Below, one piece after another: positions 1 to 64,000 of a DNA stretch of 64,000 nt. Position numbers and translations under genes: made by a program. The stretch comes from Desulfarculaceae bacterium (GTDB lineage: Bacteria > Desulfobacterota > Desulfarculia > Desulfarculales > Desulfarculaceae). The notes under the pieces were generated by a model. That model searched no databases and was not told the origin of the DNA. It saw nothing but the letters and a program-made list of their open reading frames with translations. The stretch is from assembly GCA_021737145.1 (NCBI GenBank), contig JAIPEN010000005.1, forward strand, positions 242,896 through 306,895, given 5' to 3'. Position 1 is the stretch's first letter. Each line of letters opens with the position of its first letter.

Positions 1-315
1 GACATCTCCGAGTGCTTCGGCCCGGACCGCTTCAAGCTGCGCGGCCCCCTTAACGCCCTGGCCATCCTGAACTGGCAGCGCGACGGCTCGAACCTGGACA
101 TGCAGCAGGTGGACCTGGCCGCCAGGCCGGACCTGCTGGCCGCTTTCAAGAAAGACTGGGGTTTGTTCTTCCTGAGCGAAGGCCGCGAGCCGGATCATTC
201 GGACCGGGCCTACTTGCAGGCCCTGGCCGGAGTCACGGTGTTCGAGCTGGGCGGCGGGGTGGACTTCCTGGGCGCGGCCCAACGGCTCTATGACGCCCTG
301 GGGGAGGCGGCGTGA
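1..315 (+). CDS. C-terminal fragment of an HprK-related kinase (GAK-system kinase B-like), truncated by the window edge
   Basis: Open frame from base 1 (DISECFGPDRFKLRGPLNALAILNW...) to TGA at 315. The call rests mainly on the adjoining CofD-like, amphi-Trp and XXXCH genes. Confidence 0.6.
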   Translation, partial: DISECFGPDRFKLRGPLNALAILNWQRDGSNLDMQQVDLAARPDLLAAFKKDWGLFFLSEGREPDHSDRAYLQALAGVTVFELGGGVDFLGAAQRLYDALGEAA

Positions 316-1511
316 GCCGCGACATCAGCATAACCGTCACCCGCCGGGTGCTGTTGCCCGACCAACGCAAGCTCGCCCGCCTGGAACGGGCCCCGGAGTT
401 GGGGCCCAATATCCTGTTCTTCAGCGGAGGCAGCGCCCTCAACCCCCTGTGCCGGGTGCTGGTGCGCTACACCCACAACAGCACCCATCTGATCACCCCC
501 TTCGACTCGGGCGGCTCCTCGGCCACCCTGCGCAAGGCCTTCAACATGCCCGCGGTGGGCGACCTGCGCAACCGCATGATGGCCCTGGCCGACCGCTCAG
601 TGTGGGGCAACCCCGAAGTGGGGCGGCTGTTCGCCACCCGCCTGGACAAGGGCGCCTCTCCCTCGGAGCTCAAGGCCAAGCTGGCCGGGCTGGTGGAGGG
701 CAGCGCCCCCCTGGTGGCGGCCATACCCGACCCCTTGCGCAAGATCGTGCGCACCCACCTGGGATTCGCCGCCGAGGCCCTGCCCGCGGAGTTCGACCTG
801 CGCGGAGCCAGCCTGGGCAACCTGGTGCTGGTGGGCGGCTACCTCAACCAAGGCCGCCACCTGGACCCGGTGATCTACATGTTCTCCAAGCTGGCCATGG
901 TCCGGGGCACGGTGCGCCCGGTGGTCAGCCAGGATTTGCAACTGACCGCCCGTCTGGGCGACGGCTCCACCGTGGTGGGGCAGCATCTGCTCACCGGCCG
1001 CGAGGTGCCGCCCCTGGCCTCGCCCATCCGCGAGCTCTACCTGGGTCACGACGGGGACGGCCGCCCGGCCGAGGCTCCGGTAATCCGGGACAAGGTGCGC
1101 CGGCTCATCGATAAGGCCGAGCTGATCTGCTACCCCATGGGCAGCTTTTACAGCAGCCTGCTGGCCAACCTGCTGCCCGAGGGAGTCAGCCGGGCCATCC
1201 GGGACAACGCCTGCCCCAAGGTCTACGTGCCCAGCACCGGACGGGACCCCGAGGTGGTGGAGCCGGGGGTGGCCTTCCAGACCGCGGAGCTGCTGCGCTA
1301 TCTGCGCCAAGGCCGGGAAGACATCCCGGCCGCCGAGGTCCTGCACTACGTGCTGGTGGACCGCGACCGGGGGGTGTATCCCGGCGGGGTCGACGAGGAC
1401 GCGGTGCGGGCCCTGGGCGTGAGGCTGGTGGATGCCTCCTTGGTTAAGCAACAAGATCCGGAGCGTCTGGACCCCGAAGCACTGGCCGGGGTTTTGGCCT
1501 CTTTGGTTTGA
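312..1511 (+). CDS. CofD-related protein of GAK system
   Basis: 399 aa; NILFFSGGSALNPLCRVL and THLITPFDSGGSSATLRKAFNMPAVGDLRNRMMAL match the CofD/YvcK-type fold signature. Overlaps the upstream kinase stop. Confidence 0.8.
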   Translation: MSRDISITVTRRVLLPDQRKLARLERAPELGPNILFFSGGSALNPLCRVLVRYTHNSTHLITPFDSGGSSATLRKAFNMPAVGDLRNRMMALADRSVWGNPEVGRLFATRLDKGASPSELKAKLAGLVEGSAPLVAAIPDPLRKIVRTHLGFAAEALPAEFDLRGASLGNLVLVGGYLNQGRHLDPVIYMFSKLAMVRGTVRPVVSQDLQLTARLGDGSTVVGQHLLTGREVPPLASPIRELYLGHDGDGRPAEAPVIRDKVRRLIDKAELICYPMGSFYSSLLANLLPEGVSRAIRDNACPKVYVPSTGRDPEVVEPGVAFQTAELLRYLRQGREDIPAAEVLHYVLVDRDRGVYPGGVDEDAVRALGVRLVDASLVKQQDPERLDPEALAGVLASLV

Positions 1512-1615
1512 CAACGCGTTTAACGGCGTCCCCTTGCAGGCCGGGACCGGCTCCGGGCCATGGCGGCGGAGCGCCGAACACATAGCGGCGTCAATCTCCA
1601 ACCAAGGAGAAGCAA

Positions 1616-2062
1616 ATGGGCAAGAACGAAATTTCCTACAAGGCCGGCCTCCCCGCATCCCAGGCTCTGGAGCATTTGGAGAACCTGGTGCAGTCTTTGC
1701 GCAAAGGCTCGGTGTGCCTACAGGTGGGCGGCGAGCAACTGGTCATGGGCCTGAACAAGGCCGCGCCCCTGGAGCTGGAGATAAGCGCCTCGGAAAAAAA
1801 GGGTAAGAACCGCCTGTCCCTTGAGCTGAGCTGGAAGGAGCTCAAACCGGGCGAGGGGCAAAGCCCGGAGATGCTCATCAGCAGCCAGCCGCCGGCCCCG
1901 GACCCCGCGCCCAAAGCTCCGGCCGCGGCCTCCAAGACCCCCAAGAAAAAAGCCCCGGCCAAAAAAGCCGCCGCTCCCAAGACCAAACGCGCCGCCAAGC
2001 CCAAGGGGGCCGCCGCCAAAAAGACCACCCGCAAAAAGGCCGCAAGCGCCAAAGCCAAGTGA
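1616..2062 (+). CDS. amphi-Trp domain protein with Lys/Ala/Pro-rich C-terminal tail
   Basis: N-terminal ~80 aa (KNEISYKAGLPASQALEHLENLVQSLRKGSVCLQVGGEQLVM...LELSWKE) resembles the amphi-Trp family. Tail AAASKTPKKKAPAKKAAAPKTKRAAKPKGAAAKKTTRKKAASAKAK. Confidence 0.75.
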   Translation: MGKNEISYKAGLPASQALEHLENLVQSLRKGSVCLQVGGEQLVMGLNKAAPLELEISASEKKGKNRLSLELSWKELKPGEGQSPEMLISSQPPAPDPAPKAPAAASKTPKKKAPAKKAAAPKTKRAAKPKGAAAKKTTRKKAASAKAK

Positions 2063-2071
2063 GGAAACGCC

Positions 2072-2686
2072 ATGTCCAACGACCCCAACAAGAAAAAGGC
2101 CAAACACGCCTTTTCCCGCGAAGAGGCGGTGGAATACCTCCGCCGCCTGGCCGACCAGCTGGAGGACGGCTCCATCCAGGTGAGCAACGAGGAGATGGAG
2201 TTCGAGGGCCTGATCAAGGTCAAGGAAGAGCTCAAGACCAAAAAGGGCAAGACCTCGGTCAAGGTGCAGTTCAAGGTCTCCACCCAGGAGGTGCCCCACG
2301 AGGAAGAGCCCGGGGCCGATGCCCAGCCCGAGCTGGCCATCGACCAGGCCGCGCCCGAGCAGACCGAAGATAACGCAGAGGCCGATGAGCAGCCCTCGTC
2401 CTACAAGAAGCTCAAGAAGCTCATGGGCAAGCGCTTCAAGGAAATCGGCAAGGCCCTGGAAGAAGGCGGCCAGGTGAGCCAGGCCGACCTCGCGGCCTTC
2501 TGCGACAACTGCCTGCAGATGGTCACCTTCACGGGCTCCAAGCTGGGCGAGGATCTGTATCCCCAGTTCGAGGCCGCGGCCCAGGCCCTGCGCGCGGCCG
2601 GGGAAAGCGGCGATCCGGCGGCCATCAAGGAGGCCTACGACCTGCTGGACGGCCAGAAAAAAGCCTGCCACAAGGAATACAAGTAG
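2072..2686 (+). CDS. GAK system XXXCH protein
   Basis: Ends ...LDGQKKACHKEYK (XXXCH motif). N-terminal FSREEAVEYLRRLADQLEDGSI amphi-Trp-like segment; adjacent to CofD-like and amphi-Trp genes. Confidence 0.75.
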   Translation: MSNDPNKKKAKHAFSREEAVEYLRRLADQLEDGSIQVSNEEMEFEGLIKVKEELKTKKGKTSVKVQFKVSTQEVPHEEEPGADAQPELAIDQAAPEQTEDNAEADEQPSSYKKLKKLMGKRFKEIGKALEEGGQVSQADLAAFCDNCLQMVTFTGSKLGEDLYPQFEAAAQALRAAGESGDPAAIKEAYDLLDGQKKACHKEYK

Positions 2687-2758
2687 CCGCCTGTGTCTTG
2701 CGGCCGGCCCTGGTTTTAACAAACACCGCCCAGCGGCGGACCGTGGCTGAATGGCCGA

Positions 2759-2795
2759 GCCGCCCCTGTCTCCGCGAAACGGGGATAGGGGCGGC
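2759..2795 (+). other. strong 16-bp stem hairpin downstream of the GAK cluster (possible transcript 3' end, no U-tract)
   Basis: GCCGCCCCTGTCTCCG-CGAAA-CGGGGATAGGGGCGGC: 9 perfect pairs plus 7 more including G-U pairs. Confidence 0.6.
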
Positions 2796-2942
2796 GATGC
2801 GTCTGGCGGCTGGGAACACACTGATTGACCTCTCCCCGGTTTGCTTGTATAAGAAATCAGCTCTCTGCCTGAAGGCAGTCTCCAGCCAAAAACAAAGACA
2901 ATTTCACCACGGCCATGAAGGTCCATTCGCACAGGTGCGTCT

Positions 2943-4529
2943 ATGCTTTTTCATGGCCTTCAATCCACATCCGGACCGCGGAGCGCGGCCCGTGGCGCTT
3001 TATTGCTTCTGGGCCTGTCCCTCGCCTGGCTGCTGGCCGCCCCCCCGGCCCTGGCCGCTCAAAAACCCCTGGTGATCGGCTGCGGCGCGGACCGTTACTC
3101 CAAGGCCAAGCACTACCTATCCTTTGCCAAGGGCGGCCCCAACGCCTGGATTACCGAACCCCTGGTCTTCCGGGGCGACGACTACCGCCCCCGGCCCGGC
3201 CTGGTGGAACGCTGGGAGCGCCAGGGCAATAAATACCGCCTCAGCGCGCGAAAGGGGGTGCGTTTTCACAACGGGGCCGAATGGGACGCGGCTGCGCTCC
3301 AGCGCGCCCTGGAGATCAACGCCTTCAACCGCTCCGAGACCCTGCGCATCAAGCCGGAGAGCTACCGCATCATCGACAAGTACACCCTGGAGCTGGAAAC
3401 GGCCCACCAGACGGTGCACTTCGCGGGCTTTCTCAGCCACCCCTTTGTGGCCGCCTATGCGCCGGGCACCGACTTCATCAACCACCCCGTGGGCACCGGA
3501 CCCTTTGTGTTCGAGAGCTACCGCAGAGGCAGCTATCTCAAGGTGCGGCGCAACGACGACTACTGGGGCGACAAGCCGCCCAACCGGCAAGTGATCTACC
3601 GCTTTCTGCCCGACCCCCAGACCCGGTTGCTGGCCCTGTTGAACGGCGAGTGCGACATCATCTTCCCGGTGGACCCTCAGATGTTGGCCTCCCTGCCGCC
3701 CGAGGGCCAATACAAAAAGGTGGTCACCCCCCTGCGCTCCTATGTGGTGATGTCGGTCAACTGGCACGGCCAAGCCCCCTTTGACCTGCTGCGGGATTCG
3801 CGGCTGCGCCGGGCGGTGGCCTATGCCATTGACCGCAAGGTGATCGCCCAGACGGTGTATCAGGGCCTGGCCCGTCCGGCCAAGAGCATCCTGGCCCCCT
3901 GGTTCTGGGACCAGGGCGAGGAGTTCCTGAAGGGCTATGGCTACGACCCGGCCAAGGCCAAGCGCCTGCTGAACCAGGCCGGCTGGAAGCCGGGGCCGGA
4001 CGGCATACGGGTAAAGGACGGCCGCCGCCTCAAGCTGCGCCTGGTATCGGGCTTTCCCACCGGGGCGGATCTGAAGCCCCTGCCCGAGCTGATGCAGCAG
4101 ATGCTCCTGGCCGTGGGCATCGAGGTGGAGGTGATCCAGACCGACGACATGGGCATGTACTACGGCTCCTACATGGCCCCGGGCCAGGGCGACCTGTTTT
4201 TGGAGAAATCCGGCAACACCTCGCCCACCCCGGCCTGGCTGCTCTACCTGCTCTATCACAGCGATTCGCCCTGGGTGGACTCGGGCTACAAATGGGTTTT
4301 ACCCGGGCCCAAGTTTGACCGGGCGGTGGAGCGGGCCCAGCTCAGCGACGACCCGGAGGTGGTGCGCGGGGCCATCCAGGAGGCCCAGCGGGTGCTGGTG
4401 GACGAGACCTGCTCGGTGATTCCCCTGCTGTTCGTGGCCAACGTATACCTGGTGCGGCCCGAGGTGGAGCTGGACCCCAGCCCCACCGGAGGCTACGAGC
4501 ACCTGGGCTACGCCCGCAAGAAGCGCTAG
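2943..4529 (+). CDS. ABC transporter substrate-binding protein, family 5 (nickel/peptide, NikA-like)
   Basis: Signal peptide; HPVGTGPFVFESYRRGSYLKVRRNDDYWG and RRAVAYAIDRKVIAQTVYQGLARPAKSILAP are SBP_bac_5 hallmarks. Confidence 0.9.
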   Translation: MLFHGLQSTSGPRSAARGALLLLGLSLAWLLAAPPALAAQKPLVIGCGADRYSKAKHYLSFAKGGPNAWITEPLVFRGDDYRPRPGLVERWERQGNKYRLSARKGVRFHNGAEWDAAALQRALEINAFNRSETLRIKPESYRIIDKYTLELETAHQTVHFAGFLSHPFVAAYAPGTDFINHPVGTGPFVFESYRRGSYLKVRRNDDYWGDKPPNRQVIYRFLPDPQTRLLALLNGECDIIFPVDPQMLASLPPEGQYKKVVTPLRSYVVMSVNWHGQAPFDLLRDSRLRRAVAYAIDRKVIAQTVYQGLARPAKSILAPWFWDQGEEFLKGYGYDPAKAKRLLNQAGWKPGPDGIRVKDGRRLKLRLVSGFPTGADLKPLPELMQQMLLAVGIEVEVIQTDDMGMYYGSYMAPGQGDLFLEKSGNTSPTPAWLLYLLYHSDSPWVDSGYKWVLPGPKFDRAVERAQLSDDPEVVRGAIQEAQRVLVDETCSVIPLLFVANVYLVRPEVELDPSPTGGYEHLGYARKKR

Positions 4530-4537
4530 GCCGGCCC

Positions 4538-5488
4538 TTGCTCAAGGTAATTGCCCAACGCCTGTTCTGGCTGGCCTTCACCCTGCTGGGGGTGTCGTTC
4601 CTCTGCTTCTGCCTGTCCCATCTCTCGCCGGGTGAGACCGGTGACATGCTGCTCAGGCAATCGGGCGGGGTCACCTCCTCGGAGTCGGCCCAACGCTTCC
4701 GCCAAAGCCTGGGCCTGGACGATCCCTTGCTGGTGCGCTACGGCCGCTGGCTGGGCAAGGCGGTGCGCCTGGACTTTGGCGAGTCCTTTGCCACCGGCGA
4801 ACCGGTGGGCCGCGAAATGCTGCGCCGCCTGCCCGCCACCCTCAAGCTCACCGTGGCCGCCTTCGGCCTCATGCTGGTTATCAGCCTGGCCGTGGGGGTG
4901 GCCTCGGGCCTCAAGCCCGGCGGGCTGTTCGACCACGCCGCCCGGGTGGTGTCCACCGTCCTGGTGGCCCTGCCCAACTACTGGCTGGGCATACTTCTGC
5001 TCTTCGTCTTCGCGGTGCACTGGAAGTTTTTCCATGTGGTGGGCGGCACCGGGCTCAGGGACCTGGTGTTGCCCGCGTTCACCCTGGCCCTGGGCATGAG
5101 CGCCTTTTACGGCCGCATGGTGCGCGAGCGCCTGCTGGAGGTGATGTCCCAGGACTACATCCGCACGGCCCAGGCCAAGGGCCTCTCCACGGGGGTGGTG
5201 CTCTACCGCCACGCCCTGATCAACGCCCTGATCCCCCTGCTCAACCTGTAGGGCATGAGCTTCGGCTTTTTGCTGGGCGGCTCCCTGCTGGTGGAGACCA
5301 TCTTTTCCTGGCCCGGGGTGGCCAGCTTCGCGGTGCAGGCGGTGCTCAGCCGAGACTACCCGGTGACCCAGTGCTATGTGGTGTTCATGGCGGTGATCTT
5401 CACCGGCAGCAACCTGTTGGTGGACCTGGTGCAGACCCTGGCCGACCCCAAGCTCAGGCGCAAGGCCGCCCAGGGCGGGGAGGCCTGA
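4538..5488 (+). pseudogene. NikB/DppB-like ABC permease interrupted by in-frame TAG (5249-5251)
   Basis: 4538-5251 and 5255-5488 are in the same frame. ...YRHALINALIPLLNL*GMSFGFLLGGSLLVETIFSWPGVASF... reads as one continuous permease across the amber codon. Confidence 0.85.
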
Positions 5489-5489
5489 G

Positions 5490-6317
5490 ATGATACGGGG
5501 GCTCGGGCGGCTCAACACCAGCCTGATCCTGGGCGGCGGCCTGGTGGCCCTGCTGCTGTTGGTGGCCCTGGCCGGGCCCTGGCTGGCCCCCCACGACCCC
5601 CTGAAGATCAACCTGGCCGCCCGCCTGGCCCCGCCCAGCCCGGACTATCCCCTGGGCGCGGACCCCCTGGGCCGCTGCGTGCTCTCGCGCCTGCTCTACG
5701 GCTGCCGCACCTCCCTGGCCGTGGGCCTCATGGTCTCGGCCGGGGTGATGCTTTTGGGCGTGGCCCTGGGCCTGGCCGCCGGCCTGGGCGGGCGCTACAG
5801 CGACTTCTGGCTCATGCGCCTGGTGGACATCGTGCTGGCCTTTCCCTCCCTGGTGCTCACCCTGGCGGTGATCGGCCTGTTGGGCCCCAGCCTGCCCGCC
5901 GCCGCCGTGGCTCTGTGCCTGAGCTGGTGGCCGGTCTACGCCCGCCTGGTGCGGGGGCTGGTGCTCTCGGCCCGGGAGCGGGAGTTCGTCTTGGCCGCCC
6001 GCCTGGTGGGCACCTCCGGCCTGGCCCTGGTGCGCCGCCACATCCTGCCCTCGGTGCTGCCGCCCATCATGGTGATGGCCAGCCTGGAGACCGGCACCAT
6101 GGTCCTGGTGCTGGCCGGCCTTAGCTTTCTGGGCCTGGGGGCCCAGCCGCCCCTGCCCGAGTGGGGGGCCATGCTCAACGAGGCCCGCTCCTACATCTAC
6201 ACCGCGCCCCATCTTTTGCTGGCGCCGGGCCTGGCCATTTTTCTCACCGTGCTGGGCTTCAACCTGCTGGGCGAAGGCCTGCGCGACGCCCTCAGGGTGA
6301 AAAAGGCGGTGAGCTGA
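5490..6317 (+). CDS. NikC/DppC-like ABC permease
   Basis: DYPLGADPLGRCVLSRLLYGCRTSLAVGL and GLSFLGLGAQPPLPEWGAMLNEAR are typical of DppC/NikC. Confidence 0.88.
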   Translation: MIRGLGRLNTSLILGGGLVALLLLVALAGPWLAPHDPLKINLAARLAPPSPDYPLGADPLGRCVLSRLLYGCRTSLAVGLMVSAGVMLLGVALGLAAGLGGRYSDFWLMRLVDIVLAFPSLVLTLAVIGLLGPSLPAAAVALCLSWWPVYARLVRGLVLSAREREFVLAARLVGTSGLALVRRHILPSVLPPIMVMASLETGTMVLVLAGLSFLGLGAQPPLPEWGAMLNEARSYIYTAPHLLLAPGLAIFLTVLGFNLLGEGLRDALRVKKAVS

Positions 6318-6526
6318 TGAGCCTGCTCAACGTCGAGAACCTGTGCATCGCCTTCCCCGGCCGGCCCCGGCCCAGCCTGCCGGTGCGGGGGCTCAACCTG
6401 ACCCTAGAGCGCGGCTCGGTGCTGGGCCTGGTGGGCCAGAGCGGCTCGGGCAAGAGCCTCAGCGCCCTGGCGGTGATGGGCATGGTGCCCCGGCCGGGGC
6501 GCAAACGAAGGCAGCCCGACGACTAG
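6317..6526 (+). pseudogene. truncated NikD/DppD-like ABC ATPase
   Basis: MSLLNVENLCIAFPGR...LGLVGQSGSGKSLSALAVMGMVPRPGRKRRQPDD*: Walker A present, then stop; no Q-loop, signature or Walker B. Confidence 0.88.
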
Positions 6527-6546
6527 CCAGGAGGCGGGCTGCCTTC
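6507..6546. repeat. perfect 12-bp inverted repeat at the truncation point of the ATPase
   Basis: GAAGGCAGCCCG-N16-CGGGCTGCCTTC. Confidence 0.85.
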
Positions 6547-6551
6547 ACCAT

Positions 6552-6609
6552 AAAAAAAGCCAAGGGCCTAGTGGGGACTGCTGTCCCTGCCAGGCCTCCT
6601 TGGCTTTAG
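6552..6609 (-). terminator. hairpin followed by T-run (minus strand), possibly bidirectional
   Basis: Minus strand AAAGCCAAGGAGGCCTGGCAGGGACAGCAGTCCCCACTAGGCCCTTGGCTTTTTTTAT. Confidence 0.6.
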
Positions 6610-6734
6610 CTCTTGTGCTTTATCTGTGGTCTTGTGCGCCGCTTCCTGCGCCGCATTCGGGTTCTTTCTAGCCCGGCGGGCTAAGCTTGTCAAGCATTAG
6701 AGGCGGCGGGACTGCGGCGCCCGGCCGGAGGGAG

Positions 6735-6775
6735 CAAAAAAACGGGCCCACCCGGAATAATCCGGGCAGGCCCGT
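6735..6775 (-). terminator. rho-independent terminator of the Liv/amide operon
   Basis: Minus strand ACGGGCCTGCCCGGATTATTCCGGGTGGGCCCGTTTTTTTG, just after the SBP stop at 6800. Confidence 0.9.
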
Positions 6776-6799
6776 TGTCATCGGTGTCGCGCGGGGGGG

Positions 6800-7960
6800 T
6801 TAGTCCTGAACGATCTTTTCGCCTTCGACCCTGCCCAGGATCTCGTACTTGCCGTCCTTGACCTGAATCAGGAACTCATCCAGCACGATCTGGTTGGTCT
6901 TGTCGAAGTAGATGTCGCGGCCCTGCACGCTGGGGTACTTGACCTTGGTCAAGGCGTCGCGCACCGCCGCCGGGGCGGTCTTCTTGGCCATCTTCAGGGC
7001 CTGGGCCACGATGTACACCGTCTCATAGCCGCTCATGGCGAACTTGTCCGGCACCTGCTTGTAGGCCTTCTGGTAGGCATCCACGAACTTCTTGTTGGCC
7101 GGGGTGTCGATGTTGGGCACGTAGCGGGTGGGGCCGGCCAGGCCGTTGGAGTTGGACCCGGTGAGCTTCATGAAGTCGGGATTGAAATAGGCGCTGGTGG
7201 GGTCCAGGAGGCGGACCTCCTTGGTCAGGCCGATCTCGGCCATCTGGTTGGTGGCCACCGAGTGCTCGGCGGTGTTGGCGATCAGGGCGATGCCGTCGGG
7301 CTTCTTGGAGCGAATCTTGGTGAGCAGGGTGTAGTAGTCGGTGGCGCCCTGGGGGTGATACTCCACCGCCACGACCTCGCCGCCTTCCTTTTTCACCAGG
7401 TCGCTGAGCGACTTCACGCCGCCCCGGCCGTAATCGTCGTTGCGGGCCAGGAAGGCCCAGCGCTTGATCTTAAGGGCGGTGATGGCCTGCTTGACAAAGG
7501 CGCGGGCCATCATGTCCGAGTTGTCGCAGTTGCGGAAGATCCACTGGTTGCCCTGCTTGGTGATGGGCGGGGCGATGGAGATGGGGGTGATCTGGGGCAC
7601 CTTGTTGCGCTTGGCCACCTCGGCGTCGGCCAGGGTGGAGGTGCTGCAGAAGTCGCCGATGACCACCGAGACCTTGTCGCGGGTCATGAGCTTTTCCACC
7701 GCCGCCACGGACATGCGCGGGTTGCAGGTGCTGTCTTCCTTGACGATCTCGATGGGCATTTTCTGGCCACCGATCTCCACGCCGCCGGCGGCGTTGATCT
7801 GCTTCACCGCCAGGTCGATGCCATTGAAGGTGCGGGTGCCGTCGGAGCCGACCGGCCCGGAGAAGGGCAGCACCACGCCGACCTTGACGGGCCCGGCGGC
7901 CCAGGCCGTGGTGGCCATCAGGGCCACGATGGCCGTTGCCATAATCATGAGTTTTTTCAT
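6800..7960 (-). CDS. livK: branched-chain amino acid/amide-type ABC transporter substrate-binding protein
   Basis: Signal peptide; GPVKVGVVLPFSGPVGSDGTRTFNGIDLAVKQINAAGGVEIGGQKMPIEIVKEDSTC is typical Peripla_BP_6. Confidence 0.9.
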   Translation of the reverse strand: MKKLMIMATAIVALMATTAWAAGPVKVGVVLPFSGPVGSDGTRTFNGIDLAVKQINAAGGVEIGGQKMPIEIVKEDSTCNPRMSVAAVEKLMTRDKVSVVIGDFCSTSTLADAEVAKRNKVPQITPISIAPPITKQGNQWIFRNCDNSDMMARAFVKQAITALKIKRWAFLARNDDYGRGGVKSLSDLVKKEGGEVVAVEYHPQGATDYYTLLTKIRSKKPDGIALIANTAEHSVATNQMAEIGLTKEVRLLDPTSAYFNPDFMKLTGSNSNGLAGPTRYVPNIDTPANKKFVDAYQKAYKQVPDKFAMSGYETVYIVAQALKMAKKTAPAAVRDALTKVKYPSVQGRDIYFDKTNQIVLDEFLIQVKDGKYEILGRVEGEKIVQD

Positions 7961-8054
7961 CGGTCTCTCTCCTCTAGTGTTATGTGCGCCCGGTGCAAAA
8001 CACCTTGCGGCGTTAATCAGTCACCGTGGGTCAACCGCCTACCGGTTGGTGAAT

Positions 8055-8433
8055 CTATAAAAGCAGCGACATTCGCTGGATGCGTTGGCTCAGTGGCGTG
8101 AGGGGGGTTATCCTCCCATCCGCCAGCTCCACCCGCCAGGGGACCTCCACCGGCTTTAGGCCGATTTCCTGATACGCGTAGACGACCCGGTAAACTCCCT
8201 GGTCCAGCTTTTCGGCCCGCCAGCCCAGCACGCCTATGCCCCGGTTGGACTGGGGCTTCCACTGGCGCATGTTCAACTCCATCAGGCTGCCTATGGTCTG
8301 CGGGCCGCCCCGTTGGCCGCCGTAAAGCTCCACCAATCGGCAGGCCCTCGCGCCCCCGGCGTCCTGACCGCGGGCCGGGCCGGCCCACGCCGCCGTGGCG
8401 GTAATGCCCAGCAACAGGCAATAGCAGAGCAGG

Positions 8434-8462
<29 letters not shown>
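8055..8462 (-). CDS. small putative exported protein of unknown function
   Basis: 135 aa with signal peptide (MYAKRIWAYSLLCYCLLLGITATAAWAGPA), nested between livF- and livK-like genes; start overlaps the livF 3' end. Confidence 0.55.
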
Positions 8463-9130
<668 letters not shown>

Positions 9131-9138
<8 letters not shown>

Positions 9139-9898
9139 TGGCCTGCCTCCCCAGATACACCTCGATCACCTTCGGGTTGGCCCGAATCTCCTCGGGCTCG
9201 CCCTCGGCGATGAGCTCTCCGTAGTCCAGGACGAAGACCCGCTCGGAAATGTTCATCACCAGGCGCATGTTGTGTTCCACCAAGCCCACGGTGATGCCGG
9301 TTTCCTGAATCTTGCGGATGGTCCCCAGCATGCGCATGGACTCCATGGGGTTCATGCCCGCGGCGGGCTCGTCCAGCAGCAGGAGCTTGGGCTCCACGGC
9401 CAGGGCGATGGCCACGTTGAGCAGCTTTTGCTCGCCGTAGGGAAGGTTCTGGGTGACCAGGTCCTTCTTGTCGGCCATGCCCATGAACTCCAGAATCTCC
9501 AGGGCGTGCTCCTGCTTCTTCTGCTTTTGATCCCGCGCGGTCCGGTTGGCCAGCAGCGACTGCCACAGTGAGGTGTGGTCATGCAGATGGTGGCCCACCA
9601 TCACCGCCTCCAGCACGGTGAGGTCGCGGAATATCTTGGTCTGCTGAAAGGTGCGCACCACGCCCAATTTGGCGATTTCCGAGGTGGCCATATGGCTCAT
9701 CTCGGTGCCTTGGAAGAGCACCGAACCCGAATCGGCCCGGGTCACCCCGGTGATGAGGTCGAACAGCGTGGTCTTGCCGGCTCCGTTGGGACCGATGATG
9801 CTGACGATCTCGTTCTCCCGGATGCTCAGGCTTATGTCGCTGTTGGCGTCGACCCCGCCGTAGGACTTCGATAGATTGCTGATCTTTAGAAAATCCAT
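9131..9898 (-). CDS. livG: branched-chain amino acid/amide ABC transporter ATPase LivG-like
   Basis: GPNGAGKTTLFDLITG, LPYGEQKLLNVAIALAVEPKLLLLDEPAAGMNPMES. Confidence 0.92.
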
Positions 9899-9913
9899 GC
9901 TTCTTTCCGCCGC

Positions 9914-10870
9914 CTAATTTTCCAGCGATGCGCCGCGCTGCTTGGTTTGTTCCACCAAGCCCACGATGCCCTTGGGAAGGAAGATAACCACCAGCATGAG
10001 CATCAGGCCGTATATGACGAACTGCAGGTCCCCGGCGAAGCGCAGCACCTCGGGCAGGGCGGTGAGCAGGACCGCTCCGACAACCGGCCCCACGATGGTG
10101 CCCCTGCCGCCGACGATGACCATGGTCACCAGGTAGATGGATTCGCCCAGGGTGAAGGAATCCGGACTGATGAACATGGTGTAGTGGGCGTAGAGGCTTC
10201 CGGCCGCGCCCGCCAAGGCGGTGCTGACCACAAAGGCCAGCATGCGGCAGTTGCGCGGATGCACGCCCAGGGAGGCGGCCAACAGGGAGTCCTCCCGGGT
10301 GGCGATGAAGGCCTCGCCGAACTTGTAGCGCAGCAGGTTTCGCACCAGGATCAACACCACGATCATCACCGCGAAGGCCAGGTAATAGAAGGCGAGCTTG
10401 TCACCGAAGGAGATGGTCCAGCCGAAGATTTCCAGGGTTCCCGGCGAGGGGATGCCCGGCAGGCCCATGGGCCCCCGGGTCAGGTCCACCAGGTTGATGA
10501 TCAAAAGCACCACGATCCCCTGGAAGCCCAGGGTGGCGATGGCGAAGTAGTGCCCGCTCAGGCGCAGGGACGGGATGCCGATGATGAGGCCCATGAACCC
10601 GGCGGAAACCACCGACAGGGGGAAGGCGGCCACGAAGGGGAGGCCCAGCTTGACCATGAGCAGGGCCGAGGTGTAGGCCCCGATGCCGTAAAAGGCGCCA
10701 TGGGCCAGGGAAAGCTCCCCGATGTAGCCCACGATGATGCCCAGGCTCACCGCCAGGATGATGTTGATCACCGCCGCGATCATGATGTGCTGGTAAAAGG
10801 CCTCGTTGAACACCAGGGGCAGGGCCAGCGCGGCCAGGATGACAAGCCCTTTGGGCGCTAACTTAGGCAC
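9914..10870 (-). CDS. livM: branched-chain amino acid/amide ABC permease LivM-like
   Basis: LSGHYFAIATLGFQGIV, RGPMGLPGIPSP, VIVGGRGTIVGPVVGAVLL. Confidence 0.92.
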   Translation of the reverse strand: MPKLAPKGLVILAALALPLVFNEAFYQHIMIAAVINIILAVSLGIIVGYIGELSLAHGAFYGIGAYTSALLMVKLGLPFVAAFPLSVVSAGFMGLIIGIPSLRLSGHYFAIATLGFQGIVVLLIINLVDLTRGPMGLPGIPSPGTLEIFGWTISFGDKLAFYYLAFAVMIVVLILVRNLLRYKFGEAFIATREDSLLAASLGVHPRNCRMLAFVVSTALAGAAGSLYAHYTMFISPDSFTLGESIYLVTMVIVGGRGTIVGPVVGAVLLTALPEVLRFAGDLQFVIYGLMLMLVVIFLPKGIVGLVEQTKQRGASLEN

Positions 10871-11747
10871 GGGCGCCTCCCCCGCTTCCGAAGATGCCGG
10901 TCGGCTTGGTCAAAAGCACCAGGATCATGATGGAGAAGCCGATGATGTCCAAAAACTCGGCGGGCATCACCGCCCCGGCCAGGGTTTCCAACAGGCCCAG
11001 GCCCAGGCCCGCCACGATGGAACCGGTGATGCTGCCCATGCCTCCCACGATCACCACGATGAAGGCCTTGACGATGATGTGGATGCCCATGGCCGGCTCG
11101 GTGACGAACATGGCGCCCACCAGGGCCCCGGCGATGCCGGCCAGCATGGAGCCGATGAGGAAGGTGGAGGCGAAGACCCGGTCGGTGTTGACCCCCACGA
11201 TGCGCGCGGCCTCGTAGTTCTGGGCCGTGGCCCGCATCTGGTTGCCCAGGGAGGAGTACTTGACGAAGTAGGCCAGCAGGGCCACCAGCAGGAAAGCCAC
11301 CAGGACCACCAGCAGGCGTTGGGTGGTGAGGTAGACGTTGGCATAGTGGATGACCTGCTTCATGTAGGGAGAGGGGATGCGCCTTAGGTCCGGGCCGAAG
11401 ATGAAGTTGACGCCGTAGAGCAGGAAGGTGGAGAGCCCCACGGTGACCAGCACGTAGTTGATGGGGTGGGGGTTGCGCTTGCGCAGGGAGCGGATGATGA
11501 CCCGTTCGGTGATCAGGCCGAAGACGCCCACGATAACCGCCGTGGCCAGGATGGCCAGCGGATAAGGCAGGCCCAGGCTGCTGACGCACAAAAAGGCCAC
11601 GAACGCGCCGATCATGTAGAACTCGCCGTGGGCGAAGTTGACCACGTCGATGATGCCGAAGATGAGGGTCAGGCCCAGGGCCACCAGCACGTATATGCTG
11701 CCCAAGACAATGCCGTTGACCACCAGTTGGGGAATGAACTCAATCAT
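10863..11747 (-). CDS. livH: branched-chain amino acid/amide ABC permease LivH-like
   Basis: QLVVNGIVLGSIYVLVALGLTLIFGIIDVVNFAHGEFYMIGA. Confidence 0.93.
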   Translation of the reverse strand: MIEFIPQLVVNGIVLGSIYVLVALGLTLIFGIIDVVNFAHGEFYMIGAFVAFLCVSSLGLPYPLAILATAVIVGVFGLITERVIIRSLRKRNPHPINYVLVTVGLSTFLLYGVNFIFGPDLRRIPSPYMKQVIHYANVYLTTQRLLVVLVAFLLVALLAYFVKYSSLGNQMRATAQNYEAARIVGVNTDRVFASTFLIGSMLAGIAGALVGAMFVTEPAMGIHIIVKAFIVVIVGGMGSITGSIVAGLGLGLLETLAGAVMPAEFLDIIGFSIMILVLLTKPTGIFGSGGGARA

Positions 11748-12564
11748 GTTGGGCCTTCCGCGCCGTGGCCCCGTAGAGCGACGGGCAGCGGTCTTCCCAG
11801 AGGTCTATCTCGTATTCGCCGGGCACCTTGACCAGGCGCTTGTTCCGCGATAGCGACAGGTCCATCTCGGCCAGGGCCACCCCCTCCTGGGCGTCCGGCA
11901 CGCTGGCGACGGTGTTGCCCTCCGGATCGATAATGGCCGAGCCTCCGACGAACTCGTAGCCCTCCTCCACGCCCACCCGGTTGGAGGAGACGATCCACAC
12001 CCGGTTTTCCGCCGCCCGGGCGGGCATCAGCAGGCTGGGGATCACCTTGGCCCCGGTGGGCCAGTTGCTCATGCCCACCAGGAGATCGGCTCCCTCAAGG
12101 GCCAGACAGCGGGCCAGCTCCGGGAAGCGCCATTCATAGCAGATGCACAGGCCAACCTTGCCCAGGGGGGTGTCGAACAGGCCCAGGCGGTCGCCGGGGG
12201 TCACGAAGCGGTCCAGGCCCAGAAAAGGCAGATGGGACTTGCGGTACAGGTGCATCTCGCCTTGGCTGGTGATGAACACCGCCGAATTCAAGAGCACGCC
12301 GTCCTTCTTCTCCAACAGGCCCAGGGCCAGGTTGCGCCGCTGCTCCTTGGCCAAGGCGATAAGCTGGTCCACAAAGGGGCCGGGTATGGTGTCCGCGTGG
12401 GGCAGCGCTTCCTGGAGGGAGTTGAAGGCGCCGCCGGAGTTGGCCAACTCGGGAAACACCACCAGGTCCGCCTGGGTTTGGCCGGCCATCTCGAGAATTC
12501 TGGCCTTGTTATCTTCCGTACGGGCCAGGGCCACGTCCATTTGCACGGTGGCGGCTTTCACCAC
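11740..12564 (-). CDS. carbon-nitrogen hydrolase (nitrilase superfamily, aliphatic/omega-amidase-like)
   Basis: VVFPELANSGG (Glu), KSHLP (Lys), GLCICYEWRFPELAR (Cys) catalytic triad context. Confidence 0.9.
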   Translation of the reverse strand: MVKAATVQMDVALARTEDNKARILEMAGQTQADLVVFPELANSGGAFNSLQEALPHADTIPGPFVDQLIALAKEQRRNLALGLLEKKDGVLLNSAVFITSQGEMHLYRKSHLPFLGLDRFVTPGDRLGLFDTPLGKVGLCICYEWRFPELARCLALEGADLLVGMSNWPTGAKVIPSLLMPARAAENRVWIVSSNRVGVEEGYEFVGGSAIIDPEGNTVASVPDAQEGVALAEMDLSLSRNKRLVKVPGEYEIDLWEDRCPSLYGATARKAQHD

Positions 12565-13433
12565 GACAACACCTCCTTGGGTAGTTCAAAGGCCACGGTC
12601 GCGTCGCCGTTGACCACTTGGCAGATACGGGCGTTGCCCGCGATGGATGCGAACATGTAGGCGTCCTTTTCGCTGACGCCCATGCGCTCCACCTGGGCTT
12701 TCACCGCCCGTTGCAGGGCGGCCATGACCGCCTGGTCCAGGGTGGGGGCCGAGGCCAGGAAAAGAGTCTTGTGGGGAGCCAGGATCACCGGCCCTTCCAG
12801 GGGGGTGTCCGGGGCCAGGCCGATGGTCAGGCTCACCTCGGCGTCGATCTCCACCCCCGAGCCGCTCACCTCGCCCTCGCCCATGGCCGCGTGCACGTCG
12901 CCCAGAGAGAGGTTGCCGCCAGGCACCAGCACCGGCAGCAGGAGCTGGTGGCCCTGGGTCAGGTCCACGCAGTCCAGGTTGCCGCCGTGCACCCCGGGGT
13001 AGCGGGTGAGGGTTTCGCTGGGCGTAGCCACCCCCACGATGCCCACCATGGGGCGCAGGGGCACGCGCAGGCCCGGAGCCAGCTCCACGTCATCGGCCAC
13101 CTGGAACTCGCGCACATACAGGGGGTCGTCCGGGTTCAGGCCCAGCAGGCCCAGGCCGGGCCGTATCCAGGCGTGGCCGGCCGGGGCCAGGTCGATGCGC
13201 TCGATGGTGACCATCAGGGTGTCGCCGGGCTTGGCCCCCTCCACCGCGATGGGGCCGGTGACCGGCAGCAGGCGGGAGCGGTCCACCGGGGTGTTCAGAC
13301 CGGGGCGTATCTGGCCGTTGGAGGCGTCGCGGGTCTCCACCTCGAGCCTTGCGCCGGGCTGGACAGTGAGCACCGGGGGCACCGATGGCGCGAAAACGTG
13401 ATGGATGTGCTCCTCGGTTCGGGAAAGTCGCAT
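12558..13433 (-). CDS. acetamidase/formamidase family protein (FmdA/AmdA)
   Basis: TGPIAVEGAKPGDTLMVTIERIDL; GGNLDCVDLTQGHQLLLPVLVPGGNLSLGDVHAAMGEGEVSGSGVEID. Confidence 0.9.
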   Translation of the reverse strand: MRLSRTEEHIHHVFAPSVPPVLTVQPGARLEVETRDASNGQIRPGLNTPVDRSRLLPVTGPIAVEGAKPGDTLMVTIERIDLAPAGHAWIRPGLGLLGLNPDDPLYVREFQVADDVELAPGLRVPLRPMVGIVGVATPSETLTRYPGVHGGNLDCVDLTQGHQLLLPVLVPGGNLSLGDVHAAMGEGEVSGSGVEIDAEVSLTIGLAPDTPLEGPVILAPHKTLFLASAPTLDQAVMAALQRAVKAQVERMGVSEKDAYMFASIAGNARICQVVNGDATVAFELPKEVLSW

Positions 13434-13438
13434 CTATA

Positions 13439-14233
13439 TTAGACTCCGTGACCCAGGTGGGCCGATATTTCCGAAGCGGTTTTGTTGAGCAGGTTGCCCA
13501 GCTCTACGATCTTTGCAGGGGTCATGTTCACGTGCAGGGTGCCGATGGCCATGGCGGCGGCCGGGAAGCCGTTGGCATCCAATACGCAGGCGCCCACGGC
13601 CGAGACCCCGGTGTCGACCTCCTGGTTGCTGTAGGAGTAGCCTTTGTCCAGGATGTTGCGCCGGTCTTGGCGGACCTCCTCCACGGACATGATGGTGTGC
13701 GGGCTCACCTCCACAGGGGTGAACTCGGCCAAATAGCTCTCGAACCGCCCCTCGGGCAGATGGGCCAGGATGGCCTTGGCCGCCGCGCCCACGTGCAGGG
13801 GGAGCCGGCGCCCCACGTCGCAGAAGAAGCTGATGCGCGAGCCGCCGGACAGGCGATCCACGAAAACCACCTCTTTTTGATTTTGGTCCATCACCGCCAC
13901 GGTGATGTCTTCGCCCACCTCCAGGGCCAGGCCCTGCAAAACGTCGTGGGCGATGGTGTGCACCGTTTGGCCGCTTTGGAACTTGCGGGCCAGGGCCAGC
14001 ACCGAATAGTGGAGGCGGAATTTTTTGGTTTTGGGGTCTTGGGACAGAAAGCCGCTGGCCACCAGGGTGTGCACCGCGCGGTAGGCCTTCATCTTGGGAA
14101 TGCCCACGTGCTGGGCTATCTCCGCGAGGCTGGCTTCGTGGGGCAGGCTGGAGAATGCCTCCAGCACCGTCAAAACGGTCTGGGCTGACTTGAGGACTCC
14201 CGGGGCAGCCGCGCTGTCGTCAGGCTGTATCAT
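13439..14233 (-). CDS. IclR-family transcriptional regulator
   Basis: N-terminal wHTH (VLTVLEAFSSLPHEASLAEIAQHVGIPKMKAYRAVHTLVASGFL) plus IclR effector domain (GRRLPLHVGAAAKAILAHLPEG). Confidence 0.92.
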   Translation of the reverse strand: MIQPDDSAAAPGVLKSAQTVLTVLEAFSSLPHEASLAEIAQHVGIPKMKAYRAVHTLVASGFLSQDPKTKKFRLHYSVLALARKFQSGQTVHTIAHDVLQGLALEVGEDITVAVMDQNQKEVVFVDRLSGGSRISFFCDVGRRLPLHVGAAAKAILAHLPEGRFESYLAEFTPVEVSPHTIMSVEEVRQDRRNILDKGYSYSNQEVDTGVSAVGACVLDANGFPAAAMAIGTLHVNMTPAKIVELGNLLNKTASEISAHLGHGV

Positions 14234-14868
14234 AATATGTTACACCATAACTGCATATGATATTACTTTAGCGATTTTGAAAAACCCTGTCAAGGGAAAA
14301 GGCGGGGCACTTTTGAGCTATCTAACTTAACTTATTTACTTTTTTGTAGGGCGCTCGCTGGCTTGTGACCATGTGGGCATTTGTTCGCATGTGTCGCTAT
14401 TTAAAGGACAATGCGGAAAGACCTGCCCGGTTGCCGGCTGGGGCCGGATGTCTAACATCCGCTTTGGTAGGTTTCGGCTAAAAAATTTCCGACTAAGCCC
14501 GAGACGGCCTTCTCATTCAGCCCCGAGGCGGCATGGGCCGCACTTGAGCGGCTCCCCGCTGCGGGCGGCGCCCTGCCGCCCCCGCACCAGGGCCCGCCCT
14601 TACTGTCCAATTGTAACTATGATATCGATTTAATTGACCATATAAGTATGCAGCCATCGCAACAACCTATTTGACTGCCCATCTATTTACGATAAGTAAT
14701 TTAAGGTAGTTGGCTTTGGGAACTCGGGGCAGCCCCCGCGTTCACGGTTGCCCCGGGACAGGGGCGCGTCCGGCCGCGCAAGCACCACCCGGCGGCCGGC
14801 GATAACAACAAAACAAATCAGGCCCCAGCGGATTGCCGCTGGGCGTCGATCAAGGGACTGGGCGCTCC

Positions 14869-16032
14869 ATGGACGCATCCAAGGAAATCAATCACCTGCT
14901 GGACGGCTTCGCCTCCCTGCCCGAACAAAGCCTGGCGCGCCTGGACGAGGCCAAGGAGGCGGGCGTCAAGGTGGTGGGGGTCTACTGCATCTTCGCCCCC
15001 CTGGAGATAATCCGCGCCGCCGGGGCCCTGCCCGTGGGCCTGTGCGGCAAGCGCCAGGAGCCCATCGCCGCCGCCGAGGCCGAACTGCCCTCCAACTTGT
15101 GCCCCCTGGTCAAGTCCTCCTATGGATACGCCCTTACCGGCACCTGTCCCTTTTTCATGGCCTCGGACGTGGTGCTGGGCGAGACCACCTGCGATGGCAA
15201 GAAAAAGATGTACGAGGCCATGGAGCGCATCAAGCCGGTGCACCTGATGCACCTGCCCCACACCGCCGGGCTGCCCCACGCCCTGGACTACTGGCGGGCG
15301 GAGATAGAGCGGCTCAAGGCCTTTTTGCAGGAGCTGACCGGCCAGGAGATCACCCCCGAGGCCTTGCGCCATGAGATAGACCTGCAAAACCGGGTGCGGC
15401 GGCTCGTGGTGGAGCTGCACCGGGTGAACGCCGCCTCCCCGCGCCCGGCCATCTCCGGCGGCCGCATGCTGCCCATCCTGGAGGCCAAGAACTCCTGGCC
15501 CGACCTGGAGGACTTCGCCCAACGCCTGGAGGCCCTGATCGCCGCTGTGGAGGCCTACAACGCCGCCGGCCTGGGCGCCGGCCCCCGCCCGCCCCGGGTG
15601 CTGTTGACCGGCACGCCCATCGGCAAGGGCTCTGACAAGGTGCTGCGCCTGATCGAGGAGGCCGGCGGGCTGGTGATCGCCATGGAAAACTGCACCGGCC
15701 TCAAGGGCGCCTGGACCCAGGTGGACCAGGATGCCGGCGATCCCCTGGATGCCCTGGCCCGGCGCCATCTGGCCTTGCCCTGCTCCTGCATGACCCCCAA
15801 CCAGGGGCGCTACGACCTCTTGGAGGAGCTTATCCCCCTATACCAAGTGGACGGCGTGGTGGATCTCAGCTGGCACGCCTGCCACACCTACATCATCGAG
15901 GCCACCCCCCTGGGCCGTCACCTGGAGGACAAGCTGTCCCTGCCGGTGATGCGCCTGACCACCGATTACAGTGAAAGCGACGTGGAGACCCTGCGCACCC
16001 GCGTGGAGGCTTTCTTGGAGATGCTTTCGTAA
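14869..16032 (+). CDS. 2-hydroxyacyl-CoA dehydratase D-component family, double-cubane-cluster-type reductase
   Basis: GVYCIFAPLEIIRAAGALPVGLCG, SNLCPLVKSSYGYALTGTCPFF, SCMTPNQGRYDLLEELI, DGVVDLSWHACHTYIIEA. Confidence 0.82.
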   Translation: MDASKEINHLLDGFASLPEQSLARLDEAKEAGVKVVGVYCIFAPLEIIRAAGALPVGLCGKRQEPIAAAEAELPSNLCPLVKSSYGYALTGTCPFFMASDVVLGETTCDGKKKMYEAMERIKPVHLMHLPHTAGLPHALDYWRAEIERLKAFLQELTGQEITPEALRHEIDLQNRVRRLVVELHRVNAASPRPAISGGRMLPILEAKNSWPDLEDFAQRLEALIAAVEAYNAAGLGAGPRPPRVLLTGTPIGKGSDKVLRLIEEAGGLVIAMENCTGLKGAWTQVDQDAGDPLDALARRHLALPCSCMTPNQGRYDLLEELIPLYQVDGVVDLSWHACHTYIIEATPLGRHLEDKLSLPVMRLTTDYSESDVETLRTRVEAFLEMLS

Positions 16033-16038
16033 ACCCGC

Positions 16039-16422
16039 TTGCCGCCTGGTTACACGGCGCAAACGCAGACGAAGAAAATCACCCGCCGCGATTTCATGAA
16101 GACCACCGGGACCGCCACCCTAGCCGCCGCCGCGGGCCTGGAAAAGGCGGGCCAAGGCGGCATCCGCCTCAACGGCGGCCAGGTGGAGGGCCCGGCGGCC
16201 GAGCGCTGCGTGGTTTTCCAACGCTACCCCCTGTTCCCCTGGCGCACCGTGCTGGCCAACGTGGCCTTCGGCCTGGAGATGCAGGGCGTGCCCAAGGCCT
16301 CGCGCGATAAAGCGGCCATGCGCTACCTGACCCTGGTGGGCCTGGCCGACCAGGCGGGGGCCCACCCCACCGAGCTCTCGGGCGGCATGCAGATGGCCAT
16401 GCTCCGGCGTACGCCGGACTAA
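16039..16422 (+). pseudogene. chimeric remnant: Tat signal of an SBP-like protein fused to an internal piece of a nitrate/sulfonate-type ABC ATPase
   Basis: TRRDFMKTTGTATLAAAAGLEK joined to GGIRLNGGQVEGPAAERCVVFQRYPLFPWRTVLANVAFGLEMQGV...HPTELSGGMQ, then stop; no Walker A or Walker B. Confidence 0.82.
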
Positions 16423-16666
16423 CCCGATCATACCTTGCCGCATGGCTTGGCCCACCCAGCCGATCACCCAGCCATGGCCATGCCAACATCGGCTGGCCAT
16501 GACGCCCCGTTTGCTGGTTTGACTTAACACTTCCCGATAATCCACTATTTAACTAGACAAAGGCTCTCCACCTTGCTTGCCCCTTCCCTGCATGCCTAGT
16601 CTGCCCCGGCGCTGGCTGTTGACAGCCGGCGCGATTCCTTGCGCCCCTGCCAGAAAAGGAGCCCCC

Positions 16667-19654
16667 ATGCAGGCAGCCTTGACCCCCAAGCCAGCGGAGC
16701 AGCTCTTCGCCCTGCTCAGTTCCACCGCGGACATGTTCAACCAACGGCCCGAGCTTCAGAGCGAAATGAAGGGAACCCAGGGCTGGATCAACGCCACGGT
16801 GGGCTTCCGTGGCGACGACGGCAGCCTGGGCGCGGCGGTTCAGATCAAGGACGGGATCATCACCGCCTTGGACCACCTTCCCGAGCATAGGGACGCCTGC
16901 CTGGTGTTCCGCACCTCTGCCGACTTCAGCGCATTTCAGGAGGCGAGCAAGGACGAGGCCTCCCAGATGATCCTCAAGGGCCGCATCTGGATCGAGGGAG
17001 CCATCGCCTATTACAACTACGCCGAGTATCTGGTGAACCTATTGTTCCTGGACCAGGCGAAAAGCGTCACCGAACAGGCCATGCACGAACACAAGCTGGA
17101 GAACCTGCGCATCGCCGAAGGGGCCGACACCAGCGGCCGCGATGAAAAGGCGCGGCGCAAAACGGAGCGCCTGCGGGGAGAGAAGCTGGACCCGGGCGTG
17201 GAATGGCTGGAGGATCCTTATCTCTCCGAGTTGGGCATGGAGGATTTCCCCCGCTTGGAGCGCTTCCGCAAGGAGCTGTTCAAGACCAAGGCCCGGGTGA
17301 GCAGCGAGCATGGCAAACTGCTCACCGACTTTTTCGTGGCCAACGGCTACGAGACCATGTCCGACGGCTCCCCCTGGGAGCCCAGCCTGCGCAAGGCCAA
17401 GAGCTTCCATCACCTCATGGACAACCGCCAAGCCTTGATCCGCGAGGGCGATCTGCTGGCCGGCACCTACACCCCCTATCCCATATTCGGTCTGGTCAAC
17501 CAGCCCTACACCTTCGGCTGGCAGGTCTGGGGCGAGCTGCGCACCCTGGGCTTTCGGGAGCTGGATCCCTACAAGATCGACGAGGAGACCATCGAGACCC
17601 TGCACAAGCATGTGATGCCCTTCTTCGCCACGCGCAACATCCAGCACTTATGGAAGGCCGAGTTCGACAACCCACTGGCCGCCCGCATCCACGAGCGCTA
17701 TTTCGCGGTGTTCTATTACAAGACCGTTTCCCACAGCCAGACCACGCCGGGCCACATCAAGGTTTTGCGCGAAGGCCTGGACGGCATCCGCCGGCGCATC
17801 GCGGACGAGCTGGCCAGCGACACCGCAGCGGACCAGGAGAAGAAGGACACCCTGGAGGCCATGACCGTCAGCCTGGATGCGGTATCGGCCTACACCCGGA
17901 ACCTGGCGGAGCAAGCGCGGAAAGAAATCGAGGCCGAGCAGGACCCCGCCCGCAAGGCCGAGCTGGTGGAAATGCTGCGCATCCTGAGCAAGGTGCCCGA
18001 CCGGCCGGCCGAGACCCTGCACGAGGCGGTGCAGGCTCTTTGGATCGTGCACCTATCCCTTGGCCTGGAGAGCAGCGACGACGGGCCCCACCTGGGCCGC
18101 CTGGACCAGATCCTGCAACCCTACTTCGACGCGGACCTGGGCAAGCTGAACACCAACCAGGAGCGCCAGGACTACATCAAATTCGCGGTGGAGCTGATCG
18201 GCTGCCTGTATCTGCGCCTGTCCAGCCACTACAACATCACCATGGAGATCACCTCCTGGATGAACTCGGGCGGGCCGCCTTCCACGACCATCAACCTGGG
18301 CGGGATCACCCCGGAGGGCGGCGACGCGGTCAACGACATGACCTACGTGATCCTCAAGGTCACCGAGCTGCTGAGCCTCAACGACCCCAACATGCACGCC
18401 CGCTTCATGCCGGGGGTCAATAGCGAGACCTATCTCAAGCGGGTCTGCGAGGTGAACTACATCACCGGGGCCACCCCCTGCATCCACAACGACGCGGCGG
18501 TGATCGCCGCCCTCAGCGGGGTCAACCCGGCCTGGCCCCAAGAGGACATCAGAGAGTGGACCGCGGTGGGCTGCGTGGAGCCCTGTTTGTCGGGCATGCA
18601 CTTTCCCGCCACCGGCAGCATCGAGCTAAACCTCATGGCTCCCCTGGAAATGGCCCTGAACAACGGAGTGCATCCCCTGCTGGACTGGGCCCTGGGCCCC
18701 GAGACCGGCAAGGTGGAGGACGGCGACTTCGAGACCTTCGAGGATTTCATGGACGCCTTCACCCAGCAGTACCATTTCCTTTGCGGGGTGAGCGTGGAGG
18801 GCAACAATCAGCTGGGGCACATTCACCAGCAGCACATGCCCTCGCCGTTGATCTCGGCCATTGTTGACGACTGCATCTCCACCGGCCGCGGCATCACCCG
18901 GGGCGGGGCCCGCTACAACACCAGCGGGGTCACCTCCATCGGCATGGCCGACGTGGCCGACTCGCTCAGCGCCATCAAAAAGGCGGTATACGACGACAAG
19001 AAGGTCGGCTTCGCGGAACTCAAGGAGGCGCTCAAGTACAACTTCGAGGGATACAAGGGCCTGAGGGCCTGGATTCAGAACCAGGTGCCCAAGTTCGGCT
19101 CCGGCGACCCCGAAGCCGTGGCCATGGCCCAGCGGGTGACCGCCATGGTGGCGGACTTCGCCCACAGCCAAACCAATTACCGGGGCGGGCACTACACCTC
19201 GGGCTGGTGGTCCATGAACTACCACGCCATCTACGGCCGGGTCTCGGGCGCTTCGCCCTCGGGCCGCCTGGCCGGCGAGGCCTTCACTCCGGGCCTCACC
19301 CCTCAAGCCTCGGCCTCCAAGAACCTTTTGGACAACCTGCTGGACGTGGCCAAGCTGGACCCCACCACCATGGACAACAACATCGCCTTCAATGTGCGCA
19401 TCGTGCCCTCGGCCAGGGACACCCACAAGCAGACCATCACCCGCATGAGCGACACCATTCAGGCCTACTTCGGCCAGGGGGGCATGCAGGTGCAGTTCAT
19501 CATGATCAACACCGACACCCTGCGCGATGCCATGGCCCATCCGGAGTACTACCCCGACCTGCTGGTGCGTATCTCGGGCTACTGCGGCTATTTCACCAAG
19601 CTGCACCGCGATTTGCAGTTGGAGATCATCCGGAGGAACGAGTATGGCCTCTGA
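16667..19654 (+). CDS. glycyl radical enzyme (PFL-like family) with N-terminal SCP2-like domain; substrate not assigned
   Basis: Active-site Cys context AVGCVEPCLSG; C-terminal glycyl-radical motif VRISGYCGYFTKL; N-terminal ~110 aa resembles SCP2; activase immediately downstream. Start chosen at 16667. Confidence 0.9.
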   Translation: MQAALTPKPAEQLFALLSSTADMFNQRPELQSEMKGTQGWINATVGFRGDDGSLGAAVQIKDGIITALDHLPEHRDACLVFRTSADFSAFQEASKDEASQMILKGRIWIEGAIAYYNYAEYLVNLLFLDQAKSVTEQAMHEHKLENLRIAEGADTSGRDEKARRKTERLRGEKLDPGVEWLEDPYLSELGMEDFPRLERFRKELFKTKARVSSEHGKLLTDFFVANGYETMSDGSPWEPSLRKAKSFHHLMDNRQALIREGDLLAGTYTPYPIFGLVNQPYTFGWQVWGELRTLGFRELDPYKIDEETIETLHKHVMPFFATRNIQHLWKAEFDNPLAARIHERYFAVFYYKTVSHSQTTPGHIKVLREGLDGIRRRIADELASDTAADQEKKDTLEAMTVSLDAVSAYTRNLAEQARKEIEAEQDPARKAELVEMLRILSKVPDRPAETLHEAVQALWIVHLSLGLESSDDGPHLGRLDQILQPYFDADLGKLNTNQERQDYIKFAVELIGCLYLRLSSHYNITMEITSWMNSGGPPSTTINLGGITPEGGDAVNDMTYVILKVTELLSLNDPNMHARFMPGVNSETYLKRVCEVNYITGATPCIHNDAAVIAALSGVNPAWPQEDIREWTAVGCVEPCLSGMHFPATGSIELNLMAPLEMALNNGVHPLLDWALGPETGKVEDGDFETFEDFMDAFTQQYHFLCGVSVEGNNQLGHIHQQHMPSPLISAIVDDCISTGRGITRGGARYNTSGVTSIGMADVADSLSAIKKAVYDDKKVGFAELKEALKYNFEGYKGLRAWIQNQVPKFGSGDPEAVAMAQRVTAMVADFAHSQTNYRGGHYTSGWWSMNYHAIYGRVSGASPSGRLAGEAFTPGLTPQASASKNLLDNLLDVAKLDPTTMDNNIAFNVRIVPSARDTHKQTITRMSDTIQAYFGQGGMQVQFIMINTDTLRDAMAHPEYYPDLLVRISGYCGYFTKLHRDLQLEIIRRNEYGL

Positions 19655-20585
19655 GATACGCTCCGGCCGACCCTTGATCATCGACATCAAGGGCAACTCC
19701 CTGGATGATGGGCCGGGCACCCGCTCGGTGGTGTTTATGAAGGGGTGCCCCCTGAACTGCGCATGGTGTCAGAACCCGGAAAGCAAGAAGATCGCCCCGG
19801 AGTTGTGGTTCGAAACGGACAAGTGCGTGTCCAGCGGGGAGTGCGTGCCCGCCTGCCCCGAGGGGGCCCTTGGCCCGGGCGACCCCTTGGTCATTGACCG
19901 GGATAAGTGCACCCTGTGCTTCGACTGCGTGGCCGCCTGCCCCTCCACCGCCCTGCGGCGGGTGGGCCAGGACATGACCGTGGAGCAGGTGGTGGCCAAG
20001 ATCGCGCCCTACAAGCCCTTCTTCGATACCACCGGCGGCGGGGTCACCTTGTCCGGAGGGGAGCCCACCCTGTTCATGGAGTTCACCTCCCAGCTGTTGC
20101 AGGCCCTTAAGCAGGAGGGCATTCCCACCCTGGTGGAGACCGCCGGCCTGTTCAACTTCGACGCCTTCGCCGAGCTGGTGCTCCCCTACTGCGACATCAT
20201 CTACATGGACATCAAGCTCATCGACCCCGAACTGCACAAGCGCTGGTGCGGGGTGGACAACACGCGCATCAAGGAGAACTTCATCCGGCTGCACCAGATG
20301 GCCGCGAGTGGCGGCTTCAGCATCAAACCACGCACGCCTCTGATTCCGGGCCTCACCGACACCGACCAGCTAATGGCCGACCTGGCCGGGTTCTATCTGG
20401 CCCACGGGGTCAAGCTGGCCGCCTTGGAGAAGAACAATCCCATCTGGTTCGACAAAAGCGAAAAGGTGGGGGTGGAGCCGGACTTCGCACCCGACGACCC
20501 GGCCCGTGGCTTTTACGATAATGAGCGCTACGCCCTCATCAAGAAATATTTCGAGGACCAGGGCATAACCATCCTTGAATCCTGA
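19644..20585 (+). CDS. glycyl-radical enzyme activating protein (radical SAM)
   Basis: FMKGCPLNCAWCQNPES (CxxxCxxC) plus ferredoxin-like Cys clusters; GGGVTLSGGEPTLF. Overlaps the GRE stop. Confidence 0.93.
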   Translation: MASEIRSGRPLIIDIKGNSLDDGPGTRSVVFMKGCPLNCAWCQNPESKKIAPELWFETDKCVSSGECVPACPEGALGPGDPLVIDRDKCTLCFDCVAACPSTALRRVGQDMTVEQVVAKIAPYKPFFDTTGGGVTLSGGEPTLFMEFTSQLLQALKQEGIPTLVETAGLFNFDAFAELVLPYCDIIYMDIKLIDPELHKRWCGVDNTRIKENFIRLHQMAASGGFSIKPRTPLIPGLTDTDQLMADLAGFYLAHGVKLAALEKNNPIWFDKSEKVGVEPDFAPDDPARGFYDNERYALIKKYFEDQGITILES

Positions 20586-20632
20586 GCGGACCGGCCTGGC
20601 GGGCCGGTGGCACCTTGGCAAAGGAGAGGCAC

Positions 20633-21073
20633 ATGAAGCGATTGTTGCAAGCAACCTTGCTGGGTTTGGCAATTGTCCTGATCGCCCCCGCCGCCCTGGC
20701 TGGCGGCCTGAGCGGGGTGTGGACCCTGGAGATAAGCCAGTACAAGAACACCTGCGGCGGAGAGCCCACCGCGGCCAAGGAGCTGACCCTAACCCAAAAG
20801 GGCCGCGCCCTTACCGCGGCCATCGGGGTCAAGGGGGACGACGGCAAGACCTACACCGGCACCTTCAAGGGCGCCATGGACCAGGACCAGCCACCGGCAA
20901 AGGCCATGCTTCACGGCAAGTTCGAGGTGGCGGGCTTTACCACCGACGAGACCATACAGCTCGAGTTCCCCGATGGCCGGAGCTATACCGGGGCCTCCCA
21001 GTGGAAGATTCAAGCCGCTGACAAAAAGACCACCTGTTTGGGGAGCCAGAAGATAAAGGGGCGCAAAAAGTAA
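20633..21073 (+). CDS. small exported protein of unknown function
   Basis: Signal peptide MKRLLQATLLGLAIVLIAPAALAGG, ~120 aa mature beta-rich sequence with two Cys; follows the GRE activase. Confidence 0.6.
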   Translation: MKRLLQATLLGLAIVLIAPAALAGGLSGVWTLEISQYKNTCGGEPTAAKELTLTQKGRALTAAIGVKGDDGKTYTGTFKGAMDQDQPPAKAMLHGKFEVAGFTTDETIQLEFPDGRSYTGASQWKIQAADKKTTCLGSQKIKGRKK

Positions 21074-21249
21074 GCCGGCCTTAAAAGGCTTTCAACTGCC
21101 AGTCTGGGTCTGGCGGACAGCTGTTCGGCCTAGCCTGGCCAGGCCGATAGGCTCGCCTCCCCCCTGCTTTTGGACCAAGGCGCGCCTGGAGCGCCCGGCG
21201 GCCCCCACAAGGTTTCGAGAGCCCGCCGCATCCAATGCTGGTTCGCTTT

Positions 21250-22800
21250 TCATTGTTCCTGATCCACCCACCCCAGGCTGCGCTCCACCGCCTTTTGCCA
21301 ATTGGCATAGCCGGCCTTTCTCTGGCGCGGGGTCATGGAGGGCAGCCAGCGCCTGCTCTCGGCCCAGTTTTTCCTTAACTCTTCCAGGCTCTCCCAGAAA
21401 CCCACGGCCAGGCCGGCGGCGTAAGCCGCGCCCAGGCTGGTGGTCTCGTTGGTTTGGGACCGTATCACCGCCACATCCAAAACGTCGGCCTGAAACTGCA
21501 TGAGCAGCTCGTTGGCCACCATGCCCCCATCCACCTTGAGGCGCTTTAGCTCCACCCCGGAGTCCCGGTTCATGGCCTCCACGATGTCCTTGGTCTGATA
21601 GGCCGTGGCCTCCAGCACCGCGCGGGCCAGATGGCGCTTGTCCGCGTAGCCGCTCAGCCCCACTATCACTCCCCGGGCGTCGGCCCGCCAGTGTGGCGCG
21701 AATAGCCCCGAAAAGGCGGGCACGCAATAAACCCCGCCATTGTCGCCGGCTTGGGCGGCCATTTGCTCTATCTCCGAGGCGTCGCCGATGATCCCCAGGT
21801 TGTCGCGCACCCATTGCACCAGGGCTCCGGCCACGGCGATGGAGCCCTCCAGGCAATAAACCGGTCGGGCCCGACCGAGCTGATAGCCCACCGTGGTGAG
21901 CAGGCCGTGGCTGGAGGTGACCTGGTCGGGGCCGGTGTTGAGCAGCAAAAAGCAGCCCGTGCCATAGGTGTTCTTGGCCTCGCCGGGCGCAAAGCAGGCC
22001 TGCCCCACCAGAGCTGCCTGCTGGTCGCCCAGGGCCCCGCACACCGGCACCCGGGCGCCCAGGGGCCCGCCGGGCAGGGTGTAACCCCAGGGCTCGGGGT
22101 CGCTGGAGGGAACGATGCGCGGCAGGGCCTGTCCGGGGATGCCCAGGATGCGCAGAATCTCGTCTTCCCACTGGAGGCTGCTCAGGTTCATCAGCATGGT
22201 GCGGCTGGCATTGGTCACGTCGGTGACGTAGGCCCCGCCCGCCGGACCGCCAGTGAGCAGCCAGATGAGCCAGGTCTCCATGGTGCCCATGAGGGCGCGG
22301 CCCTTTTCCAGGGCCCGGCGCGCCCCAGGCACCTCGTCCAGCAGCCAGGCCATTTTGGTGCCGCTGAAATAGGTGGCCACCGGCAGGCCGGTTGTCCGGC
22401 GAAAGCGGTCCTGGCCGCCCTCGCGGGCCAACTCGCGGCAAAGGTCCTGGGTGCGGGTGCATTGCCACACGATGGCGTTGTGCAGGGGCTCGCCGCTCTC
22501 CCGGTCCCAAAGAACCGTGGTTTCGCGCTGGTTGGTGATGCCTATTCCGGCCAGGTCCGAGCCACGCAGCCCGGCCTCGGTCAGGGCCTCCTGAATCACG
22601 CTCTGGGCGTTGGCCCATATCTCCAGGGGGTCGTGCTCCACCCAGCCGGGATGGGGGAATATCTGCCGGTGCTCCCGCTGTGCCTGGGAGACCATGCGGC
22701 CCCCGTGGTCGTAAACCATGAAGCGGGTGCTGGTGGTTCCCTGGTCCAGCGCACCCACGTAATCAGCCACGGCATTCTCCAAGCGCTTGGCGGGCTGCAA
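21250..22800 (-). CDS. glpK: glycerol kinase
   Basis: [70 protein letters not shown]. Confidence 0.95.
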
Positions 22801-23027
22801 CCGCCGACAAAAGATTGGACGGTATTATAGCCTCCCGCCGGGTTGGGCAAAAATCCAAACTCCGGCCCCGGCTGATTTTTGCGGGCCGGGAGCCGGAGCC
22901 GGAACCTCCGAAGGTGACAGGAAACCAGGCGCCGAAAGGCGCTGGATGCCGTGGCCGGGGTGAAGGCGGTCGACGCCTCCACGAGCAAGCGGCGTCCGCG
23001 TCACGGAACACTTGGCCTCAAGAGAAG

Positions 23028-25472
23028 CTACTTGTCCGCTTGCCCCAGCTTGACGGCCATGTTGTGCAGCCGCAGGCGGTCCCTGGGCGCCATGCCTTGC
23101 TGCCCCAGGGCCCCTTGCAGAACCTGCAAGGCGGCCGGGGTTTCGCCGGCTTGGCGCAGGATATCGGCCCAGAGCAGGTAGGCGTCAGCATAGGCCGGCC
23201 ACCTCTTGGTGACCGATTGCAGGAGCTCGGCCGCGCCCCGGGCATCGCCCTCCTGCCCCATCATGTAGGCCAAGGTGAAGCCGTAGCGCGGATTGGGGCT
23301 CAGCCCATAGGCCCGGCGGCACAGGGGCAGGGCCTCCCCGGGCTTTTTCTTGAAGAGCAGCAGGCCCAGGTTGTAGGCCGCGGGGGCCATCTTGGGGTCG
23401 GCCTTGAGCGCGGCGCGCAGATGCTTCTCCGCCGCCTGGGCGTCGCCCTGTTCGGCCAAGAGCAGCCCCAGGTTGAAGTTGGCCGTGGCGTTGTTCGGCT
23501 CCAACTCCAGGGCCTTGCGCAGTTGCCGGGCGGCCTGCTTGGCGTCGCCCGCGCGGGCATGGGCCATGGCCAGGTTGACCCGGGGGATCACAGTGTCCGG
23601 CGACAAACCCAGGGCCTCCTGGTAGGCGTGGATGGCCTTCAGGGGAACGCCCCGCTCCAGGTAATAGTTGCCCACATTGTAAAAGGCGGACCAGGTGTCG
23701 GGACGAGCCATGAAGGAGGCCAGCATCTCCTGGGTGGCCGCCTTGAGGGCAGCGGCCTGCTCCGGGCTCAGGCCCTGGCGGGGATACCTGGCCAGGCTTT
23801 GGGCGGCGCGGATGCGGACCAGGCGGCGCGGATCCTTGAGCGCGGCGAGGAGGACCTCGCGCGCCTGGGGGCTGGGCCAATCACCCAGGGCGGCCAGGGC
23901 CGCGCCCCGCACCAGGGGCGAAGGATCGGCGCTGGCCTTCAGAATGACCGGCCACTTGCTATCCAGGGGGCAGGCCCCCAGCAGGCGGATAAGCGAGGCG
24001 GCGAATACCGGATCCCGCTCCTTGCCGGAGATGTAGGCCAGCATGCCGGGCAGGCGCGACCAGTCGCGGTCGCGAGCCTCCTGGATCAGACCGGCCCGGT
24101 GCAGCACCGGCGCCTGGTAGTCGTCCTTGTGCCAGGCGCGCACCTCGGCGTCGGCCCAGGCCGCGTCCTTGTCCTTATGACAATGGTTGCAGGCGTTGGG
24201 TGACTTGAACTTGATGGTGGCCGCCGGGGTGGGCGGCAGCATGGAGTGGTCGCTGCGGTGCATGCCCGCGAAGCTGGTCATGGGCATGTGGCAGGCGATG
24301 CACTGGTTGCCCGGGCTGTCGGCCTTGTGCCTGGTGTGGGCGGTGGCGTTGGCCACCCGCTCGGCGTGGCAGGGCAGGCAGGCGCGGTTGGGGTCCTTCT
24401 TTTGGCGGAAACGGCCGCTGGAGGTGTGGCAGTGGGTGCAGTCCAGCTTGCCCGCCTGGTTGCAGGGGCTCATCAGCCAGCTGGTGTATGTGTAGTTCTC
24501 GCCCAGATCCCGCCCGTCGGGATAATAGTCGCTGTGCTCCAGGAGCGCCAGGTCGAAGTGGTCCCAGAAGTTGTCTCCGGGCATGAAGCTCTGGGTCAGG
24601 GGTATGGCCTTGGCATGGCAGGTGGAGCAGGTGGCGTTGTTCTGATCGTGGGTGAAGTCGCGGCCGCCCCGGGAGATCTTCAGGTCCTTGGGCACCGTGC
24701 CCTTGGGCGCTTCCCGGCACACCTTGGCGTGGGCCTCGCCCGGCCCGTGGCAGGTTTCGCAGTTGATGCCCGGCTCTTTCCAGGTGGTGTGGTAGGCCCC
24801 GGTCTGGGGATTGTAGTTCAGGGAGAACTGGCTCACGTGGCAGCCGTGGCAGGAGGTGTTGAAGGTGTAGGCCGCGTCGCGCCAATCCACCGGCTGGTCG
24901 CTGGCGTGGCGGATGCCGCTCTTGGCCGTGTCGAACCAGGCCTTCTTGTTGATGTCATAGGCCACGGGCAGGGTCTGCAAGCGGCCCTTGTCCATGGGCG
25001 TCAGGAAGTAATAAATGTTCTTGCCGCCCAGGGCGTGCTTGATGGCCAGGCGCTTTTGGCCTTGGGCGGTCTTTTCCACCACCCACCCTTGGCCCTTGCC
25101 TATCTGGGCCTGGTAGCTGGCGCCCCTTATTTTCATGGGGGCCTTCTGGGGGGTCAGGTTGGCGGCGGCAAAGGCGTCGCTGTATGCCTGCATGGCCGTG
25201 CCGTGGTGGGAGGGGGCCCAGAGTTGATAGAACCGCTCGTGGCACTCGCGGCAGCTCTGGCTGCCGGTGTAGGAGCCCTGGGCCTTGATGTCGGCCGGCG
25301 GCTTGGCCGGGGCAAGCCCCCAGCTCAGGACCACGGCCAACAGCAAACACCCGCCCAGGCCCATTGCCTTGATAATTCCACGGCTCAAAACCGGCCTCCT
25401 TCCGTTTGATCGTCCCACCCCCCCAACGCCGGTTTCATTTCCGACAAGCGGGAAACACCTGGGCGAAATCAT
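23028..25472 (-). CDS. multiheme (eight CXXCH) cytochrome c fused to HEAT-like and TPR repeats
   Basis: CRECH, CHGCH, CETCH, CSTCH, CTHCH, CLPCH, CIACH, CNHCH; then LVRGAALAALGDWPSPQAREVLLAAL (HEAT-like) and LEPNNATANFNLGLLLAEQGDAQAAEKHLRAALKADP (TPR). Confidence 0.9.
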   Translation of the reverse strand: MISPRCFPLVGNETGVGGVGRSNGRRPVLSRGIIKAMGLGGCLLLAVVLSWGLAPAKPPADIKAQGSYTGSQSCRECHERFYQLWAPSHHGTAMQAYSDAFAAANLTPQKAPMKIRGASYQAQIGKGQGWVVEKTAQGQKRLAIKHALGGKNIYYFLTPMDKGRLQTLPVAYDINKKAWFDTAKSGIRHASDQPVDWRDAAYTFNTSCHGCHVSQFSLNYNPQTGAYHTTWKEPGINCETCHGPGEAHAKVCREAPKGTVPKDLKISRGGRDFTHDQNNATCSTCHAKAIPLTQSFMPGDNFWDHFDLALLEHSDYYPDGRDLGENYTYTSWLMSPCNQAGKLDCTHCHTSSGRFRQKKDPNRACLPCHAERVANATAHTRHKADSPGNQCIACHMPMTSFAGMHRSDHSMLPPTPAATIKFKSPNACNHCHKDKDAAWADAEVRAWHKDDYQAPVLHRAGLIQEARDRDWSRLPGMLAYISGKERDPVFAASLIRLLGACPLDSKWPVILKASADPSPLVRGAALAALGDWPSPQAREVLLAALKDPRRLVRIRAAQSLARYPRQGLSPEQAAALKAATQEMLASFMARPDTWSAFYNVGNYYLERGVPLKAIHAYQEALGLSPDTVIPRVNLAMAHARAGDAKQAARQLRKALELEPNNATANFNLGLLLAEQGDAQAAEKHLRAALKADPKMAPAAYNLGLLLFKKKPGEALPLCRRAYGLSPNPRYGFTLAYMMGQEGDARGAAELLQSVTKRWPAYADAYLLWADILRQAGETPAALQVLQGALGQQGMAPRDRLRLHNMAVKLGQADK

Positions 25473-26433
25473 TTTTCATGCTGATCAGGGTCCAGCCGTT
25501 TTGGCGGGCCAGGTCCAGGCCCTTGTCCAGACGCCCAATGTGCGACTTGCGGTCATAGGCGAACTCCCGCGCCGCGTCGTCATGGTGCAACAGCATCATC
25601 AGCCTGGGGCCGGGCCCCGAGGCGGTGTATTGTAGCATGGCCAGATCGCCGTCCGAGTTGCCCACCGCCATGATGGGCCGGAGGCCGATCTGCAGAGCAA
25701 TATTTTGCGGCTTGCCCGGTCCGTCGTCAATGCTGTTGATCTCGGGGAGCCGGATCACCTCGGCCTTGCCGCCCTTGAGCTGAAACTTGCCCTTGAGGCT
25801 GGAGCCGATCACCTGATAAGGCGGCACGCCGTAGGCGCTCCGGGAAAAGGCCCGGATGAAATCCACACCGCCGCCGGAGACGATGAAGGTCTTGAAGCCA
25901 TGGGCCCTCAGATAGGCCAGCAGCTCCACCATGGGCTGATAAATCATCTGGGCGAAGAGCATGTCCTTCTTGGGGTTGCGCGCCGCGCTGAGCCAGGTCT
26001 TGGCCAATGCCTGCATCTGCTGGGAGGTCAGCCCGGCGTGGGTCAGGCCCACGATCTTCAGAATGCCCTTGTGCCCCAGCTTGGCCAGCTTGGGCAGGTC
26101 GCCGGCCAGGGCCGCCTGCACGGCCGGGATTTTCTTCCACTCGGGATGCCGGGGGGCCATCTCCTTGAGCCGGTCCAGGGCGAAAAAGAGCTGCACATAC
26201 ATGGGCTGCTCGGACCACAGGGTGCCGTCGTTGTCAAAGGTGGCGATGCGCTCACCCGGCGGCACATAGTCCGGCCCGCCTTTTCGGGTGACCTTGTCCA
26301 CAAAGGAGATGATGGTCTGTTTGGTTTTGCCGTCGCGCCAGGAGGCCAAGGGATCATCGGCCGCCTGGGCCGGAAGGGCCAGACCCAGCAGGGCCAGCAC
26401 GGCCGCTATGGTTAAAAAATGCCTCGCTATCAT
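25435..26433 (-). CDS. exported HAD-superfamily hydrolase
   Basis: Signal peptide; RIATFDNDGTLWSEQPMYVQL (HAD motif I), FIVSGGGVDFIRAF (motif II), MAVGNSDGDLAML (motif IV). Confidence 0.88.
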   Translation of the reverse strand: MIARHFLTIAAVLALLGLALPAQAADDPLASWRDGKTKQTIISFVDKVTRKGGPDYVPPGERIATFDNDGTLWSEQPMYVQLFFALDRLKEMAPRHPEWKKIPAVQAALAGDLPKLAKLGHKGILKIVGLTHAGLTSQQMQALAKTWLSAARNPKKDMLFAQMIYQPMVELLAYLRAHGFKTFIVSGGGVDFIRAFSRSAYGVPPYQVIGSSLKGKFQLKGGKAEVIRLPEINSIDDGPGKPQNIALQIGLRPIMAVGNSDGDLAMLQYTASGPGPRLMMLLHHDDAAREFAYDRKSHIGRLDKGLDLARQNGWTLISMKNDFAQVFPACRK

Positions 26434-26509
26434 GACAATCCTCCCATGACCCCGCGCTACATTTGCCGGGTGGCGCGGTGCCGCATTCCTATGGGCTCTC
26501 ATGCCCTCT

Positions 26510-27325
26510 CTAGTCCAGGAACTGCATGTTCAATCCCACGAAAACCTGCCAATCAGGCCAACCCTCTCCCCGGTCGAGCACCGACACTTGAGGCTCCACG
26601 AAAAGGTTGAACACCGTTTTTCCCGCCTTGATGACCTTGCCCAGGCCCACCCCCAGGGGCAGGCTGTAGTCACCGCTGTCCAGGTCGTAGACCCAGATGG
26701 GGGCCGCGCGCAGGTATAGCCCATCGCCGAGCTGCAAGAAGGCGAAGGGCTGCAAGGCGCCGGTGTTCACGTTGGACCGGTCATCGTTACCCGCGAAGCT
26801 GGCCTCCCAAGTGAGCAAATAGCCATACTGGAAGCGGCGCGAGGTTGCATCGAACAGCACGTTGGCAAAGCCGCCCGACCATTTCTCCGAGCCCAGCTCG
26901 TCCTGGGTGGCGGTGGGGGCCGTAAGCTGGGGGCCCAAGCCAAAGCTGATCGCCGGGTTGCCGGTGTCGAACAAATAGGCCGCGAAGATGTTAAAGTCGC
27001 CCAGGCCGCTTTCGTGGCCCCCACCCTGGGTGGAGGGGTAGGTGTTCACCGGCAGGGAGGCCCGCGTGATCCAGTCGGTCTTCAATATCTTTACCGGCTG
27101 GGCGAAGCGCGCCCAAAACTGATTGGCGTTCTCGCTGGTCCCGGTCACCCGGCCGATGTAGTAGTTCTGAAAATTCAGGGCGGTCATGCTGGCCAGGGGG
27201 TTGTTGGCCTGGGCGGCCGCGTCGGCGGCCGGCTGGGGCGCGGCCTTGTCGGGGGCGGCCGGGACGGCCGGAGAGCCCAGCCAAATGCCGAGCAACAGGA
27301 TCAAGGATGCCGTCAGGTATTTCAT
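26510..27325 (-). CDS. putative outer-membrane beta-barrel (porin/transporter-like) protein
   Basis: Signal peptide; alternating beta pattern; C-terminal aromatic strand ...[10 protein letters not shown]. Confidence 0.65.
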
Positions 27326-27375
27326 GGTTGCTTGACGCACCTTTTTTGGGGGGCCGGGCGCGCCGTGCGCGGATA

Positions 27376-27406
27376 AATAAGAGCGCCCCCGTGACGGGGG
27401 CGCTCT
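27376..27406 (-). terminator. rho-independent-like terminator downstream of the arylsulfatase
   Basis: GAGCGCCCCCGTGACGGGGGCGCTC stem; minus strand followed by TTATTTAT. Confidence 0.75.
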
Positions 27407-27435
27407 CTTGGTTTTTGCCGGGCAGCCCTTGCCGC

Positions 27436-29091
27436 CTAGTTGCCCGTGGGCATGGGCAAGCTGATGCCTTCCTTGCGCAACACCTCGCGGACCCACTCAT
27501 ACTTCTGGTAGTTGCTAATGGTTATGGGACCGGTGTAGGTCCCGCTCTGCAGCTTGCGCGGCGGATACTTGACATAGGTCTTCATCAGCTGGCCGACCAC
27601 CTCGCCGAAGGTGACCATGGTCCAGGTGCGCTCGGTCCAGTTGGTCATGAACAGGTCGTAGCGCTCCTGGGGGTCTTGCCACAGGTCGAAGACCTGGGGC
27701 ACGGTGGCCACGTACTTCTTGGCGCCCTTCCAACCCAGGTTGGTGTCCACGGCCAGGCCGCCGGTGGGCTGGCCGTCGTCGCCGCGCAGGTTGAACACGG
27801 CCTTGTAGTTGCCCGCGCGCACCGCGCCGGGGCTAAGTTCATCCTCGGTGAAGTAGAACCAGTTGGTGCGGGCACTCTTGCCGGTGCCGAAGAGCACCGG
27901 CGACATGTCATAGCTGTCGAAGATTATGGGCTGGCCCTCACGGTCCTTCTTGGGCAGCTCGATACCCGCGACGCTGGCAAAGGTGGCCATCAGGTCCAGG
28001 CCGCCCAGGATGTCGAAGTTGCGCACCCCGGCCTTGATCTTGCCGGGCATGACCGCGATGGCCGGCACCCGGTTGCCGCCCTCACGCACGGTACCCTTGG
28101 TGCCCCGGAAGGGGGTGTAGCCCGCATCGGGATACACGTCCTGCCAGGCGCCGTTGTCCGTGGTCCAGATAACCAGGGTGTTTTTGTCCAGGCCCAGGGC
28201 CTTGAGCTTGTCCATCACCGCGCCGATGTGCGAGTCCAGCTCCACGATGGAGTCAGCGTACTTGGTCTTGGACAAGGACTTGTGCTTGAACTGGGGCGAG
28301 GGCAGGTTGGGCTGGTGCACTTTCATGAAGTTGATGTTGATGAAAAAGGGCTTGCCCGACTTGGCCGCCTTGTCCAGGAACTCCAGCGCGGCCTTTTCCA
28401 CGTAGTCGTCCAGGAAGGGTATGCCCACCACGCCCTTTTCCGGGGTGTTGACATACTCACCGTTGACATTCCAGTCCTGCTTGGCCTTTTCGCCGGACTT
28501 GCCGGAGAGGGCGCCCTTGGTCACCCGTTTGAACATATCCCTGAGCTTGGGGTTCATGTCCGGGAACCAGTTGGGGTCGCCGTAGGTGTAGGCGTTGAGG
28601 TGGTAGAGGAAGCAGTACTTCATCTCGTCGTAGCCCTGGGCGTTGGGCAGGGCGTAGTCCGCCTCGCCCAGGTGCCACTTGCCGGTGAAGTAGGTCTGGT
28701 AGCCGGCCTTCTTGAGCACCGAGGCCAGGGTCCACTCCGCGGCCGGCAGTCCGCCGCCCTGGCCCTGGAAGGCCACGGTGGTCATGCCGCTACGGTTGGG
28801 GATGCGCCCGGTCTGCATGGCCGCGCGGCCGGGGGTGCAACTGGGCTGGGCGTAAAAGGAGAAGAAGGTCATGCCCTGGTCGGCCATGCGGTCCAGGTTG
28901 GGGGTGGGCATGCCGCGCCCCTCTCCACCGCCGTAGACGCCCAGGTCTCCATAGCCGGTGTCGTCGGACACGATCAGCAGGATGTTGGGTTTTTGGTTGG
29001 CGGCCAGGGCGGGGACCGCTGCCACGACCAAGGCCAAGGCAAACACCACAACCCACCAATTCCGAATTCCAACAAAACAACTCCTCATCAT
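27436..29091 (-). CDS. arylsulfatase (type I, Cys-type formylglycine site)
   Basis: Signal peptide; [23 protein letters not shown] and [14 protein letters not shown] (CxPxR). Confidence 0.93.
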
Positions 29092-29369
29092 TACCCTCCG
29101 TTTTAACCACGCATCTTCGCGGCAAATATCATATTGGCTGGCTCGCGCTTCCATTGGTTCTCTCCACGGGCGGCGTGCCTGCCGTGTGCTACCCCATGTG
29201 TGGGCAATTTCTTCCTATTTCATTCTAGGTACAAACGGATTTTTATCGCAACTTTTGGTCCAAATGTCCAAACTGCTTTTATTAACTAAGAAAATCCACT
29301 TTTTGGTTGCGCGGGCGCACCCGAATAATCAATAATGCACAAAAAACCTACAATCGATCAGTTTTTTGC

Positions 29370-30335
29370 ATGAAAAGCCTGAAAGCCCTACATTACGCCC
29401 TGGCCCTTTATGAGGCCCGCAGCTTTACGGCGGCCGCCCGCAGCCTGGGTATATCCCAATCCGCCCTGTCCCGGGCCATACAAAAGCTGGAAAAGGACCT
29501 GCGGGTTTCCTTGTTCGACCGCAGCAGATCCGCGGTAAAGCCCACGCCCTTTGGCGAGGCCTATCTGGGCCGCGCGGACGACATCCTGCGCCAGTTGGAA
29601 GATGCCGAGCGGGAGGTCCGCATGATGAGCGGCCTGGAGAAGGGCACCCTGAGGGTGGGCTTCGGGCCGGTGTATTCGGCCAGCCTGGCCGGGCCGGCGG
29701 TAGGTAGCTTTGTCATGGAAAATCCAAACCTTGAGGTGAGGATCACCTTGGGGGGATGGCCTTACCTGTTTAAGACGCTGCTCACGGACGAGATTGACCT
29801 GTACGTGGGCGAGATCAGCGTGCTGGCTCAGTATGCCGGGCTGAAAACAATTCCCTTGAGCACCCAATCCGGCGTGTTTTTCTGCCGGCCAGGCCACCCC
29901 TTGCTGGAGCAGGATTCAGTCACCGTGGAAGATCTGGCCCAGTACCCCTTTGCCTCGGTTCAGCTTCCCCCCCGCATCCAGGGGTTCCTCAAAGAGATCG
30001 TGAGCCTGGACAAGACGGCCGGAGGGGTGGAGATCGCCCGGCCGCCCATCGAGTGCGATGACTTTTTCGTCACCAAGCGGGTGGTGTTCAACAGCCAGGC
30101 CGTGGGGCTGGCCAGCAGCTATGTGCTTCGGGACGAGTTGGAGGCCGGCACCCTGCAAGAGTTGAAGGTCACGGGCAACCGCCTTTCATCCCAGGGCGGG
30201 GTGGTGGCCAAGGATCAAACCACCCTCTCGCCCTCGGCCCAGGAGTTCATCTCCCACCTCCTGGATTGCGACCGCAACTACGCGCCCGCCCGGCCGGCCT
30301 CCGAGCCCCGGGAGCAAGGGCCGCAATCCCCCTGA
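29370..30335 (+). CDS. LysR-family transcriptional regulator
   Basis: N-terminal HTH LHYALALYEARSFTAAARSLGISQSALSRAIQKLEKDLRVSLFDRS. Confidence 0.93.
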   Translation: MKSLKALHYALALYEARSFTAAARSLGISQSALSRAIQKLEKDLRVSLFDRSRSAVKPTPFGEAYLGRADDILRQLEDAEREVRMMSGLEKGTLRVGFGPVYSASLAGPAVGSFVMENPNLEVRITLGGWPYLFKTLLTDEIDLYVGEISVLAQYAGLKTIPLSTQSGVFFCRPGHPLLEQDSVTVEDLAQYPFASVQLPPRIQGFLKEIVSLDKTAGGVEIARPPIECDDFFVTKRVVFNSQAVGLASSYVLRDELEAGTLQELKVTGNRLSSQGGVVAKDQTTLSPSAQEFISHLLDCDRNYAPARPASEPREQGPQSP

Positions 30336-30369
30336 ACCGCCCTTCCCAAAGAGCCGGGCCGGCCCCCGG

Positions 30370-30660
30370 GCTTACCTGGCCCCTTCGAACCACTTGCTGC
30401 GTATCTTTATCCAGGCGGCCGTCCTTGGAGATGGCCAACAGGATGCGGTTGATCTCCTCGCGCAGCGGGCTGCCCTGGGGCGTGGCCATGCCGTGGTCCT
30501 GGGGCGCGAATACCCGCCCCGCCACCTGTACCCTGCCCTTGCCCCCGGTGTTGGCGAAATACCGCAAATTTGGCCGGGCGTAGACCACCGCGTCCAACCG
30601 CCCCTTGAGCAGCCATTTGTAGGCGTTTTCCACTGGGTCAGGTGAATACTGTTGCCAACG
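30370..30660 (-). pseudogene. C-terminal remnant of a family-3 solute-binding protein/ion-channel-like protein, N-truncated and frameshifted
   Basis: QYSPDPVENAYKWLLKGRLDAVVYARPNLRYFANTGGKGRVQVAGRVFAPQDHGMATPQGSPLREEINRILLAISKDGRLDK, then the expected ...IRSKWFEG tail lies in another frame; upstream stop TGA. Confidence 0.78.
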
Positions 30661-30826
30661 GTTACAATCGGCTCAAAGTGGCGGGAATCCCGGGCCCGGC
30701 ATTCGCGGGAGGTTGGCTCGGACATGGCGAGTGTATTATAAAGAAAGGCGCTTGATCGGGCCTACCGTGCCTCATCAGAGAGCAACCCGTTACCACGGCG
30801 GATCAGCGGAAGAGGAGCTTACGACC

Positions 30827-32314
30827 ATGAACCTTGCGCACAACCTGGAACGTTCGGCCCGGCTCTTTCCCGACCACGTCGCGGTGATCCAAGACGGCCG
30901 GAGCATCACCTACGCCCAGCTCGACCAGTGGGCCTCGCGCCTGGCCGGGGGGCTCAGGGGCCTGGGCCTGGAGCCCGGCCAGCTCATCGCCCTGTGCGCG
31001 CCCAATTCCGCCTCTTGGCTGGCCTTCTACTTCGGGGTGCTCAAGCTGGGCGGCGTGGCGGTGACCCTGGCGGTGCAGTCCTCGGACCGCGAGCTGGAGA
31101 TGCTCCTGGCCCACGCCCGGCCCAGGGCCCTGTTTTGCGCCCAGGAACGGGCCGCCCTTGTGGAGGGCCTGCGCGAGTCATGCGGCCTGGAGTTCATCAT
31201 CGGCCCCAAGGAGGGGCTGTCCCTGGAGGGCCTGGAGCAAAAGGGGGAGGCCCCTTTGCAGGCGGTGCGGCGCGAGCGCGGCGACACCGCCTGCGTGCTC
31301 TACACCGGCGGCACCACCGGCATTCCCAAGGGGGTGGAGCTCAGCCACGAAAACATCAACACGGCCATCAACCAGGTGGCTCACATGGAACGCTCGGTGG
31401 AGAGCGACCGGGCCATCTGCTTTTTGCCCTTCAACCACGTGTTCGGCCAGATGCACATCATGAACGCCACCATCATGACCGGCGGCGGGTTGGTGCTCTT
31501 GCCCAAGTTCGACCTGGACCAGGTGCTGGCGGCAATCGCCGAGCACGAGGTCACCAAGCTGTTCGCGGTGCCCACGGTGTACGTGCGCCTGCTGCACCTG
31601 GAGGGGCTCAAGCAAAAGCTGGGCAAGGTGCGCTACTGCTTCAGCGCGGCCGCCTCCATGGCCCGCGAGGTGGTGCGCCGCTGGCAGGAGCTCACCGGCC
31701 TGGCCATCCACGAGGCCTATGGCATGACCGAGACCGCCTCCATGGTCACCTACAACCACTTCAGCCGCCACGTGGTGGGCTCGGTGGGCCAGCCGGTGGG
31801 CACCACCGAGGTGAGCATCCGCGATGCCCAGGGCAACGAGCTGCCCCAGGGGCGGGAGGGCGAGATCTGCATCCAAGGGCGGGGAGTGATGAAGGGCTAT
31901 CTGGGCCTGGACGAGGCCACCCGCGAGGCCTTCCACGGCGACTGGCTGCGCTCCGGGGACATCGGCCTTCTGGACCAGGACGGCTATCTGTTCATCGTGG
32001 ACCGGATCAAGGACCTGATCATCACCGGCGGCGAGAACGTCTATCCCCGCGAGGTGGAGGAGGTGCTGGTGGAATACCCCGAGGTGGCCGAGTGCTCGGT
32101 GATCGGAGTGCCGGACCCGGAGTACGGCGAGCGGGTGGTGGCGGTGTGCGTGCCTGCCCCGGGCCGGGTGATCCAGCCCGAGGCCCTTCGCCTGGACCTG
32201 AAAAGCAAGCTCAGCGGCTTCAAGGTGCCCAAGGAGATCATGGTCAAGGACGACCTGCCCAAGAGCCCCTCGGGCAAGATCCTCAAGCGGGAGATCAAAA
32301 AGGCGCTCACTTGA
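30827..32314 (+). CDS. AMP-dependent acyl-CoA synthetase/ligase
   Basis: CVLYTGGTTGIPKGVELSH, YGMTETASMV, GDWLRSGDIGLLDQDGYLFIVDRIKDLIITGGENVYPREVE, LPKSPSGKILKREI. Confidence 0.94.
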   Translation: MNLAHNLERSARLFPDHVAVIQDGRSITYAQLDQWASRLAGGLRGLGLEPGQLIALCAPNSASWLAFYFGVLKLGGVAVTLAVQSSDRELEMLLAHARPRALFCAQERAALVEGLRESCGLEFIIGPKEGLSLEGLEQKGEAPLQAVRRERGDTACVLYTGGTTGIPKGVELSHENINTAINQVAHMERSVESDRAICFLPFNHVFGQMHIMNATIMTGGGLVLLPKFDLDQVLAAIAEHEVTKLFAVPTVYVRLLHLEGLKQKLGKVRYCFSAAASMAREVVRRWQELTGLAIHEAYGMTETASMVTYNHFSRHVVGSVGQPVGTTEVSIRDAQGNELPQGREGEICIQGRGVMKGYLGLDEATREAFHGDWLRSGDIGLLDQDGYLFIVDRIKDLIITGGENVYPREVEEVLVEYPEVAECSVIGVPDPEYGERVVAVCVPAPGRVIQPEALRLDLKSKLSGFKVPKEIMVKDDLPKSPSGKILKREIKKALT

Positions 32315-32383
32315 GCCGGCCCGCGCTTTGCCAAGCGATCAGGCCGGGACCAACCGCCCTCCCCCCTCGGACGATATGGCCGC

Positions 32384-35300
32384 TCAACAGCGCGGGTTGC
32401 TGTCCAGCAGGCGCCGGACCTTTTGGGACAGCTCCTTGGTGGCAAAAGGCTTCTGCAAAAACTCCACGCCATCGGCCAGCACCCCCCGGTGGGCGATGAT
32501 GTCGGCCGTGTAGCCGGACATGTAGAGCACCTTGACTCCGGGCTTGATCTGTTCCAGCCGTTCCTTCAGCTCCTTGCCGTTCATGGAAGGCATCACCACG
32601 TCGGTCACCAGCAGGTGGATTTCGCCCTGGTGCTTCTCGGCCAGCAGCAGGGCCTCGCCGGGCTGGCTGGCGCTGATCACCTGGTACCCCGTCCTGCGCA
32701 GCACCTGGTGGCACAGATCCAGGATTTGCACCTCGTCCTCCACCACCAGCACCGTCTCGCTGCCGGCCAGGTCGGACACCTTTTCCGGAGCGGTCTCCCG
32801 GTCCGGAGTCTCCTCGCTGCGGGGCAGGTAGACATTGAAAGTGGTGCCCTGGCCAGGTTCGCTGTACACGTCCACCAGGCCGCCGGCCTGATTTACGATG
32901 CCGTAGACCGTGGACAGGCCCAGGCCGGTGCCCTCGCCCGGTTTCTTGCTGGTGAAGAAGGGCTCGAATATCTGACTCAGGATCTCCCGGTCCATCCCCG
33001 AGCCGGTGTCGGAAAAGCTAAGCCGCACGTAGTCACCGGGCTGGAGCCCCATGTGGTTGTGGCAGAACTCCTGGTCCAGGGTGACGTTGTTGGTTTCGAT
33101 GCTCACCCCGCCCACTCCGCTGATGGCGTCCCGGGCGTTGACCGCGAGGTTGGCGATGATCTGGTCGATCTGGGAGGGGTCCAGCTTTACCGGCCATACG
33201 TCGTGGCAGGGTATCAGCCGAAGGTCGATGTCCTCGCCGATGAGCCGGCCCAGCATCTTCTGGCTCTTGGCCAGCACCTCGTTGAGGTCGATCACCCGGG
33301 GGCTCACCGTCTGGCGGCGGGCAAAGGCCAATAGCTGGCGGGTGAGGTCTCGCGAGCGCATGGCCGCGTCCAGGATCTGCGCCAGGTTCTTGTGCAGGGG
33401 ATCGTGCTCCTCCACCTCCTCGGCCGCGATCTCGGCATAGCCGGAGATGATGCTGAGCATGTTGTTGAAGTCGTGGGCCACCCCGCCGGCCAGGCGGCCG
33501 ATGGACTCCATCTTCTGGGCCTGGCGCATCTGCTCTTCCATATGGCCACGTTCCTCGCGCAGGCGCAGCCGTTCGGTGATGTCGGTCTTGATGGCCACGA
33601 AGTTGCTGATGGCCCCGCTCTGGTCGAACACCGGCGAGATGCGCGCCTCCTCGGTGAAGAGGGTGCCGTCCTTGCGCTGGTTCACCAAGTCCCCATGCCA
33701 GGTGCGGCCCGCGAAGATGGTCTCCCAAAGCTCCTGGTAAAAGGCCGGGTCTTGTTCGCCGCTTCTGAGCAGGCGGGGGTTCCGGCCCAAAACCTCTGCC
33801 TGTTGGTAACCGGAAATGCGGGTGAAGGCCGGGTTGACGTATTGAATATTTCCCTCCGGATCGGTGATCATCACCGCGTCGGAAGACTGATCGATGGCCG
33901 CGGCCAGCTGCTCCCGCTCGCTCTCCGCCCGCTTGCGCTCGGATATGTCCTGGAAGGTGCCCATCAGGCGCACCACCTTGCCATCTTCCATCACCGGCCG
34001 GCAGCGGGTGTGGGTCCATAGCCGATTTCCCTTGGCGGTGATGAACCTGAGCTCCAGGTCGTAGGGCTTGCCCTGTTCCAGGGCGGCCTGAAGGGCGGCG
34101 CTCAGCTCCGCCCGGTCGTCCTCGTGGAAAAAGTCGAAGGCCTCATCCAGGGAAGGCTGGTAGTCATCGTCCACTTCGTGGATCTCCCGGGTCACCTCGG
34201 TCCACATCAGTTTTTTCTCCGCCGATATCACCGACCAGCCGCCCACCCGGGCCACGCGGCCGGTGTCCACCAAAAACTCGGCCGAGCTTTCCAGAGCCTG
34301 CTCGGCGGCGCGCAGTTCGGTGACGTCCCGGATGGCGGAGGCTATGGCGTAGATGTCACCCTCGGCGTCTCGGCACGGAGAATAAATGACCTCCAGCACG
34401 CGGCGCCCGCTCCCGGGCAACTTGCGCTCGGTTTCGAACCTCACAATCTCGCCGGCCAGGCAGCGGTCAAAGTGTCCCTTGATGACCGCTTGGAAGAATC
34501 TCTTGCCCAGGATCTCGCCCGCCTTGCGCCCTTCCACCTCCTCCTCGCGGCGCCCCACCATTTGCAAATAACTGGGGTTGGCCTTCAAATAGCGGTACTC
34601 CCGGTCCACCAGGGCCATGGCCTCCTGGCTGTTGGCCACGATCTCGGCGAACAGGTCGTGCTGGCGACTGATATGGATGTCGCGCAGGGCAAAGGCGATG
34701 TCCCCGGCCACCTCCAGGAGCAGGTCTTGTTCCTCCCCGGTGACCTCGGCCCCCGACTCCACGGTCACCCCCATCATGCCCATGATATCTTCGCCGTGCT
34801 TTAGCCAGGTGACCACGGCGTTGCCGGCTTCCTGCCATTCATTCACTGGGCAGCCCCGGCAGACTTGGTCGATGGACAGCAGGGCGATGTCGCTGTCCTG
34901 CTCCATCAAATATTCATGGCAAGCGGGCCAACTCCCTTGTAGGGCGGCCATGCCTTCATCAAAAGCGGCCTGGTTGTGCCGAGCGGCCAGGGATATGCCC
35001 ATTGGCGCCTTGTCCGGCGCACCCAACAGAATCCAGGCGCAAATATAACCACGCGTGTCCACCAGCAGACGGCTGGCCTCCCGTATCAATTCCTCGGGAT
35101 TCTCGGCCCGCACGATGAGCTGGTTGACCCGGCGTATGGCTTTCAGGACGTTGTTTAAATGTTCCACCCTGCGTTGGGCCAAATGGCGCTCCAACACCTC
35201 CTGGCGCAAGGCCTCGGTGCGCTCGTCGACCATGGCCTCCAACTCGTCGCGGTGCTTCTGGATCTGGCGGCGGTTGCAGTCCATCTCCAGAAACTGGCTC

Positions 35301-35656
35301 ACCTTGCCCATCATTATCTTGGGGTCGTAGGGCTTGACGATGTAGTCGATGCCCCCGGACTCGTAGCCCCTGAACACGCTCTGTTCGTCCAGGGAGTGGG
35401 CGGTCAGGAAGATGATGGGCATGTGTTTGGTGGCGGGGTCGTCGCGCAGAAGCTCGGCCAGTTCATAGCCGCTCATCTGCGGCATCTGCACGTCCAGGAT
35501 GGCCAGGGCGAACTGGTCGTCCAGGGTGGCGGCCAGGGCCTGGTTGCCGCTGGTGGCTTCCACAAGATCAGCATCCGTGTCGCGCAGCACCTGGCGCAGG
35601 GCCACCAGGTTTTCCTGGCGGTCGTCCACGATCAGTATTTTTTGCCTATCGCTCAT
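32384..35656 (-). CDS. hybrid sensor histidine kinase (REC-PAS repeats-HisKA-HATPase-REC)
   Basis: N-terminal REC (ILIVDDRQENLVALRQVL), PAS/PAC blocks, GGVAHDFNNMLSIISGYAE H-box, GEGTGLGLSTVYGIV, C-terminal REC. Confidence 0.93.
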   Translation of the reverse strand: MSDRQKILIVDDRQENLVALRQVLRDTDADLVEATSGNQALAATLDDQFALAILDVQMPQMSGYELAELLRDDPATKHMPIIFLTAHSLDEQSVFRGYESGGIDYIVKPYDPKIMMGKVSQFLEMDCNRRQIQKHRDELEAMVDERTEALRQEVLERHLAQRRVEHLNNVLKAIRRVNQLIVRAENPEELIREASRLLVDTRGYICAWILLGAPDKAPMGISLAARHNQAAFDEGMAALQGSWPACHEYLMEQDSDIALLSIDQVCRGCPVNEWQEAGNAVVTWLKHGEDIMGMMGVTVESGAEVTGEEQDLLLEVAGDIAFALRDIHISRQHDLFAEIVANSQEAMALVDREYRYLKANPSYLQMVGRREEEVEGRKAGEILGKRFFQAVIKGHFDRCLAGEIVRFETERKLPGSGRRVLEVIYSPCRDAEGDIYAIASAIRDVTELRAAEQALESSAEFLVDTGRVARVGGWSVISAEKKLMWTEVTREIHEVDDDYQPSLDEAFDFFHEDDRAELSAALQAALEQGKPYDLELRFITAKGNRLWTHTRCRPVMEDGKVVRLMGTFQDISERKRAESEREQLAAAIDQSSDAVMITDPEGNIQYVNPAFTRISGYQQAEVLGRNPRLLRSGEQDPAFYQELWETIFAGRTWHGDLVNQRKDGTLFTEEARISPVFDQSGAISNFVAIKTDITERLRLREERGHMEEQMRQAQKMESIGRLAGGVAHDFNNMLSIISGYAEIAAEEVEEHDPLHKNLAQILDAAMRSRDLTRQLLAFARRQTVSPRVIDLNEVLAKSQKMLGRLIGEDIDLRLIPCHDVWPVKLDPSQIDQIIANLAVNARDAISGVGGVSIETNNVTLDQEFCHNHMGLQPGDYVRLSFSDTGSGMDREILSQIFEPFFTSKKPGEGTGLGLSTVYGIVNQAGGLVDVYSEPGQGTTFNVYLPRSEETPDRETAPEKVSDLAGSETVLVVEDEVQILDLCHQVLRRTGYQVISASQPGEALLLAEKHQGEIHLLVTDVVMPSMNGKELKERLEQIKPGVKVLYMSGYTADIIAHRGVLADGVEFLQKPFATKELSQKVRRLLDSNPRC

Positions 35657-36288
35657 CGCGCGGCCTTTCCATGAGGTCGTCGCGGAGCGGACCGCGCCTC
35701 CCCATGTTCACGAGATCGGGCAGACGTTGCGCCATCTCCGGGATATCCATCACCAGATCAACGGCGCCGGTGTCCACGGCTGCCTGGGGCATGACCCCGT
35801 AGGTTGCCTCCGCCGGGTTCTGGGCAATGGTCAGGCCTCCGGCCGCCTTTACGGCCACCAGGCCTTGGGCGCCGTCGCTGTTGGCGCCCGAAAGAACTAT
35901 GGCGATCAGGCCGTCTCCCCAGGCGTGGGCGGCGCTCTCCATGAGCACGTCTATGGAGGGCCGCGACCAGTTCACCCGCTCCTCGGTGGACAGGGCGATG
36001 CTGCCCTGGCGCTCCACCAGCATGTGGTAATTGGCCGGGGCCACGTACACCCGTCCGGGAACGATCGGCTCCTTGTCGCTGGGGTCCACCACCTCCAGCT
36101 TGCTGACCCTGGCCAGGTGCTGGGCCAGGGCGCCCCCGTCGCTGTGGTGCAGATGCAACACCACCAGAATTGGGCAGGGGAAATCCACGGGCAGTCCGCC
36201 CAGCAGGCGCAAAAGCGCCTCCGAGCCGCCGGCCGACCCGCCGATCACCACGGCCCGCTGGATGCCCATATCCCGCGCCTGGCTCATG
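35646..36288 (-). CDS. CheB-type protein-glutamate methylesterase catalytic domain
   Basis: AVVIGGSAGGSEALLRLLGGLP, VYVAPANYHMLVE, VLSGANSDGAQGL. Start taken at MSQARDMG; exact start uncertain. Confidence 0.88.
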
Positions 36289-37114
36289 GCCGCGCCTTCT
36301 TTTTGAAGATGCGCGCCTGGCGGTCCACCACCTCGTAGCGGTCGGCCACCTCGGTGAACTGAATGTCCTCCTTGGATCCCAGGCACAGGAACCCGCCGTT
36401 GACCAGGCTCTCGTCGAACAGCTTGAGCACCCGGTTTTGCAGGCCGCGGTCAAAATAGATGAGCACGTTGCGGCAGAAAATCAGGTGCATCTCGCTGAAC
36501 ACCGTGTCGGTCACCAGGTTGTGATTGGAAAACACGATGCGCTCGCGCAGGGAGCCGTCCATGACCGCCGCCCCGTAGCGGGCGTGGTAATAATCGGAAA
36601 ACGAGGCCTTGCCCCCGGCGCCCTGGTAGTTTCGGGTGGCGTCCTTGAGACGGTCTATCTCGTAAATGCCCTCGCGGGCTTGCTGGAGCACCGAGTCGTT
36701 GAAGTCGGTGGCATAGATGGTGGACCGGTGGTAGACCTCCTCCTCCCGGAGCAATATGGCCAGGGAGTAGACCTCTTCGCCCGAGGAGCAGCCGGCGTGC
36801 CACACCTTGAAGTGGGGCCAGGTCTGGAGCACCGGAACCACCTTTTCCCGCAAGACGCGGTACGCCCAGGGGTCGCGGAAAAGCTCGGTGACCGCGATGG
36901 AAAAGTAACGGGCCAGGCTGCTGAAGAGCTTGGGGTCGTGCAGCACCTGGTCGGTCAGTTCCATGATGCTGCCCAGCCCCTGGCGGGAAAGGAACTGGCG
37001 CACCCTGCGCTCGATGGAGGCCCGGGCATAGGAGCGGAAGTCATACCCGTAGCGCCGGTAAACCGCCTCCAGGAGCAGGTCTATCTCAATTTGCTCTATC
37101 TGTCCCGCTTGCAC
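36284..37114 (-). CDS. CheR-type protein-glutamate O-methyltransferase
   Basis: YGYDFRSYARASIERRVRQFLSR, KVWHAGCSSGEEVYSLAILLREE, HLIFCRNVLIYFDRGLQNRVL. Confidence 0.93.
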   Translation of the reverse strand: MQAGQIEQIEIDLLLEAVYRRYGYDFRSYARASIERRVRQFLSRQGLGSIMELTDQVLHDPKLFSSLARYFSIAVTELFRDPWAYRVLREKVVPVLQTWPHFKVWHAGCSSGEEVYSLAILLREEEVYHRSTIYATDFNDSVLQQAREGIYEIDRLKDATRNYQGAGGKASFSDYYHARYGAAVMDGSLRERIVFSNHNLVTDTVFSEMHLIFCRNVLIYFDRGLQNRVLKLFDESLVNGGFLCLGSKEDIQFTEVADRYEVVDRQARIFKKKARP

Positions 37115-37142
37115 TCGGCGGCCTCGCTTGGTGAAAAGTTGA

Positions 37143-40100
37143 TCATCGGTACAACCACACCCGGATCATGGAGATGAGCTTGTCCCGGTCCACCGGCTTG
37201 GGAAGATAGTCGTTGGCCCCGGCTTGCAGGCACTTTTCCCGGTCCACGGGCATGGCCTTGGCGGTGAGGGCGATTATGGGCAGATCCACCAGGCGCTCCT
37301 GGGCCCGTATTTTTTCCATGGCCTGATAGCCGTCCATCACCGGCATCATGATGTCCATGAGCACCAAGTCCACCCCGGGGTCGTCTTCCAGAAGTTGCAG
37401 CGCCTTTTGGCCGTTGTTGGCCTTTATCACCTCCATGCCCAACTCGGAGAGAAGGGCGGCCACCGCGAAGGTGGTGCGCATGTCGTCGTCCACCACCATC
37501 ACCTTCTTGCCGGCCAGCATGGCCTCGCTGTCGTGCAGGTTGCGGATGATCTGGCGCTTGCGGGCGGGCATCTTGCTGACCATGCGGTGCAGGAACAAGG
37601 ACACCTCGTCCAGGAGGCGCTCCTGGGAGCGCACCCCCTTGATGATGATCGACTCGGTGTTTTCCCTGAGCGCCGTCTCCTCCTCCCGGGTCATGTCCCG
37701 GGCGGTGTAGACGATCACCGGCGGGATATCCATGCCCTCCTGTTGCAGGGCCTCCAGGAGCTGCCGTCCGTCCATGTCAGGAAGGCCCAGGTCCAGGACG
37801 ATGCAGTCGTAGTTTTGCTCGCGCAGGGCCTCCATGGCCCGGGCCGCGGTGTCGGCCTCGTCCACCTCCACGTCGCCCCCGCCGATTACCGAGACGGTGT
37901 TGCGGCGCAGCTGTTCATTGTCTTCCACCACCAGCACCCGCCTGGTTCCCTGGGCGGCCACCTGCGCCAGCTTGTCAAAGGCGGCCTCCAACTCCTGGCT
38001 GTCCACCGGCTTGGTGGCGTGGCCCACCGCCCCCTTGCGCAGGGACTCGGAACTGGCCTGTTCCACGGACATGATGTGCACCGGTATGTGCCTGGTGCGG
38101 GTGTCCTCCTTCATGGCCTCCAGCACCGACCAGCCGTCCAGGCCCGGCAGGTGCAGGTCCAGGATGACCGCGTCGGGCAGGTACTCCCGGGCCAGCTCCA
38201 GCCCTGCCTCACCGCTGGCCGCGGCCAGGCACTTGAAGCCCTTGGCGTGGCACTTGGAGTAGAGGATCCTGGCGAAATTGGGATCGTCCTCGACGATCAA
38301 AATCATCCGTTCGCCGGAGGAAATATCCTGGCGGTCGTCCTCGATCTCGGCCTTGGGCTCGGCGGCCTGGGCTCCGGCGGCCTTGGAATCCCGCCACACA
38401 GGGGTGGAGGATTCCTGGACAAAGGAGGGCCTGGCCTGGGCTGGCGGCTTGACAGGGTCCATCCCCTGGAGGGTGGCGGACAGGGCCAGATACACGGTGA
38501 AGGTGGAGCCTTGCCCCGGCCGGCTCTTGACCTCTATGGCTCCGCCCAAAAGATGGGCCAGCTCCCGGGATATGGAAAGGCCTAGGCCGGTGCCGCCGTA
38601 ACGGCGCGAGGTGCTGCCGTCCACCTGCTGGAAGGCCTCGAAGATCACCCTCTGTTCGTGGGGGTCTATGCCTATGCCCGTGTCGGAAACCGACACGGCC
38701 AGAAAATCCCCATCGCCCATTCCGAGCTTGGTCTTGTTCATATCCTCCCGCGGCGGATGGAAGATCACCTCCACCCCACCCTCGTCGGTGAATTTGATGG
38801 CGTTGGCCACCAGGTTCTTGAGTATCTGCTCTATTCGCTGGCGGTCGCTGAAAAGCTCCGTCGGGGCTTCGGGGTCCACCGACACCTTGAGCTCCAGGCC
38901 CTTTTGGTTGGCCATGTGCTCGAAGAAACCACTTATTCCCTGGGCTAGTTCCTCGGTGGCCACCTTGGCGGGGCGCAGGTCGATGCGGCCCGCCTCGATC
39001 TTGGCCAGGTCCAATATCTCGTTGATCAGGTTGAGCAGGTCGCTGCCGCTGGCGTGGATGATCTGGGAAAACTCCACCTGCTCCTGGCTGAGATTGCCCT
39101 CCTTGTTTTCGGCCAGGGCCTGGGCCAGCAGGAGCAGGCTGTTGAGCGGGGTCCTGAGCTCGTGGGACATGTTGGCCAAAAACTCGGACTTGTACTTGCT
39201 GGCCAGGGACAGCTCGGCGGCCTTTTCCTGCAGATCGCTTTGGGCCAGCTCCACTTCCTTTTTCTGGCGGATCAGCAGTTCGTTCTTTATCCTCCAGCTC
39301 CTCGTTGGTGACCTGCAGCTCCTCTTGCTGGGTCCGCAGCTTTTCGTCCGAAGAACGCAACAGGCGGGTCTGCTCCTCCAACTCTTCGTTGGTGGTCCTG
39401 AGCTCCTCCTGTTGGGACTGGAGCTCCTCGGACATCCGCTGCGACTCCTCCAGCAGCCCGGCCTGCACCTCGCGGGCCTGGGCCCCGTCCACGGCAGCGG
39501 CCACGTTCTGATTGACCGCCTCCAGGACGGCCGCCGGATTGCCCGCCGGCTTGCTCAAAAAGCCCAGCTCCAATACGCCGTGCACCCGGTCGTTGTAGAC
39601 AATGGGCTGAATGAGGACAAATCCGGGGCGTATCTCGCCCAGACCGCTTTCGATGGCGTAGTAGTCCTCGGGCACCTCTTCCAGTACCAAGGGCTCTTGG
39701 CTCAGCGCGGCCTGACCCACCAGGCCCTCGCCCGGGCCGTATTGGTACCAGCTTTCCTCGCGGCAACGCAGGGCGTGGCTGCCGGCCAGCCTGAGTTTGC
39801 CCCGCTCGTCGGCCACGTACATCAGGCCCACGGGAGCGCCCAGGTGCTGGCAGAGATAGGTGATGGTCTTTTCGCTCAGCGGCTCGATCTCCTGGTTGCC
39901 GGAGATCAGCTCGGACAGCTCGGCCTGGGCCGCCTTGATGCTGGCCTGTTCCCGAACCTGCATCTCCAGCCGCTTGCGCAACAAGGTCTCGTAAAAGACC
40001 GCGGCCAGGGATTCGGCCGCTTCCTGGTCTCTTTGCCCGTAGCCTCCCTCCTTGTTGGCCAGGGCGATCATGCCCACCGCGCGGTTGTCCCCCATCAGGG

Positions 40101-41964
40101 GCACGCCCAGGAAGGAGGTGAGCTCCGGGTGCCCGGACGGGATTCCCGCGCTGTCCGGATGCACCGAGGGGTTGTCCACGATCAAGGGATCCCCGGTATT
40201 GATGACCCTGGCCCAGATTCCGCGCAGCTCCATGTCCTTGATGAGCATGGTGGCAGTGGAGCCGGGCATCTCGCAGGCATTCCAGCCGGGGTTGCTTATG
40301 CCGATGGTGTCAAAGCGGCCGTCCTGGTTGACCTCCCCGATGAACCCGAACTTGCTGCCGGTGATTTCCTCGGCCACGCGCAGGGCGCTCTGGGCCAGTT
40401 CTTCCTCGCTTTCGCAGGCGAGGGCGTCGCGGAAGACCCTGGCGTTGGCCGAATCGATGCGCGACTTGTGGGCCAGGGATTGCTCGGCCTGTTTGCGCTC
40501 GGTGCCGTCGCGGTTGCTGGCCCGCCGGCCCATGCGCTCCCCTCCCGGCCCGAACACCGGCTGGGAGATGTGTTCGATCCACAGTTCCTCGCCGCCCCTG
40601 GTGATGATCCGGAAGTCCAGCTCGATGGGATCGTCGTGCCTCAGGTCGCTTTCCAGGTGGGAGGCCACCATCTCCTTGTCCTGGGGGTGCACCATGCGCA
40701 GCAGCAGGCCGCTGTCTTGCATGAACTCCTCGGCCGTATAGCCGGTGATGCGCTGGCAGGAGGGGGAGACATAGATGAAGCTGCCGTCCATGCCCCGCCA
40801 CCATTCCCAGTCATAGGTGAAATCAGCCACGGTCTGGAAACGCACCTCGCTGTCGTGCAGGGCCCGTTGGCTCTCCTCTTGTTCCTGCTGCCGCTGCTGG
40901 AGGGCCTCGGTCATCTGGTCGAAGCCCTTGGCCAAAAGCCCCAACTCGCCGACGGCGTGGCTGTCGCCCGCCCTGGCCTCCAGGTCTCCCGCCGCCACCC
41001 GCCGGGTGACATCCAACAGCCGCCCCACCGGCCGGACCACCGAGGCGGTGCCCATGAACCAGGCCACCAACAGGGCCAGCAGGGCCACCAAGCCGACCAA
41101 GGCCAAGTCTTGGATCAGGTTGCGGTTGGCGGTGGCGAAGATTTCCTCTTCCGGAACCGAGAAAAGCACGTAAAGGGCGCCGGAGTCCTTGCCCAGACGG
41201 GTGAAGCCGTAGAGGCGCCGGTTGCCGTGGGCGTCCAAGCCCTCATAAATCCCCTGGCCCTGGGAGGCTATGCGCTCGAGGATGGCTTTGGAGAATTGGG
41301 TCTTGCCGATCAGTCCGGGCTCCGGCGGGTTGTGGGCCAACAGCTTGCCCTGCCCGTCGATCACCGCGAGATGGCCGCTGGCCGACAACTGGGATTGGGA
41401 CAAAAGCTCCCCCAACCAGTCCGTCTTGAGGCCGGTCACCAGAACCGCGGCGATCTGTCCCTCGGCGTTTTTCACCGGGTAGGCCATGGTGAGCACCGGT
41501 TTGCCGCTGATCCGGCCCAAAACATAGTTGCCCACCGAGAACTCGCCGGTTTTCATGGCCTCTTGGTAATACAGGCGGTCCGACAGATTGACGGGGCGCT
41601 TTTTGACCGGGAAGGTGGCGAAGGTCACGCCGGAAGGGTTGGTGGCCAAGAAGGCGGAATACCCCACGGTGCTCTTTATGAGCTTGGCGAATATCTTGGT
41701 GCAGGCCTCGGAGTCCCTTTGCAGCACCGGCGGGAAATGGGAGAGGGTCAGGAACAGCTGGTGGGCCTGGCCGATGATCCGGGATTCGGTCCAACTGGCT
41801 TGGCGGGCCGCTTGCAACACCTCCATGCGGGCGTGGGCGATGTCTTCTTGCCGGTCCCGCACGTTGGACCACACCAGCAGGACCACCGCGGGAATCACCG
41901 CCAAAATGACCAGCAGCATCAGGCGCAGACGCAGGCTGCCCAAGGGTAGACGCTTCATGACCAC
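37143..41964 (-). CDS. large hybrid histidine kinase (Cache-HAMP-PAS-GAF-GAF-HisKA-HATPase-REC x3), split by an apparent +1 frameshift at ~39286
   Basis: N-part 41964->~39288 and C-part (39254->37143) in different frames. Removing one A from GATAAAGAAC gives the continuous ...[56 protein letters not shown]. Confidence 0.88.
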
Positions 41965-42129
41965 CTCTCTATCCCCCCGGGATTCACAGCTGCTTTTCTA
42001 CCCTATGCTTGGCATGCCTGGCCCCGTCCCATGAGTGTCTTGTCATGAAGGCGTTTCCCGGGGATGGCGCGCCGCCGGGAAGAACGGGGTTTTTACGTGC
42101 AGCTCCTCCTTCTGGACCCGGGCCTACAA

Positions 42130-42693
42130 TTAGCGACTCACCGAATGATGCGAACCGCCCAACTCGTTGCGGACCGCCCGCAGCAGCATCTCCCTAGTCA
42201 AAGGCTTGGCCAGCAAAGTGACCGGGCCGTAGGTCATGGCCTCCATCACCAGATTGCTGTCCGGAAAACCGGTGATGATGATCACCGGCGGCATGGGCCC
42301 CAGCCCTTGGGCTTGGCGCAGAAACTCGGGACCGTTCATGCCCGGCATCTTCAGGTCCAAGAGAACCAGGTCTACCGCCTGGCTCCGCAGGATATCCAGC
42401 CCCTGGTTGCCATTGGCCGCCAGCAGGACTCCATGACCCTCGTTCATGAGAAAAAGCTCGACCAACTCGCGGATGGAAGGCTCGTCATCCACCACCAGCA
42501 CCCTGGACTGGGCCTGGCGCGGCTGGGCGTCACCGGTCCAATCCCGCAGGGCCTCCAGGCGAAAACGCCAATCCTTGCCCACCTTGAAGGCAGGCAGGCT
42601 CCCCCGCCGGGCCAGGCGGCGCACTGTCTCCACGTGGGCCCCCAGATAGCTGGCCGCCTCCTGCGCGTTCATAACCTTGTCCGAGCGCTTCAC
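42130..42693 (-). CDS. regulator with N-terminal excisionase/MerR-type HTH and C-terminal receiver domain
   Basis: MNAQEAASYLGAHVETVRRLARRGSLPAFKVGKDWRFRLEALRDW (HTH_17-like) then RVLVVDDEPSIRELVELFLMNEGHGVLLAANG...LVLLDLKMPGMNG (REC). Confidence 0.9.
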   Translation of the reverse strand: MKRSDKVMNAQEAASYLGAHVETVRRLARRGSLPAFKVGKDWRFRLEALRDWTGDAQPRQAQSRVLVVDDEPSIRELVELFLMNEGHGVLLAANGNQGLDILRSQAVDLVLLDLKMPGMNGPEFLRQAQGLGPMPPVIIITGFPDSNLVMEAMTYGPVTLLAKPLTREMLLRAVRNELGGSHHSVSR

Positions 42694-42761
42694 CTAGATC
42701 ATCCCTCTGCCCAACCGCCTTACAGGGCGCCTGTGCAGGCTGCCCCCGCACCTCCCGGCCC

Positions 42762-42817
42762 CCGTATACCGGTTAGTTGAGTTTAGTTTATTTTAGTTGA
42801 CTTGGATCAGTATACGG
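42762..42817. repeat. three 10-bp phased repeats flanked by an 8-bp inverted repeat (operator-like)
   Basis: CCGTATAC / GGTTAGTTGA GTTTAGTTTA TTTTAGTTGA / GTATACGG. Confidence 0.75.
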
Positions 42818-43049
42818 CACTTACTTTCACTAAAATCAAGCGTAATTTTTGCACCCTGACAAAAAGCTGGACCCCGTTCCAAGAGCGGGAAGGCCGGGCC
42901 GCCCCCGCCCGGCTTCCTGGTTGGCGCTATTCAGCCAGCTTGCCGCCGACGGGCGAGCCAGCCGCCTTTTATGACATTTACAGTAATGGCTCCTGTTCTT
43001 TGCCACCCGGGTTGACAAATCGATCGCCCATGGGATAGCGTAATTTTGG

Positions 43050-43072
43050 TACACCTTATATATATAGGTGTA
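43050..43072. repeat. 7-bp inverted repeat, operator-like
   Basis: TACACCT-TATATATAT-AGGTGTA upstream of the cytochrome/MBL gene cluster. Confidence 0.65.
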
Positions 43073-43376
43073 TATGGTCATAGCACCGAGGGGCCCGATT
43101 TTAGTTTTGCCCGCTTCCTGCGCGCCACATCTCATCTTGTGATTCAACACTGCCAGGGTTTCCCGCCGATTTTGGCAACCAACTATGCGTAATTCATAAC
43201 TTTTACGCACAAGTTTTCTGTTGGTATCACAGGAGTCCCTTATAAAGACATAGTCAAAACCACAGTTGGTGTCCCGCCAGACCCCTCCTTCGGGGAATAC
43301 CCCACCATATTGGTATGTATGGGGTGCGCCCCAGGCGGCCATGGCGAGGCGTCGCCAGGAAGGAGGACCACAGGAA

Positions 43377-43712
43377 ATGGTTTCCCCCCGAAAACCGCGT
43401 CATTTGGTTGTGATCACCTTGGTTTTGCTCGGCCTGATCCTTGGGGCCGCGGGCTTGGTGCAGGCCAAGCTCGGCAAAGAGGTAATGGAAGCCAAGGCGC
43501 AGATGGCCGCCTACAAGGTTTTCAAACAAAAATGCCTGGCCTGCCATGACAACATCGCCGATCCGGAGCGTCCGGGCAAGACCCGCGACGGCTGGACCAT
43601 CGTGGTGAAGTACATGGACGATCACTACGTGAACCTCAACGACCAGGAGGCCGGCCAGATCATCGGCCTGCTCTATGCCATCCGCAAGGGCGAGGAAAAA
43701 GAGCCGGGATAG
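43377..43712 (+). CDS. membrane-anchored/exported monoheme cytochrome-like protein
   Basis: N-terminal TM/signal, single CXXCH (KCLACHDN), RDGWTIVVKYMDDHYVNLNDQEAGQIIGLLYAIRKGE. Confidence 0.72.
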   Translation: MVSPRKPRHLVVITLVLLGLILGAAGLVQAKLGKEVMEAKAQMAAYKVFKQKCLACHDNIADPERPGKTRDGWTIVVKYMDDHYVNLNDQEAGQIIGLLYAIRKGEEKEPG

Positions 43713-43773
43713 ACCGTGCCCGGCCGGCCGACACCAAGCAAGGCAAGTTTTCAATCTTAGGGAGGGATGAGCA

Positions 43774-44871
43774 ATGAAACGCAGAGACTTTCTCAAGGGC
43801 ATGGCCGTAACCGGAGCCGCCGCGGGGGTGAGCGGCGGCTTGGGCCTGATACCCAAGAGCGCCGAGGCCCGCGGCAAGGTGGACTTCGGCCAGGTCAAGG
43901 GGGTCAAGGTCGACGTGCTCAGCGAGACCAGCTGGTTCGACAACGCCGTGTTCAAAAAGGACATTATGGACCACGGCGGGGCCATGACCAACCAGTACAA
44001 GATCCCTTGGAACTGGGACAACGCCGGCGGGTACATGACCAAGATCACGGTTTACCCCCTGGAGGGCGATCCCAAGGTCTTTTTGATGGACACCGGCTGG
44101 AACAACGGCTGGGTGGACTACATCTACGACGAGAAGAGCGACATGGGCAAGCTCCTCACCTCCGGCGAGGTGGACACCATGATCCTCTCCCACTGGCACC
44201 TGGACCACTACTGGGGCATTGAGTCCACCCTCAAGCGCAACCCCAAGATCACCATGTACGCGCCCAAGACCTACTTCCCCGAGGACATGAAGCTGCTCAA
44301 GGGCGGCACCAACGTGGCCAAGGCCAAGGACGGCGGCGAGGTGATGATCAACAAGAACAAGGTGCCCCACCAGGGCAAGCTTGTGCTCACCAGCCCGGAC
44401 GGCGAAAAGGGCACCGGGGTCTACCAGGTCATGCCCGGCATGGCGGTGAAAATGTACGACGTGCCCATCCTGCTCCGGGTGCGCGGCGAGAACGTGCTCT
44501 ACTTCAACGTCAAGGACAAGGGCATCGTCACGGTGACCGGCTGCTGCCACCCCGGCATCCTGACCCTGAACGCCTGGGCGCGGCGCAACGTCAAGGGCTA
44601 CCAACCCTACGGCTGCTACGGCGGGCTGCACATCACCCTGTTCGAGACCTGGGACCCCAAGTTCGACGACATCATCAAGGGCGTGAAGGCCTTCAAGCTC
44701 AAGAAGGTTGGCTGCAACCACTGCACCGGCTGGATCTGGGCCGAGAAGGCGGCCGCCGCCGGAGTGCCCATCGTAAAGGGCACCAACAAGTACAAGACCT
44801 ACAAGCGCACCTCTTCCGTGGCCAAGTCCAGCAACGCCTTCTTGACCAACGGAGACACGGTGGAGTTCTAG
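43774..44871 (+). CDS. Tat-exported metallo-beta-lactamase-fold hydrolase
   Basis: Tat motif MKRRDFLKGMAV; SHWHLDHYWG (HxHxDH); GCCHPG; CNHCTGW near the C-terminus. Confidence 0.88.
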   Translation: MKRRDFLKGMAVTGAAAGVSGGLGLIPKSAEARGKVDFGQVKGVKVDVLSETSWFDNAVFKKDIMDHGGAMTNQYKIPWNWDNAGGYMTKITVYPLEGDPKVFLMDTGWNNGWVDYIYDEKSDMGKLLTSGEVDTMILSHWHLDHYWGIESTLKRNPKITMYAPKTYFPEDMKLLKGGTNVAKAKDGGEVMINKNKVPHQGKLVLTSPDGEKGTGVYQVMPGMAVKMYDVPILLRVRGENVLYFNVKDKGIVTVTGCCHPGILTLNAWARRNVKGYQPYGCYGGLHITLFETWDPKFDDIIKGVKAFKLKKVGCNHCTGWIWAEKAAAAGVPIVKGTNKYKTYKRTSSVAKSSNAFLTNGDTVEF

Positions 44872-44979
44872 ACCAACGATCCGCCCGGGGAGCGGGCCAG
44901 CCCGCCGGCCCGCTCTCCGCCGCGGCAACAGCGGGCGGGCTTTATTCCCCGGGTTCAACCCATGGGAGGGGGTGAAACC

Positions 44980-46218
44980 ATGTCCGACGGCAACGCCAAC
45001 GGCGCCAAGTTCAATTACCTCTACGGCCTGATCAACCTGGCCGTGGTCTTCTGCATCGTATGGTTCCTCTGGTATGTGTTCATGCACGCCGACGGGGTGA
45101 TGAAGCTCTACACCCCCATGTACGGCTTCTCCCTGGTCACGGTGCTGGTGGCCTCGGTCATCCTGCTCAGCCAGGTGCTGGGATGGCCGGCCGATTCCGA
45201 GAAACCCCTGGCCGCGGGCGCGGCCATCGTCCGGGGCATCCTGGGCGCGGCCATCTCGCTGGCCATCATGTACGTGACCTACTATCTGGTCTTCTGGCTT
45301 TTCATCGGCAAGTACGGCGTGGCCTACTTCAGCCCCTCGGCCATGGTGGCCGGCGGGGGCACCGGGGCCGAGCCCTGGAACGCCCGGGAGTGGGCCTCCA
45401 CCGCCATCCTGTACTTCACCACCGCCTTCCTGTGGTGGGCCCTGGTGTGGAACCTGGGCTTCGGGCGCTGGCCTTGGCAGAACGACTCCCACTGGGTGAG
45501 GGGTTGGTCCCGCTTTTTCGTGATCAGCCTGTTGTCCGTCGTCACCTTCGCCCTGCTGTTCCATCCCCATGTGTGCCTGCTGTTCCCCGAGGCCCAAAAG
45601 ATGGTGGGCGCCAAGCCCTGGTGGGAGGGCTGGGCCGACACCTCCAGCGCCTTCTTCGGGCTGGGCGTGGTGTTGTGCACCATGTGGTGGGTGGTCTTCT
45701 CCGGCCTGTTCTGGGAGGGCCGGCCTTGGAGCTGGTTCGACCGCGATGGCGAGGGCAACCTGCTCAAGGGGGTGATCACCTTCCTGGCCACCCTGGCCAT
45801 GGGACTGATCACGGTGTACATCCTGGCGGCAATCTTCAACACCATCTGGATGGAGCCCTACGTGGGCGGCCAATACACCGACGGGCCGGACTGGCGCTTT
45901 ATCCACATGGCCGAGGTGGGCGGCTTCTGCATTTTGTTCGCCTTTATCTGGAAGTATTACTTCAACAACTTCCCCAACGGCGGGCCCTTGCTGCTGCGGG
46001 CGTTTGTGCGCAGCGTCATCGGGGTGACGGGCGGCGTGCTCATCTACTGGTTCTACTACTCGCCCCTAACCAAGTTCTTCCTGGGCAAGGTGCACGGCTG
46101 GGCCCAGCCCGACGACAAACCCCTGGTGTGGACCCTGCTGTTTTTGGCGGTGGTTCTGGTCCAGGCCGAGTTCTTCCACAACTGGCCCCTGCGTTCGGCA
46201 GGGCGGGACCGGGGCTAG
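44980..46218 (+). CDS. polytopic membrane protein of unknown function
   Basis: Many hydrophobic segments (LINLAVVFCIVWFLWYVF, FSLVTVLVASVILLSQVLGW, AISLAIMYVTYYLVFWLF...) between MBL and orphan genes. Confidence 0.75.
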   Translation: MSDGNANGAKFNYLYGLINLAVVFCIVWFLWYVFMHADGVMKLYTPMYGFSLVTVLVASVILLSQVLGWPADSEKPLAAGAAIVRGILGAAISLAIMYVTYYLVFWLFIGKYGVAYFSPSAMVAGGGTGAEPWNAREWASTAILYFTTAFLWWALVWNLGFGRWPWQNDSHWVRGWSRFFVISLLSVVTFALLFHPHVCLLFPEAQKMVGAKPWWEGWADTSSAFFGLGVVLCTMWWVVFSGLFWEGRPWSWFDRDGEGNLLKGVITFLATLAMGLITVYILAAIFNTIWMEPYVGGQYTDGPDWRFIHMAEVGGFCILFAFIWKYYFNNFPNGGPLLLRAFVRSVIGVTGGVLIYWFYYSPLTKFFLGKVHGWAQPDDKPLVWTLLFLAVVLVQAEFFHNWPLRSAGRDRG

Positions 46219-46242
46219 CCCGTTCCCTCGGGGAGCGCATCC

Positions 46243-46509
46243 GTGTCTGATCAGAGCAGACGAGGCTTTTTCCGGGATCTGTTGCGCCAGGGAGCCAAGA
46301 CCGTGTCCGCCTTTAACGAGGGCCGCGAGGAGCAGCGCCTCAAACAGGAGCGCGACGCCTTTTTCGGCTCCTACGAGTCTTCTTACGCCCTCACCCTGTG
46401 CGAGGACGAGTTGCTGATCGAGACCGCCCAGATGGCGGGCATCGAAACCGAGGGCAAGGAGCGCCTGGACATCGCCAAGGAGCTCTTCGCCTTGCAGGGG
46501 AGTTTCTAG
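46243..46509 (+). CDS. 88-aa protein of unknown function
   Basis: Intact ORF closely spaced after the membrane protein; N-terminal SRRGFFRDLLRQGAK (Tat-like but no hydrophobic core). Confidence 0.6.
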   Translation: MSDQSRRGFFRDLLRQGAKTVSAFNEGREEQRLKQERDAFFGSYESSYALTLCEDELLIETAQMAGIETEGKERLDIAKELFALQGSF

Positions 46510-46526
46510 GCCCCGTGGAAACCCTG

Positions 46527-47399
46527 ATGCGCAACCTGGTGGACGGCCTGTGGCTGTCGGCCACCTGGGTGGAGCGGCTGCGCTCCGAGTTGGGCCTGGC
46601 CGGACTGCACCAGGTGTGGTCCGAGCGCCCGGCCTGGTACGTGTGGCTGGCCGGCGAAGCCGGAGCCTTTGGCCTGGAGCTGCTCCAGGCCGAGCAGGAC
46701 CGTGGCCTGGCCCGCGGCCTGTTCATGGTCAAATACTATCCCTCCCCAGCGGGCGGCCTGTGGGAGAGCTTTTCACTTGAGGAACGCGACCTGGCGGGGG
46801 TGTCCTTTGATCAAAGCGGCACCCCCGCCTTCGAGGCCCGGGAGCATATCCCCCCTCACCTGTTCCAGGTGGGGGCCCTGGAGATCATCACCAACCTGGA
46901 CCGGGAGTGGTGCGGCTTCAGCTTGTGCGCCCTGAGCCAGTGCCGCTGGGTGGGGCCGGACGGCGGCCTGGCGCGCAACGTCCCGGGCTGGCGCCTCAGC
47001 CACACCCTGCTTACCAAGATGCTGGGCCTGCACGCCTACACCAGCAAGCACACCCCGGTGCTGGCCGGGTTCAGCCAGGAGCCCGGCCTGGAGGTGCGCC
47101 TGGATGAAGCGGGGCGGGACGAGAGTGTCTTATGCCCCCAGACCAAGGCATATCAGCTCAGCCTGATCTTCGGCTCCGAACCGGGGCGTCCGCCCCTGAG
47201 CCAGGAGGCCTGGCAAGAGATCAGCCCCCCCACCACCAGGCAGGGCCAAAGCTGGGAGCAGGGCTTTTCCTGCCGCCACTATCATCCCTGGGAGGCCTCG
47301 GCCGAAGGCCTCCCCGTGCTGAGCCCCCTATGGTGGAGCCTGGCCGAGGTGGGCTACACCTCGGAGCTGGCCTCGTCCTGCGGCTGCGAACACTGCTAG
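46527..47399 (+). CDS. Cys-rich-tailed protein of unknown function
   Basis: ~290 aa, ends ...ASSCGCEHC; same cluster; alternative GTG start at 46515. Confidence 0.6.
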   Translation: MRNLVDGLWLSATWVERLRSELGLAGLHQVWSERPAWYVWLAGEAGAFGLELLQAEQDRGLARGLFMVKYYPSPAGGLWESFSLEERDLAGVSFDQSGTPAFEAREHIPPHLFQVGALEIITNLDREWCGFSLCALSQCRWVGPDGGLARNVPGWRLSHTLLTKMLGLHAYTSKHTPVLAGFSQEPGLEVRLDEAGRDESVLCPQTKAYQLSLIFGSEPGRPPLSQEAWQEISPPTTRQGQSWEQGFSCRHYHPWEASAEGLPVLSPLWWSLAEVGYTSELASSCGCEHC

Positions 47400-47561
47400 G
47401 CCGCCAAGCGCGCCTCTCCCTTACTAAGGCTTAATCGCACCTCGCCCCTTGCATTGCCCGCCCGGGGAAGCTATCTCTATTCCCGGGGCCGGGGCCTAAG
47501 CTCCCCGCCCCACCCTCAAGCCACTTTGGCCCCAGGGCCGGAAGAGACAGGTGTGAAGCGC

Positions 47562-48506
47562 ATGGCTGACGACAACGCGGTGATAGTGGAGGTGGGGCCC
47601 CGCGACGGCCTGCAATACGAGGGCGGTTTCTTCCCCACCCCGGACAAGATCGAGCTGATCAACCGCCTGTCCGCCTCCGGGCTGAGGCGCATCGAGGTGA
47701 CCTCTTTCGTGCACCCCAAGGTCATCCCCGCCCTGCGCGACGCGGTGGAGGTGTTGGAGGGAATCCGCAAGGAGCCGGGCGTGGTCTACAGCGCCCTGGT
47801 GCCCAACCTCAAGGGATGCCGGCGCGCCCTGGAGACCCCGGTGGACGAGATCGCCCTGTTCGTATCGGCCAGCGAGGCGCACAACCAGAAGAATGTGGGC
47901 ATGTCCAGTCAAGAGTCCCTGGCCGGTTTCAAGGAAATCGCCAAGCTGGCCCTGGCCGAGGGGCGCAGCCTCAGGGGCTATGTGGTCACCGCCTTTGGCT
48001 GCCCCTACGAGGGGGCCATCCCCGAGCAGCGGGTGCTGGCCCTGGCCCGGGCCTACGCGGACATGGGCGTGGCCGAGGTGTCCCTGGGCGACACCACGGG
48101 CATGGCCAACCCGGTAATGGTGCGCCAGCGGATGGCCCGCCTGGCCGGGGAGCTGGAGGGCCTGCGCCTGGCGGCCCACTTCCACAACAGCCGGGGGTTG
48201 GGCCTGGCCAACGCCTATGCGGCCCACGAAGCCGGGGTGCGCATCTTCGACAGTTCGGTGGGCGGCCTGGGAGGCTGCCCCACCGCGGTGGGGGCCATGG
48301 GCAACGTGGCCAGCGAGGACCTGGTGAACATGCTGGAGGAGATGGGGGTGGACACGGGCGTGGACTTCGCCAAGCTGATGAAGGCCACCGAGCTTATCGA
48401 GCAGGTGCTGAGCACCCGGGCGGCCTCCTACACCAGCCGCCAGGGGCGCCCCGCCTGGCAGGCCGGGCCCGGCCGGAAAGAGCCCGCCGCCTGTTCCGGC
48501 GATTAG
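47562..48506 (+). CDS. hydroxymethylglutaryl-CoA lyase-like
   Basis: VEVGPRDGLQYEG, RRIEVTSFVHPKVIPALRDA, HFHNSRGLGLANAYAAHEAGVRIFDSSVGGLGGCP. Confidence 0.9.
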   Translation: MADDNAVIVEVGPRDGLQYEGGFFPTPDKIELINRLSASGLRRIEVTSFVHPKVIPALRDAVEVLEGIRKEPGVVYSALVPNLKGCRRALETPVDEIALFVSASEAHNQKNVGMSSQESLAGFKEIAKLALAEGRSLRGYVVTAFGCPYEGAIPEQRVLALARAYADMGVAEVSLGDTTGMANPVMVRQRMARLAGELEGLRLAAHFHNSRGLGLANAYAAHEAGVRIFDSSVGGLGGCPTAVGAMGNVASEDLVNMLEEMGVDTGVDFAKLMKATELIEQVLSTRAASYTSRQGRPAWQAGPGRKEPAACSGD

Positions 48507-48529
48507 GCAGCAAGCCAACACCTGCCCGC

Positions 48530-48561
48530 AAAAAAAGGCCGCCCCCGCGAGGGAGCGGCCC
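48530..48561 (-). terminator. rho-independent terminator of the fdh operon
   Basis: Minus strand GGCCGCTCCCTCGCGGGGGCGGCCTTTTTTTG after the fdhA stop. Confidence 0.85.
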
Positions 48562-48581
48562 GTTGCGTTTTGGTCCGGGAG

Positions 48582-51347
48582 CTAGGCCAGCTTTTCCACC
48601 TTGACCGAGCAGGCCTTGTATTCGGCGGTCTGGGAGACCGGGTCGTAGACCGGGTTGGTGAGCCAGTTGGCGCAGCCCTCCCGGAAGTGGAAGGCCATCC
48701 ACACCATGCCCTCCTGAACCTGCTTGGTGACCCGCGCTCTCACCTCCACCTCGCCGCGCCGCGAGCTGACCTTGACCCGCTCGCCGTCGCTGATGCCCAG
48801 CTTGGCCGCGTCGGCCAGGGAGATGTCGGCGGTTTCCTCGCCCAACAGGTCGTTGAGCCCGGCGCAGCGGCCGGTCTGGGTGCGGGTGTGGTAGTGGTAC
48901 AGGCGGCGGCCGGTGCTGAGCACCAGGGGGTACTCCTCGTCGGGCACCTCGGCGGGCGGGGTCCACTCCACCGGGGTGAAGTTGCCCAGGCCGCAGGTGA
49001 AGCAGCCTTCCTTGTGCAGATAGGGAGTGCCCGGGTGGTCCAGGTCAGGCACCGGCCACTGGAGGCCGTCGTTTTCGATGCGCTCGAACTTGATGCCCAC
49101 CATCTGGGGAGCCAGCACCGAGATTTCGTTGTCCCAGATCTCCTGGCCGCTGTTGGCCTCCCAGTCGTGGCCCATGCGCTTGGCGATCTCCTTGAACACC
49201 CACCAGTTGGGCTTGGAGACGCCCGGCGCCTCCACGGCCTTGCGCACCCGGCTCACCCGGCGCTCGCTGTTGGTGAAGGTGCCGTCGTCCTCGCTCCAGG
49301 CGGTGGCGGGCAGGATCACGTCGGCGAAGCGGGTGGTCTCGGTGGGGAAGATATCGTTGCAGACCATGAACTCGGCCGATTCCAGGCAGTGCTCCACGTG
49401 GCGGATGTCCGGCTCGGTGTTGGCCAGGTTTTCGCCGAATACGTAGAAGGCCTTGACCGTGCCGTCCACCAGGCCGTCCATCATGGCCGGCATCATCAGG
49501 CCGTTGTTGGGCGAAAGCTCCGCCCCCCAGGCCTCTTCGAACTTCTTGCGGGCCGCCTCGTCGATCACCTTCTGGTAGCCGGGATACACATTGGGCAGGG
49601 CGCCCATGTCGCAGGCTCCCTGCACGTTGTTCTGGCCGCGCAGGGGGTTCACCCCGCCGCACTCGAAGCCCACGTTGCCCAGGAGCATTTGCAGGTTGGC
49701 GCAGGAGAGCACGTTGTTCACGCCGCAGGTGTGCTCGGTGATGCCCAGGGTGTAGATGAGCATGGCCGGCTTGACCGAGGCCAGCTTGCGGGCCACGGCC
49801 ACGATGGTCTCGGCCGGCACCCCGGCCACCTCCGCCGCCCGCTCGGGCGGCCACTCCAGCACCTTTTCCTTGAGCGAGTCAAAGCCCACGGTGCAGCTTT
49901 GCACGTAGTCCTTGTCGTAGAGCTCTTCGCTGATGAGCACGTGCATCAGGCCGTTGATAAAGGCCACGTCCGAGCCCACCTTGATGGGCACGTGCATTTG
50001 GGCGTGCTCGGCGATGCCGCTGTAGCGCGGGTCCACCACGATCATCTGGGCCCCGTCCTGCACCGCCTGCTTGAGGAAGGTGGCGGCCACGGGATGGGCC
50101 TCGGTGGTGTTGGAACCGATGATGAAGAACATCTTGGCTTTGGGGAAATCCTCAAAGCTGTTGGTCATGGCCCCGGAGCCGAATGCAGTCGCCAGACCGG
50201 CGACGGTGGGGGCGTGTCAGGTTCGTGCGCAGTGATCGATGTTGTTCGTACCGATCACCGCGCGGAAGAGTTTTTGCATCTGGTAGGAGTCTTCGTTGAT
50301 GCTGCGGGCGCAGCTTACTCCGGCCAGGGCGTCGGGGCCGTGCTTCTGTTTGATCTCCATGAACCTGTTGGCCACCAGGTCCAGGGCCTCGTCCCAGGAG
50401 GCCTCGGCAAAGGAGCCGTCCGCCTGCTTGATCAGGGGGGTGGTCAGGCGCTCGTCGGAGAAGATGAAGTCATAGCCGAAGCGGCCCTTGACGCACAGCC
50501 GGCCCTTGTTGGGGCTGCCGTTCTCCACGCCGGTGACCTTGACGATCTTGCCGTCCTTGACGTGCAGCCAGAGCTGGCAGCCCACCCCGCAGTAGGGGCA
50601 GGTGGTGCGCACCTTTTCCACGTCATTGGCATAGGCCAGGCCGTAGGCCTTTTTCTCGAACAAGGCCCCCACCGGGCAGGCCTGCACGCACTCGCCGCAG
50701 TGGGTGCAGTTGTCGTAGTCCACCAGGGGGTACCAGCCCTGGTCCGGGTCCTGGTCCTTGCGCGGGCCCCAGGGGGCGGGGATGGCCCGGTTGACCTGCA
50801 CCTCGTTGCAGGCGGCCACGCAGCGGCCGCACTGGATGCAGCGGCTGAAGTCGCGCACGATCATGGGGTGCTCGTCGTCCAGGGGGAACTCGCCGCTGGG
50901 CGGCTCCTGGGCGGCCACGGTGACCCCGTACTCCACGGCCAGGTCCTGCAAACGGCAGTCGCCGTGGGCCGGGCATATCTGGTCGTGCCAGGGGCGGGAC
51001 ATGGTTTCGATCTGGAAGCTGGTCCACTTCTCGGGCGGCAGGTCCATGACCAGACAGTTGTGCTGGCCCGAGGCCAAGAGCATCTCCAGGATGCCTTTGC
51101 GGGCCTCGCGCACCCGGGGGCTGTCGGTCTTGACCTCCATGCCCTCGGCGGCCGGGGTCTCGCAGGAGGGCAGCAACCGGTCGGACCCGGCCACCTCCAC
51201 CACGCACACCCGGCAAACGCCGCTGGCCTGGGTCTGGGGCAGGTGGCAAAGGGTGGGGATGGTTATCCCCGCGGCCTTTGCCGCCTCCAGAATGGTCTGG
51301 CCCGGCTCGAAGGGGACCTCCCTACCATTTATCTTGATTTGAGACAT
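48582..51347 (-). CDS. fdhA: formate dehydrogenase alpha subunit, selenoprotein (in-frame TGA = Sec at 50217-50219)
   Basis: 2Fe-2S/4Fe-4S N-terminus plus [54 protein letters not shown] reads continuously through TGA in the same frame. Confidence 0.93.
50188..50204 (-). promoter_or_regulatory. bacterial SECIS hairpin of fdhA
   Basis: Minus strand GTCGCC-GGTCT-GGCGAC, 6-bp stem with GGTCT loop; loop begins 18 nt after TGA. Confidence 0.85.
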
Positions 51348-51352
51348 GTTGT

Positions 51353-53287
51353 CTAACTCCTGGGGGACGCCGGGTCCAGGGCGGCCACGGCGAGACGATA
51401 GCAGCGCAAGCAGCGGGAGGCCTCGACCCGGGCCTGGGGCGGGGTGGCCCCGCCTTCCACCTCGGCGAAGCTCTGCACCCGCACCTCCGGGTCCAGGGTG
51501 GGCGGCTCGGCCTTTTCGGTCAGGCCGGGATAGGCGAAGGCCTCTTCCGGGTCATAAACGCCCAGGGCCTGCACCAGGCTCTCCAGCAGATGTTGGGGAC
51601 CGGGGCGGCATTCGCCCCCTTGCAAATGGGTGGCCAGGAAGCCAGCCGCCTTCTTGCCCGCGGCCAGGGCCCCGATGAGGGTGGCCGGGCCGGTGACGCA
51701 GTCGCCGCCGCCGAAGACGGTGGGGTCGTCGCTCTGGAAGGTGTCCTGGTCGACCACCAGGGTCTTCCAGGGGGTGACTCCGCCGGCGTCGGGCAGCACA
51801 CAGTCAACCACGCAGATCTGGCCCACGGCCGGGATGATGGCGTCGCACTCCAGCACGAACTCCGAGCCCTGAACCGGCACCGGCCGGCGGCGGCCCGAGT
51901 CGTCGGGCTCGCCCAGTTCCATCTTCAGGCACTCCAGGCCGGTGACCTTGCCGTCGGCGGCCAGGACCTTTTGGGGGGCCACCAGATAGTGGAAGTGGAC
52001 GCCCTCTTCCTTGGCCTCGCGGATCTCGGCCGGGTCGGCGGGCATCTCGGCCTCGGTGCGGCGGTAGAGCAGGTTTACCTGGTCAAAGCCCAGACGGCGC
52101 GCGGTGCGCACGCAGTCCATGGCCACGTTGCCCCCGCCGATGACCAGCATCTTCTTGCCCTCCAGGGGCTGCTGGCCCCGGGAGGCCTGGGCCAGGAACT
52201 CCACTCCGGTCATGAAGCACTGGTAGCCGGCGTCCTCGCCCTCGCAGCGCATGGAGGAGGCCTCGGGCGCGCCCACCCCGATGAACACCGCGGAGTAGCC
52301 CTGGTCGCCCAGCTCCTTGAGGCTCACGTCCTCGCCCACCCGGACGCCGTAGCGGATCTCGGCGCCCGTGCGCTCCACCTGCTGGGCCTCGAAGGCCAGC
52401 ACCTCGCGCGGCAGGCGGTAGGAGGGGATGCCGTAGGCGGCCATGCCGCCGGGGCCTTCCTGGGCCTCGAAGACGGTGGTGTGGAAGCCCTGGCGGCCCA
52501 GGTAATAGGCGCAGGACAATCCGGCCGGGCCGGCCCCCACCACGGCCACCTTGGGCTCCTTGAACTCGGCCGGCGGCTCGGGCGGCGCGATGGCCCCGCT
52601 CATCTCCTGGTCGGCCAGAAAGCGCTTGAGCCAGCGGATGGCCAAAGGCTGGTCCAGCTGGTTGCGGCGGCAGTTGGCCTCGCAGGGACGCACGCACACC
52701 CGGCCGATGGTGCCGGGCATGGGACAGTCGTTCCTGACCTTGGCCATGGCCTGGTCGTAGCGCCCCAGGCGGATGCCCTCCAGATAGCCCGGCACGTCTA
52801 CATGGGAGGGACAGGCATTGATGCAGGGGGCGGTGACCAGGCTCTGGTAGGAGCCGGGCTCCACCTTGCGTCCGCTGTCCACGGTCTGCTTGAACAGGCC
52901 GCGATGGGCCGCGAGGATGTCGTTTATGGGACGGGCCAGGGTGCGGCCGATGTCGCAGCGGGCGGTGTCGGAAATCTGGTTGGCCAGGCTCTCCAGGCGG
53001 CTCAGGTCCTCGCGGGAGCCTTGGCCCGCGCAGATGCGCTCCATGATCTTGGCCAACTGCTGGGTGCCCAGGCGGCAGGGGAAGCACTGGCCGCAGGACA
53101 TGTCGCGGGCCAGCTCCACATAGGCCCGCGCCAGGTCCACCGGGTCCACCGCCGGGTCCAGGACCAGCACGCCCTCGGAGCTCATCACCGCCCGGACCGG
53201 CCCCTGGGACTGGGCTTTTTCTAGGGCTTCGGCCGCAAGGCCTCCGCCGGCCGGCTGCCGCCAGGTGTGCATCAAACTATCTGGCAT
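51353..53287 (-). CDS. NuoF C-terminal 4Fe-4S domain fused to GltD-like FAD/NAD(P) oxidoreductase
   Basis: MSCGQCFPCRLGTQQLAKIMERICAG (NuoF-type) then CPSHVDVPGYLE...GRVCVRPCEANCRR...VAVVGAGPAGLSCAYYLGRQGF (GltD-like). Confidence 0.9.
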   Translation of the reverse strand: MPDSLMHTWRQPAGGGLAAEALEKAQSQGPVRAVMSSEGVLVLDPAVDPVDLARAYVELARDMSCGQCFPCRLGTQQLAKIMERICAGQGSREDLSRLESLANQISDTARCDIGRTLARPINDILAAHRGLFKQTVDSGRKVEPGSYQSLVTAPCINACPSHVDVPGYLEGIRLGRYDQAMAKVRNDCPMPGTIGRVCVRPCEANCRRNQLDQPLAIRWLKRFLADQEMSGAIAPPEPPAEFKEPKVAVVGAGPAGLSCAYYLGRQGFHTTVFEAQEGPGGMAAYGIPSYRLPREVLAFEAQQVERTGAEIRYGVRVGEDVSLKELGDQGYSAVFIGVGAPEASSMRCEGEDAGYQCFMTGVEFLAQASRGQQPLEGKKMLVIGGGNVAMDCVRTARRLGFDQVNLLYRRTEAEMPADPAEIREAKEEGVHFHYLVAPQKVLAADGKVTGLECLKMELGEPDDSGRRRPVPVQGSEFVLECDAIIPAVGQICVVDCVLPDAGGVTPWKTLVVDQDTFQSDDPTVFGGGDCVTGPATLIGALAAGKKAAGFLATHLQGGECRPGPQHLLESLVQALGVYDPEEAFAYPGLTEKAEPPTLDPEVRVQSFAEVEGGATPPQARVEASRCLRCYRLAVAALDPASPRS

Positions 53288-53478
53288 TTTTGGGAAAGCC
53301 TTTCCGCGCGAAGCTGATAAATCTAGGACAGGGCCGGCCCGGAGGCCAGCCGGTTTCAGGCGGCTGATATTATGTCAAGGAAGCCTGGGATTGGCAAGTG
53401 ATTCCAGGTGAAATTTTTCATTATCGACTTGGGCAATAACGACTAATTCATAGATATTTCGTATCAATCCGCCTTCGG

Positions 53479-54378
53479 CTAGGGGCTGGGACGCATGGCC
53501 GGGGAATTGCCGTGGGCCGCGCTGAAGGGATGGCCCTCCAGGAAACGGCCCATGAGCAACAGGCCCATGAAACGCTCCGGGTCTTCTTGTAAAAGGGCGG
53601 GCATTTCGGCCAGGGTGCCGCGCAGCACCCGCTGGCGCTCCGGGTCCCCGGCCCAATACACCACCGCGCAGGGCAACTCCGGGGCCAGGTAATCCGAAAG
53701 CACCTGGAACAAGTGGGGCGCATCGGCCAGGGCCATGTAGAAAATGGCGCTGTGCTCCTGCCCGGCCAGGAGCTTCAGGAGCTCCCGGGCCGCCTGGTCC
53801 GGCTCGGCCACGCTCATATCCGGCTGCAGGCCGTGGCCGGTGAGCACAAAGGGCGCGGCCTGCAACAGGAAGCGGGCCTCGTGGGCGGGCAGGATGCTGG
53901 TCTTCAGGGCGGCCAGGGCGGCCGCGTCGGCCCCCATGCCCGGGATGATGATGACCTCCTGGGGCTTGAGCTGCTCGGCATAGGTGTGGCCCGGGCCGAA
54001 GAGGCAGGGATTGCCGAACTCCAGCAGCCCCACGTCCTGGCCCTGGCCCAGCATCCCCTTGACCTGCTCCAGGTGCTCCTGGAACTTGGCCTGGCGGTTT
54101 TTGCGGAACAGGGGCAGTTCCTCGGGGCTCAGGGTGGCGAAGTGCTTGCCCTTGAAGTCCCAAAAACCCTCCCAGGGGTCGAAAGCCACCTCAGCGGCAC
54201 CGATGTAGTCCTTGAACAGGCGAGCCTGGCGGGCCGGGGCCAGGATCACGTCCATGGCCTCGATGGTCTCCAGGGCCTGCAGGGTGGCGGTGCGGGGGCC
54301 CCCCGGGCCGCATCCGATGAGATGAAAAAAGCCGTGGTGGAAATTTGGCGTGCCGCTGTCGGTCCCTTGTTCGGCCAT
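53479..54378 (-). CDS. tetrapyrrole methylase-family SAM methyltransferase
   Basis: FFHLIGCGPGGPRTATLQALETIEAMDVILAP; DVGLLEFGNPCLFGPGHTY; VIIIPGMGADAAALA. Confidence 0.78.
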   Translation of the reverse strand: MAEQGTDSGTPNFHHGFFHLIGCGPGGPRTATLQALETIEAMDVILAPARQARLFKDYIGAAEVAFDPWEGFWDFKGKHFATLSPEELPLFRKNRQAKFQEHLEQVKGMLGQGQDVGLLEFGNPCLFGPGHTYAEQLKPQEVIIIPGMGADAAALAALKTSILPAHEARFLLQAAPFVLTGHGLQPDMSVAEPDQAARELLKLLAGQEHSAIFYMALADAPHLFQVLSDYLAPELPCAVVYWAGDPERQRVLRGTLAEMPALLQEDPERFMGLLLMGRFLEGHPFSAAHGNSPAMRPSP

Positions 54379-54455
54379 TGCTCAGCTCCCTTCCCGCCCG
54401 GCGGGCGGGACGCGTTGTCAATCCAGGTGGTGGGGGCAGGCCCGGGCGGCGGTCC

Positions 54456-55061
54456 TCAGCCCTGTTCCTGGTAGCAGGCGATGCACAGGGTGCGCCCCTC
54501 CAGGCGGCGGGTGCGCGACTCCATCACCGCCTCGCCGCAATCCTCGCACTTGAGGCTGGTGAGGATGCGGGCCGAGCGGGGCATGGGCACGGCCGGCTCC
54601 TTGACCGTGAACAGCTCCTCCAGGGGCGCGCTCATGATGTCCTTGCTGCGTTCCTCGCGCATGGCCATGAGCCGTTGCTTGTCCTCGGGCGATATCTCGT
54701 CCCTGAGCCACTGGCGGTTGAGCTCGGTGAACTCCGAGTCCGGGCTGCCCAGGCGGTCGGCGTCGAACACCAGGCGCACTCCGCTGCCGTCCTTGCGTCG
54801 GAAGAAGGTGAAGGCCAGCTTGCCGTGGTCCTGGAACTTCAGGTTGCCCTTGCCAAAGGTGCAGTTGGTCAGCACCTGGATGGCGTCCACCGCGCACATG
54901 TCGGTCTCCACCAGGGCCACGACCTCCTCGTCATCGGCCCGGCCCAGGTTGTTGATTACGTATTCGCCGGCCCTGAGGCCGATGGCCAGGCCAGGGCACC
55001 AGTGACCGTGAAAGTCCACTGCCTGTTCGATCTGAGATGGTGTCAGTTGGCATCCAGCCAT
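54456..55061 (-). CDS. FmdE-family protein with C-terminal zinc ribbon
   Basis: VDFHGHWCPGLAIGLRAGEYV, ETDMCAVDAIQVLTNCTFGKGNL, CEDCGEAVMESRTRRLEGRTLCIACY. Confidence 0.88.
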   Translation of the reverse strand: MAGCQLTPSQIEQAVDFHGHWCPGLAIGLRAGEYVINNLGRADDEEVVALVETDMCAVDAIQVLTNCTFGKGNLKFQDHGKLAFTFFRRKDGSGVRLVFDADRLGSPDSEFTELNRQWLRDEISPEDKQRLMAMREERSKDIMSAPLEELFTVKEPAVPMPRSARILTSLKCEDCGEAVMESRTRRLEGRTLCIACYQEQG

Positions 55062-55099
55062 GGGTAACCTCCGCTTGTTCAGCTATAGCCGTCTTGTAC

Positions 55100-55723
55100 T
55101 CAGCCCGCCGCCGGGGCCGGCAGGCGGGCCTTGAGCAAATAGCCCAGTTGGTCATCCACCAGGGTTTCCACCAACAGCCCGGCCGCGGCCATCATGGCCC
55201 GCATCTCGCCGGGCGGGGGCAGAAGGTCCTTTTCCACCACGGTGCCCGCCTTGCGGTGGGTGTCGTTGATCACCGCGCTGGGCATGAAGTGTACCACCAG
55301 GAGCACCCCGCCCGGAACGAGCAACCCGGCCAAGCGCTCCAGGGCGGCGGGCTGGTCGTCGAAGTGGGGAAAGACCTGGTGGCAGATGATGCGGTGGAAG
55401 CTGTCCGGCGGGGCGGGAAACTCCTCCAGGGCCGCCTGCTCCACCCGCACCCAGGACATGCCGGCCACCCGCCGGCGGCAGGCCTCCACCATGGCCCGGC
55501 TGATGTCCAGGGCCACCAGGCGCCCGCCCGGCCCCACCGCCGCGGCCAGCTCTGAGCTCAGGCGGCCGGTGCCGCAGCCCGGCTCCAGCACATGCTGGCC
55601 CGGGGCCAACTCGCCGGAGCTGAGCAAACGGGCCAGCTTGGGGCGCTCGGCCTGGCCATACTCGCTGGCCGCCCAATCCGCCTCAACCTGGGCGTCGAAA
55701 AAACCTGCCTTGTCCTGGTTCAT
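55100..55723 (-). CDS. class I SAM-dependent methyltransferase
   Basis: QHVLEPGCGTGRLSSELAAAVGPGGRLVALDISRAMVEACR. Confidence 0.9.
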   Translation of the reverse strand: MNQDKAGFFDAQVEADWAASEYGQAERPKLARLLSSGELAPGQHVLEPGCGTGRLSSELAAAVGPGGRLVALDISRAMVEACRRRVAGMSWVRVEQAALEEFPAPPDSFHRIICHQVFPHFDDQPAALERLAGLLVPGGVLLVVHFMPSAVINDTHRKAGTVVEKDLLPPPGEMRAMMAAAGLLVETLVDDQLGYLLKARLPAPAAG

Positions 55724-55725
55724 GG

Positions 55726-56826
55726 CTACTTCTTTTCCAAAAACGGCGGCCGGGCGCCCAGGGGGCCGTAGCGCTTGGCCATGGCCGCGTACACCGGCTT
55801 GCCGTTCAAAAAGGCGTAGAGCTCGTCGGCCTTGGCCACCAGGTCCACGTCGGCAAAGGCCCCCGGCTTGAGCACCTTGCCGATGGCATAGGCGTCGGCC
55901 AGGGCGGTGCCCAGGTTGGTGGTGTACCAGTTGAAGGGAAAGAGCACGTACACCCGGCCCTTTTGGAAGGCGCTCAGGTTGTTGTAAAAGCCGGGCTTCT
56001 TGGCGTAGTCCGTGGCCACCAGGTTCAGGCCGCCGCCATCCACGAAGATCACCGGCGGGTTCAGGGCCAAGAGCTTTTCCTTGTCCACCATCAGGTGGCC
56101 GCCCTTGGCCTGGCTGGTGGCCAGGTTCTTGGCCCCCACCCAGCGGAAGGGCAGGTACTTGGGGTCCGTGCTCTCCAGGCCGTGCACCCCCTTGTAACCG
56201 ATGCCGCCCACGTAGGCCGCCGGGGCCTGCTTGCCCTTGGCGCCCCGCTGGGCCAGGTCCTTTTGCTGGGCCAAAAGGTAGTCCACCACCTCCCGGGCCC
56301 GCTGCTGCTGGTTGACCACCTTGCCGGCCAGGAGGATGGAGTCCAGCACCACCTTGCTGAAAGAGGCGAAGGGGCCGTAGGAAAGCACCACCACCGGAAT
56401 CTTGAGCAGGTTTTGCAGGCGGTCGGCCTTGTCCTTTTGCAGATAGGTGACAAACACCACCTGGGGCTTCACCCTGAGCACGCCCTCCAAGTCGGGCAGG
56501 TTGTTGATGGCCGAGACGCCGCCGGGGGTGATGGTGGGCAGCTTGCCCAGCTCGGGGTGGGCGTAGTAATAAGGCCGCCCACCGGGGAAGCGTTTCTCAA
56601 AGCCCTCGATGCCCACCAACTTGCCGGTGGCCCGCAGATACACGATCAGGCGCAGGCAGCCCGGTCCCAGGCAGATCACCCGGTTCACCGAGGCGGGCAC
56701 CGTGACCTTGCGGCCGGCCAGGTCGGTGATGGTGGGGCCGTCGGCGGCCAGGGCGGGCGCGGTCATGAGCGCCAGGCAGGCCGCCAAGACGGCGGCGAGC
56801 AGGCGATGGGATTTCAAACGGGTCAT
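55726..56826 (-). CDS. FecB/BtuF/MolA-like ABC transporter substrate-binding protein
   Basis: Signal peptide; GPTITDLAGRKVTVPASVNRVICLGPGCLRLIVYLRATGKLVGIEGFEK. Confidence 0.88.
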   Translation of the reverse strand: MTRLKSHRLLAAVLAACLALMTAPALAADGPTITDLAGRKVTVPASVNRVICLGPGCLRLIVYLRATGKLVGIEGFEKRFPGGRPYYYAHPELGKLPTITPGGVSAINNLPDLEGVLRVKPQVVFVTYLQKDKADRLQNLLKIPVVVLSYGPFASFSKVVLDSILLAGKVVNQQQRAREVVDYLLAQQKDLAQRGAKGKQAPAAYVGGIGYKGVHGLESTDPKYLPFRWVGAKNLATSQAKGGHLMVDKEKLLALNPPVIFVDGGGLNLVATDYAKKPGFYNNLSAFQKGRVYVLFPFNWYTTNLGTALADAYAIGKVLKPGAFADVDLVAKADELYAFLNGKPVYAAMAKRYGPLGARPPFLEKK

Positions 56827-56831
56827 CGGGT

Positions 56832-57638
56832 TCACTCCTGGGTGTGTCGATGTGATGCGGGGCTGGCAAGGTTGTGAGAGACCGAGGCCTGGGGAATCAC
56901 CACCCGGTGGCCTTCCACCTCGGCCAGCACCGCTTCCACGCCGTAGACCTCGCGGATGTGCTGGCCGGTGAGCTCGGCCGGGGTGATAAGGGCGTGCACC
57001 CGGCCCTGGACCATGAGCACCAGGCGGTCCAGATAGCGCAGGGCCAGATTTACGTCGTGCAGGCACACCGCCGCGCCCAGGCCCTGGCGGCGCACCGCGC
57101 CCACCAGCAGCTCCATGACCTCCAACTGGTTGCGCAGGTCCAGGTTGCTGGTGGGCTCGTCCAAAAGCAGCAGATGGGGCTCCTGGGCCAGGGCCCGCGC
57201 GATGATCACCTTTTGGGCTTCGCCTCCGCTGAGGCTGGCCACCTGCCTGAGGGCCAGATGATCCAGGCCCATCTGGGTCAGCACCCCGCTGACCACATCC
57301 AGGTCGTGGGCCGTGGCGTTCCATTGGATGTGGGGCTTGCGTCCCAGGAGCACCGCGTCGAACACGCTGAGCGGCTCGCGCTCCTGGCTCTGGGCCACAT
57401 AGCCGATGAGCCGGGCGATCTCCACCCCCCCCAGCTTGGCCAGGTTCTGGTCCTCCACCATGACCACCCCCCGGGAGGGGCGCAGGATGCGGTCCAGGCA
57501 CTTGAGCAGGGTGGACTTGCCCGCGCCGTTGACCCCCAGGATGCCCACCGTTTCGCCGTGCAGCAGCGAAAGGTTCAGGCCCCGGAGCACCTCGTGGCCG
57601 TTGTAGCCGAAGTGCAGATCTGTGGCCTCCAGGGTCAT
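56832..57638 (-). CDS. FecE/BtuD-like ABC transporter ATPase
   Basis: GVNGAGKSTLLKCLDRIL, ASLSGGEAQKVIIARALAQEPHLLLLDEPTSNLDLRNQ. Confidence 0.92.
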   Translation of the reverse strand: MTLEATDLHFGYNGHEVLRGLNLSLLHGETVGILGVNGAGKSTLLKCLDRILRPSRGVVMVEDQNLAKLGGVEIARLIGYVAQSQEREPLSVFDAVLLGRKPHIQWNATAHDLDVVSGVLTQMGLDHLALRQVASLSGGEAQKVIIARALAQEPHLLLLDEPTSNLDLRNQLEVMELLVGAVRRQGLGAAVCLHDVNLALRYLDRLVLMVQGRVHALITPAELTGQHIREVYGVEAVLAEVEGHRVVIPQASVSHNLASPASHRHTQE

Positions 57639-58741
57639 GAGCGGTTCCCCTTGAGCAGCAGGTAAAGGAACAGAGGCGCGCCCATGAAGGAGGTGAGCAC
57701 CCCCACCGGCAGGCTGCCCGAACCCACCAGCAGGCGGCCCATGGTGTCCGCGGCCAGCAGGAGCAGGGAGCCCACCAGGCCGGAGCAGGGCACCAGCAGG
57801 CGGTGGTCGCCGCCCACCAGGCGGCGGCTGATGTGCGGGGCCAACAGGCCCAAAAAGGCGATGATGCCGTGGAAGGAGGTGGCCAGGGCCACCAGCAGCG
57901 AGGCCAGCAACATGCCCACCAGCCTGAGGGTGGTGACGTTCACCCCCAGGCCCTGGGCGGTCTCCTCGCCGGCCAACAGGGCGTTCAAGTCCCAGCGGCG
58001 GCGCAGGAAGTAGCCGCTCACCAGCAGGGTGGCCACGGCCAGCAGGCCGATCTCGCGCCAGGTGGAGCGGGCCACGTCGCCGAAGCTCCAAAAGACCACG
58101 GTGGCGATCTCGGTCTCGGTGGCGAAGTATTGCACCAGGATGGTGCCGGACAAGAACAGGGAGGACATGGCCACCCCGGCCAGGATGACCGAAGCGGCGC
58201 TCATCCGGCGCAGGCGGGCCAGGAGCAGGATAACCGCGGTGGCGGCCATGGCTCCGGCAAAGGCCATCAGGGTTACCGCGTAGAGCCGGGAGAACATGAA
58301 GATGCCGGAATCGGAGGTGTAGAGACCGCTGGTGGTCACGGAGCCGGCCCCCAGGAACACGATGGCAAAGGCCGCCCCGAACATGGCCCCGTGGCTCATG
58401 CCCAGGGTGAAGGGCGAGGCCAGGGGGTTGCGCAGCAGGCTCTGGGTCAACAGGCCCGACAGGCCCAGGCCCCAGCCGGTGACCAGGGCGGCGGTGATGC
58501 GCGGCAGGCGGATGGACCACACCACCACCTCCGAAGCGCCCTCCCCCCTGCCCAGCAGAATAAGCAGCACCTTGTAGGGCGAGAGGTCGTAAGAGCCCAC
58601 GGCAACCGCCTGCAGGCCCAGCAGGATGGTGGCCACCCCCAGGGCGATCAGGAGCAGATAGCGCCGCTTGAGGCCCGCGCCGTAGCGTTGGGTCAGACCC
58701 TGGGCACCGGGGCGGGGCAGGCTGGCTGGGTGGCTCTTCAT
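57635..58741 (-). CDS. FecCD-family ABC permease
   Basis: IRLPRITAALVTGWGLGLSGLLTQSLLRNPLASPFTLGMSHGAMFGAAFA; GIIAFLGLLAPHISRRLVGGDHRLLVP. Confidence 0.92.
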   Translation of the reverse strand: MKSHPASLPRPGAQGLTQRYGAGLKRRYLLLIALGVATILLGLQAVAVGSYDLSPYKVLLILLGRGEGASEVVVWSIRLPRITAALVTGWGLGLSGLLTQSLLRNPLASPFTLGMSHGAMFGAAFAIVFLGAGSVTTSGLYTSDSGIFMFSRLYAVTLMAFAGAMAATAVILLLARLRRMSAASVILAGVAMSSLFLSGTILVQYFATETEIATVVFWSFGDVARSTWREIGLLAVATLLVSGYFLRRRWDLNALLAGEETAQGLGVNVTTLRLVGMLLASLLVALATSFHGIIAFLGLLAPHISRRLVGGDHRLLVPCSGLVGSLLLLAADTMGRLLVGSGSLPVGVLTSFMGAPLFLYLLLKGNRS

Positions 58742-58807
58742 GCTAGATGTATTCTCTCCGCGTTTTTGGTTGGGCGGGGCCGCCGGGGCCGCCCCGCCCG
58801 TGGCTCT

Positions 58808-60739
58808 TTAGAAGCTGAACTCCACGCCCAGCATGCCGTTGATGCCGGGCATGGGATAGCCGGGCTTGTACTCGTAGTCCTGGTTGGTCAGGTTTTCGCC
58901 CGAGGCGAACACCTTCATGTCCAGGCCGCGCACCTTGAACTCGTAGCTCAGCTTGGCGTTGAAGATGATGAAGCCGTCCACCTGGGCCCGCGAGCCGGCG
59001 TAGCGGGTGTCGCTCACGTAGTAGTCGCTCAGGTACATGGTGTCCACACTGACCATGAAGCCGGGATAAAAGCGCCAGTTGGCCCCGGCCGAGCCGCTCC
59101 ACTCGGGCGCGTAGGGGGTGTCTTCCGGGCTGCGGTCGATGTAGGTGGCGCCCACGAACAGGGCCAGGTCGTCGATGGGGTTGAAGGTGATGGTGCCTTC
59201 CACGCCCTGGTTGTTGAAGTCGCCGATGTTCTCCCAGTGGGGCGGGCCGTAGACCAGCACCAGGCGGTCGCTGCCCTGGTCGCGGAAATAGGTCAGGTCC
59301 GCCTTGACCCAGGGGGCGAAGCGGTGGGCCACGCCGATCTCGAAGTGGTTGAGCTCCTCGGGCTTGAGGTCCTCCCACAGCTCGTTGTGCCAGAACAGGT
59401 TGGACTGCTGCACCACGTAGACCCCGGGGTAGTTGTAGGTGTGGGCGAAGTTGGCGTGCAGTTCGCTCTGCTCATAGCGCAGGATGGCCCCCACCTGGTA
59501 GCCCACCTCGTTGCTGAACTCGCTGTGGTCGAAGTAGCGCAGGCCGGCCGAGGGAGTGAAGGTGAAATCGCCCAGCTTGAACTCCTGGCTCAGGGCGGCG
59601 TAGGGCTGGGTGAGGCGGAAGGTCTCCTTGTTGCCCCCTTTTTGGCTGCCCGTGGCGCTGACGATGAGCACCTTGCCCGAGATGTAGTCCAGGTCCAGGC
59701 CCATGGTGAGGGCCCCGCCCTCCCACATGGTCAGGGTCTGGCGGGCCCGGGCCCCGTAGTTGTCGTAGTCGGTGCGGGTGTCACTGCCGTCGCTCTGGTC
59801 CTGCCAGTCCAGGTGGCCCCCGTCCCAGTAGGCCTTCACATAGCCGTGGCCCCAGTCGTAGTGGTTCTCCAGCTTGGCGATGCTCACCGTGTCGCGGGTC
59901 TTGAAGGTGCCGTCGCTGAGCTCGGGATGGCCTTCCGGGCCGGGGTCCTCGGACCAGTTGTTGGTGTTGTTGACCAGCAGGCTGAAACGGAGGTGGTCGT
60001 TGAAGCTGTAGCCGATGTTGCCGTAATAGTTTTGCAGCGAGCCGCCGGCGTTGTCGCGCTGGCCGTCGCTGGAGCGGTAGCTCTGCACCAGATAGTAGTC
60101 GAAGTCAGCCACCTTGCCGCCGGTCTGGGCCACCTCCACCAGGGTGTTGAAGGAGCCGCCGGAGAGCTTGAACTTGCCGGAATAGCCCTCCTCGCGCTGG
60201 TACTTGGGCACCAGGTTTATCACCGCGAAGGAGTTGTTGCCGAACAAGACCGGCTGGGCCCCCTTGTACACCTCGATGGCGTGCACGTTGTCGATGCTCA
60301 ACATGTCCATCACCGAGTGGTTCCAAACCCCCACCACCATGGGGATGCCGTCCAGGGTGGTGACGATGTCCTGGCCCGGCCTGCCGGTGCCCATGCCGCG
60401 GATGAACACCGCGCCGCCCGCGCCGCCGCCAAAGGAACCCACCGGGTTGTGGCGGCTGATGACCACGCCAGGAGTGCGCCGAAGGGCCGAGGGAAGGTCG
60501 TTGGCGTTGAGGTCGTCGATCTGCTGCTCGCTGACCACGGTGACCTCGTTGGCCAGGTCGTTGACCTGGTTGCCCTCGATAATGGGCGAGGCCACCACCA
60601 CCATCTCGCTCTTGGCGGTATCACCTTTTTCTTCATCCGCGGCCCAGGCCAGCCCACAGGGGAACACGATAAAAAACGCCAACGCCGCCAGGGCGCCCAA
60701 TCTTGCCGCAAAGCCGACCATTTTTCCTCTCCTCGACAT
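58808..60739 (-). CDS. TonB-dependent outer membrane receptor
   Basis: Plug domain (EVTVVSEQQIDDLNANDLPSALRRTPGVVIS...GAVFIRGMGTGRPGQDIVTTLDGIPM), C-terminal beta strand MLGVEFSF. Confidence 0.93.
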   Translation of the reverse strand: MSRRGKMVGFAARLGALAALAFFIVFPCGLAWAADEEKGDTAKSEMVVVASPIIEGNQVNDLANEVTVVSEQQIDDLNANDLPSALRRTPGVVISRHNPVGSFGGGAGGAVFIRGMGTGRPGQDIVTTLDGIPMVVGVWNHSVMDMLSIDNVHAIEVYKGAQPVLFGNNSFAVINLVPKYQREEGYSGKFKLSGGSFNTLVEVAQTGGKVADFDYYLVQSYRSSDGQRDNAGGSLQNYYGNIGYSFNDHLRFSLLVNNTNNWSEDPGPEGHPELSDGTFKTRDTVSIAKLENHYDWGHGYVKAYWDGGHLDWQDQSDGSDTRTDYDNYGARARQTLTMWEGGALTMGLDLDYISGKVLIVSATGSQKGGNKETFRLTQPYAALSQEFKLGDFTFTPSAGLRYFDHSEFSNEVGYQVGAILRYEQSELHANFAHTYNYPGVYVVQQSNLFWHNELWEDLKPEELNHFEIGVAHRFAPWVKADLTYFRDQGSDRLVLVYGPPHWENIGDFNNQGVEGTITFNPIDDLALFVGATYIDRSPEDTPYAPEWSGSAGANWRFYPGFMVSVDTMYLSDYYVSDTRYAGSRAQVDGFIIFNAKLSYEFKVRGLDMKVFASGENLTNQDYEYKPGYPMPGINGMLGVEFSF

Positions 60740-60900
60740 GCCAGCGCGCCGTCTTCATGGTCAGCCTTGTTCGCCGGTAAATAAAAAAAACCAGAAGGAC
60801 CGGGGGCTAACGCCCCTTTCGCCTTCTGGCTGGTGATTCTCTATGGATTTTGCCGCTAAACCTACGCGCTTTCTAGCGCATGTTGAATAACCAGTAGCAC
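60740..60900 (-). promoter_or_regulatory. structured 5' leader with intrinsic terminator (attenuator/riboswitch-like) of the TonB receptor operon
   Basis: Minus strand CCAGAAGG-CGAAAGGGGCGTTAGCCCCCGGT-CCTTCTGG-TTTTTTTT at ~60802-60784, directly upstream of the receptor start; preceding hairpin GCGCTAGAAAGCGC and CTGGTTATTC/GAATCACCAG pairing. Confidence 0.65.
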
Positions 60901-60984
60901 TGACCGGGAATTGTGTCAAGCGAACCATGGGGCCTTGGCGGCCATGGCGCGCGCTTGCGAGGCAATACCCCAAAATTTTATGGT

Positions 60985-60999
60985 ATTTCAAAATGAAAT
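60985..60999. promoter_or_regulatory. 15-bp palindrome, putative activator binding site
   Basis: ATTTCAAAATGAAAT upstream of the sigma54 activator gene; identical (reverse complement) copy at 62437-62451. Confidence 0.75.
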
Positions 61000-61054
61000 G
61001 GGTACAATTCAGGCAGGCGGGCGCTGGAGCCCGCCCCACCCGCGAGGCCGCGTA

Positions 61055-62401
61055 ATGAGCAATCCCACCCCCAGCGCCCCCTCCCAAGGGCTCACCGAGC
61101 TGATCCTGGACTCCATCACCGAGGGGGTCTTCACCGTGGACCCCGGCATGCGCATCCAGAGCTTCAATCAGGCGGCCCAGAACATCACCGGCATCAGCCA
61201 GGCCGAGGCGGTGGGCAAGAAGTGCCGCGAGATCCTCAGGGCGGGGATCTGCGGGGGGAACTGTCCCCTGAGCAAGTCCATGGCCACCGGCGACCCCGGC
61301 CTGGAGGTGGACGTGGAGATCACCGGCTCCGACGGCAACCTGATCCCGGTGCGCATCCGCACCGCGGTGCTGCGCGACGCCCAGGGCCGGGTGGTGGGCG
61401 GGGTGGAGACCTTCCGCGACCTGAGCGACATGCACCACCTGCTCAAGCGCATCACCGAGGGCTACACCTTCTGCGACTTGAAGGGCAAGTCCGAGCCCAT
61501 GCGCCAGCTCTTCCGGGTGTTGCCCGAGGCGGCCCGCTCCGGGGCCACGGTGCTCATCCGGGGCGAGTCGGGCACCGGCAAGGAGCTGGTGGCCCGGGCC
61601 CTGCACGACCTTTCGCCACGCCACGAGGGCCCCTTTGTGGCGGTAAACTGCGCAGCCATACCCGAGGCGCTCATGGAGAGCGAGCTCTTCGGCCACGTGC
61701 GGGGCGCCTTCACCGGGGCCGACCGGGAGCGCCAGGGCCGCCTGGCCGCCGCCCAGGGAGGCACCCTGTTCCTGGACGAGATTGGCGACCTGCCCCTGGC
61801 CCTGCAGGTGAAGCTGCTCAGGGCTTTGGACAGCGGGGAGTATTCGCCCCTGGGCAGCAACCAGGCCCGCCAGGCCGAGGTGCGGGTGGTGGCCGCCACC
61901 CACCGCGACCTGGAGGCCGAGATGTCGCGGGGCGCCTTTCGCCAGGACCTCTACTACCGGCTGAACGTGGTGGAGCTGAAGCTGCCCCCCCTCCGGGACC
62001 GGCGCGAGGACATCCCCTTGCTGGTGGGGCACTTTCTGGAGCGCCTGGCCGCCGAGCGCGGCGAGCCGGTGCGCCGGGTGAACCAGGCCGCCCTGGCCCG
62101 GCTCATGGAATACCCCTGGCCGGGCAATGTGCGCGAGCTGCAAAACGCCCTGGAGCACGCCCTGGTGTTGGCCCGGGGACGGGCCCTGGAGGTGCGCCAT
62201 TTGCCGGCCAACCTGCAGAACGCCCCGGTGGGAGCGGCGGACCAGTCCGCAGCCCAGCTAAACCTGGAGCAGCGGGAGCGCGCGGCCATGGAGCAGGCCC
62301 TGGCCCTGAACCAGGGGCACCGGGGGCGCACCGCCGCCTCGCTGGGCATCTCGCCCACCACCCTGTGGCGCAAGATGAAAAAGTACGGCTTGATCGGCTA
62401 G
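61055..62401 (+). CDS. PAS domain-containing sigma54-dependent transcriptional activator
   Basis: PAS (ILDSITEGVFTVDPGMRIQSFNQAAQNITGI), GESGTGKELVARALH, GAFTGADRERQGRLAAAQGGTLFLDEIGDLP, C-terminal Fis-like HTH (GRTAASLGISPTTLWRKMKKYG). Confidence 0.94.
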   Translation: MSNPTPSAPSQGLTELILDSITEGVFTVDPGMRIQSFNQAAQNITGISQAEAVGKKCREILRAGICGGNCPLSKSMATGDPGLEVDVEITGSDGNLIPVRIRTAVLRDAQGRVVGGVETFRDLSDMHHLLKRITEGYTFCDLKGKSEPMRQLFRVLPEAARSGATVLIRGESGTGKELVARALHDLSPRHEGPFVAVNCAAIPEALMESELFGHVRGAFTGADRERQGRLAAAQGGTLFLDEIGDLPLALQVKLLRALDSGEYSPLGSNQARQAEVRVVAATHRDLEAEMSRGAFRQDLYYRLNVVELKLPPLRDRREDIPLLVGHFLERLAAERGEPVRRVNQAALARLMEYPWPGNVRELQNALEHALVLARGRALEVRHLPANLQNAPVGAADQSAAQLNLEQRERAAMEQALALNQGHRGRTAASLGISPTTLWRKMKKYGLIG

Positions 62402-62416
62402 ATTATTTCGCCTCTT

Positions 62417-62451
62417 CGTTCATTCTGAAATAACACATTTCATTTTGAAAT
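62417..62451. promoter_or_regulatory. tandem putative activator sites, 20 bp centre-to-centre
   Basis: CGTTCATTCTGAAAT (12/15 match) and ATTTCATTTTGAAAT (exact) upstream of mrp. Confidence 0.72.
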
Positions 62452-62529
62452 TAACGGCCCCCGACCCCTTTGCTGGGGCTGGTTCGCCTATTGGGCGCGA
62501 TATCAGTATGTTGTAGCCTCAGGTCCGGG

Positions 62530-62546
62530 TTGGTACGGGAATTGTA
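62530..62546 (+). promoter_or_regulatory. putative sigma54 (-24/-12) promoter
   Basis: TTGGTACGGGAATTGTA versus consensus TTGGCACGN4TTGCW; lies ~80 bp downstream of the palindromic sites and ~170 bp upstream of mrp. Confidence 0.72.
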
Positions 62547-62715
62547 TATCTAGTCAGCCAGCCTGGGTCTCGCGGTTTGGCCCAGTCTCATAAGCCTCCG
62601 TAGCAAACCGGTGAGAGAGGACCCTTAGTTCCAACCTTTCATATCGCCTGTGCGAGCCCCGGGCCCCGGCGGAATATGCCGCCGGGGCCCAGCCGGGGCG
62701 CCGAGAGAGAGCAGC

Positions 62716-63576
62716 ATGAGCCAAGACACCACCATCCCCATGGCGCCGGGCCCCGGGGCCGCGCCACAAGCCGACCCCCTGGACGAGCGCCTCAGCCAGT
62801 CCTTGGCCGGCATTAAACACAAAATCCTGGTCATGAGCGGCAAGGGCGGGGTGGGCAAGTCCACCGTGGCCGCCCAACTGGCCCTGGGCCTGGCCTCGCG
62901 GGGCAAGGCCGTGGGCCTGCTGGACGTGGACCTGCACGGGCCCTCCATCCCCCGGATGCTGGGGGTGCCGGGTCACGCCCGGGTCATGGAGGCCGAGCAG
63001 CTCATCGATCCGGTGGTGATCGAGGACGGGCTCAAGGTCATGAGCGTGGAGCTGCTGCTGCCCAACAAGGAAAGCTCCATCATCTGGCGGGGCCCCATGA
63101 AGATCGGGGTGATCAAGCAGCTCATGGGCGACGTGAACTGGGGCGGCTTGGACTACCTGGTGATCGACGCCCCTCCGGGCACCGGCGACGAGCCCCTGAC
63201 CGTGGCCCAGGAGGTCAAGGACGCCCGGGCGGTGCTGGTGACCTCTCCCCAAGAGATCGCCCTGGCCGACCTGCGTAAGTCCCTGGACTTCTGCGTCCAG
63301 GTGGAGCTGCCCATTCTGGGCCTGGTGGAGAACATGGCCGGGCTGACCTGCCCCCATTGCGGCGGCGAGATCGACCTGTTGGGGCACGGCGGCGGCGCGG
63401 CCACGGCCCAGCGCTTCAGCCTGGAGGTGCTGGGCAGCCTGCCCTGGGACCCGAAAATGAGGGCGGCGGCCGACAGCGGAAAACTGATTTCATACATGGC
63501 CCGAGAGGCGGGCCAGGACACCCCCTGGGGCGCCCTGGTGGAGAGCGTGCTCGCGGCCTACGGCGAAGGGAACTGA
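62716..63576 (+). CDS. Mrp/NBP35-family P-loop ATPase
   Basis: KILVMSGKGGVGKSTVAAQLALGLASRG, LLDVDLHGPSIPRMLG, DYLVIDAPPGTGDEPL, CPHCGGEIDLLG. Confidence 0.94.
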   Translation: MSQDTTIPMAPGPGAAPQADPLDERLSQSLAGIKHKILVMSGKGGVGKSTVAAQLALGLASRGKAVGLLDVDLHGPSIPRMLGVPGHARVMEAEQLIDPVVIEDGLKVMSVELLLPNKESSIIWRGPMKIGVIKQLMGDVNWGGLDYLVIDAPPGTGDEPLTVAQEVKDARAVLVTSPQEIALADLRKSLDFCVQVELPILGLVENMAGLTCPHCGGEIDLLGHGGGAATAQRFSLEVLGSLPWDPKMRAAADSGKLISYMAREAGQDTPWGALVESVLAAYGEGN

Positions 63577-63579
63577 TTC

Positions 63580-64000
63580 ATGAGCAAGATAGCGGTGAGC
63601 AGCCAGGGCAAGAACCTGGAGAGCCAAGTGGACCCCCGTTTCGGGCGGGCCGCATATTTCCTGGTGGTGGACGAGGCGGACAACAGCTTCGTGGTGGTGG
63701 ACAACAGCGTCTCGCGGGACATGTCCTCCGGCGCGGGCATCCAGGCCGCCGAGGCGGTGGCCAGGGCCGGGGCCAAGGTGGTGCTCAGCGGGCTGGTGGG
63801 CCCCAAGGCCATGCACGCCCTTCAGGCCGCCGGCCTGCAGGTGGTGCAAGGGGCCGAGGGCAGCGTGGAAGAGGCCCTGCTGGCCTATCGCCAGGGCACC
63901 CTCAAGGCCGACGGTGACGCTCCCTTCGGGGGCGGCGGCGGCACGGGCGGCGGCGGTGGCATGGGTGGCGGCGGCGGCCGCGGCATGGGCGGCGGTGGCG
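63580..64000 (+). CDS. NifX/NafY-type dinitrogenase iron-molybdenum cofactor-binding domain protein with Gly-rich tail (truncated by window edge)
   Basis: MSKIAVSSQGKNLESQVDPRFGRAAYFLVVD...GPKAMHALQAAGLQVVQGAEGSVEEALLAYRQG; then GGGGGTGGGGGMGGGGGRGMGGGG. Confidence 0.88.
   Translation, partial: MSKIAVSSQGKNLESQVDPRFGRAAYFLVVDEADNSFVVVDNSVSRDMSSGAGIQAAEAVARAGAKVVLSGLVGPKAMHALQAAGLQVVQGAEGSVEEALLAYRQGTLKADGDAPFGGGGGTGGGGGMGGGGGRGMGGGG

Follow-up and report, generated by a model that had tools for sequence, protein, structure and literature searches.

A predicted SCP2-fold domain at the N-terminus of an apparently undescribed clade of glycyl-radical enzymes in Desulfobacterota

The described glycyl-radical enzymes (GREs) that most resemble the protein we report here are HypD (trans-4-hydroxy-L-proline dehydratase; 6vxc), the B12-independent glycerol dehydratase (GDH; 1r8w), and CutC (choline TMA-lyase), with which it shares ~30% identity over a core of ~800 aa. 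Like these dehydratases and eliminases, the protein has a GCVEP-type Cys and Glu, a glycyl loop, and a dedicated activase; it differs from the GRE dehydratases in its N-terminal SCP2-like domain, in scores that fall far below each of the equivalog cut-offs, and in belonging to a separate clade. The X-succinate synthases (BssA/MasD), which are also GREs of anaerobes, including Desulfobacterota (PMC12583861), act on hydrophobic substrates; the protein is only weakly similar to them in sequence, comes without their small subunits, and has a Glu after its catalytic Cys. Among enzymes of long alkyl chains, the alkylsulfatases Pisa1 (secondary) and SdsA1 (primary) offer a precedent for catalysis served by an SCP2-fold domain; in them the SCP2-like domain is instead C-terminal and the catalytic domain is an unrelated metallo-beta-lactamase.

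The gene encoding this protein (referred to here as the SCP2-GRE) lies in a 64,000-nucleotide stretch of DNA from a Desulfarculaceae bacterium, the whole of which we refer to as the window. The window belongs to a 4.03-Mb genome. Homologous loci are given L numbers.

The SCP2-GRE gene and its activase

The SCP2-GRE gene is an unbroken open reading frame with the Shine-Dalgarno sequence AAAAGGAG immediately 5′ of its ATG (Table 1). Pfam assigns residues 196–857 of the product to the PFL-like domain (PF02901; 509 bits) and residues 873–977 to the Gly_radical domain (PF01228; 79.7 bits), and the protein is almost certainly a GRE. Its predicted catalytic machinery is well supported: the cysteine of the thiyl loop (Cys636) and the glycine of the glycyl-radical loop (Gly971, in an RxxGY motif) are each found in 35 of 35 members of the family. 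The sequence-only reading of a full GRE with a GCVEP active site and a glycyl-radical loop was sound, and the N-terminal sequence that it quoted is present in the protein. In the region that joins the N-terminal domain to the GRE core, D175, V178, and L181 are invariant in the 19 aligned members (19/19). Within the genome to which the window belongs, the GRE query and the TIGR01774 model match in one place only, and the nearest named relative of the locus is found in a Desulfarculaceae metagenome-assembled genome (MAG; 88% identical).

Table 1 Features of the SCP2-GRE locus (positions are those of the window).
Feature	Position	Strand	Evidence
HgdB-like double-cubane-cluster reductase; neighbour, probably not obligate	14833..16032	+	NF040772, 461 bits (cut-off 350)
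SCP2-domain GRE, 995 aa	16667..19654	+	ORF (ATG 16667, stop 19654), Shine-Dalgarno, PFL-like and Gly_radical domains, 42 homologous loci
Predicted SCP2-fold N-terminal domain, residues ~10-128	16694..17050	+	SCP2 matches of homologues, hhalign, AlphaFold2/Foldseek
Variable linker, then family signature D-x-GV-x-x-L-x-DPYL, residues ~129-195	17051..17251	+	Alignment
Thiyl loop VGCVEPC, residues 634-640, with Cys636 and Glu638	18566..18586	+	Alignment, 35 members
Glycyl-radical loop RISGYC, residues 968-973, with Gly971	19568..19585	+	Alignment, 35 members
Radical-SAM GRE-activating enzyme with ferredoxin domain, 313 aa	19644..20585	+	TIGR02494, Radical_SAM PF04055
Small exported protein with signal peptide; possible part	20615..21073	+	Cluster C25, three congeneric loci

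The downstream gene, proposed earlier to encode the activase, does so: its product scores 246.6 bits against TIGR02494 (cut-off 174.35), and its ATG overlaps the stop codon of the GRE gene. The two genes are translationally coupled, and a homologue of the activase adjoins the GRE in most of the loci that reach far enough.

The fold of the N-terminal domain

The N-terminal domain of the window protein, searched alone against Pfam, gave no match at E <= 10, and a sequence search of the PDB gave no match to it either. An SCP2 assignment therefore could not have been made from the window sequence by these searches, and it is the family that supplies the basis for one. Specifically, 12 of 25 homologous N-terminal domains independently match PF02036 (SCP2; best E 3.7e-5), and comparison by hhalign of the family profile with SCP2 domains of related genomes, most of them free-standing, gave a probability of 89.5 and an E value of 2e-6.

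An AlphaFold2 model of the domain, built from an alignment of four sequences, has a mean pLDDT of 64.8, with values of 72–82 across most of residues 41–110; in view of this moderate confidence the model was used for recognition of the fold and not for analysis of a cavity. When the model was compared with the PDB using Foldseek, the best 28 matches were all SCP2 or SCP2-containing proteins, led by UbiJ-SCP2 (the best), Yarrowia SCP2, AF1534, and alkylsulfatase C-terminal domains (probability 1.00, best E 2.6e-5), and the elements of the model follow the SCP2 order of helix, four strands, two helices, strand, and helix. The domain thus resembles UbiJ-SCP2, SCP2, and AF1534 in predicted fold, in topology, and in sequence at the level of profiles, and differs from known SCP2 proteins in that its sequence is very remote and in that it is fused to a radical enzyme. 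On these profile and model comparisons the likeness is well beyond chance, though remote in sequence, and the domain very probably has the SCP2 fold. An SCP2-like N-terminal domain had been suspected from the window alone; the homologue matches, the profile comparison, and the predicted structure all uphold it.

SCP2 folds can serve as scaffolds, and one explanation, which we consider somewhat unlikely, is that the domain has a structural or docking role, in dimerisation or in tethering to a membrane or partner, within an enzyme that eliminates from an ordinary small polar substrate. This explanation accords with UbiJ-SCP2, the best fold match, being an accessory protein (for which a lipid-accessory role has been proposed), and with the poor conservation of the domain, which has just two invariant residues among 25 sequences, unlike a dedicated binding site.

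Distribution of the clade and its place among GREs

The SCP2-GRE architecture is present in 42 loci, mostly from Desulfobacterota, together with one Spirochaetota MAG whose member (L004) is 57% identical; L002 and L052 are one record and were counted once. Of 297 genomes from across the Desulfobacterota, 17 have the architecture, which is a lower bound because the query was a single sequence. Within one Desulfobacterota family 19 of 24 genomes have it, and so do three of eight genomes examined from the genus of the window. Whole-chain identity is 88–90% among congeners and 38–47% elsewhere in the phylum. Searches of viral contigs revealed no relative.

In trees of the GRE core made with FastTree and IQ-TREE, all 35 full-length members (35/35) form one clade on a long branch (support 0.963 in FastTree, at least 95.9/93 in IQ-TREE). 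The nearest relatives of the clade are the uncharacterised GREs L013 and L005, with HypD, GDH, PflD, CutC-like, HpsG, YbiW, and PFL sequences lying apart; BssA, IslA, and HPAD are set apart by scores only, the trees having been made without their sequences. Every full-length member of the clade has the SCP2 domain, and a profile of the domain found none in 22 other GRE loci. Domain and catalytic clade travel together, which indicates that the domain has been selected together with this catalytic domain. Retention of the domain by every full-length member of so deep a clade argues against a purely structural or docking role.

Comparison with curated models also sets the window protein apart. 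Its best-scoring NCBIfam model is that of the PFL2-3 subfamily (TIGR01774), at 453 bits, below the cut-off of 678.2, and against every curated equivalog it falls far short of the threshold. The nearest equivalogs are HypD (NF043068; 417 bits, cut-off 1100), CutC (TIGR04394; 366 bits, cut-off 1050), and HpsG, the (2S)-3-sulfopropanediol dehydratase (NF048011; 345 bits, cut-off 1000). That the best curated equivalogs for the GRE body are eliminases favours eliminase chemistry, since the models for indoleacetate decarboxylase (271 bits), HPAD (217 bits), and PFL (132 bits) score lower. A sequence search of the PDB ranks HypD (364) above CutC (355) and GDH (342), and these far above BssA (174) and PFL (101).

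Membership in HypD, GDH, CutC, HpsG, or PFL was rejected on the curated cut-offs together with the two trees. That the protein is nonetheless a divergent member of the HypD, GDH, CutC, or HpsG subfamily, for which the score against HypD as the nearest curated model might speak, is extremely unlikely given the cut-offs of these models (1000–1109 bits) and the position of all 35 members in a separate long-branch clade, outside HypD, GDH/PflD, CutC-like, HpsG, and YbiW. The suggestion from the window sequence that this might be a GRE class of its own accordingly stands against all the characterised subfamilies that we could test, and in neither tree do the proteins cluster inside a known one. A search of the open full-text literature (subscription papers being outside its scope) found no description of a GRE joined to an SCP2 or sterol-carrier domain, and papers on a benzene "Magic" cluster and on a limonene GRE contain nothing tying either to this architecture. 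The branch is apparently undescribed, by which we mean within the literature searched; database entries for it surely exist.

The hydrophobic-compound theme and the Desulfobacterota hosts also raise the possibility that the SCP2-GRE is a hydrocarbon activator that, like the X-succinate synthases, adds its substrate to fumarate. This is very unlikely: similarity to TutD/BssA (174 bits) and MasD (173 bits) is far below that to HypD, a Glu comes after the Cys, and no small accessory subunit or BssE-type chaperone is seen in the conserved neighbourhood. On the score and the absence of small subunits from the recurrent neighbourhood we rejected an X-succinate synthase identity.

Active site, gene neighbourhoods, and proposed function

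All 35 members (35/35) have Cys636, Val637, and Glu638, of which Cys636 and Glu638 align to C433 and E435 of GDH; Gly971, which aligns to G763 of GDH, and Tyr972 are likewise universal (35/35). The positions of GDH that we take to contact the diol (H164, H281, S282, Y339, and D447) are for the most part replaced. At S282 the family has Gly (33 of 35 members), at H281 Ala or Asp, at Y339 Asp, Asn, or Ser, and at D447 Asn, Gly, or Ser, whereas His is kept at H164 in 30 of 35 members and is Gln (Q358) in the subclade of the window; the Tyr of GDH at position 640 is Trp in all 35. The window protein thus lacks the GDH-type set of H164, H281, S282, and D447, and the substrate geometry is therefore predicted to be unlike that of simple diol dehydratases. 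With Cys, Glu, and Gly universal and the GDH contacts replaced, the family appears to combine Glu-assisted GRE machinery with its own kind of substrate site. W848, T649, and S849 form a family-specific set of invariant active-site residues. A full-length AlphaFold2 model (pLDDT 50) was too poor for analysis of the pocket and was set aside.

As expected of an eliminase, all 35 members have a Glu at the second position after the Cys. This feature is not exclusive to eliminases; decarboxylase-type GREs have it too. Together with the family's own invariant residues, this leaves some room for other chemistry, either PFL-type C–C cleavage or decarboxylation of a lipophilic or aryl acid, with the Glu incidental. 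We think such chemistry quite unlikely, as the arylacetate-decarboxylase and PFL models score far below those of the eliminases.

We compared the neighbourhoods of the 42 loci, which amount to ~26 distinct contexts once syntenic ones are merged. The GRE is most constantly accompanied by the activase and by a TetR regulator immediately upstream (18 loci, nine distinct contexts for TetR). Carbonyl-redox enzymes recur beside the GRE, a pattern that is suggestive: an SDR in four distinct contexts (L061, L062, L064, and L148), a zinc-ADH in L053 and L137, and a tungsten AFOR in two arrangements, one opposite TetR in a synteny block that extends across a family and the other immediately downstream of the GRE in L136 (genomes have 1–10 AFOR genes). 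Lipid-linked genes are suggestive case by case and vary from locus to locus; two FadL/TodX channels lie upstream of TetR-GRE-activase in L138, a phospholipase A1 gene adjoins the operon of L061, L140 has the gene of a DgkB-like lipid kinase near the GRE, and mlaE is in the family synteny block. That channels for hydrophobic compounds in the outer membrane, or phospholipases, adjoin the GRE in several loci speaks against the docking explanation, which for its part draws on polar-substrate neighbours in the window and in L053, where transketolase halves are near the GRE.

Several candidate links were set aside. Acyl-CoA ligases are no commoner near the GRE than expected by chance, and at ~25 per genome their presence within 9 kb is unremarkable, so that we do not regard them as pathway markers. 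A PLP decarboxylase that adjoins the lipid kinase in L140 raised the idea of sphingoid-base degradation, which was dropped: the enzyme has its matches among amino-acid decarboxylases and none to a sphingosine-phosphate lyase, and the kinase is of the DgkB/YegS type. We also rejected a connection with the synthesis of bacterial ether lipids, in which the step in question belongs to Ger/PlsA and not to a GRE (PMC11150832).

The immediate neighbours of the window gene suggest uptake of amides or amino acids rather than lipids. An IclR regulator, amidases, and a Liv-type transporter are encoded upstream, and none of these is beside the GRE in the closest relatives L051 and L052 (88–90% identical); common to the three loci are the GRE, the activase, and the small exported protein only. 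The exported protein matches no family of Pfam or NCBIfam above cut-off. Both it and the HgdB-like protein had been put forward as possible parts of the pathway. The former keeps its place behind the activase in all three congeneric loci and therefore may belong, whereas the latter does not adjoin the GRE in L051 and L052, is therefore unlikely to be an obligate part of the pathway, and was set aside as a partner. Four distinct contexts, the window and the more distant L056, L062, and L070, have HGD-D proteins in the vicinity of the GRE, a recurrence greater than expected from the 2–15 per genome. A short ORF at 16039–16422 of the window, in which a TAT signal is fused to a portion of an ABC ATPase, looks like the relic of a deletion.

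The idea of a lipophilic or CoA-thioester substrate, put forward from the window sequence, draws on the usual role of the domain and, more unevenly, on these neighbourhoods, and the substrate may be lipophilic. Our preferred reading, which we put forward tentatively, is that the SCP2-GRE is an eliminase acting on a lipophilic and probably hydroxylated substrate that is held by the SCP2 domain, with the carbonyl product passed to neighbouring enzymes. To the domains, radical residues, Glu638, activase, predicted SCP2 fold, and clade identity that can be read from the sequence, established GRE chemistry would add the following steps. The activase would make a glycyl radical on Gly971, and the radical would be relayed to a thiyl on Cys636, which would abstract hydrogen from the substrate carbon carrying a hydroxyl or similar group; with Glu638 as general base the adjacent leaving group, most simply water, would be expelled, and return of the hydrogen would release an aldehyde or ketone, in the manner of the GRE dehydratases. 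The SCP2 domain would bind the hydrophobic tail of, for example, a long-chain diol, an amino-alcohol, or a glycerolipid-derived alcohol, and would present it to the barrel or collect it from the membrane. A neighbouring SDR, zinc-ADH, or tungsten AFOR may then reduce or oxidise the carbonyl.

A bolder proposal, which we regard as unlikely, is that the SCP2-GRE would be the first GRE to act directly on membrane-derived or long-chain lipids, taking up a hydroxylated lipid through its own carrier domain and eliminating water or an alkoxy group. A monoalkyl- or monoacylglycerol, a long-chain diol, and an amino-alcohol are examples of its conceivable, if doubtful, substrates. Were this proposal true, sulfate-reducing bacteria would have an oxygen-independent means of degrading ether lipids or lipid polyols.

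The clade is compact, is served by an activase of its own, and is marked by a clear signature, and the proposed role is therefore directly testable. Among the GREs in the literature that we searched, none bears a fold of the lipid-carrier kind. Should the domain deliver substrate to the active site, lipids would join small polar metabolites and hydrocarbons as targets of GRE radical chemistry, and a gene that is widespread in the Desulfobacterota and uncharacterised would gain a testable role in anaerobic lipid turnover.

Window genes upstream of the SCP2-GRE

The amide-related gene set in the window (see table) is likely an operon for amide uptake and hydrolysis, and the short ORF on the opposite strand is probably what a deletion left of an ABC uptake system.

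Features in the window and at loci of other genomes (L-numbers) carrying homologues of the glycyl-radical enzyme (GRE)
Location	Strand	Feature
Window 8434-14233	-	Liv-type ABC transporter ATPases and permeases, nitrilase-like amidase, FmdA/AmdA acetamidase-formamidase-like protein, IclR regulator
Window 16039-16422	+	Short ORF (127 aa): TAT signal peptide fused to mid-part of TauB/SaoA-like ABC ATPase
L137:10533-14219		Second GRE of other clade (838 aa) with own activase, ~5 kb from SCP2-GRE
L003:2997-5243		Broken GRE copy; residues ~147-384 absent, frame split
L064:13146-13973; L059:5923-6930		DUF169 proteins near SCP2-GRE
L056:12-4972; L062:1470-8755; L070:98-9013		HGD-D subunits and MinD-like ATPase near SCP2-GREs

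Neighbours of SCP2-GREs in other genomes

The association of HGD-D proteins and a MinD-like ATPase with SCP2-GREs recurs at three loci whose SCP2-GREs belong to different families; the L056 and L062 regions additionally contain a BadF-type ATPase. The broken copy in L003 may reflect degradation or misassembly.

SCP2-GRE subtypes and other SCP2 fusions

In L069, L145 and L146 the SCP2-GRE belongs to a second subtype, whose linker carries a ~35-aa insertion; a 1066-aa PAS hybrid histidine kinase precedes it in every case, and the shorter subtype co-occurs with it in three of these genomes. Because SCP2 domains are also present within other proteins of 500-919 aa in the genomes analysed (G000:C7:180076, G020:C306:3307 and G021:C86), fusions of this domain are common in the lineage.

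Follow-up and report, generated by a model that had tools for sequence, protein, structure and literature searches.

Among the described proteins that come closest to the operon analysed here are the DHPPS-type (COG1237) MBL-fold hydrolases, to which we take 7dck, 2p4z, and 3h3e (TM1679) to belong. COG0523/CobW GTPase metallochaperones are a further point of reference: a published account (PMC9164220) lists Nha3, ZigA, and CobW among them and describes many COG0523 clusters as having no characterised member.

The locus compared with them lies at positions 43377–47399 of a 64,000-nucleotide stretch of Desulfarculaceae DNA (hereafter, the window) and comprises five open reading frames, all on the plus strand (Table 1), separated by about 61, 90, 24, and 5 nt in order, with an AAGGAGG about 10 nt 5′ of the cytochrome ATG. 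The sequence-only reading had described five co-directional, closely spaced genes for a CXXCH mini-cytochrome, an exported MBL hydrolase with HxHxDH and NHCTGW motifs, a membrane protein without a recognisable family, and two orphans of 88 and ~290 aa, the latter ending SCGCEHC; all of these genes and motifs were found as described.

Table 1. Genes of the operon, with coordinates in the window
Gene product	Status	Position	Strand	Details
Small exported monoheme c-type cytochrome	accessory	43377..43712	+	111 aa; CLACH at residues 53-57 (43533-43547)
Tat-exported MBL-fold metallohydrolase	core	43774..44871	+	365 aa; HWHLDH at 44191-44208; ...CNHCTGW
10-TM integral membrane protein, no known family	core	44962..46218	+	418 aa
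88-aa cytoplasmic protein	core	46243..46509	+	GTG start; begins SRRGFF...
~294-aa cytoplasmic protein, probable metal-loading factor	core	46515..47399	+	GTG start; ends SCGCEHC

Four of the genes—those for the MBL enzyme, the membrane protein, the 88-aa protein, and the ~294-aa protein—form a conserved module that recurs in many anaerobic bacteria. Among 80 loci fetched with a Tat-type MBL protein, 73 carry the membrane-protein gene (IMP) beside the MBL gene, always on the same strand and at a distance of 12–274 nt (order MBL–IMP in 50 loci, IMP–MBL in 23), and seven have no membrane protein nearby. The ~294-aa family is present in 71 of the 80 and an 88-aa homolog in 49. Because the MBL gene recurs with its two larger partners at these frequencies, the pairing goes far beyond chance. 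A scan of 395 genomes gave 18 in which the membrane protein is strongly matched, and every one of these also encodes the MBL protein together with a member of the ~290-aa family. Across 58 loci, the three big proteins show correlated distance matrices (r 0.75–0.89; 0 of 1000 permutations), a correlation to which shared descent contributes. Gene neighbourhood in other genomes had been set in advance as the point on which the proposal of an undescribed conserved system could fall; co-occurrence held, at 73 and 71 of the 80 loci, and no known pathway was assigned. A full-text literature search across open-licence PMC papers found no description of the operon, and a plasmid collection searched with a Desulfovibrio-type MBL protein gave no match. 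The hosts include many sulfate reducers and syntrophs, along with loci titled Sporomusa, Arcobacter, and SAR324.

The cytochrome, originally counted as a full member of the system, is instead accessory, with homologs in 16 of the 80 loci. Same-genus copies are 64–69% identical, and only sub-cut-off cytochrome matches were obtained from Pfam; assignment as a SorB cytochrome, the best NCBIfam match (NF052246, E 1.2e-4), was rejected because the score of 22.1 bits falls short of the cut-off (93). The signalling island and the complex intergenic region upstream, both drawn into the original proposal, likewise dropped out: the sensor and response-regulator genes do not recur with the operons of close relatives, an Rfam scan of the whole window gave no match, and promoter and terminator signals in 42700–47700 did not exceed those of shuffled sequence. 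Regulators are the commonest neighbours of the core across the 80 loci (sigma-54/PAS in 29, GntR in 17, PAS in 16), and no catabolic enzyme is constant beside it. A sigma-54 –24/–12 element could not be upheld as a general operon feature, since, allowing at most one mismatch, it is present in 4 of the 29 loci that have a sigma-54 regulator and in 3 of the 46 that lack one (five loci with too little upstream sequence were left out), and none lies upstream of the window operon. Downstream, an HMG-CoA lyase gene (47562–48506) was rejected as a sixth member, with no match in the loci of the five closest relatives or in the 80 loci, and the formate dehydrogenase is not conserved beside the module.

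By its motifs (HxHxDH, GC[SC]H, GGxH, HC[TS]G), the MBL protein is a member of the MBL-fold superfamily, in its DHPPS-type branch, and a predicted hydrolase. It scores above the Pfam cut-off for Lactamase_B and for a twin-arginine signal (PF10518, 25.2 bits against 22.7; TIGR01409 is also above cut-off), and its nearest solved chains are 7dck (E 2e-21) and 2p4z (E 6e-21). The metal ligands H140, H142, D144, H145, H259, H286, and H316, together with C257 and C317, are invariant across 33 aligned relatives. Classification as an antibiotic-resistance metallo-beta-lactamase was discarded, as NF012229 (23.9 of 100 bits) and NF033088 (12.8 of 200 bits) both fell below cut-off.

Neither of the two cytoplasmic proteins of the window matches Pfam or NCBIfam, and the ~294-aa protein hence lacks the G3E GTPase domain PF02492. 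Its predicted model (pLDDT 92.8) found no PDB match at E ≤ 0.001 with Foldseek, and several Bet v 1/START-fold likenesses (at most Z 4.9, rmsd 4.1, 122 aligned) were not used. In Desulfovibrio-type loci, the homolog is fused to CobW and CobW_C (PF02492 and PF07683; two of two scanned), a fusion that the sequence-only reading had missed. All 19 long homologs carry CxCC, and 18 of them have a strict P-loop; short forms end in two close cysteines in 35 of 48. The CobW/COG0523 fusion with its CxCC suggests that the enzyme may be loaded with metal before Tat export. Metal loading is further favoured by a Nitro_FeMo-Co family protein, encoded close to the core in 14 of the 80 loci. PF02492 has four matches in the window's genome, among which no partner GTPase was picked out. 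The 88-aa family keeps the pattern SYExSYALTL..EIL.ETA..GI. A Sporomusa ovata locus has the genes for the 88-aa and ~294-aa proteins ahead of that for the MBL enzyme but none for a membrane protein; both proteins therefore go with the MBL enzyme.

The membrane protein has no match in Pfam or NCBIfam, and Foldseek found no PDB match to its predicted model (pLDDT 89.5, ten long helices) at E ≤ 0.001; a likeness to a designed five-helix barrel (Z 9.0, rmsd 6.5, 248 aligned) is within the chance level for helical models and was set aside. Lysine and arginine number 14.4 on the side of the termini vs 5.3 on the opposite side, and 23 of 30 conserved loop positions lie on that opposite side, periplasmic by charge. 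Remote relatives occur in 14 loci without the MBL or ~294-aa gene. Acyl-CoA synthetase, CoA-transferase, or beta-oxidation genes are nearby in nine of these 14 vs 9 of the 80 core loci, and in six of the 14 the activating enzyme adjoins the membrane protein; the five without such a neighbour include one 3.3-kb contig. The neighbours of these distant relatives suggest that the membrane protein may import a carboxylate. The E143, H201, H203, and R312 pattern is absent in the relatives adjoining acyl-CoA synthetases, and a transport role is therefore not simply transferable.

We favour, at a probability of roughly 40%, a periplasmic 'hydrolyse-and-import' module. In the cytoplasm, the ~294-aa protein and a CobW/COG0523-type GTPase—fused to it in some lineages and presumably acting in trans in the window's genome—would load the MBL metal centre, perhaps helped by the 88-aa protein. 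The folded, metal-loaded enzyme, which carries a Tat signal, would then be exported by Tat and would act at the membrane protein's conserved periplasmic face, hydrolysing a compound that resembles an ester, lactone, or thioester. The membrane protein would take up the released product, probably a carboxylate to judge from its relatives, and the monoheme cytochrome, where present, might give or remove electrons. In line with import, three loci have an SDR, most similar to 3-hydroxybutyrate dehydrogenase, that stops 6–138 nt short of the MBL match; the one of these three scanned scored below the family cut-off (202 of 307 bits). Of the 'regulated periplasmic redox/hydrolytic pathway' first envisaged, the hydrolytic part has the better support, given the retained MBL ligands and the carboxylate-activating enzymes beside membrane-protein relatives; the redox part was read from the cytochrome alone.

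The same proteins could be assembled differently. Somewhat unlikely in our view is a new periplasmic metalloenzyme system spread over several phyla of anaerobes, with a non-standard MBL metal centre, a dedicated GTPase-linked maturase acting before Tat export, and an enzyme that works in complex with a 10-helix membrane protein of a new class, either a permease or an electron-transfer partner. A periplasmic redox module, with an unusual (perhaps Fe or cluster) MBL centre exchanging electrons with the cytochrome and the membrane protein linking to the quinone pool, we consider unlikely. It would accommodate the two invariant cysteines (C257, C317) that adjoin the metal ligands, the dedicated metal-handling partners (the CobW fusion and the Nitro_FeMo-Co family proteins), and a cytochrome that resembles, below cut-off, SorB and amine-dehydrogenase heme subunits and that occupies two positions in two locus groups (upstream of MBL in 12 loci, after the ~294-aa gene in four). 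However, the cytochrome is absent in 64 of 80 loci, no heme- or quinone-protein family was matched, and H201 and H203 of the membrane protein are absent in remote relatives.

The prominence of regulators among the neighbours, the seven Tat-MBL loci lacking a nearby membrane protein, and second operon copies within one genome (loci L160 and L161) would fit an exported detoxifying or salvage hydrolase for which the membrane protein serves as anchor, exporter, or sensor rather than importer; the tight pairing with the 10-TM protein in 73 loci, and the fact that relatives of that protein have carboxylate-activation genes as neighbours, speak against this account, which we likewise hold to be unlikely. 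Improbable, finally, is metal or cofactor acquisition, whereby the MBL enzyme would free a metal or a selenium/sulfur species from a carrier for import by the membrane protein and receipt by the CobW-linked protein. The COG0523 fusion and the Nitro_FeMo-Co proteins are consistent with it, as are cytosolic MBL relatives: of 15 further loci fetched beyond the 80, four have selD next to such a relative, and these four belong to a single family. Yet selD adjoins none of the 80 main loci, no metal-responsive regulator was recognised, and the company kept by remote relatives of the membrane protein is that of acyl-CoA metabolism.

A defined exported metalloenzyme is thus linked to two protein families that match nothing in Pfam, NCBIfam, or the PDB. 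If hydrolysis and import are indeed coupled as proposed, the COG0523 GTPase fusion would gain a probable client (compare the many clusters lacking a characterised member, PMC9164220), a new membrane-transporter family would acquire an inferred substrate class, and metal loading ahead of Tat export would have a testable case.

Set against known systems, the membrane protein shares ten helices and a conjectured carboxylate permeation with the SLAC1/TehA anion and carboxylate channels, but differs in having no Pfam match, PF03595 included; profile comparison (hhalign) with only two SLAC1 proteins gave a probability of 0.4%, and TehA aligned to its model with Z 3.9 and rmsd 17.6. The first gene has its best NCBIfam match among the SorB-type monoheme cytochromes of sulfite dehydrogenases, whereas the operon encodes no SorA-type molybdenum partner. 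Long ~294-aa homologs carry the GTPase, CobW_C, and CxCC features of COG0523/CobW metallochaperones (PMC9164220), but add an N-terminal domain of ~280 aa, and the window protein is that domain alone. The MBL enzyme, lastly, aligns with 7dck and 2p4z over the HxHxDH, GC[SC]H, GG[LF]H, and HC[TS]G-type motifs of the DHPPS-type hydrolases; unlike them, it is longer, carries a Tat export signal and GCCH, has gained a SETSWFDN region at the N-terminus, and is of a Tat-MBL type that in most loci has a membrane protein and a probable metal-loading protein as partners.

An alignment of seven MBL-fold metallohydrolase (MBL) proteins, scanned against genome contigs, returned 204 relatives, of which we kept the best 80 loci, a sample biased to nearer relatives. 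The five co-directional genes that the sequence-only reading had grouped together are present as stated, with intergenic gaps of ~61, ~90, ~24, and ~5 nt, and the operon alone was common to the loci of the closest relatives. The neighboring histidine kinase, response regulator, and formate dehydrogenase had no matching position at those relatives' operons, and the hydroxymethylglutaryl-CoA (HMG-CoA) lyase gene was absent from the five closest relatives' loci and from all 80 loci. Since, moreover, 12 of the 80 loci have the cytochrome gene upstream of MBL and four have it downstream of the ~294-aa gene, the core comprises four genes, with the cytochrome an accessory kept at two different positions.

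Features of the operon and its surroundings in the window
Feature	Position	Strand	Description	Pfam/NCBIfam
Histidine-kinase region	37143-41964	-	Apparently frameshifted: ORF 38209-41964 enters a wrong-frame tail; the kinase core (13 protein letters, not shown) carries on in ORF 37143-39254	
Operon	43377-47399	+	Genes 1 to 5	
Gene 1			Small exported monoheme cytochrome	Sub-cut-off matches only
Gene 2			Tat-exported MBL-fold protein	MBL fold and Tat signal
Gene 3			418-aa membrane protein (IMP)	No match
Gene 4			88-aa protein	No match
Gene 5			~294-aa protein, C-terminal SCGCEHC	No match
HMG-CoA lyase	47562-48506	+	Directly 3′ of the operon	NF004283, above cut-off
Formate dehydrogenase, alpha-type	48582-51347	-	In-frame TGA at 50217-50219 (HCART-U-HAPTV context), probably selenocysteine; both listed ORFs belong to one gene	

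Profile re-scanning of these best 80 of 204 loci gave counts of 80 for MBL, 73 for IMP, 71 for the ~294-aa family, 49 for the 88-aa family, and 16 for the cytochrome. Wherever IMP was present (73/73), it lay on the same strand as MBL at a distance of 12–274 nt, either downstream (50 loci) or upstream (23 loci); among the seven loci missing it (L055, L056, L057, L062, L063, L081, and L086), the contig ends close to the MBL gene at L056 and L086. A profile scan of 395 genomes of the phylum, the window's own included, gave matches for IMP in 31, for MBL in 41 (E <= 1e-20), and for the ~294-aa protein in 20. All 18 genomes with a strong IMP match (E < 1e-40) also encode MBL—adjoining IMP on one contig in 17, and on separate contigs, each gene at a contig start, in G084—as well as the ~294-aa family, mostly adjacent (on another contig in G183). 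The remaining 13 of the 31 IMP matches were weak and constitute a second tier, and two genomes (G214, G289) carry the ~294-aa family without MBL and IMP. Distribution is patchy, as only four of eight genomes of the window's genus, the window counted, have the operon's IMP. Protein distances of MBL, IMP, and the ~294-aa protein correlate (r = 0.89, 0.78, and 0.75 over 58 loci, reached by 0/1000 permutations), which is consistent with a shared history and alone does not demonstrate interaction. Second complete copies (L160, from Desulfosarcina widdelii, and L161) lie in genomes already having one operon, each copy with a divergent PAS regulator.

The module occurs in two architectures. Type I, that of the window, consists of the genes for MBL, IMP, the 88-aa protein, and the ~294-aa protein, with the order of the final pair reversed at times; in type II, found at Desulfovibrio-, Arcobacter-, and SAR324-titled loci, IMP and MBL are followed by a protein of ~600 or more aa. 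In the two long proteins scanned, the ~294-aa domain comes first, fused to CobW (PF02492) and CobW_C (PF07683). CxCC is present beyond this first domain in each of the 19 long proteins, and a strict P-loop in 18 of 19; passages of PMC9164220 give CxCC as the metal-binding mark of COG0523 GTPases and relate these enzymes to nitrile hydratase, zinc, and cobalamin maturation. Two closely spaced C-terminal cysteines are found in 35 of 48 short ~294-aa forms. At the Sporomusa ovata locus (L062), the 88-aa and ~294-aa genes stand upstream of MBL with no IMP at the locus, an arrangement that ties these helper proteins to the MBL enzyme; elsewhere that genome has one weak, distant IMP relative only. 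Of the 80 loci, 14 encode a Nitro_FeMo-Co family protein close to the core. Type II loci (L059–L080) repeatedly have, upstream, both a PAS-domain protein and a GntR/FCD regulator (16/80 and 17/80 loci).

The closest solved chains of the MBL protein are 7dck, 2p4z, and 3h3e, and H140, H142, D144, H145, H259, H286, H316, C257, and C317, metal-site residues among them, are invariant in 33 aligned relatives. At four of another 15 loci (L138, L139, L140, and L150; one Desulfobacterota family, TIGR00476 above cut-off in the one scanned), cytosolic MBL relatives lacking a Tat signal adjoin selD and may represent a selenium-linked branch; among the 80 main loci, none has selD nearby.

The IMP model comprises ten long helices (pLDDT 89.5) and had no match in the PDB at E <= 0.001. 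Because K+R averages 14.4 on the face bearing both termini versus 5.3 opposite (67 sequences), the termini are most likely cytoplasmic; so oriented, 23 of the 30 loop positions with at least 80% conservation would be periplasmic, like the exported enzyme. E143, H201, H203, Q212, R312, and H315 are nearly invariant across 82 main-group sequences. The 13 second-tier sequences, from loci without MBL or ~294-aa genes, keep only H315 of these, along with E318. Acyl-CoA synthetase, CoA-transferase, or beta-oxidation genes lie within the stretch at nine of 14 second-tier loci (L122–L129, L153–L158), an activating enzyme directly adjoining IMP in six; the same queries match in nine of 80 core loci. 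The second tier is thus a candidate carboxylate transporter family. At three core loci (L037, L038, and L047), members of one SDR cluster, with 3-hydroxybutyrate dehydrogenase as the nearest family (202 bits for L037, the one scanned, below the cut-off of 307), end 6, 6, and 138 nt upstream of the MBL match. Fe-S/CCG and GlcD-like genes lie downstream at L069, L070, and L146, the last with no IMP close to MBL. Given these second-tier, SDR, Fe-S/CCG, and GlcD-like neighbors, carboxylates or hydroxy acids are faintly indicated.

The best account of the module is one in which the ~294-aa/CobW factor would load metal in the cytoplasm, Tat would export the MBL enzyme, the enzyme would hydrolyze a periplasmic compound, and the membrane protein would import the product. 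The data show the module itself, the metal-site residues, the CobW fusion, and a charge-based topology; metal loading, hydrolysis, and import are inferred from them. Its main rival is a redox module, and the cytochrome is left unaccounted for by the load–export–hydrolyze–import account. Also speaking against the latter are the residue differences between main-group and second-tier IMPs, the lack of a constant catabolic partner gene at the core loci, and the fact that none of the four PF02492 matches in the window's genome was singled out as the GTPase partner.

A search of open-licence PMC full text found no description of this gene set. The MBL enzyme and the GTPase are of known kinds; IMP and the ~294-aa domain had no family match in the libraries searched, Pfam and NCBIfam included.
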